Assembly (NCBI RefSeq): GCF_003569765.1
Contig: NZ_KZ983960.1
Coordinates: 1-46,273, forward strand
From: Caldimonas tepidiphila
GTDB taxonomy: Bacteria > Pseudomonadota > Gammaproteobacteria > Burkholderiales > Burkholderiaceae_C
Length of the DNA: 46,273 nucleotides
Direction: 5' to 3'
In this document: one piece after another, positions 1-46,273 of the stretch
Layout: each line of letters begins with the position of its first letter
Position numbering within the stretch: position 1 is the stretch's first letter
Notes under the pieces: model-generated
Seen by the model: only the letters and a program-made list of their open reading frames with translations
The model's database searches: none
Told to the model about the DNA's origin: nothing
Made by a program: the position numbers and the translations under genes

Positions 1-77
1 ATAACTCCGCCCGGGGTCAGGGGAAGCTCCCCCTCAATTCATTTGTGCAACAGAGCCGTTTCCGCCCCCGGGGCGAA

Positions 78-1406
78 TCAAGCTTCCCGCGGGTCTCCCG
101 CGCGCTCGAGCGCGCTCAGCAAGTCCTGCGGGTGCAGCATCGCCTCGCGCACGCTTCGCGCCGTTTCGTACTGGTGCAGCACCGGGTGCATTCGCGAAGC
201 GGTCGAGAGCGCCTCCCACACCGGGGCGAGCGCCTCGGGGTCCTGTGGGCCGCTGCGCAGGGATTCCCGGGCGAACGCGACGCTCGCGGGTTCGGCGAGC
301 AGCATGGCCTTGCCGGCGGGGCTCAGCAGCGGCACCTGCGGTTCGGGCGGCGCCGTGCAGCAGTAGCCGACCGCTGGCGGCAGCGAATCGCCCGCCCGGG
401 GCTGCAGCCTGCGGAGCGAGGCGCCGGAAAGGTGCACCACGCCCTCCGGGGACGCGAAGGCGTACTCCGCATCGGCATGCGCTTGCGCGAGCCGGTGCAG
501 GCCGCGGACCAGGCGCGGGAAGTCGGACGCGGCGGCCGCCGGGGAGGCCTTGACCTCGGCGAGAAGCACGATCTCGGCCGCGCCGCCCGCCTGCGGCTGC
601 CGCACGATCGCGGCATCCCACTCCTCCTTCGCCTTGTCCGTCGCGCCGGGGAAGCCGCCCGGGGTGCGCAAGCCCTGCACGACGCGGTAGCGGACCGGTA
701 CCGACTGCCGGCGGCCCAGCAGCTCGGCCATGGCCTGGAAGGCCTGCACGGTGCATGTCTCGGCGTCGGCGCCCAGCCGGGCTGCGGCGCGTCCCCTGGC
801 GGCGGCGGCCTCGCTGCCCGCGAGCGGTCCGCGGCGCGCGCAGAGCGCGCGGTAGCGCTGCACCGCCTCGCGCGCGAGCAGGGCCTGCCCCCGCTCCAGC
901 CGCTCGAGGCCCGGGCTGGCCCGGAGCGCCTCCAGCGCGGCGCGCAAGCACGCGTCCTCGAGCGACTCCTGCTGCGCAGTCAGCTGTCCGAGCGCCCGCT
1001 TCAGCCCGCTCCACGAGCCGGCTGCGGCGAGGGCGTGCAGGCGCGACAGCGCCTCCCGCATGGCGCCAGGCGCCATGCGGTGCAACTTGCCGGGATGGGC
1101 GATTGCGTCGATCGCCAGGCGGACGGCGCGCAGGTCGGCGGCGGCCTGCGCGGCCAGCCGTACATGCTCGTCGACCTCGGCCTCCTGCGCCCTCAGCACC
1201 AGCGCCTGGAAGGCCGGGTCGCCGCCCGAGGGGCGCAGCGCCGCGCCGATCAGCTGCGCGAGGGCCGCGATGAACAGTTGCCTCACTTCCGCGCCGGCCG
1301 GCGCCGCCTGCTGCCGTGCGACGCGCGCGGCCTCGATCGCGAAGGCGAGCGCGGTCTCCGCGTCGCGCGAGCCGGCCGCGCCGATGTCGACGGGCAGGGG
1401 CGGCAT
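78..1406 (-). CDS. Hypothetical protein with PD-(D/E)XK-like motif
   Basis: About 442 residues, no family recognised by name. The N-terminal two thirds is alanine-rich and helical-looking. The C-terminal third holds D264, then 19 residues, then E284-V-K286 at the end of a hydrophobic strand (IVLLAEVKAS). This D-x(10-30)-E-x-K pattern is typical of the PD-(D/E)XK nuclease fold. Function is inference from that motif only. No signal peptide or membrane segment is visible. It lies directly downstream of the ParA-like gene on the same strand, so the two are probably co-transcribed. The start is uncertain: ATG at 1406 is used here, but the frame stays open upstream, looks coding (LLLLAALRAAPRRYR) and has an in-frame TTG at 1466. 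No good ribosome binding site settles it. Confidence 0.75.
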   Translation of the reverse strand: MPPLPVDIGAAGSRDAETALAFAIEAARVARQQAAPAGAEVRQLFIAALAQLIGAALRPSGGDPAFQALVLRAQEAEVDEHVRLAAQAAADLRAVRLAIDAIAHPGKLHRMAPGAMREALSRLHALAAAGSWSGLKRALGQLTAQQESLEDACLRAALEALRASPGLERLERGQALLAREAVQRYRALCARRGPLAGSEAAAARGRAAARLGADAETCTVQAFQAMAELLGRRQSVPVRYRVVQGLRTPGGFPGATDKAKEEWDAAIVRQPQAGGAAEIVLLAEVKASPAAAASDFPRLVRGLHRLAQAHADAEYAFASPEGVVHLSGASLRRLQPRAGDSLPPAVGYCCTAPPEPQVPLLSPAGKAMLLAEPASVAFARESLRSGPQDPEALAPVWEALSTASRMHPVLHQYETARSVREAMLHPQDLLSALERAGDPREA

Positions 1407-1618
1407 CCGGTAGCGGCGCGGTGCGGCACGCAGGGCCGCGAGAAGGAGGAGGTCGTCGTGCTGCAAGCCGGTGCGAAGGGATTCGGGAATGCGGTGGAGC
1501 GTCCGGCAGATGATAGGCCGGAGCCGCTCCTGCGGGGCAGCGCGGCTCCGGGGGCGAGCCGCCCGGGCGCCATGGCGTCGTCGGCGCCGCCACGGGCGCC
1601 GGACCGGCCTGCGGGTCC

Positions 1619-2161
1619 TCAGGCCACCAGCTTCCTCAGCGCCTCGACGAGGGCGGCCGCCTCGTCGGCCGCGGACGCGTCGATCTCGGACGCGAGCCGG
1701 CCCGAGAGGCCGGCGCGGCGGTAGCTCGCCCGGTGGCACAGCATCCCGAGGACGGGGAGCTCGTAGGCGGCCAGCGCCTCCCGCAGCATCGCCTCGTCCT
1801 CCCCGGCGTCGATGTCGCAGCCGACGAAGGCCGCGCGCGCCGGGCTGTTGGACTTCACGAAGCGCACGGTGGCCTGCAGGTTGACCAGGTCGCAGAAGGA
1901 CGCCCTCACGGGAATCACGATCGCGTCGGCTGCAGCGAGCGTGGGCAGGATCGAGGGCTCGATCCCCGGCGGGCAGTCTGCCACCCAGTCCAGGCCGTCG
2001 TGCCGGGCAAGCGAATGCAGGGGCTGGCGGCGCCCGAGCCACTGCGTGGCGGTGGCCAGCGGATCGAGGTCGCGCAGCGGGACGCCGAGCAGCACCGAGA
2101 GCATCACCGCGACCGTCGTCTTGCCGGCGCCGCCCTTTTCGTTGTAGACCGCGATTCTCAT
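1619..2161 (-). CDS. ParA/MinD-like P-loop ATPase (short)
   Basis: 180 residues. The N-terminus carries a deviant Walker A motif, KGGAGKTT at residues 9-16, with the signature lysine K9 of the ParA/MinD/SIMIBI class. It is followed by DLDPLATA, a switch-like DCPPG segment (VADCPPGIEPS) and a VIPVRAS strand. Chromosomal ParA proteins are usually about 210-260 residues, so this is a compact version. Family members use ATP-dependent dimerisation to position DNA or protein cargo, or regulate partners. No parB-like gene or parS-like site is adjacent, so chromosome partitioning is not supported. The neighbour downstream is the PD-(D/E)XK-like protein, and the pair may work together (inference). ATG at 2161 places the P-loop at the usual distance from the N-terminus. 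Confidence 0.85.
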   Translation of the reverse strand: MRIAVYNEKGGAGKTTVAVMLSVLLGVPLRDLDPLATATQWLGRRQPLHSLARHDGLDWVADCPPGIEPSILPTLAAADAIVIPVRASFCDLVNLQATVRFVKSNSPARAAFVGCDIDAGEDEAMLREALAAYELPVLGMLCHRASYRRAGLSGRLASEIDASAADEAAALVEALRKLVA

Positions 2162-2331
2162 TGCTGCTCCACAGGCCGACCGTGACCTTGGAGGCATTAT
2201 CCGGCCGCCGCATGGCGATGCCGATCGGGCGTGCCGGGCTCTGCCAGGGGCCTTGCAGAGGGGAGGGGCCCGGAGCCGCCGCGGGGCCTCGCGTGCGTGG
2301 CCGAGCCTGCGGCGCGCTGTCGCCGGGCGCC

Positions 2332-4233
2332 TCAGCCCAGCAGCACGGCGTGCCGCCCGCGCAGCAGGGCAGCCATCTCGGGCGCCGGCACCGGCCGGCC
2401 GAACAGGTAGCCCTGGGCCTCGTCGCAGCCCATGGCGCGCAGCATCGCGGCCTGGCCCGGGGTCTCCACGCCCTCGGCCACCACGCTCAGCCCGAGCGCC
2501 TGTCCCATCGAGATGATGGCGCGCGCGATCGCCGCGTCGTCGGCGTCCTCCGCGAGGTCGCGCACGAAGGAGCGGTCGATCTTGAGGATGCTGACCGGGA
2601 AACGCTTGAGGTAGGCGAGGCTCGAGTAGCCGGTGCCGAAGTCGTCGATCGCGAGGCGCACGCCCATGCCGCGCAGCGCGGCGAGCGTGTCGCGCATCTG
2701 CCCGGGGTCCTGCATCATCACGCTCTCCGTGAACTCGATCTCCAGCCGGCGGCCGCTCAGCCCGCGGGACGCCAGGCAGTGGCGCACGTGCGCCAGCAGC
2801 CGCGCGGCGTCGCGCATCTGGCGGCCCGAAACGTTGACGGCCACCGGCACCGGCGGCAGCCCGGCGTCCTGCCAGGACCGCGCCTGCCGGCAGGCCTCGG
2901 CGATCACCCATTCGCCGATCGGCACGATGAGCCCGTTCTCCTCGGCCGCCGGGATGAAGCGGGCCGGCGGCACGAGTCCCTGCGACGGGGAGCGCCAGCG
3001 CAGCAGCGCCTCCATGCCGACGATCTCGCCGGAGGCCAGCGCCAGCCGCGGCTGGTAGTGCAGCTCGAACTCGCCCCGCTCCAGCGCGAGCCGCAGCGCG
3101 CCGGCGAGCGCGAGCTGCGTCCGCGCGTGCTCGCTCATGCTGCAGGCGTAGTGGCGGGACAGGTTGCCGCCCTCGTCCTTGGCGCGGTACATCGCGGTGT
3201 CGGCGTTCTTCAGCAGGCTGGCGAGGTCCTCGCCGTCGCGCGGGAAGAGGGCGACGCCGACGCTCGCGTTGACGAACAGCGTGTGCCCGTCGACGGTCAC
3301 CGGCTGCTCGACGCAGCGCAGGATCTTGTCCGCGACGCGGTCCACGTCGGCCGGCCGCTTCAGCCCGCCCAGCAGCACGACGAACTCGTCGCCGCCGAGG
3401 CGGGTGACGGTGTCGGTTTCCCGCACCGTGCGGAGCAGCCGTGCCGCGACGACCTTGAGCAGCTCGTCGCCGAGGCCGTGGCCGAAGCTGTCGTTGATGT
3501 GCTTGAAGCGGTCGAGGTCGAGGAAGAGCAGGGCCAGCAGTTCGCCCGCGCGACGCGATTGCGCCGCCATGTGCTGCACCTTCTCGGCCAGCAGCACCCG
3601 GTTGGGCAGGCCGGTGAGCGCGTCGTGCGTGGCGAGGAACTCGATGCGCGCGGTGTGCTCCTCCAGGCGCTCGCGGTACTCGATGCTCGCCATCGCCTGC
3701 CGCGTGAGCGGCGCGAAGCGCTCCAGCGTGGCGACATGGTGCTTGTCGAAGAACGCGCGCCGCGAGTGGGTGAACACCAGCACGGAGCAGCGCGCGCCGG
3801 CGTGCAGCGGCACGTGCAGCGCCGAGCGCGGGCGCTGGTCCCCCGCGAGCGGCTGCGCCTGCCATTCCGGCACCGCGGCGACGTCGAACACGGCCACGGT
3901 CTTGCCGGACAGCACCCGCTGCAGCATCGCGGCCGGCTGCCAGCGCGTGCCGTCGAAGGCCGGGTGGGTGGACTCGGTGACCTCGAGCCCGCCCCCGGGG
4001 CACTCCTGCATTAGGAAGGCCTCCTCGAAGGGCGCGAAGCGCTGCAGCACGGCGGTGAGCGCCGCGAACACCTGGCGCTTGTTCTGCGCCTGCGTGAGCA
4101 CGCGCAGGCCCTCGAGCAGCGTCTCGGTCTGCAGCCGCATCTGCCGCTCGTGATCGCGGGCGCGGCCGAGGTCGATCAGCGCCTCGCGCAGCTCCTCGGC
4201 GGAGCGGTTCTCGCCGGCGAAGGCGCCGCTCAT
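2332..4233 (-). CDS. GAF-GGDEF-EAL cyclic di-GMP enzyme
   Basis: 633 residues. Domains in order: an N-terminal helix, a GAF-like sensor (about 45-190), a GGDEF domain (about 205-370) and an EAL domain (about 390-625). The diguanylate cyclase motif GGDEF is intact at 280-284, with an inhibitory I-site RxxD (RETD) five residues before it. The EAL domain has EAL at 408-410, NVSGRQ, EFTESV, DDFGTG, the lysine of ILKID, AEGVET and the terminal QGYLFGRP, so both synthesis and hydrolysis of c-di-GMP look chemically possible. Net direction cannot be told from sequence. There is no membrane segment, so it is probably cytoplasmic. Its ATG overlaps the stop of the FIST gene (ATGA), implying translational coupling and that FIST may supply its input. 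Confidence 0.95.
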   Translation of the reverse strand: MSGAFAGENRSAEELREALIDLGRARDHERQMRLQTETLLEGLRVLTQAQNKRQVFAALTAVLQRFAPFEEAFLMQECPGGGLEVTESTHPAFDGTRWQPAAMLQRVLSGKTVAVFDVAAVPEWQAQPLAGDQRPRSALHVPLHAGARCSVLVFTHSRRAFFDKHHVATLERFAPLTRQAMASIEYRERLEEHTARIEFLATHDALTGLPNRVLLAEKVQHMAAQSRRAGELLALLFLDLDRFKHINDSFGHGLGDELLKVVAARLLRTVRETDTVTRLGGDEFVVLLGGLKRPADVDRVADKILRCVEQPVTVDGHTLFVNASVGVALFPRDGEDLASLLKNADTAMYRAKDEGGNLSRHYACSMSEHARTQLALAGALRLALERGEFELHYQPRLALASGEIVGMEALLRWRSPSQGLVPPARFIPAAEENGLIVPIGEWVIAEACRQARSWQDAGLPPVPVAVNVSGRQMRDAARLLAHVRHCLASRGLSGRRLEIEFTESVMMQDPGQMRDTLAALRGMGVRLAIDDFGTGYSSLAYLKRFPVSILKIDRSFVRDLAEDADDAAIARAIISMGQALGLSVVAEGVETPGQAAMLRAMGCDEAQGYLFGRPVPAPEMAALLRGRHAVLLG

Positions 4234-5435
4234 CGCGCCCCCCGCGAGAACACCAGCGAGGAGATCATCAGGTTGCCGTGCACGCTCTGCCGCGAGGCCA
4301 CGCTGCCCTGCTCGCCGAAGGTGAAGGTGCCGAGGAAGGGCCGACCGTCCAGCGACCGGTTCAGCCCCTCGACGACCCGGGCCATGTCGTCCCGCACGGT
4401 CAGCATGCAGCCGCCGCAGTACACCACCAGCGCGCCCTCGAGGTCGCCGCGCGGCAGGCTCTCGAACTCGAGCGCCGCGTCGGTGACCCGTGCGGCGCGC
4501 GTCAGCAGGCTGGCCGGCGAGCCCTGCATCAGCACCACCTCCTCGCCCGCCTCGACGCGGGTGAACAGGCTGAGTGCGCCGCCGGGAAGCACGGCGTCCG
4601 GGTGCGAGAGCTTGTAGACCGGGATGTGGCCCACGGTGCCCGCGACCCGCCCGAGCGGATACAGCGAGGTCGAGGGCAGGATGACGCCGCCGGCCAGTGC
4701 GTCGCGGATCAGGCCGCCGGTCCACTCGTCGTACACCTCGGCCGCGGGCCGCCCGTCGATGCGGTGCAGCACGCGGCCCTGCGCCTCGGTGATGCGGCCG
4801 CTGCAGTGCGTCGGCGAGTAGCCGCTCTGGAAGGAGGAGGCGCAGCGCAGTCCGGTGTAGAGGACCGTCACCACCACGCCGCTGCGCAGCCAGGCGTCGC
4901 GCGTCAGCAGGCTCCAGCGGCCGGCCACGCCGTTGTCGGCGCAAGTGCCGCCGAGCACCGGCACCGCGTCGCCGAGCACCTGGCGCAGGCCCTCCAGCAC
5001 CTCCTCCTCCTGTCCCGGCGAGGCGCTGATCCACACCAGGTCCGGCAACTCCCCCGGCCGCCCGGCCTGCGCCAGGGCACGGTCGAGCGCGCCGATCGCG
5101 GCCTGCCGGGCGTCGGGCAGCAGCGGCCCGATCCCGACCCCGACCGAGGCCTCGGCATCGGCATCGGCCAGGCCCCACAGGCCGAGCGCGCGGCCGTCGT
5201 CGCCGTGGTAGCCCTCCTCGGTCATCACGCCGAGGCAGCTCGAGGCGCCGTGCACGCGCACCGACGCCGGCAAGGCCTCCAGGGCTGCGAGCAAGGCGTC
5301 GGGTTCGTAGGCCTCGGTGTGGCAGACGAGCAGCAGGGACGGGTCGGTGCCCAGCCGGGCACGAAGCCGCGCGTAGGCGCCGGCGAAGGCCGGCAGGGCC
5401 TGCTCATTGGTGCTCCACGCAGTGGCGATCCTCAT
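4230..5435 (-). CDS. FIST domain signal-sensing protein
   Basis: 401 residues matching the FIST N plus FIST C architecture. The N-terminal part has LLLVCHTEAYEPDALLAAL and the HGASSCLGVMTEEGY segment characteristic of the FIST N domain. The C-terminal part has GALVVYCGGCML and the FLGTFTFGEQG motif of the FIST C domain. FIST proteins are predicted intracellular small-ligand sensors, often found with GGDEF/EAL or chemotaxis genes. The start is ATG at 5435, where homology begins; the frame stays open for 24 further codons that look non-coding. The stop overlaps the start of the GGDEF-EAL gene by four bases, so the two form a sensor/output pair. The ligand is unknown. Confidence 0.92.
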   Translation of the reverse strand: MRIATAWSTNEQALPAFAGAYARLRARLGTDPSLLLVCHTEAYEPDALLAALEALPASVRVHGASSCLGVMTEEGYHGDDGRALGLWGLADADAEASVGVGIGPLLPDARQAAIGALDRALAQAGRPGELPDLVWISASPGQEEEVLEGLRQVLGDAVPVLGGTCADNGVAGRWSLLTRDAWLRSGVVVTVLYTGLRCASSFQSGYSPTHCSGRITEAQGRVLHRIDGRPAAEVYDEWTGGLIRDALAGGVILPSTSLYPLGRVAGTVGHIPVYKLSHPDAVLPGGALSLFTRVEAGEEVVLMQGSPASLLTRAARVTDAALEFESLPRGDLEGALVVYCGGCMLTVRDDMARVVEGLNRSLDGRPFLGTFTFGEQGSVASRQSVHGNLMISSLVFSRGAR

Positions 5436-5979
5436 CACGCTGTGTCGCGCCGGGCGGGCGCGTCCTTTTTCGTACGACTGATCGGATTTCGGCCCTGCAG
5501 ATGCCAACTTGAATTTCAGGCACGAGTTTCCAGAATGCGGAATTGATGGATGAATCCGCTAGGGTTTGGCGGGAGGCGTGGTAAAAAAACTGAAATCTAG
5601 GAGATTAAGCAGAAAATAATGTGGTTAATGCTTAGGTTTGATTTCTGTCAATGAGGGAATAACCTGAAAGGATCAAGGCTCCGGTTCCCCGCTGAGGCCC
5701 GGCTCCATCTCTCCCGAGGGGACGCGTGCGGCTGCCGCCCTGACGCTGCTCGCCCCGCACGACGCGACCCGGCCCGATACTGGGCGTTCCGGGGCGTACC
5801 CGGGGGTGCAGCGGGGGTGAATCGATGGAAGCAGTGAAACCGGGTCCGGAGGCCGGCCGCAGGGCGGGCGAAGGAAAGGGGCTCCGTCCGACCGGGCCGC
5901 GAGGCCGTGACCCGGTGGCCGGCCATCCCCGGCCGTGCGCTGCGCGCGGCTGCCGGTAAGGCGGCTCGCCAAGCGTCCG
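5436..5979. other. Intergenic region with AT-rich island
   Basis: This gap lies between the divergent FIST and GNAT genes. Bases about 5578-5665 are strikingly AT-rich compared with everything around them (it contains GTAAAAAAACTG and AGAAAATAATGTGG). Promoters for both sides could sit here, but I cannot assign confident -35/-10 pairs. I see no convincing coding sequence, RNA gene or repeat. Confidence 0.5.
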
Positions 5980-6447
5980 ATGGTCGCCGGGTTCTCAGTG
6001 CGCTTCGCCGGGCCTGCCGACGCCGCACCGATCGCGCGGATGTCCCGCGACTACATCGAGCACGGCCTGCCATGGGGATGGACGCGAGGACGCGTCATGC
6101 ACGCGATCCGGGATCCGGACACGAACGTGGTGCTCGTCGAGGCGCAGGGGACGGTGGCGGGCTTCGGGATCATGAGCTACCGCGACGAGGAAGCGCACCT
6201 GCTGCTGCTCGCCGTGCGCCCGGAATGCCGTCGCCAGGGCATCGCAAGCGCCATCCTCGCCTGGCTCGAGCAGGCGGCGCGCGCCGCCGGTGCGGTGCGG
6301 ATCCGCGTCGAGGCCCGGTGGCACAACGATGCCGCGCGCAGCTTCTACAGCGAGCACGGCTACCACGAGCGGGCCATCGGCAAGGGGATGTACGGCGCTG
6401 CCGTGGACGGCGTGCTGTTGGAGAAGTGGCTGCGCGTCGAGGGCTGA
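5980..6447 (+). CDS. GNAT family N-acetyltransferase
   Basis: 155 residues from ATG 5980 (an in-frame GTG at 5935 would add 15). The GNAT core is clear: a strand-helix start (VRFAGPADAAPIARMSRDYIE), central strands ending in LLLLAVRPECRRQGIASAIL, where RRQGIA is the acetyl-CoA pyrophosphate-binding Q/RxxGxG/A motif, and the C-terminal ARSFYSEHGYHE motif with its conserved tyrosine. These enzymes transfer an acetyl group from acetyl-CoA to an amine; the substrate cannot be predicted here. It is cytoplasmic. The gene is followed by a strong inverted repeat and then by an unrelated gene, so it is probably monocistronic. Confidence 0.88.
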   Translation: MVAGFSVRFAGPADAAPIARMSRDYIEHGLPWGWTRGRVMHAIRDPDTNVVLVEAQGTVAGFGIMSYRDEEAHLLLLAVRPECRRQGIASAILAWLEQAARAAGAVRIRVEARWHNDAARSFYSEHGYHERAIGKGMYGAAVDGVLLEKWLRVEG

Positions 6448-6491
6448 GCCGCTTGCCGGGCGACATTCTTGCTGCCCGGCTGGCAAGCGGC
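6448..6491 (+). terminator. Bulged inverted repeat after GNAT gene
   Basis: It starts immediately after the TGA of the acetyltransferase gene. The left arm GCCGCTTGCCGGGC (6448-6461) pairs with the right arm at 6474-6491, with a four-base bulge and a 12-base loop. No T-tract follows, so intrinsic termination is plausible but not certain. Confidence 0.5.
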
Positions 6492-6582
6492 CCGCGGCGG
6501 GCCGCACGCGCAAGGAGCGGCAGAACTTGAACGATCACGTCCACGAGCAAGGCGGGGCAGCGCGGCAGCCGGAGGCCGGCCG

Positions 6583-7704
6583 ATGAGCCCCCTGCGGCAG
6601 CTGCTGGGCATCGGGCGGCGCGGCGGCGTGCAGGTCTCTCCCTCCGGCGGCGCGGCGCCCGCCGGGGTGGTGCAGGTCTCGGGCATGCGGCTGGAGAGCG
6701 TCGAGGATGGACGACTGCGGCTGACGCTGGAGCAGCTCACGCTGCGCAACCTGCGGCTGCATGCCGGCGTCGCCGAGGTCGGCGTCGCGCAGCTCGTGCT
6801 TCACGAGGCCGTGGTCACGCTCGCGATGGCCGAGGCCGGCGCCGGCTTCGAGCTGCTCGGCCTCGTGGCCCGGGAAATCCGGCTGCAAGGCCTGCAGGCG
6901 GCGCTGTCGAGCGCGGCCGGCTGCCGGGTGCCGGCCGCCGGCGACTGGCGGCTCGACGCGCTCGGCGGCATGGAGGGCCGGCTGCACGCCTTCATCACCG
7001 ACGCGGCCTGGATCATCGACGCCGGCGTCAACGTGCCGGTGCAGCAGGGGCAGGTGGACTTCAACCGCGTCACCGTCGAGCATGTCGGCCCCGACTCGTC
7101 GATGGGCGTGAGCCCGGCCGGCCTCTACGTCGACGCGCGGCACGGCGGCCGCAGCTTCCTGTTCCTTTTCACCGATGGGAAGGTTCCCGGCGCGAGCTTC
7201 GAGAAGCGCGCGGGCGGCCGCCCGCGCGGCGCCGTCACCGACCGGGGCCGGATCGACCTGCGGGCCTTCGCCGAGGGCCTGCTCGCCCGCGGCGGGGTGA
7301 AGTCGATCGGACGCAGCGCCGACCGGCACGTCGAGTCGACCGTCGACCGCACCCGCCTCGACGGCGAGCTGCGGCTCGGCGACGGCATGCTCGGCGCGGG
7401 GCCGCACCACCTGAGGCTGGAAGGGCAGGCGCAGGGCCGCAACCGCGTGCGGCTCTCCGCGGCGGTGCTCGGGCACAAGCTGATGCTGCACATGCCGGAG
7501 CTGGCGGCGGCCGACGCGGCCTTCGAGCTGCTCGGCATGGCGGCCCGCACCGGCGCGATCTCGGCCTGCGTCGAAGTGGAGGCGACCGAGCTGCGGGCGG
7601 ATCCCGGGGCCGGCTGCGGACCGGCACTGCGCATCGACGTGGACGAGCTCACGGTGCGGGACGTGGTGCTCGGCGAGCCGCCGCAAGCGGCCTCCGGGGG
7701 ATGA
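6583..7704 (+). CDS. Hypothetical protein, repetitive beta-strand type
   Basis: 373 residues, not recognised. The sequence consists largely of short amphipathic strands with a repeated LxLExLTLRNLRLHAGxAEVG flavour (residues about 35-75) and again near the C-terminus (LRIDVDELTVRDVVLG). This hints at a beta-helix or AsmA-like/lipid-handling fold, but no family motif is visible and this is only an impression. There is no signal peptide. Cysteines are few (AGCRV, SACVE, GAGCGP). The start at ATG 6583 begins a clean protein (MSPLRQLLGIGRRGG); the frame is open further upstream but runs into the inverted repeat region. It lies between the GNAT gene and a secreted protein on the same strand. Confidence 0.7.
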   Translation: MSPLRQLLGIGRRGGVQVSPSGGAAPAGVVQVSGMRLESVEDGRLRLTLEQLTLRNLRLHAGVAEVGVAQLVLHEAVVTLAMAEAGAGFELLGLVAREIRLQGLQAALSSAAGCRVPAAGDWRLDALGGMEGRLHAFITDAAWIIDAGVNVPVQQGQVDFNRVTVEHVGPDSSMGVSPAGLYVDARHGGRSFLFLFTDGKVPGASFEKRAGGRPRGAVTDRGRIDLRAFAEGLLARGGVKSIGRSADRHVESTVDRTRLDGELRLGDGMLGAGPHHLRLEGQAQGRNRVRLSAAVLGHKLMLHMPELAAADAAFELLGMAARTGAISACVEVEATELRADPGAGCGPALRIDVDELTVRDVVLGEPPQAASGG

Positions 7705-7771
7705 GGCGCGGGCCCGGGCGGACCGCGCGAGCGCGCGGTCTAATACCGGCTTTTCGCCGCAGGAGTCTTGC

Positions 7772-8521
7772 ATGTTTCGCCGTTCGTCCCGTTCGCCGCT
7801 CCCCCGCTCGTGCGGCGCGGCGCGCTGCCTGGCCTTCGTCGCCGCTGCCGTGCTGGCACAGCCCGCCTCGGCAGGCCGCCCTCTGGTCACCGACGACGCC
7901 GGAGTCGTTCCGGCCGGCGCCTGCCAGCTCGAGCTGTTCTCGGAGCGGCTCCGGGACGAGCGCGCGAACTGGGCGGTGCCGGCCTGCAATCCCTTCGGGA
8001 ACACCGAGATCGGCGTCGGCATCGGGCGCGGGCGGGACGAGGCGGGCGAGAGCCGCCGGCTGAGTTCCTGGCAGCTGAAGACCGTGCTGCGCGAGCACGA
8101 GGGCGAGCGCGCCGGGTTCGGGCTGATGCTGCTCGACCGGCGCGACCGCGCGGTTCACCGGGGCCGGCTGGGGGACACCGAGCTGAAGGGGCTCGCGACG
8201 CTGCCGCTGCGCGGCGAGGACCTTCTCGTCCATGCCAACCTGGGCTGGCTGCGCGAGCGCGACGGCGAAGCCGCCTCCCGCGGCAATGCCGCCACCTGGG
8301 CCACGGCGCTCGACTGGCAGATCGTTCCCGGTGTCCGCGGCTCGCTCGAAGGCTACGGCAGCAGCGGGGAGCGGCCCTCGGCGCAGTTCGGGCTCCGCCA
8401 CGAGCTCGTTCCCGGTCATGTCCAGATCGATGCCAGCGTCGGTGCCCAATTCGGGCGCAGCCGCGAGAGCCGCTTCCTGACGATCGGCCTGGTGTTCGTC
8501 ACGCCGTCCTTGCTGCGCTGA
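7772..8521 (+). CDS. Secreted outer-membrane-type hypothetical protein
   Basis: 249 residues. A signal peptide is clear: positively charged start (MFRRSSRSP), hydrophobic core (CLAFVAAAVLA) and a likely cleavage after QPASA near residue 35. The mature part begins RPLVTDDAGVVPAGACQLELF and then alternates beta-strand segments (GFGLMLLDRRD, LLVHANLGWL, VRGSLEGYGSS, VQIDASVGAQFG) ending in a strand (FLTIGLVFVTP). This looks like a small outer-membrane beta-barrel of the transporter / MetA-pathway type, where the TDDAG start is common. AGGAGTC lies ten bases before the ATG, a good ribosome binding site. Substrate and role are unknown. Confidence 0.75.
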   Translation: MFRRSSRSPLPRSCGAARCLAFVAAAVLAQPASAGRPLVTDDAGVVPAGACQLELFSERLRDERANWAVPACNPFGNTEIGVGIGRGRDEAGESRRLSSWQLKTVLREHEGERAGFGLMLLDRRDRAVHRGRLGDTELKGLATLPLRGEDLLVHANLGWLRERDGEAASRGNAATWATALDWQIVPGVRGSLEGYGSSGERPSAQFGLRHELVPGHVQIDASVGAQFGRSRESRFLTIGLVFVTPSLLR

Positions 8522-8557
8522 AGCAGGAAGGGCGGCGTGCCGCGCTGCGCCGCTGTC

Positions 8558-9022
8558 TCAGGAGACCTGGCCGGCGCCGCCCGCCTTCTGCGCCGCCTGC
8601 ACGACGCGGCGCTCGCGCAGCGCGGTGCGCCGGCGCAGCTCGTACTCGTGGTCGACCTGCAGGCTGCCGAGCCCGTCCTCGGGCAGGATGCCGCAGCCGC
8701 AGTGCGGACAGGCGGGCGCGAGCTTGCGTCCGCGCCACAGCTGCTCGACCTTGCGCGTCGCCGACAACTGCAGCTCCGCCTCGCGCGCCTTGGCCAGCGC
8801 GGCGCGCTCCTGCTCCAGCCCGGCGAGCGCGCGGTTGTACTGCTCCGACAGCATCTCCAGCGCCCAGAACGCGGAGAGCTGGTCGCCGCACTTGACGCAC
8901 CGCACGACATGGCCGTTGGCGTCGAGGCTGATCTCCGTGTGGTCGCACGCCTTCGGCGCCCTCGCGGTGTTCCTGGCCTGGCGCCGGACGGTCCATTCGC
9001 CGATTTGGATGATGTTGCTCAT
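8558..9022 (-). CDS. Zinc-ribbon / coiled-coil protein, probably SOS-controlled
   Basis: 154 residues. Two cysteine clusters are visible: ACDH followed by VVRCVKCGDQ (CxxC) near residues 26-46, and ACPHCGCGI around residue 108. They flank a helical, heptad-rich stretch (ALEMLSEQYNRALAGLEQ onward), so the likely layout is zinc ribbon, coiled coil, zinc ribbon. No catalytic motif is seen and I do not recognise the family. A near-perfect LexA box lies about 140 bases upstream and there is no other gene between, suggesting DNA-damage control (inference). ATG 9022 has no clear ribosome binding site; in-frame ATGs at 9129 and 9117 are alternatives but encode an arginine-rich leader. Confidence 0.75.
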   Translation of the reverse strand: MSNIIQIGEWTVRRQARNTARAPKACDHTEISLDANGHVVRCVKCGDQLSAFWALEMLSEQYNRALAGLEQERAALAKAREAELQLSATRKVEQLWRGRKLAPACPHCGCGILPEDGLGSLQVDHEYELRRRTALRERRVVQAAQKAGGAGQVS

Positions 9023-9157
9023 AGAGGTACGTCGGTCTGGTGGAAAGACAAGCGATCTCCTGCGCCGCGGCCCGTCGCGAACCGGTTCCCGCGCGCAGAT
9101 GCAGTATCGGCGCCGCGCCATGCGCCGCGGCATTGCAGGCACGGTGGCGGCGACAAC

Positions 9158-9177
9158 TACTGTATATCCATACAGTG
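9158..9177 (-). promoter_or_regulatory. LexA (SOS) box
   Basis: CTGTATATCCATACAG at 9160-9175 matches the gammaproteobacterial/betaproteobacterial SOS consensus CTGT-N8-ACAG exactly, with TA before it as in the extended consensus and an A/T-rich centre. The only gene positioned to use it is the zinc-ribbon gene reading left from 9022; the glyoxalase gene on the right also reads left, away from its own upstream side. No strong -35/-10 is obvious on either strand. The rest of the 9023-9418 gap shows nothing else I can name. Confidence 0.8.
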
Positions 9178-9418
9178 TACGGCACGCCGGGGCGGCCTGC
9201 TTGCGGAAATTGGCGGGGCGCAGAGTCGCCAAGGTAGGTTCGGGTGCACAAATGCAGGCGTAATGTAACCGCCTGAAACCCATGATCGAGGGGGTTCGGC
9301 GGACAAAGCGAATACCTTGATCTGGCGCAATCCGGTTCGATTTTCTTGCCGGGGAGGCGCGGATCGTCCGCGCGTCTCCCGGCGCCGCCGGCGCCTCCGC
9401 AGCAACGCAGGACGTGCC

Positions 9419-9847
9419 TCAGTAGTTCTCCCAGAGCCCGGGTGTCGCCAGTTCCACGAGGTGCTGGTCCGGATCGCGGAAGTAGAGGCTGTGACCGCCC
9501 TTGGGCCAGCGCACCTCGCCCTCGATCGCGATGCCGTGTGCCGCGAGCCGCGCACGCCAGGGCTCGAGCTGCACGGCGGCGATGGCGAAGGCGTAGTGCA
9601 GCCGTCCCGGGCCGTCGTGCGGCGGGATCGTTCCGCCGGGCAGCGGGGCCGGCACCTCCGTCGTGCCGCGCTGGAACAGCAGCAGCACGCTCGCCGGCCC
9701 CACCGGATAGGCGGCGAGCCGCGCATCGACGAACATCGGCCGCAGGCCGAGCACGCGCTCGTAGAAGGCGCGCGCGCGCTCCATGTCGTCGACATAGAGC
9801 CCGGTCTCCAGGATGCCGCCGAGCGGCGGCGCAGGGGCATCGCTCAT
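9419..9847 (-). CDS. VOC / glyoxalase-bleomycin resistance fold protein
   Basis: 142 residues, the usual size for a single VOC protein with two beta-alpha-beta-beta-beta modules. The first module has LETGLYVDDMERARAFYERVLGL, the classic VOC start with FYxxVLGL. The second has HYAFAIAAVQLEPWRARL and ends SLYFRDPDQHLVELATPG, where YFRDPDxHxxEL is the standard metal-binding C-terminal motif. Metal ligands would be the DPDQH histidine and the following glutamate. Such proteins act as glyoxalases, extradiol dioxygenases or antibiotic-binding proteins; the specific reaction cannot be told. Start ATG 9847 has GGAGG eight bases upstream. It is cytoplasmic and apparently monocistronic. Confidence 0.9.
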   Translation of the reverse strand: MSDAPAPPLGGILETGLYVDDMERARAFYERVLGLRPMFVDARLAAYPVGPASVLLLFQRGTTEVPAPLPGGTIPPHDGPGRLHYAFAIAAVQLEPWRARLAAHGIAIEGEVRWPKGGHSLYFRDPDQHLVELATPGLWENY

Positions 9848-10002
9848 GGTCCCGACCTCCATCACGGGCAGGGGACTCGCACCGGGGCGAGCCCGCAGCC
9901 GATGGTGCGCCTCGTGCGCCGAGGCGGCAGCCGCGGGGCGAGTTCCCGTCTTCCCGCAAGGGTTCTGTTGACAGCGGCGCCGGGGCAGGGAAAAAGGGAT
10001 CG

Positions 10003-10938
10003 ATGGACAGTAAAAAGACGCCAGGCCGCCGGCCTTTCCACCTCCCGGGCGCACTTGCCCTTGCGGCGGCACGCCGCCCCGCCGGCTGGGGCCCGCCGTG
10101 CGCGCGGGTGCTGCTGCTTGCCGCGGCCCTGCACGCCTGCGGCGCCGCGGCGCAGCCGGGCGGGGAGGAGCTGGTGCGGCGCATCAACGACTACCGCGAG
10201 GCGCCGCAGCGCTGCGAGGGCCGGCAGCGCGAGGCGGTGGGCCCGCTCACGGCTGCGCCGCTGCTCTCCCAGGTGGACGCAGACTCGGCCGCGCAGCTCC
10301 AGGCGGCCTTGAAGCAGCGCGGCTACCTCGCCTCGCAGCTGCAGGTGGTGCGCCTGTCGGGCCCGGCGGACGCGGCCTCGGTGATGGCGATGCTGGAGGA
10401 GCGGCACTGTCGCCTGCTGTCGAGCCCGGCCTTCTCCGAGGTCGGCGTGGCGCGCTCGGGTCGCAGCTGGCGCGTGGTGTTCGCTCAGCCGCTGCTGGCC
10501 GCCGAGATCGGCGAGTGGGAGCAGGCCGGACGCCGGGTGCTGGAACTGGTGAACGCGGCGCGCGCCAAGCCGCGCCGCTGCGGTGGCGAAAGCTTCGCCG
10601 CGGCGAAGCCGCTCGCCTGGAACGCGCGGCTCGGCGCGGCGGCCCTCGCGCACAGCCGCGACATGGCGCAGAAGAGCTACCTCGGCCACCGCGGCTCCGA
10701 CGGCAGCCAGGTCGGCGTCCGGGCCGAGCGCCAAGGCTATCGCTGGGGCCGCATCGGCGAGAACGTGGCGTCGGGGCAGGGCGACGCGGAGAAGGCCGTG
10801 TCGGGCTGGCTCGCGAGCCCGCCGCACTGCCGCAACATCATGGAACCCGGCTTCACCGAGATGGGCGCAGCCTACGCGGTGAACCCGCGCAGCGACCAGT
10901 CGATCTACTGGACCCAGGTGTTCGGCGCCCCGCTCTGA
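10003..10938 (+). CDS. Secreted CAP/SCP (CRISP) protein, tandem-domain
   Basis: 311 residues with a long hydrophobic N-terminal segment (VLLLAAALHACGAAAQ, about residues 38-53) acting as a secretion signal. The C-terminal half (about 190-311) is a complete SCP/CAP domain: LELVNAARAKPRRCGG, LGAAALAHSRDMA, YLGHRGSDG, RIGENVASG, GWLASPPHCRNIM and a final strand IYWTQVFG. The histidines of AHSRD and LGHRG and the E of GEN form the conserved cavity. The first half (about 55-170) begins and ends like the second but lacks HSRDMA and GEN, so it looks like a decayed duplicate. Bacterial CAP proteins are secreted and mostly of unknown function. ATG 10003 gives the best signal peptide. Confidence 0.88.
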   Translation: MDSKKTPGRRPFHLPGALALAAARRPAGWGPPCARVLLLAAALHACGAAAQPGGEELVRRINDYREAPQRCEGRQREAVGPLTAAPLLSQVDADSAAQLQAALKQRGYLASQLQVVRLSGPADAASVMAMLEERHCRLLSSPAFSEVGVARSGRSWRVVFAQPLLAAEIGEWEQAGRRVLELVNAARAKPRRCGGESFAAAKPLAWNARLGAAALAHSRDMAQKSYLGHRGSDGSQVGVRAERQGYRWGRIGENVASGQGDAEKAVSGWLASPPHCRNIMEPGFTEMGAAYAVNPRSDQSIYWTQVFGAPL

Positions 10939-11037
10939 CCCTTGGGCCGCGACGCCGAGGGCGCGGGCCGGGCGCGCCTTGCGGCTTGTGCATCCCGAAT
11001 ACCGGCACAGGCTGAAGCCCGGGAGCCTCCGGACTCG

Positions 11038-11928
11038 TCAGCAATGCACCCGGGGGGCGGCCTCGACCGGCTCCGGCGCGGCCGCGTGCATCGGCAGCGG
11101 GGCGTAGATGCGTTCGAGATAGCGCCTGAGGATGGCCTGCTCGGTGCGGACCCTCAGGTTCGGTTCGCAGGTGAAGCGCAGAACCAGGGACGCGCTCTTC
11201 GCATCGTTCAGTTCGTACAGCACGCGTGGCCGGGCCGAGGGCAGGTCGACGTGCTCGGACAGCTCCACGGCCTCGAACTGCCGGCTCGCCTCCTCGATCC
11301 AGGAGGCGCATTCGGCCTCGGCGGCCTCGAGCAGTTGCCGGGAGTGCTCGAGAACCTCCTCGACCCGGGGAACCTGCACGCGCACGAGGAACATCGAGAA
11401 GCGGCCGGTCGCGCTCAGGTTCCGGACAGGCGTGGTCAGGAAGGTGGCGTTCGGTACCGCGGTCAGCCGACCGGTGATCTGGTTGGCTTCCCCGCTTTGC
11501 GCGATCACCACCGTGAACGGGTTGATGCCGACGACCTGTCCCCGCAGCCCGCCGTCACCCACCTCGATGAAGTCCCCGATGTTGATGTGCCGGGTCAGGG
11601 TCAGGTAGACGGCGCCGAGCAGGCAGCCGACCAGCTCCTTGGACACCACCAGGATGGCGGCCGCGATCGCCGCCACGGACAGCGCGAAGCTCGCGAGCTT
11701 GCTGGCCCACAGCGAGAACACCAGCGTGGCGCCCACGGTCCAGCACAGGTTCTTGGCCCAGGCCGACCAGACACGCCGCTGCGGCAGCGACTCCCCGCGC
11801 TTCTGGATCTGCCGCTGCAGCAGGAGATTGGTGCCCGTGGCGGCCAGCACCAGGACCAGGGTCAGGAAGACGCGTTCCAGTTCGTTCTCGAGCGAGGCGG
11901 GAAGGGAGACAAGGGAATGGAGATCCAT
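11038..11928 (-). CDS. MscS-family mechanosensitive ion channel
   Basis: 296 residues, close to small MscS proteins. Three membrane segments are visible: VFLTLVLVLAATGTNLLL (about 20-37), LCWTVGATLVFSLWA (about 60-75) and a long pore-type helix ALSVAAIAAAILVVSKELVG running into CLLGAVYLTL. The MscS beta domain follows (INIGDFIEVGDGGLRGQVVGINPFTVVI) and a soluble alpha/beta C-terminal domain. These inner-membrane channels open under membrane tension to release solutes after osmotic downshift. ATG 11928 has no strong ribosome binding site. It converges with the SCP gene and is probably monocistronic. Confidence 0.9.
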   Translation of the reverse strand: MDLHSLVSLPASLENELERVFLTLVLVLAATGTNLLLQRQIQKRGESLPQRRVWSAWAKNLCWTVGATLVFSLWASKLASFALSVAAIAAAILVVSKELVGCLLGAVYLTLTRHINIGDFIEVGDGGLRGQVVGINPFTVVIAQSGEANQITGRLTAVPNATFLTTPVRNLSATGRFSMFLVRVQVPRVEEVLEHSRQLLEAAEAECASWIEEASRQFEAVELSEHVDLPSARPRVLYELNDAKSASLVLRFTCEPNLRVRTEQAILRRYLERIYAPLPMHAAAPEPVEAAPRVHC

Positions 11929-12116
11929 CGCCGGTGGGTGGCAGGTTGAAGCGGTTGATCCTGTCGGGAGGCCGGGGCCCCGGGCAGCCGACCTCGGAGC
12001 GCGCGTGACGAAGGCCCGCCTCCCGGGTTCGGGCGGCCGGCGAGGGTTGGCCATTCCCGGCATGCGGCAAGGCGCGGCAGCGAGGCCGCGAGCCGGGCTC
12101 CCCGGCCGCCGCAGTC

Positions 12117-12147
12117 GCCGGCACGCTAGTGTACGTAGTGTGCCGGC
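12117..12147 (-). repeat. Inverted repeat, possible terminator or operator
   Basis: GCCGGCACGCTA (12117-12128) pairs with TAGTGTGCCGGC (12136-12147) around a seven-base loop, with one G-T pair, making a 12-bp stem. Its AT-containing centre differs from the surrounding DNA. It lies between fahA and the mscS-like gene. Confidence 0.5.
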
Positions 12148-12162
12148 AAGGGCCTCGGTCGC

Positions 12163-12183
12163 CACGGCCGGGCTTCGGCCGTG
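12163..12183 (-). terminator. Hairpin downstream of homogentisate operon
   Basis: CACGGCCG and CGGCCGTG form a perfect 8-bp stem with a five-base loop, about 140 bases after the fahA stop. No T-tract follows on the minus strand, so this is only a possible end of the hmg operon. Confidence 0.35.
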
Positions 12184-12324
12184 CGCTCATCCCGGAGCCG
12201 GAGCCGGAGCCGGGGCAGGAGGTCGTGGGTCCGGGGCAAGGCCCCGGGCCTGCCTGCTTCGGTCCTGAACGGGGTGGCGAAATCCGCCCCACCGCCGCGG
12301 CAGGTGCCGCAACAGGGCCTGCGC

Positions 12325-13671
12325 TCAGGCAGCGTTGGCTACCTTGGCCGGCAGCACGGTCGCAGCGCATTCGCCGAAGCCAATGCGCTTCGCTCCCGGG
12401 CGCTCGCACCAGGCGCGCAGGATCAGCGTGTCGCCGTCCTCGATGAAGGTGCGCATCTCGCCGTTGGGCAGCGGGATCGGCTGCTTGCCGCCCTGGCTGA
12501 GCTCGAGCAGCGAGCCGCCTTGGCTGGCGTCGGGGCCCGACTGCGTGCCCGAGCCGAGCAGGTCGCCCGGCTGCAGGTTGCAGCCGTTGACGCTGTGGTG
12601 CGTGACCATCTGCGCCAGCGTCCAGTAGGCGTCGCGGAAGTTCGAGCTCATCAGCTTGACCGCCTGCTCGCCGGCCTCGCGCATCCTCGCGGTCTGGATC
12701 CACACCTCCAGCGTGATCTCCACGCCGCCGTGCGAGCTGTTCTCCGGCGAGCTGAGATAGGGCAGCGGCTGCGGGTCGCCCTCGGGATGCGCGAAGGGCG
12801 CGCGGAAGGGCGCGAGCGCCTCCATCGTCACCACCCAGGGCGAGATGGTCGTCGCGAAGTTCTTCGCCAGGAAGGGACCGAGCGGCTGGTACTCCCAGGC
12901 CTGCAGGTCGCGCGCCGACCAGTCGTTGAGCAGCGTCACGCCGAAGAGGTGCTCCTCGGCCCGCTCCATCGGGATCGGCTCGCCGAGCTCGTTGCCTGGG
13001 CCGACGAAGACGCCCAGCTCCAGCTCGTGATCGAGCCGCTTGCTCGGGCCGAACTCGGGCGTGTCGCCCGCGCCCTTGGTCTGGCCGACCGGGCGGCGGA
13101 AGCCGTGACCGCTGACGCGGATCGAGGAGCTGCGGCCGTGGTAGCCGATCGGCACCCACTTGTAGTTCGGCAGCAGCGGGTTGTCGGGGCGGAACAGCTT
13201 GCCCACCGTCGTCGCGTGGTGGATGCCGGTGTAGAAATCGGTGTAGTCGCCGATGCGGCAGGGCAGGGCGTATTCGACCTGCGACTGCGGCACGAGGCAG
13301 GACTGCAGCGCGGCCTGGGCGGCGCTGCCGCTGCGCAGCGCTTCCGACAGTGCCCGGCGCAGCGCGACGCGGGCGCTGCGGCCCTTGCCCATCAGCGCGT
13401 TGAGCGTGCCGTCCCCGGTGCCCTCGAGCGCCGCGGCGGCCTCGCCCGCGAGCACGCCGGCTTCGCGCGCGGCCAGCAGGTCCACCACCTGGTCGCCGAT
13501 GGCCGCTCCGGGGCGGAAGGCCTCGCTGCTGCCGGCCCGCCTAAAGATGGCCAGCGGCAGGTTCTGGATCGGGAACTCGCTGCCCGGCTCGTTGGCCGAG
13601 GCGACCCAGCTCGTCAGCGCGGCGTCGTGGCTGTCGTCGATGCGTGCAAAGGATGCGCTGCTCATGTTCAT
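12325..13671 (-). CDS. fahA: Fumarylacetoacetase
   Basis: 448 residues, slightly longer than mammalian FAH. It splits fumarylacetoacetate into fumarate and acetoacetate, the last step of the homogentisate pathway. Family signatures are all visible: [29 protein letters not shown] (the catalytic histidine region), ELELGVFVG and [24 protein letters not shown] with metal-binding acidic residues, and the [19 protein letters not shown] segment. It is cytoplasmic. Its start ATG 13671 overlaps the hmgA stop (ATGA), so translation is coupled; a second ATG at 13665 is possible. It is the last gene of the operon. Maleylacetoacetate isomerase, which normally acts just before it, is not found in this window. 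Confidence 0.96.
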
Positions 13672-14975
13672 GCCTTCTTGTTGTTGAAGCGGTCCTGCAG
13701 ATCCTGCCAGCAGTCGGCGTATTGGGTGTCGAGCGTGCCGCAGCCGAGCGCGAACTCGGTCGGGAGGAAACGGTAGCGGCTCTCGAACATGAAGGCCAGC
13801 GTGTTGTCGAGCTTGTGCGGTGCGAGCGGCGCGTTCGTCGCGCGCTCGAAGGCCTCGGCGTCCGGTCCGTGCGGCACCATGCAGTTGTGCAGCGAGGCGC
13901 CGCCGGGCTTGAAGCCCTCCGGCTTGGCGTCGTACTGGCCGTAGACGAGCCCCATGAACTCGCTCATCAGGTTGCGGTGGTACCAGGGCGGACGGAAGGT
14001 GTCCTCGGCCACCATCCAGCGCGGCGGGAAGATCACGAAGTCGCAGTTCGCCGTCCCCGGCGTGTCGCTCGGCGCGGTCAGCACCGTGAAGATCGACGGA
14101 TCGGGATGGTCGAAGCTGATCGAGCCGATCGTCATGAAGTGGGCGGTGTCGTACTTGTACGGCGCGAGGTTGCCGTGCCAGGCGACGACGTTGAAGGGCG
14201 TCTGCCGTGCCGGCGCGATCCAAAGGCGGCCGCCGTACTTCTTCACCAGCTCGTACTCGCCGGCGTTGGTCTCGTAGGCGGCCACCGGTGCCTGGAAGTC
14301 GCGCGCATTGGCGAGACCGTTGGAGCCGATCGGACCCAGCTCGGGCAGGCGGAACATCGCGCCGTAGTTCTCGCAGACGTAGCCGCGCGAGGCGCCGTCG
14401 GGCAGCGCGACCTTGAACGCGATGCCGCGCGGCAGCAGCACGAACTCGCCCGGCTTAACGTCGAGCACGCCCATCTCGGTCGTGACGACCAGCCGCCCCT
14501 GCTGCGGCAGCACCAGCATCTCGCCGTCGGCGTTGATGAAGGCACGCCGTTCCATCGAGCGGTTGGCCACAAACACGTGTGCGGCCATGCCGGTCTGCGC
14601 CTCGGGGTCGCCGTTGACGACCACGGTGCGCAGGCCCTCGACGAAGTCGGTCGGCTCGGTCGGAATCGGGAAGGGGTTCCAGCGCAGCGGCTCGGGCGCC
14701 GTGCCGGCCACGCCCTCGCGGGCCCCGGTGCACAGCAGCGGCTGCTCGAGCGGGCGGTAGGCGCCGGCCACGACCGAGGGCCGGGCGCGGTAGAGCCAGC
14801 AGCGGCGGTTCTCGGCGCGCGGCGCGGTGAAGGCGGTGCCCGACAGCAGCTCGGGGTAGAGGTCGAGCGGGGCGCGCTGCGGGCTGTTGCGGCCCTGCGG
14901 CAAGGCGCCTGCGACGGCCTCGGTCACGTGCTCGTTGCCGAAGCCGCTCATGTAGCGGCGGGGGGTGTCGGTCAT
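13668..14975 (-). CDS. hmgA: Homogentisate 1,2-dioxygenase
   Basis: 435 residues, the normal length. It opens the ring of homogentisate with Fe(II) and O2 to give maleylacetoacetate. The start [25 protein letters not shown] and the [11 protein letters not shown] segment are typical. The iron ligands are identifiable as H333, E339 ([12 protein letters not shown]) and H369 (VPHGPD); their spacing matches the 335/341/371 ligands of the human enzyme. It is cytoplasmic. The upstream neighbour is the small DUF2783 protein, 20 bases away, and fahA overlaps downstream, placing it in the middle of a five-gene operon. Start ATG 14975 is supported by homology at residue 8. Confidence 0.97.
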
Positions 14976-14995
14976 GGCAATGGGCTCCTCGGGAA

Positions 14996-15232
14996 TCAGG
15001 CGGTGACGGGGCGCAGCGTGGCGGTGTGCAGCGTGTTGGCGCGCGCCAGCTCCAGCGCCTCCTGCAGCACGGCCTGGCGGCCGATGTGATTGGCCAGCAG
15101 CAGCACGAGCTTGGCGTTGAGCTCGTGGCTCTGCGCGGTGCTCAGCTCGCGGTGCGCCTCGATCAGCGCCTCGTAGAAGTCGTCGCCGGCCTCGAAGTTC
15201 GGCGCAGTGATCAGGGTGGATGGGGTGCTCAT
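14996..15232 (-). CDS. DUF2783-type small protein, likely hydroxylase partner
   Basis: 78 residues, mostly helical: [34 protein letters not shown] then a second helix [14 protein letters not shown]. The pattern fits the DUF2783 family, whose members accompany FAD-dependent aromatic hydroxylases. In Pseudomonas putida the 3-hydroxyphenylacetate 6-hydroxylase needs a small coupling protein (MhaB) beside the flavoprotein MhaA; this gene occupies the same place and size class. That it does the same job is inference from size and position. Its ATG overlaps the stop of the FAD hydroxylase gene (ATGA), indicating coupled translation, and hmgA follows. Confidence 0.8.
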
Positions 15233-16962
15233 GCGCTCACCTTTTCAGTCAGTTCGTGGCCGAGCGCGCGGGCGAGTGCCGTGCGCAGCTCGTCGGCGGT
15301 GGGGGCGCGCCAGCGCGCGCAGACATGCTGGTCCGGGCGCAGCAGCACGACCGTGCCGGGCGTGGCGTCGTAGCGCTGCGCGAGCAGGCCCTCCACGTCC
15401 TCGAGGACGGTGACGCCGTCGGGCGCCGGGCCGGTCTCTCCGGCAGCGCGCACCAGCAGCGCCTCGACAGGCACCGGGCTGCCGCCTTGCAGCGCAGCCA
15501 GCCGTTCGGGCGTCTGCGGGCCGTCGAAGATCACGGCCTGGAAGCGGTTGCCGGTGTGGCGCAGGAACCAGCCGGTGCGGCCCTGCGCGTCACGCACCGG
15601 CGCGTCGGCCGCCGGGGCGCCGGGCACCATCAGGCCTTTGAACGCGTCGCGCTCGGGCGTGTTGAGCATCGAGCCGTGCAGGGTCGACGGCACCGACAGG
15701 CGCCCGCTGTTGACCAGGCGCCGTGCGAAGTCGAAGTCGCGCGCCAGGTCGAGCGTCGCGTCGCGGAACAGGCGCGAGATCTCGCTCTTCGGCGTGATGA
15801 AGTCGGTGGCGCGGGTCGAGTTGCGGATGTTCTCGTCGGCGGCGTACTCGCGCTCGCGGGCATAAGAGTCGATCAGCGCGTCCGGCGCCTGGCCGCGCAG
15901 CACCGCGAGCAGCTTCCAGCCGAGGTTGTCGGAATCCTGCACGCCGGAGTTGGCGCCGCGCGCGCCGAAGGGCGAGACGCCGTGCGCCGAGTCGCCGGCG
16001 AACAGCACCCGGCCGTGGCGGAAGCTGTCCATGCGCAGGCAGGCAAAGGTGTAGACGCTCGCCCACTCGAGCGTGAACTCGGCGTCGCGGCCGAGCAGCG
16101 CCTTCACGCGCGGGATGATGTTCTCCGGGCGCTTCTCCACCTCGGGGTCGGCATCCCAGCCCAGTTGAAAATCGATGCGCCAGACGCCGTCGGGCTGCAT
16201 GTGCAGCAGCACCGACTGGTTGGGATGGAAGGGCGGGTCGAACCAGAACCAGCGCTCGGCGGGGAAGTCGGCCTTCATCTTCACGTCGGCGATCAGGAAG
16301 CGGTCGCGGAAGATGCGGCCCTTGCTCTCCTGGCCGATGAAGTTGCGCACCGGCGAGCGGGCGCCGTCGCAGGCGACGAGCCAGTCGGCGCGCAGCTGGT
16401 AGGGACCCTCGGGCGTGTCGATGCTCAGCAGCACGCCGTCGCCGTCCTGCGTCACGCCGCTGACCGCGTTGCGCCAGCGCAGGTCGATGTTCGGCAGCTC
16501 CATCGCGCGCTCGGCGAGGTAGCCCTCGGCGTAGTACTGCTGCAGGTTGATGAAGGCCGGGCGCTCGTGGCCGCGCTCGGGCAGCAGGTCGAAGCGGTAG
16601 ACGAGCTGGTCCTTGAAGTGGACCTTGCCGACCTGCCAGGACACGCCCTTGGCGACGGCGCGCTCGCCGATGCCGAGGCGGTCCCAGATCTCGAGCGTGC
16701 GCTTGGCGAAGCAGATCGCGCGCGAGCCGGTCGAGAGCCGGCAGTCGTTGTCGAGCAGCACCACGCGCTGGCCCTGCTGTGCGAGGTCGATCGCGAGGCT
16801 CAGGCCGACCGGGCCGGCGCCGACGATCACGACCGGGTGGCGCGCCGGCCCGGCGGCGTCCTGGTCGGGATGGCGGGTGTAGGGGAATTCGATGGCCTGG
16901 TAATCGCGATCGGGGTTCGCGCGGTCGGGCGCCGCGCCGGCGGGAAGGTCGCTGGGTTTCAT
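15229..16962 (-). CDS. FAD-dependent aromatic hydroxylase (MhaA/MhpA-like)
   Basis: 577 residues, class A flavoprotein monooxygenase. An N-terminal extension of about 40 residues precedes the FAD dinucleotide fold [20 protein letters not shown], the acidic end of strand two (VVLLDND), the DG motif ([16 protein letters not shown]) and the FAD ribityl-binding [18 protein letters not shown]. The C-terminal thioredoxin-like domain ([15 protein letters not shown]) is typical of phenol and 3-hydroxyphenylpropionate hydroxylases. It hydroxylates a phenolic ring with NAD(P)H and O2. Placement directly before a small DUF2783 protein, hmgA and fahA suggests the product is homogentisate, so 3-hydroxyphenylacetate 6-hydroxylase is the best guess; 3-hydroxyphenylpropionate-type activity is the alternative. 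ATG 16962 was chosen since an overlapping upstream ATG hits a stop at once. Confidence 0.9.
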
Positions 16963-17051
16963 CTGCTCATGTCTCCTGATGGCTGGACTGCTGCCATCCC
17001 GGCAACGCTGGGCACCCGGCCGACGGGCCGGGGCTGCCCTGTTCTTTGAGG

Positions 17052-17077
17052 GCCGCGGTGCCGATGAACACCGCGGC
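17052..17077 (-). repeat. Intercistronic hairpin in hmg operon
   Basis: GCCGCGGTG and CACCGCGGC form a perfect 9-bp stem with an eight-base loop in the 166-base gap between the MBL gene and the hydroxylase gene. No T-tract follows, so it may be an RNA-stability or partial-termination element rather than an operon end. Confidence 0.5.
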
Positions 17078-17128
17078 TTGTGCTCCGGCCCCGCCGTCGT
17101 CAGCGCGGGTCCGGGCGGGCGGGGCGGC

Positions 17129-18091
17129 TCAGCCCTCCAGCGCATCCCACATCTGGCGGTCGCGCTCGGCGGTCCAGATGCGCGGGTCCGGGTACTGCGT
17201 CGCCTCGTCGTAGGCACGCGTCACGTCGAAGGGCATGCAGTGGTTGAAGATCACCCACTGGCCGTACTTCGGCTGCAGCGTCTTGAAGGTTTCCTCATAG
17301 ACGGCGCGCAGCTCCTTGCCCTCGGCGGCGCCCTTCTTGACGCTCTCGAACAGCTCGCTCACGAACGCCTTCGTGCCGGCCAGGCCCTCCGCGACCTGCT
17401 CCGCACCCTGAAGCGCGGGGCCGCGCCCCGGCACCAGGGCCTGGGGCTTGAGCGCGGCGATGTTGTCCAGCGTCTGCGGCCAGTCCTGGAAGTAGGCGTC
17501 GCCGGCGTAGGGCGTGGCGTCGAACTCGACCAGGTCGCCCGAGAACAGCACCTTGTCCTGCGGCAGCCACACGACGGTGTCGCCCTTGGTGTGGCCGCGG
17601 CCGAGCTGGATCAGCTGGACCTCGAGCTTGCCGAGCCACAGCGTCATCTTGCCGGTGAAGGTGAGGGTGGGCCAGGTGAGGCCGGGCGGCACCGACTCGA
17701 CGTTGCGGAACAGGCGCGGGAAGCGGCCGATCTCGCTGGCCTTGTCCTGCTCGCCGCGCTCGACGATCAGGTCGTAGGTGTCCTGGCTGGCGATGATGTG
17801 CTCCGGCTGGTAGGCCGAGGCGCCGAGCACGCGCACCGCGTGGTAGTGGCTGAGCGTGACGTACTTGATCGGCTTGTCGGTGACCTCGCGGATGCGGCGG
17901 ATCACGTCCTGCGCCATCACGGGCGTGGCCTGCGTGTCGATCACCATCACCGCGTCGTCGCCGATCACGATGCCGGTGTTGGGGTCGCCTTCGGCGGTGT
18001 AGGCCCAGGCGTGCTCGGACAGCTGGGTGAAGCTGACCTTCTTCTCTTCGAGGTCCGCGGCGGAGGCGAAGACTTTGGGCTGCTGGCTCAT
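17129..18091 (-). CDS. MBL-fold metallo-hydrolase, atypical metal motif
   Basis: 320 residues of the metallo-beta-lactamase fold. It has VIGDDAVMVIDTQAT (strand and D), then YVTLSHYHAVRVLGA where the family normally has HxHxDH. Only the two histidines H-Y-H remain; the D and second H are V and R. Later ligands are present: GRGHTKGD, LFSGDLVEFD and IFNHCMPF. Loss of D-H suggests an incomplete second metal site. It is the first gene of the homogentisate operon, behind a good promoter and possible IclR-type operator. A lactone, ester or thioester substrate from aromatic catabolism is possible but not shown. No signal peptide. ATG 18091 is supported by the coding start. Confidence 0.85.
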   Translation of the reverse strand: MSQQPKVFASAADLEEKKVSFTQLSEHAWAYTAEGDPNTGIVIGDDAVMVIDTQATPVMAQDVIRRIREVTDKPIKYVTLSHYHAVRVLGASAYQPEHIIASQDTYDLIVERGEQDKASEIGRFPRLFRNVESVPPGLTWPTLTFTGKMTLWLGKLEVQLIQLGRGHTKGDTVVWLPQDKVLFSGDLVEFDATPYAGDAYFQDWPQTLDNIAALKPQALVPGRGPALQGAEQVAEGLAGTKAFVSELFESVKKGAAEGKELRAVYEETFKTLQPKYGQWVIFNHCMPFDVTRAYDEATQYPDPRIWTAERDRQMWDALEG

Positions 18092-18128
18092 GGTGGAAGC
18101 GTCCTGTCAGTGGGAAATGGATGGAGGC

Positions 18129-18157
18129 ATTCTAGGAGCTGGGTTCGCGTCTTGCAA
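18129..18157 (-). promoter_or_regulatory. Sigma-70-type promoter of hmg operon
   Basis: On the minus strand, TTGCAA (18157-18152) and TAGAAT (18134-18129) are separated by exactly 17 bases. They match four of six and five of six consensus positions. The -10 lies 38 bases from the first ATG at 18091. The -35 hexamer overlaps the putative operator, as expected for repressor control. Confidence 0.65.
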
Positions 18158-18177
18158 ATTAATTAGCGTATTGCAAA
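18154..18177 (-). promoter_or_regulatory. Putative IclR-type operator at hmg promoter
   Basis: A 24-base AT-rich element, conspicuous in this GC-rich DNA, with GCAAAT at one end and TTGCAAA at the other around AATTAGC. Eighteen of 24 bases match an element upstream of the IclR-family gene (26505-26528). TTGCAAAT also occurs twice as a direct repeat, 18152-18159 and 18171-18178, 19 bases apart. It overlaps the -35. That the IclR protein binds here is inference. Confidence 0.55.
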
Positions 18178-18500
18178 TCTCGGCGGAAGGGTTGTCGCCC
18201 TCTCGACAGCCGGAACCGGGGGGGGGGAGGAGGGAACTGGCGGGTGGCGGTCATCACTGCCCGGCGCTCCGGGCAGTCGACCTTCCCTCCGGCCGGACTC
18301 CTGCGAGGGTCAGGGCGCTTCCGGGGAGGTTCTTTCGCGACGAGGAGGGTGCTCCCGGGAGGGCGCAGCGCTTGTGGCCACGCGGCGGGGAGCCCGCGAA
18401 TCGAAGCGGGCCGCCGGGGACGCGGCCCGGTCTCCGGGGCAGGCCGGCTGCGCCCCGGGGAATCGGGGACAGCGTTTCGATGCCGGCGAGGGGGCTTCGC
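18178..18500. other. Intergenic region, nothing identified
   Basis: Between the hmg promoter and the end of the outer-membrane-type gene. It contains a G-run near 18219-18228 but no coding sequence, RNA gene or convincing terminator. Confidence 0.4.
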
Positions 18501-19361
18501 TCAGAAGGCGGTGGCCAGGCGCAGCTGGACGCCCTCGGTCGCCGGGCCCGAACGAACCTGGATGTCCTTGGCGTACTGCGCCTGAATCTGCCACGCGTCC
18601 GTCATCTGCCAGGCCCAGGTCAGCATCAGGTTGGTGTCGTTCCGCGAGCGCAGGGTGACCGCGCCGTCGACCGTCTCTTTCATGCCGGCGGTCTGGCGCA
18701 CGCTGAACGCCAGCCGGCTCGCGTCGGACAGGTGGTAGCTCAGGTGGGCGAAACCCCGCGCCATCGGCTCGCGCCTGGCGCCGGTGCTGTCGTCACGCGT
18801 GTAGGCCTCGAACTGCCCGATGAGGTCCAGGGACCAGCGGGGTGCCAGCCTGCGCACATGTCCGAACTCCAGGTCCAGCGCATAGCGGTCTTCGCTGACG
18901 AAGAGCCCCTCGGCCTGCTTGCGTCCGCTGGGCAGCGACAGGTAGGCGGCGACGCCGGTGTGGACGCCGCTTGCGTCGTCGGACTGCGGCCACAGCGTGG
19001 CGCCCAGTGCGAGGTTGCCGATGCCGGATTCCCGATAGGCGGCGGAGCTCACGCGCTGGCGGCCGGACGGAACGATGAGTTCGAGGTCCGCAGGCATGCC
19101 GTTCCAGCGGAAGTAATGCATGCCGCGCAGCACCGCCACGTCGAGACGCAGCCCCAGGTCGTCCTGCACCCGCTCATTGCCGTCGTAGACCTTGTCGCCC
19201 TTGAAGTGCTGGGCATAGAGGGCCAGCACGGTGGTGCCGGCTGGCGCGGGGATGTAGTCGCCCGGGTCCGGCATCCCGGCGGCGTGGCTCAGGGCGGCGG
19301 TGGTGAGGGCTGCTGCGGCGGTCGCGATGCGCAGCCAGGCAATGGAGTGGTGGGTGTTCAT
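18501..19361 (-). CDS. Outer-membrane transporter-like protein (phenol MetA-degradation type)
   Basis: 286 residues. A signal peptide is visible (LRIATAAAALTTAALSHA, cleavage near residue 28), followed by GMPDPGDYIPAPAGTTVLALYAQHF, the typical opening of the MetA-pathway-of-phenol-degradation / transporter barrel family. The rest alternates amphipathic beta-strands (GIGNLALGATLWPQ, HTGVAAYLSLPSG, WSLDLIGQFEAY, FAHLSYHLSD, NLMLTWAWQM) and ends with a phenylalanine (LRLATAF), as in outer-membrane barrels. Such proteins sit beside aromatic catabolic genes and are thought to pass hydrophobic substrates. It is the last gene after tynA and probably takes up or tolerates the amine or its product (inference). 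No Shine-Dalgarno sequence precedes ATG 19361. Confidence 0.8.
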   Translation of the reverse strand: MNTHHSIAWLRIATAAAALTTAALSHAAGMPDPGDYIPAPAGTTVLALYAQHFKGDKVYDGNERVQDDLGLRLDVAVLRGMHYFRWNGMPADLELIVPSGRQRVSSAAYRESGIGNLALGATLWPQSDDASGVHTGVAAYLSLPSGRKQAEGLFVSEDRYALDLEFGHVRRLAPRWSLDLIGQFEAYTRDDSTGARREPMARGFAHLSYHLSDASRLAFSVRQTAGMKETVDGAVTLRSRNDTNLMLTWAWQMTDAWQIQAQYAKDIQVRSGPATEGVQLRLATAF

Positions 19362-19531
19362 GGAGGCAGAAAGGAGAAGCGCATGAAGGGGGAGGCGGCG
19401 GACGCCGGGGGGCGGCCTTCCCTGCGATTTCCGCCGGGTCGTGCCGGCCCCCCGGTCGGAACCCGCATCGGTTCCATGGAGCCTGCCCGGCGCGCTGCGG
19501 CGAGCAGCGCGCCGGGCACTCGGCAGGGGAC

Positions 19532-21829
19532 TCAGTCGCCCATCGGGACCCGGCGCAGCGAAGGCGTCGAGTCGAAGAAGTTCCAGGGCTTGAGCAGCAC
19601 GTGGACCCATTCCGTGGGCATGATCGGCCACTCCTCGGCACGGGCCACGTGCGTGGTGCCGGTCGTCAGCCACACCACGTTGTCGACGTTGACGATCGAC
19701 TGGTCGTCCTGCGTGAACTGCCCGAGGCCCGTGTCCTTGCTGGAGCGGTTCGGGTACTTGCCCTCGGGGAACTGCTCCTCGGCGTTGTAGCGGGTGACCC
19801 AGAGCTGGCGGTCCATGAAGCTCAGCCGGTTGTAGATCCACTCGTCCTTGCTGAAGTTGGCCCCCTTGGCGATCGGGTGCGTGCCTCCGGCATACGGGAT
19901 GACTTGGTAGGACACCGGGTTGCCCATCCGGTTGAGCTTGCTCGGATTGCTCAGCAGCCGGATCGTCGAGGGGTCGAACTTCTGGGCCGCCTGCTTCTCC
20001 GTCTTCACCGTGCGCTCCACCGTCTGCATGGTGCTGGTGCGGGGGCCGCCGCGGGTGTTGGGCGCCACCACCGGGTCGATCTCGGTCAGCGAGTTCGCCT
20101 CGCCGTCGACGTCGAGGTCGAGCCGGAAGTTGTAGATGTGCTGGTGCGTGGTGCCGACGATGTTGTGGTCGATCAGCGTGCCGTAGCGGGTGTCCTCGGC
20201 CGCCGTGGCGTCCTGCATCGTGCGCGTCTTCACGCCCTTGACCGCCTCGATCCCGGTGGCGCCGGCGTTGATGCCGATGGTGCCGTTCTCCGAGAACACC
20301 CAGTCGAAGATGTAGTCGTAGTTGCCGACGGTGCTGATCCAGCGCACCACCAATTCCCGCCGCTCGGTGCTGACGTTGGGCTTGCCCATCTCCTGGTGCT
20401 TGTACTCGGGCCCGGCGTAGCGCTCGAACACCGCGATCGCGTTCGGGATCTTCGTCGGCTTGCCGGCGTAGTCGGCGAGCACCGCGTCCAGCATCACCGC
20501 GTTCGCCGGCGCGTCCGTCCCGCGCTCGATGGGGGAGGTCAGCGTTCCCATGCCGTACTCGCCGGAGTCGAGATAGGCCTTGAAGTACCAGCCCGCGTCG
20601 GGGTCGCCGTAGGGAACGATCATGCCGCCCAGAGAGCCTTCGTACATTACCTTGCGCTTCGTGCCCTTGTCGTTGTAGGTGACGGTGGACAGGACCAGGC
20701 CGACGCGCGAGTCGAGCCTCAGGTGGAAGTTCCAGTGGCCCCAGCGCAGGGTGTTGCCGCTGATCGTGTAGTTCTTGCCCTCCGGTTCGCTGATCTCCAG
20801 CGGCTTGGGCGCCGGGCGCTCGGCCAGCTCGCGCCCGTCGTAGGAATTGGGCTTCATCGGGATCGGGACCACGCCGTGATCCTCGACGCGGACGACCTTC
20901 TTCTGCACCAGGTCGACCACCGCGACCAGGTTCTCGATCGGGTGCGCCCAGTAGCTGCCGTCGCCGACGTCGAGGTAGCTCACCACCTTCAGCAGGCGGT
21001 CCTCCTGGCGCAGCTCGTCCTTGCCGTCGAAGTAGCCGACGGTCAGCGGCGTGGCGACCACCTTCCTGACGTCGGTGATGCCGCGCTTGGCCAGCGCGCC
21101 CGCGAACTCGGGGCTCGCCTCGATGGCCTCCTGCACCGAGGCGAAGTCGTCCACGAGCACCATGCCGTGCGCGCCCTCGATCGCCTTCCAGCTGGCGACG
21201 GTGCGGGTCCCGAGGTCCACCGTGCCCTCGACGACCGACTTGCCGTCGAGGATGACGAAGGAGGCCTGCCGGGGGGCCGCGACCGGCTGCCCGGTCATGG
21301 CGAAGTTCCAGACCTGTTCCTTGGGCGGCGTCTTCAGCGAGATCTCGGTGAAGCGGTAGCCCGGCCGGTAGCGGCCGCTGGCCTTGAGCACGTCCACCGT
21401 GGCCTGGATCTCCTCGGCGGTGAGGGGGTTCAGGGGACTGGGCGTGCGCTCGATGACGAAGGTCTTGTCCAGTCCGGACTGGAAGACCTGGTTGATGAAC
21501 TGCTCGGACACGAAGGGCTGGCCGCTGCGCATCGTCACCGGGACGTCGAGTTGCAGCGGCTGGCCGTTGACCAGCGCGGACCGGGAGCCGGGCTTCACGC
21601 GCACCAGCGTGCTGTTGCGCGAGATCGTGTAGACCTGCGAGAAGGCGTCCCAGCGCAGGCTGGCGCCGAAGTCCTCCAGTGTCTTCTTCATCGGCACCAT
21701 CTTCGCGGGCGCCCCGTGCGCCAGGGCGGCAGGAGCGGTCAAGCCGAGGGCGGCACCGACGGCGAGGGCCAGGGCGGTGTTGCGGAGGCGCTGCGCGGAG
21801 CGCCGGGTACGGGGAGTCTTCGGGGACAT
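19532..21829 (-). CDS. tynA: Primary (copper/TPQ) amine oxidase
   Basis: 765 residues, close to Escherichia coli TynA. It oxidises primary arylalkylamines such as phenylethylamine or tyramine to aldehydes, releasing ammonia and H2O2, in the periplasm. A signal peptide (LALAVGAALGLTAPAALA) ends near residue 37. The TPQ precursor is Y504 in NYDY, the catalytic base is D421 (YLDSGEYGMG), and copper ligands are H562 and H564 (THQHIYNF) plus the histidine of THVARAEEWP. N-terminal D1-D3 domains are present, including the copper-amine-oxidase-N-like KMVPMKKTLEDFGA segment. It lies between the aldehyde dehydrogenase and the outer-membrane protein in one operon. Aromatic amine specificity is inferred from context. 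Confidence 0.95.
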   Translation of the reverse strand: MSPKTPRTRRSAQRLRNTALALAVGAALGLTAPAALAHGAPAKMVPMKKTLEDFGASLRWDAFSQVYTISRNSTLVRVKPGSRSALVNGQPLQLDVPVTMRSGQPFVSEQFINQVFQSGLDKTFVIERTPSPLNPLTAEEIQATVDVLKASGRYRPGYRFTEISLKTPPKEQVWNFAMTGQPVAAPRQASFVILDGKSVVEGTVDLGTRTVASWKAIEGAHGMVLVDDFASVQEAIEASPEFAGALAKRGITDVRKVVATPLTVGYFDGKDELRQEDRLLKVVSYLDVGDGSYWAHPIENLVAVVDLVQKKVVRVEDHGVVPIPMKPNSYDGRELAERPAPKPLEISEPEGKNYTISGNTLRWGHWNFHLRLDSRVGLVLSTVTYNDKGTKRKVMYEGSLGGMIVPYGDPDAGWYFKAYLDSGEYGMGTLTSPIERGTDAPANAVMLDAVLADYAGKPTKIPNAIAVFERYAGPEYKHQEMGKPNVSTERRELVVRWISTVGNYDYIFDWVFSENGTIGINAGATGIEAVKGVKTRTMQDATAAEDTRYGTLIDHNIVGTTHQHIYNFRLDLDVDGEANSLTEIDPVVAPNTRGGPRTSTMQTVERTVKTEKQAAQKFDPSTIRLLSNPSKLNRMGNPVSYQVIPYAGGTHPIAKGANFSKDEWIYNRLSFMDRQLWVTRYNAEEQFPEGKYPNRSSKDTGLGQFTQDDQSIVNVDNVVWLTTGTTHVARAEEWPIMPTEWVHVLLKPWNFFDSTPSLRRVPMGD

Positions 21830-21954
21830 CGGATCTCTCGGTGGATGAGGCGGGAAGCGGTGGGGTATGGGTTTCCGGATGCCGGGCAGGCCCTGCCTGC
21901 GCCGTGATCTGGAAGCCTGCAAACCTTGCGGAGTTGCTGCGGGTGCGGCCGGTC

Positions 21955-23388
21955 TCAGGCCTTCTTCACGCTGATGACCTGGGGGCGGGTGACGGCCTTG
22001 AGCCCGTCGATGCCGAACTCCAGGCCCCAGCCCGAGCCCTTGACGCCGCCGAAGGGCACCATCGGATGGATGGCTCCGTGCTGGTTGATCCACACCGTGC
22101 CGGCCTGGATCCGCGTGGCGACGGCGCGTGCCGCCTCCACGTCGCTGCCCCACACGGAAGCGCCCAGCCCGGTGTCGAGCCGGTTGGCGGCCGCGATGGC
22201 CTCCTCGACCTCGCGGTAGCGGACGATCGGCAGCACCGGGCCGAACTGCTCCTCGTCGACCAGCGATGCGCCGTCCCGGATGTCCGTCACCAGCGTGACC
22301 GGGTAGAAGTGGCCCGGGCCGCCGGGGGGCGTGCCGCCGCAGACGATCGTCGCGCCTGCCGCGCGGGCCTCGTCGACCAGCCGGCGGACCTTGTCGAACT
22401 GCATGCGGTTCTGGATCGGGCCCATGACCGTGCCGGGCTGCATGCCGTCGCCCATCGGCATGGCCTCGGCCAGCGCCTTGAGCTCGGCCACGACCGCGTC
22501 GTGCAGGGCGTCCGGCACGTACAGCCGCTTGGCGCAGGCGCAGGTCTGGCCCATGTTGAGGAAAGCACCCCAGAACAGGCCCATGGCGATTGCCTTGGGA
22601 TCCGCATCGGGCAGCACGATCGCGGCGTCGTTGCCCCCCAGCTCCATCGTCGTGGGCGTCAGGTGACGGGCCGCCGTGGCGGCGATGCGCGCGCCGGTGG
22701 TGCTCGACCCGGTGAAGCTGATCTTGTCCACCCGCGGGTCGTCCACCAGCCAGCCGCCCACCTCGCCGCCACCGCTGACGGTGTTGAGCACTCCGGGCGG
22801 CAGGATCTCGGCGATCAGGCGCACCATCTCCAGCGTCCCGATGCTGGTGTATTCGGAAGGCTTGAGCACCACCGTGTTGCCCACGCGCAGGGACGGGATG
22901 ATCTTCCAGATGGCGATCAGCAGCGGCCAGTTCCAGGGCGTGATCGCCGCCACGACGCCGCAGGGCCGGCGGTGCACCTCGTCGCGGCGCGTCTCGTCCT
23001 CGAAGGCGAGCTCGACGGGCAGGTCCAGGCTCGCGGGCACCCGCGTCCAGACCTCGCAGCCCCAGAGCTCGAAGCGCGAGCCCGGCACCTGGTCCGGCCC
23101 GATGCCGCCCAGCGGCTTGCCCTGCTCGCGCGTGACCCAGGTGGCCAGGTACTCGGCGTTGGCCTTGAGCACGTCGGCCACCTGCATCAGCAAGTCCTTG
23201 CGCTCGGCGTCCGGCCGTGCCGCCCATGCGGGCTGGGCGGCCTTCGCTGCAGCGACGGCCCGGGCCACCTCCTCGGCGCTGGAGTTCGGCACCCGGCCCA
23301 GCACTTCGCCGGTGGCCGGGTTGCGGGACTCGAAGCTGGTGGCCGACGACACGGCGCGGCCGTCGCAGGTGTTGGTGAAGGTCTGCAT
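21955..23388 (-). CDS. Aldehyde dehydrogenase (phenylacetaldehyde-type candidate)
   Basis: 477 residues, standard NAD(P)-dependent ALDH length. Motifs are intact: AAITPWNWPLLIAIWKI, KPSEYT (cofactor binding), SFTGSSTTG, the general base E249 in ELGGND and the catalytic cysteine C283 in GQTCACAKR, with a second cysteine two residues later. It oxidises an aldehyde to the acid in the cytoplasm. Lying upstream of tynA, it most likely takes the arylacetaldehyde made by the amine oxidase and yields (hydroxy)phenylacetate, the role of FeaB in E. coli; specificity is inference. AGGAGA lies ten bases before ATG 23388. Confidence 0.9.
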   Translation of the reverse strand: MQTFTNTCDGRAVSSATSFESRNPATGEVLGRVPNSSAEEVARAVAAAKAAQPAWAARPDAERKDLLMQVADVLKANAEYLATWVTREQGKPLGGIGPDQVPGSRFELWGCEVWTRVPASLDLPVELAFEDETRRDEVHRRPCGVVAAITPWNWPLLIAIWKIIPSLRVGNTVVLKPSEYTSIGTLEMVRLIAEILPPGVLNTVSGGGEVGGWLVDDPRVDKISFTGSSTTGARIAATAARHLTPTTMELGGNDAAIVLPDADPKAIAMGLFWGAFLNMGQTCACAKRLYVPDALHDAVVAELKALAEAMPMGDGMQPGTVMGPIQNRMQFDKVRRLVDEARAAGATIVCGGTPPGGPGHFYPVTLVTDIRDGASLVDEEQFGPVLPIVRYREVEEAIAAANRLDTGLGASVWGSDVEAARAVATRIQAGTVWINQHGAIHPMVPFGGVKGSGWGLEFGIDGLKAVTRPQVISVKKA

Positions 23389-23720
23389 CGCGAGAGTCTC
23401 CTGACGGGTTCTGGAAGGGAGATGCCGCAGCGGTGAATGCCTCGCCCCCGGCCTTCGGCGGCGGGGGACGGCGTGCGGCAGTGAACGCAATCTAGGAGGG
23501 CTGCAGGGCGGACCGTTATCCGGATTCTGCAAATCGTCGCGAGGCCTGCAGGCGTCGGTGGGGGCATGACGCGAGCGGTCCGACCGCCGCGGTCTCTCGA
23601 CTCAATTGATCAGGGTTAACTCGCTGGCATGCCACGCGTGGTAGCGGCATGCTGCGACGCCGTCGTGGCATGGAAGGTGCATCCGGGCCGCGGCTCCGTC
23701 TCCGCAGACGTTTTCTGCCC
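23389..23720. promoter_or_regulatory. Divergent control region of amine operon and AraC regulator
   Basis: On the minus strand TAGATT (23494-23489) is a fair -10 for the aldehyde dehydrogenase/tynA operon, about 100 bases from its ATG. No good -35 precedes it, which fits an activator-dependent promoter. I could not define an AraC-type half-site pair with confidence. Nothing coding is seen. Confidence 0.4.
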
Positions 23721-24779
23721 ATGTTCACCCCCCTCTTCGACGAACTGAACTCCAACCCGGGGCGCCAAGGCTCGTGTGTGGTGCGCTACACGCGCACCGG
23801 CGACCTCGAGGAGCACACCCAGCAGCTGCTCGACTGGCAGCTCGAGTACGACCAACTCGATTGCGGCCGCTTCGAGGGCGACTTTCTCGACGTCCGGCTG
23901 CCTGGCATGCAGTTGTTCATGGAGCGCACCAGCCGCTGCCTGCTCCAGCATGGCGTGCTCGGCGCGGGTTCGGTGGGCATGGCGGTCATGCTGGGCGGGC
24001 AGGGCAGCCTGATCATCAACGGCGTGCGTCCCGGGCATCACGGCCTGGCCGCCGTCTACGATGGCGAGCTGGTGATGACGACGCCCGCGCAGTGCTCGCT
24101 CGCTGGCGTGGTCCTGGACGAGCAGCTGTTGCAGGAGGCGGCGCACGAGCTGCTGGGCCGGCCGCTGGACATCCGCCGCGGTCAGGTGACGGGACTGCTG
24201 GCCGACGGCGAGCATGTGGAACGGATGCTGGCGACGCTGCGTTCCGGCATCCTGCAGGCCCTCACGCGGCCGGACGCGTTCGAGGTCGACGTCCAGGCGC
24301 GTTCCGACATGCGCGACGAGCTGCTGGCGCACCTGGTGGGCATGCTCGCCGACGCCCGGGACACCGATGCCGAAGGTCGCGCCAGCCAGCGCAAGTGGCT
24401 GGTGGACCGGGCCTGCGCGCTGATGATGTCCCGCCCCCACGAGCCGCCCTCGCTCGAGGAGGTCTGCACCGAGATCGGCGTGAGCCTTCGCAAGCTCAAC
24501 TATTGCTTCCAGGACGTGCTGGGCCTGTCCCCCCATCGCTACGCCCGCACGGTCCGGCTCAATGCGGCGCGGCGCGAGCTGCGCCGCTGCGGGGACGAGC
24601 GCCGCAGCGTTCATGACGTTGCGGCCCGCTGGGGCTTCTGGCATCTGGGGCACTTCTCCACCGACTACAAGCGCCACTTCTGCGAGCTGCCGTCGCAAAG
24701 CCTGGATCGTGCACGCATGACGTCGCGGGCGGCGCAAGCTCGGCACATGAGCGTGCCGGGAGAGGCGCTGCTTTCATAG
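23721..24779 (+). CDS. AraC-family transcriptional regulator
   Basis: 352 residues from ATG 23721; the frame is open 24 codons further but that part is arginine-rich and unlike a protein start. The N-terminal sensor region includes WQLEYDQLDCGRFEGDFLDVRLPGMQLF, resembling the EutR/FeaR-like class that opens with an L-x-G-x-F-x-G pattern. The C-terminal region has two helix-turn-helix units: SLEEVCTEIGVSLRKLNYCF and VHDVAARWGFWHLGHFSTDYKRHF, the latter with the GF-x-x-x-x-F-x-x-x-[FY]-[KR] AraC signature. It is transcribed away from the aldehyde dehydrogenase/tynA operon and is the obvious candidate activator of that operon, with the amine as inducer (inference). Confidence 0.9.
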   Translation: MFTPLFDELNSNPGRQGSCVVRYTRTGDLEEHTQQLLDWQLEYDQLDCGRFEGDFLDVRLPGMQLFMERTSRCLLQHGVLGAGSVGMAVMLGGQGSLIINGVRPGHHGLAAVYDGELVMTTPAQCSLAGVVLDEQLLQEAAHELLGRPLDIRRGQVTGLLADGEHVERMLATLRSGILQALTRPDAFEVDVQARSDMRDELLAHLVGMLADARDTDAEGRASQRKWLVDRACALMMSRPHEPPSLEEVCTEIGVSLRKLNYCFQDVLGLSPHRYARTVRLNAARRELRRCGDERRSVHDVAARWGFWHLGHFSTDYKRHFCELPSQSLDRARMTSRAAQARHMSVPGEALLS

Positions 24780-24894
24780 GAGGTGGACCGCGCGCGTTCC
24801 GTCACGCGCTCGCCGCCTGGGGACCCCCCGTCGAGCGGCGGCGGATCCTTCCTCGCTTCGCCCGGCCTGCGGGCCCGCTGCCGGGAATCCTGGG

Positions 24895-24925
24895 TTGAAC
24901 GCTCCGGGCCTGCTGCTGTTAGCAT
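24895..24925 (+). promoter_or_regulatory. Possible promoter of tyrS leader
   Basis: TTGAAC at 24895-24900 and TAGCAT at 24920-24925 are the best hexamers, but their spacing is 19; TGTTAG at 24917-24922 gives 16. A start site just after the first would place the leader ATG at 24933 almost at the 5' end, so a leaderless leader peptide is possible. Confidence 0.4.
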
Positions 24926-24932
24926 GCGCGCC

Positions 24933-24989
24933 ATGATTTCCCTGTCCCGCGCTTGCCAGTATTACGCCTACCGCACCTCGCGGCGGTAG
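24933..24989 (+). CDS. Tyrosine-rich leader peptide of tyrS
   Basis: An 18-residue ORF, MISLSRACQYYAYRTSRR, ending in TAG. Three of its residues are tyrosine, clustered as YYAY (codons 24960-24962, 24963-24965 and 24969-24971). It lies 90 bases before tyrosyl-tRNA synthetase and overlaps the first hairpin strand of a set of mutually exclusive stems. This is the classic layout of an amino-acid leader peptide in which ribosome stalling at the named codons senses uncharged tRNA. An in-frame ATG at 24924 could add three residues. Translation itself is not shown; the reading frame and Tyr cluster are seen directly. Confidence 0.7.
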   Translation: MISLSRACQYYAYRTSRR

Positions 24990-25026
24990 GGCTTGCGCGC
25001 AACCCGGTCCGCCTGAGGCGGACCGG
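24969..25026 (+). promoter_or_regulatory. Transcription attenuator candidate upstream of tyrS
   Basis: Stem 1:2 is TACCGC (24969-24974) with GCGGTA (24983-24988), starting inside the last Tyr codon. Stem 3:4 is CCGGTCCGCC (25004-25013) with GGCGGACCGG (25017-25026), a perfect 10-bp stem with loop TGA. Stem 2:3 can form between GGCGG (24982-24986) and CCGCC (25009-25013). Stalling at Tyr codons would cover strand 1, free strand 2 and disrupt 3:4. A ribosome reaching the TAG at 24987-24989 would cover strand 2 and leave 3:4 to form. The stretch after 3:4 (CTCACCTGTTCC) is not a T-tract, so efficient intrinsic termination is uncertain. Confidence 0.6.
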
Positions 25027-25079
25027 CTCACCTGTTCCGGCGGTCACCTCGGGCGTTCCTCACATCGAAGGAGACCCCG

Positions 25080-26333
25080 ATGTCCCAGTCCCATGTGTCC
25101 GACCTCCTCCACCTGCTGGAAGAGCGAGGCTTCGTCCATCAATGCACCGACCCCGATGGCCTGCGCCAGGCACTGGCCGCCGGGGCGCTGACGGCCTACC
25201 TCGGCTTCGACGCGACCGCTGACAGCCTGCATGTCGGCCATCTGCAAGGGCTGATGCTGATGCGCTGGCTCCAGCGCGCGGGCCACCGGCCGCTGCTGCT
25301 GATCGGGGGCGCGACCACCCGCATCGGCGACCCGAGCTTCCGCGACAGCAGCCGGCCCGTGCTCGACCAGGGGACGATCGACGCGAACATCGCCGGCATC
25401 CGCAGCGCGTTCGACCGCTACCTCGGCAGCGGCGAGCACGGCCCGGCGGCCCTGGTGGTCGACAACGCGCAGTGGCTGGACGGTCTCGGCTACCTGGAGT
25501 TCCTCGACCGCGTCGGCCGCCATTTCAGCGTCAAGCGGCTGCTGACCTACGACGCGATCCGCACCCGGCTCGAGCATTCGCTGTCCTTCCTGGAGTTCGG
25601 CTACACGCTGCTGCAGGCCTTCGACTTCGTCGAGCTCGCGCGCCGACACGGCTGCACGCTGCAGGTCGGCGGCGCCGACCAGTGGGCCAACATCATCAAC
25701 GGGGTGGATCTGGGGCGCCGGGAGGGATCGCAACTCTTCGGCCTGACGATGCCGCTGCTGGCCACCAGCGACGGACGCAAGATGGGCAAGTCGGCCTCCG
25801 GGGCCGTGTGGCTGAACGCCGACCGGCTCGCGCCCTTCGACTTCTGGCAGTTCTGGCGCAACGTGGACGACCGCGACGTGGGGCGCTTTCTCGCGCTGTT
25901 CACCGAGCTGCCCATGGAGGAGATTCGCCGCCTGGACGCGCTCGAAGGGGCGGAGCGCAACGAGGCCAAGCAAGTTCTCGCGCACGAGGCGACCCGCCTC
26001 GCCCATGGAGAAGAGGCCGCCCGCATGGCTGCGCAGGCGGCGCGGGGCCTCTTCGGCAGCGAAGGCCATACCGATGCGCTGCCTGCGTTCATGCTGAGCA
26101 ACGAGCGTCTTCTCGCCGGCGTCACCCTTGCGGAACTCGCCGTGGAGTGCGGGCTGGCGACGTCCCGCAGTGCCGCTCGCCGACTGGCGCAGGGCGGCGG
26201 GCTGCGACTCGACGGCAAGCCGGTGGACACAGCGGACCAGCCGCTGCCGGCCGGCGCGGGCGAGTGGTTGCTGTCGGCGGGGCGCAAGCAGCATGCGCGG
26301 ATTGCCTTGGCCGATCCGGAGGGACGGGGCTGA
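25080..26333 (+). CDS. tyrS: Tyrosyl-tRNA synthetase
   Basis: 417 residues, class I synthetase. It charges tRNA-Tyr using ATP. The HIGH motif is HVGH at 51-54 after [11 protein letters not shown], and the KMSKS motif is KMGKS at 234-238. Tyrosine-binding elements include [11 protein letters not shown]. The C-terminal S4-like RNA-binding domain ([15 protein letters not shown]) is present. The fold variant resembles the type found in alphaproteobacteria and, more distantly, E. coli TyrS, rather than the other TyrRS type that I associate with betaproteobacteria, so this may be a second copy (inference from memory of the families). AAGGAG lies a few bases before ATG 25080. It is preceded by a Tyr leader and flanked by amine and homogentisate catabolic genes. 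Confidence 0.95.
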
Positions 26334-26494
26334 GGAAGCCGGGAAGGGCGGGACGGCGAAGCCGCGGTTCCTGTGACGCCGGATGCCTTGCGGGAGCGCG
26401 GCCGGCAAGGCAGCGAAAGCCCGAACGGGTCCTTCCTTCGTCACGGCGCCCGGTCGGAGCGGGCGCCGGCACCGGGGAGAATGCCGGGTGTAAG

Positions 26495-26509
26495 TTCGCA
26501 TAAGGCGAA
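26495..26509 (+). promoter_or_regulatory. Short palindrome upstream of iclR-type gene
   Basis: TTCGC-ATAAG-GCGAA, a perfect 5-bp inverted repeat with a five-base centre, the size of an IclR-family half-site pair. It overlaps the left edge of the element shared with the hmg promoter. Confidence 0.4.
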
Positions 26510-26528
26510 TTGGTTAGCAAAGTGCAAA
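26505..26528 (+). promoter_or_regulatory. Operator-like element shared with hmg promoter
   Basis: A 24-base element with GCGAATT at the left, TTAGC in the middle and GCAAA at the right. It matches 18 of 24 bases of the element overlapping the hmg promoter (18154-18177) and lies 60-84 bases before the ATG at 26589, nearly the same distance as its twin from its own gene. Autoregulation plus control of the hmg operon is the inference. Confidence 0.55.
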
Positions 26529-26588
26529 CCGGCGGCCCCGGATCTCGTCCCCTGTTAAGCTCCGCCGACTCCACTGCCCTTCGCTGCC

Positions 26589-27416
26589 ATGTCCGTCTCC
26601 CGCCCCGATCCTGCAACGACCGTTGCCCCGAACGAAGACCGCGCGCAGCGCGCGATCCAGTCCGTCGAGGTGGGCGGGCGGCTGCTGCTGGTGCTCGGCG
26701 AGCGCTCGGCGCCGATGACGCTGAAGGACCTGGCCGAGGCGGCGGGCCTGCCGGCTTCGCGTGCGCACCCCTACCTGGTGAGCTTCGGGCGTCTCGGGCT
26801 CGTCGCCCAGGACCCCGGCACCGGGCGCTACGCGCTGGGCCCGGCGGCGCTGCAACTGGGGCTCGCCTGCCTGCGCCAGCTCGATCCGCTGAAGGTGGCG
26901 TCCCCGATTGCCGAGGCGCTGGCCGAGCGCATCGACCAGACGGTGGCGCTCGCCGTGTGGGCCAACTTCGGCCCGACGGTGGTGCGCATCATCGAGTCGA
27001 CCCAGCCGGTGCACGTCAACATGCGCGTCGGCACCGTGATGGACCTGGAGAAGACGGCCACCGGCCAGGTCTTCGCCGCCTTCCTGCCGGCGCGCAAGCT
27101 CGTGCAGCTCGCGGCCGGGCCGCTGGGCGGGCAGGGCGGGGCGCTCCTGCCGGGCGCGGTCGGCATGCCGGACGAGGAGCGGGCCGCCGCGCTGGAAGAG
27201 GTGCGCCAGCGCGGCCTCGCGCGCGCGGTCGGGCAGCCGATCCCCGGCGTCAACGCCTTCTCCGCGCCGGTGTTCGACCATGCGGGCGACGTGGAGCTGG
27301 TGCTGACCGCGCTGGGACCAGCGGTCAACTTCCCGTCGGCGTGGAATTCTCCGATCGCGAGGGCGGTCGGCGACGCGGCGCGCAGCATCTCGGAAAGGCT
27401 CGGCTGGCGGGCCTGA
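26589..27416 (+). CDS. IclR-family transcriptional regulator (HmgR candidate)
   Basis: 275 residues. An N-terminal winged helix-turn-helix (about 20-85: IQSVEVGGRLLLVLGE, MTLKDLAEAAGLPASRAHPYLVSF, GLVAQDPGTGRYALG) is followed by the IclR effector-binding domain (about 100-270: TVALAVWANFGPTVVRIIES, TATGQVFAAFLP, GLARAVGQPIPGVNAFSAPVFD). IclR proteins bind small carboxylates. In Pseudomonas putida the homogentisate genes are repressed by the IclR protein HmgR, with homogentisate as inducer. This gene is some 8.5 kb from the hmg operon, but both upstream regions share an unusual AT-rich element, so it is a good HmgR candidate (inference). The nearby tyrS is the alternative target. Confidence 0.9.
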   Translation: MSVSRPDPATTVAPNEDRAQRAIQSVEVGGRLLLVLGERSAPMTLKDLAEAAGLPASRAHPYLVSFGRLGLVAQDPGTGRYALGPAALQLGLACLRQLDPLKVASPIAEALAERIDQTVALAVWANFGPTVVRIIESTQPVHVNMRVGTVMDLEKTATGQVFAAFLPARKLVQLAAGPLGGQGGALLPGAVGMPDEERAAALEEVRQRGLARAVGQPIPGVNAFSAPVFDHAGDVELVLTALGPAVNFPSAWNSPIARAVGDAARSISERLGWRA

Positions 27417-27470
27417 TCGCCACGCCGCGCGGGCGGCCGGCTCCCTGACGCCGGCCAAGCCCGGCGCGTT

Positions 27471-28463
27471 TCAGCCTGCCGGACCCTCCGGCAGGCCGGC
27501 GGCGCGCTCCGCCTGTCGCTGCTGCTGGAAGCGTTCCAGCACCGGGCCCCAGGCGTGGCGCAGCACGATGCGGTCCAACCCGTCGAGCCGCAGCAGTCCG
27601 GCGCGGCGCTGCACCTCGGTGGGCGCGACGCCCTGCTCGATCCAGGCCAGCAGCGCGGTGTTGCGCAGCAGGCTCGGGCCGTGCTCGGCCGGCATCGTGC
27701 GCAGGTGCCCGGCGTCGACGGCGTCCCTGATCGCGGCGCGCACGATGCGGAAGGCCGCATGCCGACCCAGCGGCATCGTCCAGCGCCTGCTGCGCAGGTC
27801 GGTCAGCAGCGGCTGCTCGTGCGGGCGCGCGAGCTCCATCGCGCCGGCCGCCGCGCGCAGCCAGGCCTGCAGCGCGGCGACGGTGCGCGCATCGAGCTCC
27901 AGCTCGCGCGTCTGGTTGCGGCGCTCGCCGCGGACCGAGAGGCGTTCCGGCTGCTGCGGCGAGGGCAGCACGTCGGCGAGCGTCAGCGCGATCGTCTCCG
28001 CGACGCTCAGCCCCTCGAGGACCAGCAGCAGCAGCAGGGCACGGTCGCGCAGCGGCCCCGGCTCGCTGCCGGCGGGCAGGCCGGCGACGAAGCGGTCGCG
28101 CTCGTCGATGTGCAGTGCCGCGGACTGGGGCTGCTCGTGCTGGGGCAGGCCGGGCTGCGGTGCGGCCGGGTTCTGCGCGATCCACTCCATGCGCAGCGCA
28201 TGGGCGTAGACCTCGTCGAGCACGCGCCTGTAGCGGGCCTGCGTCACCGGCCGCAGCCCGCCGGCAAGGAAGGCAGCGACATGGCGCGGCTCGGCGTCGT
28301 TCCAGCGCAGCTCGATGCCGGCCAGATGGCGCCCCCAGCTCAGCCAGTAGCTTTCGTACAGAGCCACCGATTCGTCGTTCAAGGGCCGGCGTTGCAGGGC
28401 GCGCCACGTCGCCCAGCCGTCGAAGGCGGACTGCAGATCGGGAGGGGAAGCTTCGGTTTTCAT
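27471..28463 (-). CDS. Degenerate tyrosine recombinase-like protein
   Basis: 330 residues from ATG 28463 (ATG 28475 adds four). It keeps the overall layout of XerC/phage integrases: an N-terminal SAM-like core-binding domain (ALYESYWLSWGRHLAGIELRWN, RHVAAFLAGGLRPVTQARYRRVLDEVYAHALRMEW) and a catalytic domain. The active site is largely lost. The first arginine (GLRxSE) is S in EGLSVAET; the HxLRH box is SLLRN, keeping one arginine; the GH motif is AGLLR; and the nucleophile tyrosine position is leucine in DRIVLRH. Strand exchange is therefore unlikely, and a DNA-binding or regulatory role is possible. A palindrome overlaps its start. No attachment site or cargo genes are evident. Confidence 0.75.
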   Translation of the reverse strand: MKTEASPPDLQSAFDGWATWRALQRRPLNDESVALYESYWLSWGRHLAGIELRWNDAEPRHVAAFLAGGLRPVTQARYRRVLDEVYAHALRMEWIAQNPAAPQPGLPQHEQPQSAALHIDERDRFVAGLPAGSEPGPLRDRALLLLLVLEGLSVAETIALTLADVLPSPQQPERLSVRGERRNQTRELELDARTVAALQAWLRAAAGAMELARPHEQPLLTDLRSRRWTMPLGRHAAFRIVRAAIRDAVDAGHLRTMPAEHGPSLLRNTALLAWIEQGVAPTEVQRRAGLLRLDGLDRIVLRHAWGPVLERFQQQRQAERAAGLPEGPAG

Positions 28464-28483
28464 GTTAGTCAACATACATGAAA
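28458..28483 (-). repeat. Palindrome over the recombinase start codon
   Basis: TTTCATGT (28458-28465) and ACATGAAA (28476-28483) are perfect 8-bp arms around a 10-base centre. It is AT-rich and covers both candidate start codons. It could be an autoregulatory operator or a binding site for the protein. Confidence 0.55.
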
Positions 28484-28838
28484 GCAGTTAAAACCACAAC
28501 CGAAACGCTCCCTCCTCTCCACATCAAACCCACCTTACATCCCCTTGAACCCCAGGGCGCCGAGGAAAACGCCAGCGGCCCGCCGAGCGCAGCACAGGAG
28601 GGGAGAGACGAGAATCGATGCCATTCCACCTGCCCCCTGTATGTTGAGGATGGATCGGCTGCTCGAGCCCTCTCCTGCCGACTCCGCCTCCCCGCCCGCG
28701 TGAGCACCGCCTTGCCGGAACCGCCGGGCAGCGGCGACACGGTCGGGCGGCGCACCGCGGTCCCTCCTGCCGACCGCCCCCGGGAACCGGTGCGAAGCCG
28801 CACCCGTGGGCGACGGGTCGACTCAAGCGCCGACGAGC
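28484..28838. other. Intergenic region, nothing identified
   Basis: This stretch separates the recombinase-like gene from the end of the NMN adenylyltransferase/Nudix gene. The first 60 bases are A/C-rich (AAAACCACAACC) and may carry the recombinase promoter. An open plus-strand frame from 28478 has no ribosome binding site and no protein-like features. Confidence 0.4.
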
Positions 28839-29921
28839 TCAGCCGCGGGCGGCCTCGGTGTCCGGCTCGATCAGGCCGAGGAAGTGATCGAGGACATGGA
28901 AATGGTCGTCGAGAAAGCGGTCCTCCAGCGCCGCCAGCTCCTGCAGCGGCACCCACAGGGCCGCGGCGGCGTCGTCGCCGCCCTGCACCTCGGGCAGCGG
29001 CCGATCGCCCAGATCGAGGTAGTGCGCATGCGTGATCGTGCGCCCGCGCTGGCTGCGGTCCGGGTGGTCGAACACCTGCGCGCGCCGCAGCGCCTGCTGC
29101 AGCACCTCGTCGGGCAGCACGAGCTGCGTCTCCTCGCGCAACTCGCGCAGTGCCGACTGCCAAGCGGTCTCACGCTGCTCGATGAAGCCGCCCGGCAGGG
29201 CCAGCAGCCCCTTGCCCGGCGCCCGGCCCCGCTTCACGAGCAGCACGTGGTCCGCGCAGCGCAGCACCGTGTCCACCGTGACGAACACCGGCGGGTAGGG
29301 CGCGGCCGCCCATTCCTCGCGGTAGCGCTTGAGCATGCGCCACTCCTGCACCAGCTCGGCATGGAAGGGCAGCGCGGCCCAGGCGCGCAGGAAGCCGCGC
29401 GTGCTCGCGGGCACTTGGTCAACCAGCGCCGCGAGCACCGCGTCGATATCCGCCGCGCCCTGGAACAGCACGTCGCGCAGCCGCGTCCCGTCCGCGCCGG
29501 GCACCTGCTCGACCGCGCAGCCGCTCCAGCCGGCGGCGCGGCGAAGCTCGTTCCAGCCCTCGTCCTCCGGCCGGCCGACCAGCACCCGGGTCGCCTCCGG
29601 CGCCAGGCCCTCGTCCGCAAGGCACGCCGCGACGCCATGGCGCACCGCTCGGCTCCAGCGCGACAGCTCGTAGTGGTCGCGCACCGGCACGAAGCGCAGC
29701 CTCTCGCGCTCCTTCGGCGGCAGCGCGAGGCCGATCATCTCGGCGCGCTCGCGCCAGGTGAAGGGGTTGCGCGGCGTGCGGGCCTGCTGGGCCGAGCCGA
29801 GCACGACGATGCAGCGCGGCGCGAGCGACAGCGCATGGCGCAGCAGCGCCAGGTGGCCGTTGTGGAAGGGCTGGAAGCGGCCGATGCAGACCGCGGCGTC
29901 GGGAGTGGCGGGAAGGGTCAT
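28839..29921 (-). CDS. Bifunctional NMN adenylyltransferase / Nudix hydrolase
   Basis: 360 residues with two domains. Residues about 8-180 form a NadM-type nucleotidyltransferase with GRFQPFHNGH at 14-23 (HxGH) and the ADGTRLRDVL segment corresponding to the ISxTxxR motif. Residues about 205-350 form a Nudix domain whose box is complete: G245-x5-E251-x7-R259-E260-L-x-E263-E264-T. Such fusions make NAD+ from NMN and ATP and hydrolyse ADP-ribose or related nucleotides, and serve NAD recycling. Start ATG 29921 sits right before the catalytic motif. No other NAD gene is adjacent; the broken pncB is far downstream. It is cytoplasmic. Confidence 0.93.
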   Translation of the reverse strand: MTLPATPDAAVCIGRFQPFHNGHLALLRHALSLAPRCIVVLGSAQQARTPRNPFTWRERAEMIGLALPPKERERLRFVPVRDHYELSRWSRAVRHGVAACLADEGLAPEATRVLVGRPEDEGWNELRRAAGWSGCAVEQVPGADGTRLRDVLFQGAADIDAVLAALVDQVPASTRGFLRAWAALPFHAELVQEWRMLKRYREEWAAAPYPPVFVTVDTVLRCADHVLLVKRGRAPGKGLLALPGGFIEQRETAWQSALRELREETQLVLPDEVLQQALRRAQVFDHPDRSQRGRTITHAHYLDLGDRPLPEVQGGDDAAAALWVPLQELAALEDRFLDDHFHVLDHFLGLIEPDTEAARG

Positions 29922-30138
29922 CGCGGAAGACTCGAAGGTGGGATGCGGGCCGTCGGCCTTGCCCGCCGGCGCGGTCACGCCGGACGCTCGGGGAGACAGG
30001 CCGGGAAGCCCGTATCGTCGCAGATCGTCCCGCCGGGCGGCCGCAGCGCCCGGCCCCCGGCAGGGCCGCACGCAAGCGGCACGACAGGCCGTCCGCGAAA
30101 CCGGCAGCCGCCCGGTCGGGACCCGAAGCCGGCCCGGT

Positions 30139-32061
30139 TCAGCGGCGGGCCGAAAGCGCGTTGTCGGGCGCGGTCGGCCAGAGGCCGCGTTCGACGACGC
30201 GGCCCTGCTGGAACCGAAGCCAGCTCTCCCCTGCGTAGTGGGGCAGGGGACGGATCAGCGACTCGAGCGCCCCGGGGTCCTGCGCCGCCACCACGACCGT
30301 CGGCGCATGGGCCCCGGGCGCTGCCCAGACGACGGCGGATGCCGTCCCCGGCGGCCATTGCGGGGCCGGCAGGCCGAGCGCGGCAGCGACCGCCTGCGGC
30401 GTGCCGATGCCGATCGCGAGGGCCGGCGACTCCCGCTGCCAGGCATCGACGGGAACCGGCGCCGCTGCGGACTGCAGCAGTTGCCGCGCAAGCCGGCGGG
30501 CCGGCTCGCCGGCCTCCTGCGGCAGCTCGACGAGAACGGTCTGCGCTTGCGGCAGCAGGGTCAGGTCGCGCAGGACCGGCACCGTCTCGCCGGCGACCAG
30601 GCGCCGGAAAAGATGGTGCTCCGGATCGACCTGGAGCCCCACCGGCCTCGCCGAGGTTCGCAGCTGCACCGATCGTGCCGCCTCGGCGAGCTCGAGGACT
30701 CGCGTTTCACGCCCCTGCGCCGTGTCGATCGCGACCGGAACCCGCAGCCGATAGGGCGCTCCTTTCTGGACAAGCGTCAGGCGCACCCCATCCTCCTCGA
30801 AGGCGACTTCCCCCAGAGCCAGCTCGGCCGCCCCCGCCCGGTCGACCCATTGCCCGAAGAAGCCCTCCAGCCTCTCGCCGACGGCCTCCTCGAAGGCCCG
30901 CCGCAAGTCGTCCCAGCCCGCGGCCTGGCCGCGTCGGGAGGCGTAGAAGCGCCGGAGGCCGGACTCGAACGCGCGCTCGCCGAGCCGCTGCTCCAGCATG
31001 TGGAAGACGAAAGCCCCCTTGCCGTAGCCGACGACCTGGTCGCGCGCATGGAGCTTGCCGACGAAGCGCGACAGCGCCTGGTCGTCCGCCGCGGGCAAGG
31101 CCGCGTGGTCGCGCAGCCATTCGCGGCGCATGCGCTCGCGCTCCGCCGGGCCGGACAGCCGGTAGTCGCTCATGTAGGTCGTCAGGCCCTCGGCCCAGTT
31201 GCCGCTGCCCCCGGCGACACGCACCGCGTTGCCCCACCAGGCATGCAGGATCTCGTGGGGCAGCGAGCGGGCGCGCATGAAGGGCAGGGGCAGGATCTTT
31301 CGCGACACGTAGGTCAGCCCGGGATAGCCGAGGCCGACCGGGTGCGGGGCCGAGACCACCGCGAAGCCCCGGTAGGGGTAGGGGCCGATGATCGAGGCGA
31401 AGCGGTCGACGTGGACCGCGACATCGTCGAGGTAGGCCGGCGCCAGCCGGCGCTCCTCCTCGTGGAAGTAGGCGCGCAGGCGCAGGCCGCGGTGGATGCG
31501 CTCCTCCACGACATAGGGGCCGGCGAAGAGCGACGGCGGCTCGTCGGGATAGGCGCGGAAGGTCGCGCGCACACCGTCCTCGCCGATGCGCTCGTGCACC
31601 AGCTCGCCGGTGAGCACCGGCAGCTGCCCGCGGGGCGCGAGCACGGTGACCTCGAGCCGGTCGGCCTCGCCGAACCTCGGATACCACGCGAACTCGCCCG
31701 GCAGCCAGCTGCCTTCGGGTTTCAGCCGCGGCGGCTCGGAACCGTCGAGCCGCCCCCCGTAGTGCAGCTCCAGCCGCGTCGCGCCCGCGGGCAGCTCCAC
31801 GCTCAGCCGCTCGCCCTCGCGCATGAAGCGCAGCGGAGCCCCGTTCGCGGTGAGGCGCTCGACCTGCAGGCCCTCGCCCAGCTCGAGCTGCACCCGGCCG
31901 CGCTGGCCCGGGGGCAGCACGATGCGGTCCCTCCCGTGCAGATCGCCCCGCTGCGGGTCGATCGTCAGCAGCAGCTCGTGCGTGGCCGGGGCGGCATGCG
32001 CCGCGGCAGCCAGGAGCAGCGCGGCAAGAACGAGGATGAGCCGTGGCAGCCGATGGATCAC
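30139..32061 (-). CDS. M1-like zinc metallopeptidase, secreted
   Basis: 640 residues from a GTG start at 32061, chosen since AAGGAG lies about seven bases upstream and a signal peptide follows at once (LPRLILVLAALLLAAAAHA). The zinc site is H269-E270-x2-H273 (HEILHAWWGN) with E291 in NWAEGLTTY as the third ligand; the spacing is one shorter than the usual HExxH-x18-E. The aminopeptidase GAMEN motif is absent: the corresponding stretch reads GYPGLTYVS, so exopeptidase activity may be altered. A long beta-rich N-terminal region and a C-terminal segment with VWAAPGAHAPTVVVAAQDPG complete it. It is probably periplasmic. It is transcribed divergently from the TetR-like gene. Confidence 0.85.
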   Translation of the reverse strand: MIHRLPRLILVLAALLLAAAAHAAPATHELLLTIDPQRGDLHGRDRIVLPPGQRGRVQLELGEGLQVERLTANGAPLRFMREGERLSVELPAGATRLELHYGGRLDGSEPPRLKPEGSWLPGEFAWYPRFGEADRLEVTVLAPRGQLPVLTGELVHERIGEDGVRATFRAYPDEPPSLFAGPYVVEERIHRGLRLRAYFHEEERRLAPAYLDDVAVHVDRFASIIGPYPYRGFAVVSAPHPVGLGYPGLTYVSRKILPLPFMRARSLPHEILHAWWGNAVRVAGGSGNWAEGLTTYMSDYRLSGPAERERMRREWLRDHAALPAADDQALSRFVGKLHARDQVVGYGKGAFVFHMLEQRLGERAFESGLRRFYASRRGQAAGWDDLRRAFEEAVGERLEGFFGQWVDRAGAAELALGEVAFEEDGVRLTLVQKGAPYRLRVPVAIDTAQGRETRVLELAEAARSVQLRTSARPVGLQVDPEHHLFRRLVAGETVPVLRDLTLLPQAQTVLVELPQEAGEPARRLARQLLQSAAAPVPVDAWQRESPALAIGIGTPQAVAAALGLPAPQWPPGTASAVVWAAPGAHAPTVVVAAQDPGALESLIRPLPHYAGESWLRFQQGRVVERGLWPTAPDNALSARR

Positions 32062-32235
32062 CGTGTCTCCTTGCTGTGCGTCACGTGCGCCGGGCGGCAA
32101 GCCGGCGGCCGGGAAACCGCGCCGGGCGCGTCGCGGCACGCCCGCGGCCCATGCTCCCAGCCGCGGCCCCGGATTGTCAACGCCCCTCGGCTCCCCCGCC
32201 CGCGCTACGATGGGGCCGGTCTTCAGGAGGAATCC

Positions 32236-32850
32236 GTGGACGGCTCGACCGCACCGCCCCCCACGATCGCCCCGCACTTGCACCGCGCCCGCATCCTCGA
32301 CATCGCGCTCGAACTGGGGGAGCTGCGCGGCTGGGATGCGGTGCATCTGCACGACGTCGCGAGGGCAATGGGCGTCACCTTGAGCGACATCCATCGTCAT
32401 TACCTCCAGAAGGACGCCCTTGCGGAGGCCTGGTTCGACCGTGCCGACCGGGCCTTGCTCGAGGCCTGCGAGGCGCCGGGCTGGGGTGCGCTGGACGTCC
32501 GGGAGCGCCTGCACGGCGCCCTGTTCGCGTGGCTGGACGCGCTGGCGCCCCACCGCAGGCTCACGAGCGAGATGCTGCGCTACAAGCTGCAGCCGGAGCA
32601 CCTGCACCTGCAGGCCCTCGGCGCGCTGCGGGTCAGCCGCACCGTGCAGTGGTGGCGGGAGGCGGCATGGCTGCCCTCCACCGGCTGGCGCCGCGAACTG
32701 GAAGAGGCGGCGCTGACGGTGACGTACCTGTCCACGTTCGCCTCCTGGCTTCGCGACGAGACCCGCGGCGCCGAGCGGACCCGGGCCCGGCTGCATCGAC
32801 AGTTGACGGTGGCGGAGTGGGCCGCGGTGCGGCTTGCGTTTCGCCGCTGA
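32236..32850 (+). CDS. TetR-like transcriptional regulator
   Basis: 204 residues from a GTG start at 32236 with a perfect AGGAGG five bases upstream. The N-terminal helix-turn-helix fits the TetR type: RARILDIALELGELRGWDAVHLHDVARAMGVTLSDIHRHYLQKDALAEAWF, where the recognition helix is followed by the usual Y-x-x-K-D/E-x-L. The C-terminal helices are not assignable to a ligand class; a COQ9-like relationship is possible because that family shares this fold. It lies between the divergent M1-like peptidase and a co-directional membrane hydrolase whose GTG is six bases after its stop, so it may control either or both. Confidence 0.82.
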   Translation: MDGSTAPPPTIAPHLHRARILDIALELGELRGWDAVHLHDVARAMGVTLSDIHRHYLQKDALAEAWFDRADRALLEACEAPGWGALDVRERLHGALFAWLDALAPHRRLTSEMLRYKLQPEHLHLQALGALRVSRTVQWWREAAWLPSTGWRRELEEAALTVTYLSTFASWLRDETRGAERTRARLHRQLTVAEWAAVRLAFRR

Positions 32851-32855
32851 GCCTC

Positions 32856-33914
32856 GTGGACCTGTTCACCCATGCCTTGCTGGGCGCGAAGCTGGCCCAT
32901 GTCGCCGCGCCGGCACGTCCTTGCCTGACGACGCGCGAGCGTCTGCTGCTCGCAGCGGTGGCGGCGGCCTTTCCCGACATCGACTTCGCCTGCTTCCTGA
33001 TCGACCCACTGGTTTTCCTGGCTGACTGGCATCAGGGCCCGACGCACTCGGTGCTGCTGCTGCCCCTGTGGGCGGCACTGATCGCGATCCTGTTCGCGGG
33101 GTGGGTGAAGCGAAGGAATGTCCTTTCCGAGGCGGTGCTGGTCAGCGGCCTCGGCCTGGCATCGCACATCGCCGCCGACCTGCTCACGGTGTACGGCACG
33201 ATGGTGCTGTACCCGCTGTCGCGCCGGCGGATGAGCCTCGGCACCACCTTCGTCATCGACCCGGTCTTCACCGGCATCGTCCTGGCGGGACTGGCCGGCA
33301 GCCTGTGGAGCGGGCATCGCCGGGTGGCCGCTGCCGGCCTGGTGCTCCTGGCCGGCTACGTGGCAGCCCAGATGGGACTGCAGCAGCGCGCGCTGGAGGT
33401 TGCCCGGGTCTCGCTGCGGGCAAGCGGGCTCGAGGCAACAAGGCTGTCTGCGCTGCCGCAACCCTTCTCGCCCTTCAACTGGAAGCTCATCGCCAGCGAC
33501 GAGACGCTGCACCGGCAAGCCTACGTGAATCTCGTCGGTCATCCGCCCTTGCTGCCGTCGATGCCGGGGCTGCAGCGCTTGCACGACATCGCCGCCGCCT
33601 TCCAGCCGCCGCAAGGGCTGGACTGGCACGTCCGCCACCGCCACGGAAGCCGCCCGGAACTGCAGCCGGCCATCAGGCAGCTTTGGGACGACCCGCGTTT
33701 CGCACCCTTCCGGCGCTTCGCCACCCACCCGAGCGTCTCCGGCGTCGAGCAGGGGGGTGGCGAGACCTGCGTCTGGTTCACCGACCTGCGCTACGACCTG
33801 CCGGCCTTGCCCGACACCTTCCGCTACGGATTCTGTCGCGACGGCACCCGCGGGCCCTGGCGGCTGTATCGCTTGAGGTACTTCTCGGCGCAGGACAGGC
33901 AGCGGCTCGGGTGA
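32856..33914 (+). CDS. YdjM-type membrane-bound metal-dependent hydrolase
   Basis: 352 residues from GTG 32856. The N-terminus has the family motifs: DLFTHALLGA, then AAFPDIDF and WHQGPTHSVLLLPLW, which supply the His/Asp metal ligands of the YdjM/DUF457 family. Membrane segments follow (VLLLPLWAALIAILFAGWV, VLVSGLGLASHIAADLLTV, IVLAGLAGSLW, AAAGLVLLAGYVAAQMG) and then a soluble C-terminal domain of about 150 residues (PFSPFNWKLIASDETLH onward). It acts at the inner membrane; the substrate is unknown. The SOS regulation known for E. coli ydjM is not indicated here, as no LexA box is visible upstream. It is coupled to the preceding TetR-like gene. Confidence 0.88.
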   Translation: MDLFTHALLGAKLAHVAAPARPCLTTRERLLLAAVAAAFPDIDFACFLIDPLVFLADWHQGPTHSVLLLPLWAALIAILFAGWVKRRNVLSEAVLVSGLGLASHIAADLLTVYGTMVLYPLSRRRMSLGTTFVIDPVFTGIVLAGLAGSLWSGHRRVAAAGLVLLAGYVAAQMGLQQRALEVARVSLRASGLEATRLSALPQPFSPFNWKLIASDETLHRQAYVNLVGHPPLLPSMPGLQRLHDIAAAFQPPQGLDWHVRHRHGSRPELQPAIRQLWDDPRFAPFRRFATHPSVSGVEQGGGETCVWFTDLRYDLPALPDTFRYGFCRDGTRGPWRLYRLRYFSAQDRQRLG

Positions 33915-34169
33915 GCCCCGAACGAGGGGCGTCCGCGTCGCCGGCTCCGCGCCGGACCCTGCCCGCCCCGCGCTCCCGTCGTGCCGGATGCCGCGCGCCG
34001 CACGCGCCTTCCTGCAGGTGCAGCCCGGAAGCCGGCGCTGCATGGTCGGGCGCACCGGGCGCCGGCAGCGTTCTGTCCTGAAGCAAGCCGTGACGGCATT
34101 CCGCTTCCCTGCGTGACGAAGGCCACGAAACCCGCCGCCACCCCTGTCGGCCGCCGTGCCTTGCGGTGG

Positions 34170-34175
34170 TAGATT
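34170..34175 (+). promoter_or_regulatory. Possible -10 of riboswitch transcript
   Basis: TAGATT matches four of six consensus bases and would start transcription near 34182, just before the riboswitch aptamer. No strong -35 is seen at the right distance. Confidence 0.35.
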
Positions 34176-34183
34176 GAAACTCC

Positions 34184-34271
34184 ATGCAACCGCAAACCGG
34201 GCGAAAGCCCGGGACGCAAAGCCTCCGGCCTACAGCGCCTCATGCGCGCCACGGTAGCGGGGCTGCCGGTG
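34184..34271 (+). ncRNA. Cyclic di-GMP-I riboswitch (GEMM-I)
   Basis: The conserved core is unmistakable: CGCAAACC, a stem closed by a GAAA tetraloop (GGGCGAAAGCCC), then GGGACGCAAAGCCTCCGGCC, a variable hairpin, and ACGGTAGCGGGGCTGCCGG. The same blocks occur in the same order in the Vibrio cholerae Vc2 aptamer. It binds c-di-GMP in the 5' leader of an mRNA. The ATG inside it (34242) is therefore not a real start. Its 3' end GCCGG (34265-34269) can also pair with CCGGC (34292-34296), which touches the downstream sequestering hairpin and offers a switching route (inference). Confidence 0.92.
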
Positions 34272-34293
34272 AAGGGGCCGTCCTCCCCTTGCC

Positions 34294-34318
34294 GGCCTCT
34301 CATGAAACGACAGAGGCC
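34294..34318 (+). promoter_or_regulatory. Shine-Dalgarno-sequestering hairpin (expression platform)
   Basis: GGCCTCT (34294-34300) pairs perfectly with AGAGGCC (34312-34318). The right arm contains AGAGG, the ribosome binding site placed six bases before ATG 34323. A second hairpin, AAGGGG/CCCCTT (34272-34290), sits between this and the aptamer. The arrangement supports control of translation initiation; which state c-di-GMP favours is not decided by sequence. Confidence 0.65.
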
Positions 34319-34322
34319 TTCC

Positions 34323-36623
34323 ATGTTCCTTCTCACGCCGACCCGCGCCAGCCGACGCTCCCTCTTCAGGTTCTCCGGCGTGTGCGCTGCCACCGTGCTG
34401 GCCCTTGCCGCCTGCGGCGGCGGCGGGAGCACGGCCGAGGGCAGCGCGACCGGTTCGCTTCAGCTCGGCGGCGTCGTCATCGACGGTCCGATCGAGGGGG
34501 CCCGCGTCTTCCTCGACCTGAACCACAACCAGACCCACGACAGCGGCGAGCCGATCTCCGCGCCCACCGATGCCGCCGGCGCCTTCACGCTGGTGACCGA
34601 GCGCCTCACCCGGGCCCAGGCGGCGACGGCGATGCTCGTCACCCATGTGCCGGACACGGCGAAGGACTCGGACGACGGGGGCCTGACGCTCGCGGCCGCC
34701 GGGCGCCGCGGCTTCGCGCTGATGACGCCCGTCACGGCCTACCTGCAGGTGGCCGAGGGCGGCGCCAACTCGGCGCAGCCCGCCGTCCTCAGCCCGCTGA
34801 CGACGCTGGTGGCCGGCGAGATGGCCTTCAACGGCCTCACGCTCGCAGAGGCCAAGGCCACGGTGCAGGAGCGCCTCGCGCTGCAGGGCAAGGACCCGCT
34901 GGGCAACTTCGTGGCCGCCCGGGACCGGGGCCTGGGCGATCTGGCGCGCGCTGCGGCCATCGCGCTCGGCGAGGCGGGCCGCTCGATCGCCGAGGCCGCC
35001 CGGCAGGGCGAGGGCCTGGCGGTGCACGAGCAGGTCGAGGCCGCCGTGCGGACCGTGACGGAGCAGCTCCCCGCGCTGGCGACCGACCTCGCGCTGGCCG
35101 GCTCCGGAGCGGGCGGCCTGCCGGTCTCCGCCGTGGTCGCCGAGCTGGAGAAGCCGGCCGCCGTCGCCGCGCTGCGGAAGGCGGTGCAGGGCAAGGGCGG
35201 CAGCGCCCAGACCTTCCGCGACTACGTCGTCGTGTTCCGCCCGAACGTCGGCAACCCGGCCACGGAAGCGGCCAACCTGGCGCGCGGCCATGCCGGCCAG
35301 GTCCGCTTCACCTATTCCACCGCGCTCAAGGGCTTCGCGGTGCGCTTGCCCGACGCGGCCGCCGATGCCTTCCTGGCCGCCATGGCGCGCAACCCGAACG
35401 TCGACCGCGTCGAGGTCGACCAGCCGATCACGCTGTCGCAGACGACCCAGTCGAGCGCGACCTGGGGCCTGGACCGCTCCGACCAGCGCGATCTGCCGCT
35501 GTCGGGCAGCTACAGCTATTCGACCAACGGCACCAGCGTGCGCGCCTACGTCGTCGACTCCGGCATCCTGGCCGGCCACGCGGATTTCGGCGGCCGCGTG
35601 AGCGGCGGCTACACCGCGATCAACGACGGCTACGGCACGAGCGACTGCAACGGCCACGGCACCCATGTCGCGGGCACGATCGGCGGCGGCACCTGGGGCA
35701 TTGCCAAGGGCGTGTCGCTGGTCCCGGTGCGGGTGCTCGACTGCGCGGGCTCCGGCACGCTCAGCGGCGTCATCGCCGGCCTCGACTGGATCGCGGCCAA
35801 CGCCACGCGCCCGGCCGTCGTCAACATGTCGCTCGGCGGCGGGGCCTCGTCCACGCTGGACGCGGCGGTCGCGAACACAGTGGCCCGGGGCATCGCGGTG
35901 GTGGTGGCTGCCGGCAACGACGGCGCCAACGCCTGCAACTACTCGCCGGCGCGCGAGCCCTCCGCGCTGACGGTGGGCGCCACGACCAGCAGCGACGCGC
36001 GGGCCTCCTACTCGAACTTCGGCACCTGCCTGGACCTGTTCGCGCCGGGCAGCTCGATCAAGTCGGCCTGGTACACCTCGACCACGGCCACCGCCACGAG
36101 CAGCGGCACGTCGATGGCCGCGCCCCACGTGGCCGGCCTCGCGGCGCAACTGCTGCAGGCGACGCCGAGCGCCACCCCCGCGCAGCTCGCCGACACGATC
36201 AAGTCGGCCGCGACGACCGGCAAGGTGACGAGTGCCGGCTCGGGCTCGCCCAACCTGCTGATCTACACGGGCGCCGCCTCGGCCAGCCAGCCCCCTGCGT
36301 CGAGCTCGACCCTGGTCTCGGTGGCCGCGCTGAGCGGCAGCGCGGCATTGGTGCGCAATGGCTGGCGTGCGACGGTCACGATCGCCGTCAAGGACGCCAA
36401 CGGCGCGCCGGTCCCCGGCGCCGTCGTCAGCGGCGGCTTCACGTTCGGCGGCTCGTCGGTCAACTGCACCACGGCGTCGAACGGCAACTGCAGCATCGGC
36501 AGCGGCAACCTGTCGAAGTCCACCCTGGAGACGAAGTTCACCGTCAGCGGCATCACCGGCACCAACATGAGCTACGACCCGGGCAAGAACGCCGCGAGCT
36601 CGATCACCGTGAGGAAGCCCTGA
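34323..36623 (+). CDS. Subtilisin-like (S8) serine protease, lipoprotein
   Basis: 766 residues. The start ATG 34323 follows the riboswitch and its AGAGG site and gives a lipoprotein signal ending LAAC at residue 31, so the protein is probably outer-membrane anchored. Domains: a carboxypeptidase-regulatory-like strand region (about 40-110), a helical linker, an I9-type propeptide (RDYVVVFRPNVG to VDRVEVDQP, about 300-365), the S8 catalytic domain (about 380-655) with triad D412 (VDSG), H445 (NGHGTHVAG) and S597 (GTSMAAPHVAG) and the oxyanion N of AAGNDG, and a C-terminal beta module of about 103 residues shared with the next gene. It probably trims surface or matrix proteins in response to c-di-GMP (inference). 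GH16 follows 29 bases downstream. Confidence 0.93.
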   Translation: MFLLTPTRASRRSLFRFSGVCAATVLALAACGGGGSTAEGSATGSLQLGGVVIDGPIEGARVFLDLNHNQTHDSGEPISAPTDAAGAFTLVTERLTRAQAATAMLVTHVPDTAKDSDDGGLTLAAAGRRGFALMTPVTAYLQVAEGGANSAQPAVLSPLTTLVAGEMAFNGLTLAEAKATVQERLALQGKDPLGNFVAARDRGLGDLARAAAIALGEAGRSIAEAARQGEGLAVHEQVEAAVRTVTEQLPALATDLALAGSGAGGLPVSAVVAELEKPAAVAALRKAVQGKGGSAQTFRDYVVVFRPNVGNPATEAANLARGHAGQVRFTYSTALKGFAVRLPDAAADAFLAAMARNPNVDRVEVDQPITLSQTTQSSATWGLDRSDQRDLPLSGSYSYSTNGTSVRAYVVDSGILAGHADFGGRVSGGYTAINDGYGTSDCNGHGTHVAGTIGGGTWGIAKGVSLVPVRVLDCAGSGTLSGVIAGLDWIAANATRPAVVNMSLGGGASSTLDAAVANTVARGIAVVVAAGNDGANACNYSPAREPSALTVGATTSSDARASYSNFGTCLDLFAPGSSIKSAWYTSTTATATSSGTSMAAPHVAGLAAQLLQATPSATPAQLADTIKSAATTGKVTSAGSGSPNLLIYTGAASASQPPASSSTLVSVAALSGSAALVRNGWRATVTIAVKDANGAPVPGAVVSGGFTFGGSSVNCTTASNGNCSIGSGNLSKSTLETKFTVSGITGTNMSYDPGKNAASSITVRKP
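36312..36620 (+). repeat. C-terminal module, copy 1 (S8 protease)
   Basis: The last 103 residues of the protease, from LVSVAALSG to SITVRKP. It has two cysteines (VNCTT and GNCSI) likely to form a disulfide, and a KDANGAPVPGAVVSGGFTFG strand core typical of Ig-like domains. It is homologous in order and length to the end of the neighbouring GH16 enzyme. Confidence 0.8.
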
Positions 36624-36652
36624 TCCGGCAGTCCCCAGACGAGCGACGACCC

Positions 36653-37789
36653 ATGAAAACCTCAAGACTTGCGTTCATCTGCACGGGCAGCCTGCTCGTC
36701 CTGGCCGGCTGCGGCGGAGGATCCCCGCACGGCGCCGCCGACCTGGAGGCGGCGCGCTCGAACAGGGTCACGGAACGGGTTGCCTTCGAGAGCATCAAGG
36801 CCACCAGCACCACTTCCTTCGTTGATGAAATGCTTTCCTTCGACTCCTCCCGATGGCAGGCGGCCCACTGGAACAACGGCGGCTACTTCCTGAACGGCTG
36901 GCACCCGAACCAGCTCTCGTTCCAGGACGGGCATCTGAGAATCACGCTGGAAGCGGACTCGCAGAACCTCACGGGCAAGAGTTGCGTCTCGGGCGAATAC
37001 CGCACCCAGGACTCCTACGGATACGGCTTGTACAAGGCCCGGCTCATCGCCTCCAACGTGCCGGGCACCATCACCGCCTTCTTCACCTACACCGGTCCGG
37101 CAGAAGGCACGCGGCATGACGAGATCGATGTCGAGATCAAGGGGGACGACCCGCGCAAGCTGAGCGTGAACTACTGGACGGATGGCGTCGAGCACCCGAC
37201 CGTCATCGACCTCGGCTTCGACGCCTCCGCCGATTACCACGACTACGCCTTCCGCTGGACGCCGAGCTCCATCCAATGGTTCGTCGACGACAGGCTCGTC
37301 CACGAGGAAAAGGGCGCACGGGGGCCGCTGCCGGAGGTCCCGGGGCGCATCATGCTCAGCCTCTGGGGCGCGACGGGCGCCGAGCCCTGGAGCAGCACCT
37401 ATCAGGTGACGGGCACACCTTCCCTGGCATCGGCGGAGCGGGTCGGGTTCAGCGCCGAGGAAGCCTCGCCGCAGAGGCCGGTTTCCGTCGCCGCACTCTC
37501 GGGAAGCTCCCACACCTCGGGGAAGGGCTGGCGCGCGGTCGCGACCATCACGGTGCGCGATGCGAACGGCCTGGCGGTGCCCGACGCGGTCGTCACCGGT
37601 GGGTTCACGGTAGGCGGCTCTCCATTGAACTGCACCACCGGCAGCAGCGGCGTCTGCAGCATCACCAGCGGCACCATCGCCAGGACGAGAAGCAGCACCA
37701 GCTTCTCCGTGAGCGGCATCTCCGGGACGAACCTGAGCTACAACGCAGCTGCGAACCTGGTGGAATCGGTCGCGATCGCGCGGCCCTGA
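36653..37789 (+). CDS. GH16 glycoside hydrolase, lipoprotein
   Basis: 378 residues. Its signal (LAFICTGSLLVLAGC) ends in a lipobox, LAGC, near residue 20. The catalytic domain (about 50-265) is GH16, a beta-jelly-roll family that cleaves beta-1,3/1,4-glucans and related galactans. The motif E157-I-D159-V-E161 (HDEIDVEIKG) contains nucleophile and acid/base, with YGYGLYKARLIAS and WFVDDRLVHEE as flanking strands. The last 103 residues copy the protease C-terminal module. It lies 29 bases after the protease with no separate promoter seen, so it is very likely in the riboswitch-controlled operon. The natural substrate may be the cell's own matrix polysaccharide (inference). Confidence 0.93.
   Translation: MKTSRLAFICTGSLLVLAGCGGGSPHGAADLEAARSNRVTERVAFESIKATSTTSFVDEMLSFDSSRWQAAHWNNGGYFLNGWHPNQLSFQDGHLRITLEADSQNLTGKSCVSGEYRTQDSYGYGLYKARLIASNVPGTITAFFTYTGPAEGTRHDEIDVEIKGDDPRKLSVNYWTDGVEHPTVIDLGFDASADYHDYAFRWTPSSIQWFVDDRLVHEEKGARGPLPEVPGRIMLSLWGATGAEPWSSTYQVTGTPSLASAERVGFSAEEASPQRPVSVAALSGSSHTSGKGWRAVATITVRDANGLAVPDAVVTGGFTVGGSPLNCTTGSSGVCSITSGTIARTRSSTSFSVSGISGTNLSYNAAANLVESVAIARP
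37478..37786 (+). repeat. C-terminal module, copy 2 (GH16 enzyme)
   Basis: The last 103 residues of the GH16 enzyme, from PVSVAALSG to VAIARP. Shared blocks with copy 1 include VSVAALSGS, GWRA, DANG, GGFT-GGS, NCTT, CSI, SVSGI and GTN-SY. The two cysteines are kept. Confidence 0.8.
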
Positions 37790-37794
37790 AGGAC

Positions 37795-37836
37795 AGCAGG
37801 CCCGGAGGCACCGCGCGCGGTGCTGCCGGGCCTGCT
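37795..37836. terminator. Bidirectional terminator hairpin
   Basis: AGCAGGCCCGG (37795-37805) pairs with CCGGGCCTGCT (37826-37836), and inside it GCACCGCGCGCGGTGC (37808-37823) is itself palindromic, separated by one two-base mismatch. This long hairpin sits between the convergent GH16 and ABC transporter genes, five bases after the GH16 stop. There is no T-tract. Confidence 0.7.
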
Positions 37837-37853
37837 GGGGCCTGCGCCGCCGA

Positions 37854-39275
37854 TCAGGGCTCCACGCCTGCCTCGCCGAAACGCAGCCGGCGCGTGCCGA
37901 GCGCGTCCGCGATGCCCTCGTCGTGGGTGACGAGCAGCAATGCCGCCTCCGTCGCCTCGACCGCGTCCAGCAGCGCGGCCAGCGCCTCCTGCTGCGTCAG
38001 GGGGTCGAGCCGCGAGGTCGGCTCGTCGGCGAACAGCAGCGCGGGCCGCACCGTCAGCACCCGCGCGAGCGCCACGCGCTGCAACTCGCCGCCCGAGACC
38101 TCGCCGGGCCGGCGCGCGAGCAGCGCCTCGGGCACGCGCAGCCGCGCGAGCACCTCCTGCACCTCGCGCCACGCGCCGCGGTGCAGGCGCACCACGTCGC
38201 GCAGCGAACGCTCCAGCGGGACGTGCGGCGCGAACGAGGCCACCGGGTCCTGGTAGAGCTTCTGCAGCGCCTGCGGCCCGAGCTCCCGCGCCCGCCGGAG
38301 CTCGCCCCGGTCGGCCGGCAGCAGGCCGAGCAGCACGTTGCCGAGCGTGCTCTTGCCGCTGCCGCTCGGGCCCTGCAGCACGAGCCGCTCGCCGCGCCGC
38401 ACGTCGAGATCCAGCCCCTCGAACAGCGTGCGTCCGCCGAAGCCCTTGCTCAGGCCGCGCGCCTGCAGCAGCGGCGGGCCGGCGGGCGCCGGCACGGCCT
38501 CGCGGCGCGGCCATCGCGAGGGCTCGGCGGCGATCAGCCGGCGCGTGAAGTCGTGGCGCGGCGCGGCCAGCACCTGCGCGGTGTCGCCCTGCTCGACCAC
38601 CTCGCCGTCGCGCAGCACGATCAGCCGCCCGCCGAGCGCCTGCGCGACGCGCAGGTCGTGCGTGATCGTCACGACGCAGCCCCCTTCGCGCAGCACCGCC
38701 TGCAGCATCGCGACGATGCGCCCGCACCAGCGGGCGTCCAGTCCCTTGGTCGGCTCGTCCACCAGCAGCACCCTCGCGCCGCCGGCCAGTGCGATCGTCG
38801 CCGCGGCGCGCTGCGCCATGCCGCCCGAGATCTGCCAGGGATACTGGCGTACCGCGGCCGACAGGCCCACGCCGTCGAGTTCCCGCAGCGCGGCGGCGCC
38901 GGCCTCGGCCGGGGGCACGCCACCCACCAGGGCATGCACTTCGGCGAGTTGCGGCGCGACGCGCCGCAGCGGATCCAGCGCCAGCGCCGGCTCCTGCGGC
39001 AGCAGCGCCAGCCCGCTGCCCCATAGCGGGCGTCGTGCGCGCGCATCGTCGGCGCGGCTCGCACGGCCGGCCACCGTCACACTGCCGCCCGCACGCAGCG
39101 CCGGGGACAGGTTGCCCATCACCGCTTGCGCCAGCAGCGACTTGCCGGCGCCACTCTCGCCCAGCAGCGTCAGGGCCTCGCCGGCGCGAAGCGCGAAGGA
39201 CAGTTCGCGCAGCAGCGGTCGCGAACCGACGTGCACGGCGAGGCCGTCCACGCCGAGCAGGATGTCGTCGCTCAT
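37854..39275 (-). CDS. ABC importer ATPase, two fused nucleotide-binding domains
   Basis: 473 residues carrying both ATPase domains of a dipeptide/nickel-type importer in one chain, equivalent to DppD plus DppF. Domain 1 has Walker A GESGAGKS, signature SGGMAQ and Walker B VLLVDEPTKGLD. Domain 2 has Walker A GPSGSGKST, signature VSGGELQR and Walker B LLFADEPTSRLD. Domain 2 and domain 1 are joined by the linker around EPSRWPRREAVPAPAG. It powers import through the two permeases encoded upstream; start ATG 39275 overlaps the stop of the second permease (ATGA). It is cytoplasmic and membrane-associated. It is the last gene of the TonB/ABC operon. Confidence 0.94.
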   Translation of the reverse strand: MSDDILLGVDGLAVHVGSRPLLRELSFALRAGEALTLLGESGAGKSLLAQAVMGNLSPALRAGGSVTVAGRASRADDARARRPLWGSGLALLPQEPALALDPLRRVAPQLAEVHALVGGVPPAEAGAAALRELDGVGLSAAVRQYPWQISGGMAQRAAATIALAGGARVLLVDEPTKGLDARWCGRIVAMLQAVLREGGCVVTITHDLRVAQALGGRLIVLRDGEVVEQGDTAQVLAAPRHDFTRRLIAAEPSRWPRREAVPAPAGPPLLQARGLSKGFGGRTLFEGLDLDVRRGERLVLQGPSGSGKSTLGNVLLGLLPADRGELRRARELGPQALQKLYQDPVASFAPHVPLERSLRDVVRLHRGAWREVQEVLARLRVPEALLARRPGEVSGGELQRVALARVLTVRPALLFADEPTSRLDPLTQQEALAALLDAVEATEAALLLVTHDEGIADALGTRRLRFGEAGVEP

Positions 39276-40096
39276 GTTTCCTCCCGGTCGCCGGCGATCA
39301 GCATCATGCCCAGCACCACCAGCATCAGCAGCACGACGGGCGCCGCGATCAGCCAGGGCGCTTCCTCGTAGTGCGGCAGGAACTCGGTCATCATCAGGCC
39401 GAGCTCGGGCGTCGGCGGCTGCAGCCCGACGCCGATGAAGCCCAGCGCCGCCAGCGCCAGCACCGCCTGTGCCGCACTGAACGCGAGCAGCGTGCCGAGC
39501 AGGGGCGCGAGCGCGGGCAGCAGGTGGCGGCGCAGCAGGTAGCCGGGCCCGAAGCCGAGCAGCCGCGAGGCCTGCACCGCGTCGCCCGCCAGCACCGGAC
39601 GGCTCGCCGCACGGCTGACGCGGAAGTACTCCACCCACAGCGACAGCGACAGCCCGATGTAGAGCGCCCAGTGCCCGCCCTGCGCCAGCGCGGCGAACAG
39701 CAGCACCAGCAGCAGCCCCGGCAGCGACATCACCGCATCGGACAGCAGCACCAGCGCGCGCTCGGTGCGGCCGCCGCGCCAGGCCGCGGCGATGCCGAGC
39801 AGCACGCCCGGCACCGCCGCGGTGACGGCCGCCAGCAGCGCGAGCCCGAGCGACAGTTGCGCCGCGTGCGCCAGACGGGCGAGCACGCTGCGCCCCAGCA
39901 GGTCGGTGCCGAGCCAGTGCGTGGCGCCCGGCGGCTGCAGGCTCGCGTAGAGATCCTGCCGTGCGGGGTCGATGCCGATCAGCGCCGGCCCGAGCAGCGC
40001 GAAGGCCGCCACGAGCAGCAGCAGCGCAAGACCGACGTGGCGCGGCGCGGACGCGCGGCGCCGCGCCGCGATGGCAAGTGGAAGCGGCGTGCTCAT
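39272..40096 (-). CDS. Dipeptide/nickel-type ABC permease (DppC/NikC-like)
   Basis: 274 residues. The N-terminal segment HVGLALLLLVAAFALLGPALIG is followed by the periplasmic LQPPGATHWLGTDLLGRSVLARLAHAAQLSL, the characteristic DppC-type GTDxxGRD/S-x-x-S/A-R-x-x-x-G/A region. Further membrane helices and the cytoplasmic EAA-like loop (RAASRPVLAGDAVQASRLLGFGPGYLLRRHLLP) that contacts the ATPase are present. It forms the inner-membrane channel together with the DppB-like permease. Both its start and its stop overlap neighbouring genes by four bases. Confidence 0.93.
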   Translation of the reverse strand: MSTPLPLAIAARRRASAPRHVGLALLLLVAAFALLGPALIGIDPARQDLYASLQPPGATHWLGTDLLGRSVLARLAHAAQLSLGLALLAAVTAAVPGVLLGIAAAWRGGRTERALVLLSDAVMSLPGLLLVLLFAALAQGGHWALYIGLSLSLWVEYFRVSRAASRPVLAGDAVQASRLLGFGPGYLLRRHLLPALAPLLGTLLAFSAAQAVLALAALGFIGVGLQPPTPELGLMMTEFLPHYEEAPWLIAAPVVLLMLVVLGMMLIAGDREET

Positions 40097-41058
40097 CGTG
40101 CCTCCTCCGTCGCCCGTCGCGGGTCGAGCGCCATGCAGGCGGCGTCGACCCCGAGGTTGAAGGCCACGAACAGCAGGCCCATGCACAGCGCGGTGCCCTG
40201 GATCATCGGCACGTCGCGGCCGAACACCGCATGCACCAGCGCGTGCCCGATGCCCGGCCAGGCGAACAGCGTCTCGACCACCAGCGCGCCCTCGGCGAGG
40301 AAGACGGTCTGCACGCCGAGCCAGGCGACCACGGGCAGCGCGGCATGGCGCAGGCCGTGGCGCAGCAGCGCCTGCCAGTCGCTCAGGCCCTTGGTGCGCG
40401 CGAACTCGTGCGAGGGCGACTGCACCGCCTCGCGCATCGCGTGACGCGCCACGCGCGCCAGGCCCGCGGCCAGCGGCAGCGCCAGCGTGAGCGCCGGCAG
40501 CAGCAGGCCGCCGTCATGCGCGTCGCCGGCCACCGGCAGCATGCCGAGCTGCACCGCGACGAGCAGCATCAGCAGCAACGCGAGCAGGAAGGGCGGCATC
40601 GCGCGCAGCAGCACCGCGAGCGCGAGCGTGAGGCGGTCGCAGCCGCCGCCCGGGCGCAGCCCGGCGCGGATGCCCAGCGGCAGCCCGATCAGCGCCGCCA
40701 GGCCCACCGAGGCGAGCGCGAGGTCGATCGTGTGGCCGAGCTGGTGGGCCACCTCCTGCCAGACCGGCACGCCGGTCACGAGCGAGGTGCCGAGGTCGCC
40801 GCGCGCGATCTCGCCCCACCACTGCAGCAGCGCGAGGCCGAGCGGGCGGTCCAGCCCCAGCTCGGCGCGCACCGCGTCGGCCGCGGCATTGCTGACGAGG
40901 TCGTAGCCGTAGCGGCCGGCGGCGATGCGCGTGGCGAGGTCGCCCGGCAGCGCGCGCGCCATGAAGAAGCAGACGGTGCCGACGAACAGCGCGAGCGCGA
41001 GCGCCTGCACCGCACGCCGGGCCAGCAGCCCGCCCCAGGCGGAAGAGGGACCCATCAT
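40093..41058 (-). CDS. Dipeptide/nickel-type ABC permease (DppB/NikB-like)
   Basis: 321 residues. A first helix VQALALALFVGTVCFFMARALPGD is followed by the periplasmic ELGLDRPLGLALLQWWGEIARGDLGTSLVTG, which is typical of DppB/NikB. Later come several helices (ALASVGLAALIGLPLGIRAG, PPFLLALLLMLLVAVQLG) and the EAA-like loop (HEFARTKGLSDWQALLRHGLRHAALP). It ends with VVETLFAWPGIGHALVHAVFGRDVPMIQG, the classic DppB signature. Start ATG 41058 (a second ATG at 41055) overlaps the stop of the binding-protein gene. Confidence 0.94.
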   Translation of the reverse strand: MMGPSSAWGGLLARRAVQALALALFVGTVCFFMARALPGDLATRIAAGRYGYDLVSNAAADAVRAELGLDRPLGLALLQWWGEIARGDLGTSLVTGVPVWQEVAHQLGHTIDLALASVGLAALIGLPLGIRAGLRPGGGCDRLTLALAVLLRAMPPFLLALLLMLLVAVQLGMLPVAGDAHDGGLLLPALTLALPLAAGLARVARHAMREAVQSPSHEFARTKGLSDWQALLRHGLRHAALPVVAWLGVQTVFLAEGALVVETLFAWPGIGHALVHAVFGRDVPMIQGTALCMGLLFVAFNLGVDAACMALDPRRATEEAR

Positions 41059-42614
41059 GCCTGCCACCTCATCTGCGTGAGGCGGTAGGAGCGCTCCAGC
41101 GGGTCGAGGCTCACGCCCGAGACGCGCGCGCTCACCGCGACCTGCTGCCGGTACCAGGCGATCGGGATCACCGGCAGCTCGGCCTGCAGCACGCCCGCCA
41201 CCTGCCGGCGCTGCTGCACGAGGCGCCCGGGCGGCAGGCCGCCGCGGGAGAGCTCGGCCAGCGCCGCCTCGAGCATGGCGCTGCGCCAGCCCATCGCGCC
41301 CCAGTCGCCGCCCTGCGGCCCGAAGTCCTGCGCCAGCGTGCCTGTCGGGTCGGGCACGGTGGCGTAGTTGCGCGCGGCCAGCCCCAGCTGCAGGCTGCCG
41401 TCGCGGTGCCCGAGCGGAATGTCGCCGGAGTTGCCGATGTTCACCTTCACCGCGATGCCGGCCAGGCGCCACTGCTCCTGCAGCACGGTGGCGATGATCG
41501 GCAGCTCGGGCCGGTCGGGGAAGGTGCGCAGCGCGAGCGTCAGGGGCCGGCCCTGCGGGTCGCGCAGCCCGTCGGCGGCGCGGCGCCAGCCGGCCTCGGC
41601 GAGCAGCCGCGCGGCGGCTTCCGGGTCGTGGCCGAGCGGCGGCAGACCCTCGTCGTGCCAGCCGCGCAGCGTCGGCGGGAAGAGCTGCGTCGCGGCGAGC
41701 TCCGGGTCGCGCAGCACCGCCAGGGCGATGCCCTTGCGGTCGATCGCGAGGCTGAGCGCGCGGCGCACGCGCAGATCGCCCAGCGCCGGCAGCCCGGCGT
41801 TGAGCTTGACGATCACGGTGCGCGGCAGCGTCACCGTCTCGACCGGGACCTTGCCGCGGCGGCGCAGGCGCTGCAGGCTCGCCGGGTCGAGCCCGTAGGC
41901 GAGGTCGGACTGGCCGCTCTCGGCCATCAGCGCGCGCGTCTCGGGCCGGCTCGCGACGAGGTAGCGCACCCGCCCGATCGCCGGCCGCGGGCCGTCGTAG
42001 TGCTCGAAGGCCACCGCCTCGACCTGCTGCGGCGGCGCGAGCAGCGAGACCCGGTAGGGACCGCTGCCGACGATCGCCTGCACGCTGCCGTCGGCGCGGT
42101 AGCTCGACGGCGCGAGCACCAGCGTGCTGCTGTGCGCCAGCAGTGCGGGCAGTCCGCCGAAGGGCGCCGACAGGCGGATGAGCACGACCGCCGCGCCCTC
42201 CGCCTCGATCGAGCGGACGGGCGCCGCGCTCAGCAGCGCCGGCGGGGTGCGCGCGGCCTCGAGGCAGCGCACCACGGCTGCCGCCGTGACCGGGGTGCCG
42301 TCATGGAAGCGGGCGGCAGGCCGCAGCTCGAAGCGCCAGGCGAGGCCGTCGGCCGAGACGCTCCAGCGCCGTGCGAGCGCCGCTTGCGGCGTGCCGTCGT
42401 CGAGCGCGTCGAGCAGCGTCTCGGCGATCTGCATGCGGGTGAAGACATAGCCGCTGGCCGCCGGCGCGAGGCCGCCGATCTCCCAGGGGCCGACGATCTG
42501 GAGCGGCCCCCGCGAGGGCTGGGCGCGGAGGGCGAGCGGTGCCGCGCCGGCCGCGAGCCCGGCGGCGCCGAGCCGCAGCAGGTCCCGGCGCGTGAAGTCG
42601 GGGAAAAGTGTCAT
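41055..42614 (-). CDS. Periplasmic solute-binding protein, peptide/nickel type
   Basis: 519 residues, SBP family 5. A twin-arginine signal TRRDLLRLGAAGLAAGAAPLAL suggests export in folded form. Family landmarks are GLAWRFELRPAARFHDGTPVTAAAVV, VGSGPYRV, LNAGLPALGDLRVRRALSLAIDRKGIA and LLAEAGW. It delivers its ligand to the two permeases. Because a TonB-dependent receptor precedes it, the ligand probably enters through the outer membrane as a chelate or metallophore complex such as nickel or iron, but peptide or opine uptake is not excluded. The TonB gene ends 11 bases upstream. Confidence 0.92.
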   Translation of the reverse strand: MTLFPDFTRRDLLRLGAAGLAAGAAPLALRAQPSRGPLQIVGPWEIGGLAPAASGYVFTRMQIAETLLDALDDGTPQAALARRWSVSADGLAWRFELRPAARFHDGTPVTAAAVVRCLEAARTPPALLSAAPVRSIEAEGAAVVLIRLSAPFGGLPALLAHSSTLVLAPSSYRADGSVQAIVGSGPYRVSLLAPPQQVEAVAFEHYDGPRPAIGRVRYLVASRPETRALMAESGQSDLAYGLDPASLQRLRRRGKVPVETVTLPRTVIVKLNAGLPALGDLRVRRALSLAIDRKGIALAVLRDPELAATQLFPPTLRGWHDEGLPPLGHDPEAAARLLAEAGWRRAADGLRDPQGRPLTLALRTFPDRPELPIIATVLQEQWRLAGIAVKVNIGNSGDIPLGHRDGSLQLGLAARNYATVPDPTGTLAQDFGPQGGDWGAMGWRSAMLEAALAELSRGGLPPGRLVQQRRQVAGVLQAELPVIPIAWYRQQVAVSARVSGVSLDPLERSYRLTQMRWQA

Positions 42615-42625
42615 GGCAGCCGCCC

Positions 42626-44806
42626 TCAGAACTTGGCCTGCAGGCCGGCGGTCAGGCTGCGCGGGGTGCCCGGCGCGACCCACAGGCGGCTGTAGGAGCT
42701 GGTGTAGTGGGTGCGGTCGAACAGGTTGTCGACGTCGAGCGACAGGCGCAGCACCGGGCTCAGGCGCCAGTAGGCGACGAGCTTGGCGGTGGTGTAGCCG
42801 GGCAGCTCGAAGGCCGGCGTGCCGAGCCGGGCCTCGTCCTGCGTGCGCGCCTGCTGGCCCAGGCGCGTGCCGACGTGCGTGAAGCCGCCGCCCAGGCCCC
42901 AGCGCTGGCCGTTCGCGAGCGCGTCCTCGTAGACCGCGAGCGCACTGCCGTTGACGCGCGGGACGTTGCTCAGCCGCCCACCCACCTGCAGCGTGTTGTC
43001 GCGCGTGACCTCGACGTCGTTGAGCACCAGGCTCGCGTTGACGCGCCAGTGCGTGCCGAGCTGCCCGGACAGGTCGAGCTCCAGCCCGCGGCTGCGCACC
43101 GCGCCAGCGGCGACCATGAAGTTCTCGGCGGACGCGTTGGCGGGGTCGGCGGTCAGCACGTTGCGCTTGCGGATGTCGAACAGCGTGGTGGTCGCGCCGA
43201 AACGGCGGTCCGCGCTTTCCCACTTGCTTCCCGCCTCGAAGGCCTGCCCACGCTCCGGCTCGAAGGCATTGCCGCTCCGATCGAGACCGGAATTGGGCCG
43301 GAAGGACTGGCCGGCATTGGCGTAGACGGTCCACTGCGCGGTGGGCAGCCAGCTCAGCCCGATGCGCGGCGAGGTGGCCGTGGGCTCTTGCCGCTGGCGG
43401 ACCGGGCGGCGGTTGGCGACGCCCTCCACCTGCTGCTCGTGGCGGTCGACGCGCACTCCGGCGAGCAGCCGCCACCGGGGCGCCAGGTGCAGGACGTCCT
43501 GCAGGTAGAGCGCGGTGCCGCGCTGGCGCTCGCGGGTGTCCGTGTTGGGCCCGGGCACCGGCTGCGGCTGGCCGTAGACCGGCTCGTGGATGTCGATCGC
43601 GTAGGGAGCGCCCGCGCTCGGGTTGGCGCGCAGCATCAGCGAATCCATGCGGAAGCGATAGGTCTCGACGCCGAGCAGCAGGTCGTGGCCGAGGCCGCCG
43701 GTGTCGAGCGTGCCCTGCAGCTCGGCCTGCAAGGCGGCATCCCGGGAGTCGTAGTCGCGGAAGCGGCGCTGGCGCCACAGCGTGCGCTGGTCGGCCTGCA
43801 GCGAGCCCGACTCGGTGGAGAAGCCCTCCAGCGCCGTCTCGCGCAGCGACAGCCCGAGCCGGCTGCGCCATGCGGAGCTCCACTCCTGCGACAGCACGAG
43901 CTGGTGCGCGCGGTTGTCCACCGTCATGTCGCCGTCGGCCGGCTCGCCGAGGAAGCGGCTGCGCGGGACGGCGCCGAGCCGGTTGTCCACCGCCACCACG
44001 CCGCGGTCCAGCGGCGCCGCATGGCGCAGGAACTCGCCGCGGTAGTCGAGCAGCGTGTCGGCGCCCAGCCGCCAGCTGAAGGCGGGCGCGAGCACCTGGC
44101 GCTCGGAGCCCGCATGGTCGCGCCAGCCCTCGCGCTCCTCGGCGGCGACGTTGAGCCGGTAGGCGAAGTCCTCGCCGAGCGGGCCGGTGCTGTCGAGCGC
44201 GGCGCGCCTGAAGCCGTGGCTGCCGGCGTAGGCCTCGGCCGAGTGCGCGGCCTTCCAGCCCGGGCGCTTGCTGACGATGTTGAGCGTGCCGCCGGGCTCG
44301 CTGCTGCCGTACAGCGCCGCGGCGGGGCCCTTGAGGAACTCGATGCGCTCCACGCCCGCGAGGTCGCGCGGCGCATTGAAGCCGCGGTTGCCGGCGAAGC
44401 CGTTGAGCAGCGTCGCCATGTTGACGTTCTCGTTGCCCGGCAGGCCGCGGATCACGACGTTGTCCCACAGGCCGCCGAAGTTGTGCTGGCGCGAGACGCC
44501 GCCGACGTAGTCGAGCACCTCGTCGAGCCGCGTGGCGCCGAGGTCGTCGATCGCCTGGCGGGTGATGACGCGCACCGACTGCGGCAGCTCGCGCAGCGGC
44601 AGATCGGTCTTGGCGCCCGTGGCCTCGGCGGCATGGTAGGCGCCGGACTGGCTGCGGCCGACCACCTCGACGGTGGACAGCTCGATCGCGGCTTGCGCCG
44701 CGGCGTCCGTCGCGGTCTGGGCAGCGGCGACGGGGACGAACAGCGCCGCGGCGGCCAGCGCGAGCGGAGCGGGGGTCGGATGAAGGGAACGAGGGCGGGT
44801 CATCAT
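42626..44806 (-). CDS. TonB-dependent siderophore/metallophore receptor
   Basis: 726 residues from ATG 44806 (44803 and 44824 are alternatives). The signal peptide is PLALAAAALFVPVAAAQ. The plug domain is clear: IELSTVEVVGRSQSG, LRELPQSVRVITRQAIDDLGATRLDEVLDYVGGV, VVIRGLPGN, GVERIEFLKGPAAALYGSSEPGGTLNIVSKRP, the last typical of the siderophore-receptor subfamily. The barrel ends LTAGLQAKF with a terminal phenylalanine, as expected for outer-membrane insertion. It is the first gene of a five-gene receptor/ABC operon. No Fur-type box was recognised upstream, so its metal control is unknown. Confidence 0.93.
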   Translation of the reverse strand: MMTRPRSLHPTPAPLALAAAALFVPVAAAQTATDAAAQAAIELSTVEVVGRSQSGAYHAAEATGAKTDLPLRELPQSVRVITRQAIDDLGATRLDEVLDYVGGVSRQHNFGGLWDNVVIRGLPGNENVNMATLLNGFAGNRGFNAPRDLAGVERIEFLKGPAAALYGSSEPGGTLNIVSKRPGWKAAHSAEAYAGSHGFRRAALDSTGPLGEDFAYRLNVAAEEREGWRDHAGSERQVLAPAFSWRLGADTLLDYRGEFLRHAAPLDRGVVAVDNRLGAVPRSRFLGEPADGDMTVDNRAHQLVLSQEWSSAWRSRLGLSLRETALEGFSTESGSLQADQRTLWRQRRFRDYDSRDAALQAELQGTLDTGGLGHDLLLGVETYRFRMDSLMLRANPSAGAPYAIDIHEPVYGQPQPVPGPNTDTRERQRGTALYLQDVLHLAPRWRLLAGVRVDRHEQQVEGVANRRPVRQRQEPTATSPRIGLSWLPTAQWTVYANAGQSFRPNSGLDRSGNAFEPERGQAFEAGSKWESADRRFGATTTLFDIRKRNVLTADPANASAENFMVAAGAVRSRGLELDLSGQLGTHWRVNASLVLNDVEVTRDNTLQVGGRLSNVPRVNGSALAVYEDALANGQRWGLGGGFTHVGTRLGQQARTQDEARLGTPAFELPGYTTAKLVAYWRLSPVLRLSLDVDNLFDRTHYTSSYSRLWVAPGTPRSLTAGLQAKF

Positions 44807-44949
44807 GGATACGGATCTCGGCATGGGAGCGCCCGGCCGCGCCATGTGCGCAGCGCGGCGATCGGGGCCCGAATGAAGGCAGGCGCACGCCCCGGCCGGG
44901 GGGCTGGAGGGCGTGCGGTGCAGGAGCGCCAGGGGGCTGGCGCGGCGGT

Positions 44950-45306
44950 TCAGCCGGGATGAGGCGGAGGATCGCGCGCCGCGAAGGGCCAGCGGTGGGC
45001 GTGGGGCGGGAGGGTCGCCGATCGCGACAGGCTCGGTGCGGCACTGCCGGACAGCGGAGCCGCAAGCACCGCCGGGGGCGCTCCGCCCGGCGCATAGTGC
45101 GCCTGCGTCAGGCACCAGACGCAGATAGGATGAAGCTGCTCGTCAGGCTCGCCGTCAGGGGAGGGAGCCTCTGCGCCGCCGGCCACGGCAGGGGGCCGGG
45201 TGCCCGACTCGGCCAGGTGCAGCGATTCGTGCAGCCAGGCGCCGAGGGTCGTGTTGAGGAACACGACCAGCAGCATCAGACGGATCACGGCGTGGCGGGC
45301 GGGCAT
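44950..45306 (-). CDS. DUF2946-like small secreted protein
   Basis: 118 residues. The N-terminal hydrophobic segment (AVIRLMLLVVFLNTTLGAWLHESLHLAES) is a signal or anchor. The centre has HPICVWCLTQAHYAPGG, a His-rich CxxC cluster of the type seen in DUF2946 proteins, which often sit beside TonB receptors. The C-terminus is low-complexity and proline-rich. A metal-binding or assembly role with the neighbouring receptor is possible but not established. It lies just upstream of the TonB receptor gene on the same strand and is probably co-transcribed. Confidence 0.75.
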   Translation of the reverse strand: MPARHAVIRLMLLVVFLNTTLGAWLHESLHLAESGTRPPAVAGGAEAPSPDGEPDEQLHPICVWCLTQAHYAPGGAPPAVLAAPLSGSAAPSLSRSATLPPHAHRWPFAARDPPPHPG

Positions 45307-45347
45307 GAGCGAGGGCGAAACCGCGCATCATAGTGGCAGCGCCGGCG

Positions 45348-45364
45348 GCTCGCCGGGGGCGAGC
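45348..45364 (-). terminator. Hairpin after pncB remnant
   Basis: GCTCGCC and GGCGAGC form a perfect 7-bp stem with loop GGG, four bases after the pncB stop. No T-tract follows. Confidence 0.4.
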
Positions 45365-45367
45365 GCC

Positions 45368-45739
45368 TCAGGTGCGCACGTCAAAGACGCTGCGCAGGTA
45401 GGCCAGGAAGGTCTCGTCGACGCAGATCGTCTTGCCGGGCGAGTCCGAGAGCTTGGCCACCGGGCGGCCGTTGCACGACACGAGCTTCATCACGATCTGC
45501 AGCGCCGGGCTGGCAGGGCCCATGTCGTTGCTCAGGTGGGTGCCGATGCCAAAGCCCGTCTGCACGCGCCCGGCGAAGTGCCGCCACAGCTCGATGGACT
45601 TGTCGACGGTCAGGGCGTCGGAGAACACGAGGCGCTTGGTATGCGGGTCGATGCGCAGCTTCGCGTAGTGGGCGAGCGCCTTCTCGCCCCACTCGACGGG
45701 GTCGCCCGAATCGTGGCGCAGCCCGTCGAACCAACGGCG
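45368..45739 (-). pseudogene. pncB: Nicotinate phosphoribosyltransferase, 5'-truncated
   Basis: Only the C-terminal ~123 residues remain, starting around [20 protein letters not shown] and continuing [34 protein letters not shown] and [22 protein letters not shown] to the normal end. RHDSGDP and the FGIGT phosphate-binding segment are hallmarks of PncB, which makes nicotinate mononucleotide for NAD salvage. About 250-270 N-terminal residues, including the usual start, are missing, and the frame runs upstream into DNA with a different base composition and no in-frame ATG. Either an element inserted here or the sequence is chimeric. The break is placed near 45740 from loss of homology, so it is approximate. 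Confidence 0.85.
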
Positions 45740-46197
45740 AATGGCAGAACCATGGACATGGCTGAATCTCCGATGGCGCCTGGGAACCAGGCCTAAAAGC
45801 CCTTGTCCATGGTGTCCATAGCGTTTCTGACCAGTTTTGTGAGTTCATGTCCATAGCCTAGTCTCTGTTTGACACCGTCCCGAGGGCCGGTCCTACGGCC
45901 CTTGTTGAAGCTCGATTTCATAGAGAGCTGCAGGGAGAGTCGACCCTCTGCAGACGCAATCGAAAACCCTGTCAAGCAGACCCTAGAGGCAGCAACGGCG
46001 CCAAGAACGCCTCACAGACGGGAGGTAGTGCCAAGGTTGAGGTTCCGGCAGGATGAAGAGGCAATCGCAGTGGTCGCGGTTGCTGCTCTTAGTCCTTTGC
46101 CCAGCTGGCGTGTTGTTTCTGCTGCTGCCCGACTTCCTCCCTCACCTGCTCTGATGCGGCAGCGGAAGTCAGCTCGGGTTTTTTTCCACATCCATCG
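45740..46197. other. Lower-GC foreign segment, possible mobile-element end
   Basis: The composition changes here to visibly more A/T, with T-runs absent from the rest of the window. Near the junction the octamer GTCCAT(A/G)G occurs three times in one direction (45805-45812, 45814-45821, 45849-45856) and once inverted (45750-45757), as may happen at transposase-binding ends. No complete gene is convincing: a 60-residue minus-strand ORF (45793-45975) and a 110-residue plus-strand ORF (45869-46201) resemble nothing I know. A GACTTCC/GGAAGTC stem before a T-run at 46180-46186 could be a plus-strand terminator. Confidence 0.5.
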
Positions 46198-46273
46198 CTA
46201 GGGCAACTGGAACGACACCTTGTACATTTTTTCCAAGGCATGGGGGATCGCTTCAGGTCCTGCCTTGTTGATC
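46198..46273 (-). CDS. C-terminal end of an unidentified protein (partial)
   Basis: The window edge cuts this gene. The visible 24 residues, INKAGPEAIPHALEKMYKVS and then FQLP followed by TAG, have natural composition for a protein end. It may belong to the inserted element. No function can be given. Confidence 0.45.
   Translation of the reverse strand, partial: INKAGPEAIPHALEKMYKVSFQLP

Follow-up and report, generated by a model that had tools for sequence, protein, structure and literature searches.

Upstream of tyrS in Caldimonas tepidiphila, a short reading frame rich in Tyr codons is followed by a perfect 10-bp hairpin that lacks a T-tract. How might such a leader report on charged tRNA-Tyr, and by what route would the signal reach the synthetase gene? 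We addressed this by comparing the locus with its relatives and by folding calculations. The whole stretch of DNA analysed, 46,273 nucleotides, is called the window throughout, and the features under discussion are collected in Table 1.

Table 1. Positions in the window of tyrS and of the proposed elements of its leader
Feature	Position	Strand	Remark
-35-like box TTGAAC	24895..24900	+	19-nt spacer, longer than usual
-10-like box TAGCAT	24920..24925	+	ends 7 nt before the leader ATG
Tyr leader peptide ORF, encodes MISLSRACQYYAYRTSRR	24933..24989	+	ATG to TAG, 18 codons
Tyr sensor codons TAT TAC GCC TAC	24960..24971	+	
Strand 1, CCTACCGC	24967..24974	+	would lie under a ribosome held up at the Tyr codons
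Strand 2, around the leader stop codon	24982..24990	+	can pair with strand 1 or strand 3
Strand 3	25004..25013	+	partner of strand 2 or strand 4
3:4 hairpin segment able to pair with strand 5, GCCTGAGG plus GACC	25011..25024	+	
Strand 4 of the 10-bp 3:4 hairpin	25017..25026	+	
Strand 5, putative anti-Shine-Dalgarno switch strand, GGTCACCTCGGGC	25042..25054	+	partner is strand 4 or the Shine-Dalgarno sequence
Strand 6, tyrS Shine-Dalgarno region AAGGAGACC	25068..25076	+	target of strand 5
tyrS, tyrosine--tRNA ligase, 417 aa	25080..26333	+	second TyrRS gene of the genome

A sequence-only reading of this locus had described an 18-residue ORF with a YYAY cluster, and this was borne out: the three Tyr codons lie at 24960-62, 24963-65 and 24969-71, and the leader stop is separated from the tyrS start by 90 nt. 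Conservation of such codons upstream of orthologous genes had been put forward as a check on the idea. Counting as a leader any Tyr-clustered ORF that ends 60-130 nt before the tyrS start, we found one in 57 of 76 upstream regions (the window and 56 of its 75 relatives), compared with 15 of 760 dinucleotide shuffles of these regions and with 20 of 6525 points sampled within the window; a chance ORF was therefore rejected. The relatives sampled were the best 80 of 99, with 82 loci in all before exclusions. Leaving out the window itself (L001), the genome's own other TyrRS (L002) and five loci in which the match did not start at base 2001 (L015, L069, L073, L077 and L078) gave the 75 loci plus the window. 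The 57 leaders lie 72-117 nt from tyrS and span three classes, the alpha-, beta- and gammaproteobacteria, with hosts that include Pseudomonas, Stutzerimonas, Massilia, Thauera, Pseudothauera, Methyloversatilis, Azospirillum, Thalassospira and Telmatospirillum. Among relatives the sensor codons alternate between TAT and TAC, mostly remaining Tyr; exceptions include TGC (L011) and CGC (L046), and in the AFYYAL group of leaders a Leu codon replaces the third Tyr. The leader is thus genuine and conserved. Three of the five loci excluded for their match position (L069, L073 and L077) contain Tyr-containing short ORFs 138-200 nt before the match. The one in L069, a Caulobacteraceae MAG, encodes MVVRSRRPASYYRSHT (796-846) upstream of a related tyrS and is possibly a further true leader; those of L073 and L077 look unrelated. 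No Tyr-containing short ORF was present upstream in L078, or in the 4 bases that L015 has upstream.

The RNA following the Tyr codons offers the mutually exclusive pairings of a trp-type attenuator. Strand 1 and GCGGTAGG (24983-24990), which holds the stop codon, are perfect 8-bp complements; 25004-25013 and 25017-25026 form a perfect 10-bp hairpin with a UGA loop; and GGCGG in strand 2 (24982-24986) can pair with CCGCC in strand 3 (25009-25013). Both the hairpin just after the ORF and a strand 2 at the stop codon, pairable with strand 3, had been noted from the sequence alone, as had the competing 1:2 hairpin. The one correction needed is that strand 1 begins in the Ala codon before the last Tyr codon, not inside a Tyr codon.

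We examined these helices in an alignment, A1, of 43 distinct beta- and gammaproteobacterial sequences (L040, identical to L033 in this stretch, was left out). The helices of the presumed off state (1:2, 3:4 and 5:6) were formed in 88.6% of cells, with 26 double-change cells compared with 10.9 in shuffles (0/500), while slid versions reached at most 53% and 12. Helix 2:3 was paired in 215/215 cells and is nearly invariant, a G-C to A-U change (AGCGG/CCGCT for GGCGG/CCGCC) occurring in two Massilia-type sequences. When partners were swapped among 44 sequences, a test that ignores relatedness, helix 1:2 was weakened (0/5000 permutations as good), as was 3:4 (16/5000), and three control pairings were not; for 2:3 the test was negative (1122/5000) because this helix hardly varies. 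The measures least inflated by relatedness gave, for the off set, 6 pairs changed on both sides compared with 3.5 (25/500) and pair types at 99/500, and for 2:3, 83/500 on both counts. The covariation that the earlier reading had looked to in the three stems is therefore present in part: double changes occur in the set made up of 1:2, 3:4 and 5:6, 2:3 is nearly constant, and the measures least inflated by relatedness are weak. Taken with the conserved codons, the comparison strongly supports a Tyr leader with trp-type 1:2, 2:3 and 3:4 alternatives before tyrS.

The leader also has a further strand. Strand 5 can pair either with the 25011-25024 segment of the 3:4 hairpin or with the Shine-Dalgarno (SD) region at 25070-25076, and since the two pairings overlap, the output would be placed at the ribosome-binding site. 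Both pairings show compensatory changes. Across the 43 sequences, helix 4:5 forms in 79.3% of cells (slid versions at most 60.8%) and has 31 double-change cells compared with 10.1 in shuffles (0/500; slid versions at most 8), typical versions being GCCTGAGG/CCTCAGGC, GCCCGAGG/CCTCGGGC and GCCCAAGG/CCTTGGGC. An ungapped 4:5 match with 7 or more of the 8 pairs exists in 38 of 44 sequences (native mean 7.52, swapped 7.07), and partner swapping in the same 44 weakened both 4:5 and the pairing of strand 5 with the SD (0/5000 as good in each case). On the measures least inflated by relatedness 4:5 was not significant (5 pairs changed on both sides versus 4.4, 213/500; pair types 174/500). In Azospirillum the first 4:5 pair is G-C in seven copies, T-A in one, C-G in one and a mismatch in one (L056), next to a GTCTC/GAGAC core kept in 10/10. 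Helix 5:6 was paired in 85.7% of cells, the window's own version having one mismatch, and is retained despite a differing SD context in Massilia (L003) and, as judged by eye, in Thalassospira (L057). The mean SD openness computed for beta/gamma leaders was 0.11, compared with 0.32-0.34 in shuffles, in keeping with a masked SD. Comparative data thus support the Tyr leader ORF and helices 1:2, 3:4, 4:5 and 5:6, while 2:3 is never broken.

The start of the leader message can also be predicted. A TAnnnT box lies 6-8 nt before an in-frame start in 41 of the 57 leaders (background 0.0044 per position), and 36 of the 57 additionally have a -35 element of at least 4/6 at 16-19 nt; the start was chosen among in-frame starts to suit the promoter, which favours the box match to some degree. 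An SD-like tetramer occurs in only 4 of these 41 box-bearing leaders. The position of a -10-like box 6-8 nt ahead of most leader starts makes a leaderless message probable, predicted to begin at or beside the leader ATG. There was no such box in 16 of the 57, most of the alphaproteobacteria among them, and a stricter promoter scan returned no site in the window. The trp attenuator of Sinorhizobium meliloti is described, in the portion of the source available, as leaderless in the same way, its RNA beginning at the trpL ATG, but it responds to Trp, serves a biosynthetic gene and acts through a transcription terminator (PMC7298713).

The explanation that we favour, with a probability of roughly 0.7, is ribosome-mediated attenuation, in which the leader would sense charged tRNA-Tyr and regulate the second TyrRS gene mainly at translation initiation. 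In fed cells the ribosome would reach the leader stop and cover strand 2, leaving strand 3 to fold with strand 4; with strand 4 occupied, strand 5 would fold onto the tyrS SD and the gene would be off. In cells starved of Tyr-tRNA the ribosome would wait at the Tyr codons, covering strand 1, so that strand 2 could grip strand 3 while strand 4 is being made; strand 4 would then capture strand 5 before transcription reaches the SD, which would stay open. Without a ribosome 1:2 would form, again giving the off state. We infer the promoter position, leaderless start, kinetic folding order, main output and physiological trigger; in beta/gamma copies the main output is most likely translation initiation.

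Folding calculations bear on whether such a leader could switch. In equilibrium folds of 44 beta/gamma leaders, with a ribosome footprint placed at the first Tyr codon (starved) or at the stop (fed), SD openness did not differ (0.106 starved, 0.114 fed), and none of the 44 gained more than 0.2 upon starvation; the window moved in the wrong direction (0.20 starved, 0.50 fed) and none of 13 alphaproteobacterial copies switched. Because equilibrium folding shows no difference between starved and fed states, the mechanism would have to depend on kinetic control, a mode accepted for trp attenuators. We therefore also computed conditional and truncated folds, in which the locked helices are assumptions. 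Holding 3:4 formed gave a mean SD openness of 0.10 (window 0.21), and freeing strand 4 together with the last three bases of strand 3 gave 0.35 (window 0.65). The gain exceeded 0.1 in 31 of 44 leaders; in the other 13 it was 0.1 or less even with these bases, GCC, free. Helices 2:3 and 4:5 overlap by exactly this GCC, and holding strand 3 wholly in 2:3 gave a small mean gain, from 0.10 to 0.17, and a change from 0.21 to 0.17 in the window. While strand 4 was incomplete, a ribosome placed at the first Tyr codon gave 2:3 a mean probability of 0.94 (with the ribosome at the stop this helix is absent by construction). The probability of 4:5 before the SD is transcribed was 0.85; just before the SD emerges, 3:4 and 4:5 were about equally likely, starved and fed alike.

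To see how widely the arrangement occurs we used a covariance model, R1, built on the tyrS leader. In the Pseudomonas family it matched 36 of 248 genomes (39 matches). Twenty-eight of these matches scored above 80 bits, and 27 of the 28 loci contain a homologue of this tyrS. At the 28th (L112) a tyrS remnant lies downstream and the leader (1477-1655) reads MRIFLCPISAYTTT, its Tyr run gone, so that leader and tyrS seem to decay together. Nine of the 11 weaker matches (L118-L124, L126 and L127) precede a single type of protein, and the one scanned, in L123, is the threonine ammonia-lyase IlvA; the remaining two are L117, without the search motif, and G898, outside the comparison. The leaders of these nine read ..SIITAI.. 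(..SIIITAI.. in L122), thus placing Ile codons before an Ile pathway gene, and in eight of the nine the 8 nt that follow the 3:4 stem contain at least 5 T. They also show a terminator-like stem and a possible anti-SD strand. Across the phylum R1 matched 5 of 398 genomes; that in G634 is an ilvA leader, and that in G574 (L125; 27.9 bits) was discounted as chance, as only a 33-codon frame follows the end of the model. Two further matches were taken as chance, a weak one within the window (41047-41169; 10.5 bits, E 0.83) and another in which R1 picked up the palindromic hairpin on its minus strand. With E values up to 1 allowed, R1 misses the Azospirillum leaders L047, L054 and L076, as well as L058 and L059, and it scores L070 (15.0 bits) and L057 (10.3 bits) weakly. 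Alphaproteobacterial copies were for this reason compared by eye and by a short pattern, and they are taken as homologous to the others on the strength of position, Tyr codons and layout.

The ilvA leaders L120 and L123, which R1 scored at 37 and 36 bits, matched the Rfam family RF00624, 'Pseudomonas sRNA P9', at 61.8 and 82.5 bits. P9 reportedly stems from a 2006 study of P. aeruginosa sRNAs. The window leader itself scored 22.6 bits (E 0.0072), under the gathering threshold of 43, and none of eight other tyrS-leader loci matched P9 at E up to 1. Like the tyrS leader, the P9/ilvA leader combines regulatory codons in a short ORF with hairpins 1:2 and 3:4, a strand able to pair with strand 4 or the SD, and promoter-like boxes near its start. 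It differs in its Ile codons (SIITAI), its ilvA gene and the U-tract that follows 3:4 in eight of nine cases. P9 would accordingly be the RNA of an ilvA attenuator, and the tyrS and ilvA leaders appear to share a scaffold, whether or not by common descent.

Two of the other explanations give transcription termination a larger part than ours does. The lack of a T-tract, flagged at the outset as the weak point of the attenuation idea, is real: there are no terminator-like sites in window positions 24700-25200, and 39 of 44 beta/gamma copies, the window included, do not reach 5 T in any 8-nt stretch around the end of the 3:4 stem. Intrinsic termination as the main beta/gamma output was therefore set aside. 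At least 5 T in 8 nt do occur in the other five copies, and, judged by eye, three alphaproteobacterial copies (Thalassospira L057 and L058, and Aestuariispira L070) have a U-tract after 3:4 together with an SD-masking strand. One might accordingly suppose a dual output, weak or Rho-dependent termination at 3:4 combined with SD masking in a balance that varies by lineage. This overlaps with our own explanation, which puts translation first, and we regard it as possible, if short of probable; it fits the coexistence of a U-tract and SD-masking pairing in L070 and at the ilvA loci, and untranslated, masked messages are commonly open to Rho. Unlikely, in our estimate, is classical transcription attenuation, in which 3:4 terminates, possibly weakly or with the help of NusG or Rho, leaving strands 5 and 6 a subordinate role. 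The 1:2/2:3/3:4 arrangement is that of trp and his leaders, and the T-rich stretches in the five beta/gamma copies, like the U-tracts in the three alphaproteobacterial ones and in eight of the nine ilvA relatives, would suit it. Set against this are the scan of the window and the 39 copies just mentioned, and it leaves unexplained why strand 5 matches its own strand 4 and SD better than those of others. The trp/his-type logic of the sequence-only reading thus stands for the leader and its alternative helices and is not supported for termination. Of the two other outputs that it had entertained, Rho or translation, the latter is now favoured on account of strands 5 and 6, which it had overlooked and whose pairings largely explain the missing T-tract.

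Strand 5 also complements the apical part of the 3:4 hairpin, making it topologically possible for 4:5 to sit in an H-type pseudoknot with the basal 3:4 stem and be read by something other than a stalled ribosome; we consider this improbable, as codons that change synonymously yet stay Tyr, and a conserved start close to a promoter-like box, both point to translation of the leader. Chance occurrence of ORF and hairpins in GC-rich DNA, to which the mildly unusual single-sequence fold (z -2.2) might be thought to leave room, is contradicted by conservation over three classes and by partner-specific pairing and can be dismissed.

The gene that would be controlled is confidently identified: the tyrS product scores 322 bits against TIGR00234 (cut-off 114), a tyrosine--tRNA ligase family. 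The genome's other TyrRS gene, on a separate contig, has 36% identity to it and no Tyr-clustered ORF in the scanned stretch before it; a third PF00579 gene would encode TrpRS. Across 299 genomes from the same family, which cover three other members of the genus, a tyrS of the same kind (E <= 1e-100) was present in this genome only, and in a TyrRS tree it groups with Massilia-type sequences, adjoining one Pseudomonas set and a Thauera-type set. Likely, then, tyrS was acquired together with its leader from another lineage, loss in the relatives being the lesser alternative. On this tree, which leaves out L039 (short frame) and labels L070 (VYFARLP, one Tyr) leader-bearing although it is outside the 57, the leader label needs 2 changes, compared with a shuffled mean of 16.4. 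The leader looks to have been inherited with this tyrS lineage, with one loss in three Pseudomonas (L036, L037 and L043). This clade carries the same tyrS without a leader, and in L036 and L043 a short inverted repeat, CTACCTATCGGTAGGT, stands before tyrS instead.

Three or more PF00579 genes, the number that two TyrRS and a TrpRS would give, were present in 20 of 22 sampled leader-bearing genomes, gene identities being inferred from scores. The two with only two such genes are P. aeruginosa PA7 (this TyrRS and TrpRS) and Massilia BSC265 (two TyrRS). In PA7 (L019) the leader-bearing tyrS thus appears, by its PF00579 scores, to be the sole TyrRS gene. It follows that in most sampled hosts the leader-bearing tyrS is likely a backup or on-demand TyrRS, without this being a rule.

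Copper amine oxidase and aldehyde dehydrogenase genes (minus strand) and a gene for an AraC-family regulator (plus strand) lie beside tyrS in the window (19532-24779). An aldehyde dehydrogenase homologue is found on the upstream side of tyrS in two Massilia loci, L003 and L005, and on its downstream side in five Pseudomonadaceae loci; homologues of AraC, IclR or the amine oxidase were not found in the flanks, mostly 2 kb, of L003-L082. A c-di-GMP-I riboswitch is present further along the window (34181-34270, plus strand, 74.8 bits). For the P. aeruginosa tyrZ region, the part of a small-RNA screen available to us lists SPA0055, antisense to PA0667 beside tyrZ (PMC3349714), which may or may not be the leader RNA. 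Transcription initiation of Pseudomonas tyrZ may be controlled as well, since an Anr box is predicted upstream of it in the section of the source consulted (PMC6588701).

Leader-peptide attenuators before synthetase genes have a precedent in pheST of E. coli, whose leader peptide likewise carries codons for the amino acid that the synthetase handles. Proteobacterial attenuators are reportedly treated by Vitreschak et al. 2004. In erm-type translational attenuators a ribosome stalled in the leader ORF frees a masked downstream SD, much as proposed here, but they sense antibiotics and not amino acids. T-boxes, which control tyrS in Bacillus, likewise regulate synthetase genes, but bind tRNA directly and have no leader peptide. 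A T-box was rejected here: at gathering thresholds the whole window returned only the c-di-GMP-I riboswitch, and at E up to 10 positions 24850-25120 matched only P9 and H19_2. SD masking has been proposed for an actinobacterial ileS T-box, according to the part of the source available, and in this respect it resembles the tyrS leader (PMC1262725). For Streptomyces the same partial source lists leuS and trpS2 as having candidate attenuators (PMC1262725), and another, likewise partial, gives a candidate hisS attenuator in Bacillus (PMC2965389); these too have cognate-codon leader peptides before synthetase genes, but are described as terminator attenuators, none of them for Tyr or tyrS. The uORFC-8-2 motif, a predicted ribosome-mediated attenuator of Rhodobacterales cysS, also precedes an aminoacyl-tRNA synthetase gene and has tandem cognate codons. 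As far as the available text of that report goes, it differs in its Cys codons, in an intrinsic terminator U run in all cases, in its different group and in having no SD-masking relay described (PMC8632094). A tyrS leader peptide of Proteobacteria was not found in the portions of the open-licence PMC literature examined, in line with the initial reading, which knew of no described tyrS case in this group, nor is an SD relay described there for leader-peptide attenuators of synthetase genes.

These comparisons suggest a wider proposition, in which we see the chances as evenly balanced and which we put forward as a whole. Proteobacteria would possess a portable six-strand attenuator scaffold, in which a relay of helices passes on the position of the ribosome in a leaderless sensor ORF to an SD about 100 nt downstream and in which specificity and output have both been exchanged, Tyr and tyrS in one case, Ile and ilvA in the other. 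The tyrS version would act chiefly by SD masking, usually with no terminator, and the ilvA version by a terminator together with SD masking, its terminated RNA being the orphan 'sRNA P9'.

If the mechanism favoured here is correct, proteobacterial tyrS would have a cis-acting sensor of charged tRNA-Tyr, the role played by the T-box in Firmicutes. The added switch strand suggests a route by which a transcription attenuator could become a translational one, and the two leaders would provide a natural example of one attenuator layout serving two different amino acids. The orphan Pseudomonas RNA P9 would at the same time be given a testable function. Finally, since the leader precedes a second TyrRS in most hosts sampled, the sensor may mark a backup enzyme that is made only when the main TyrRS fails.
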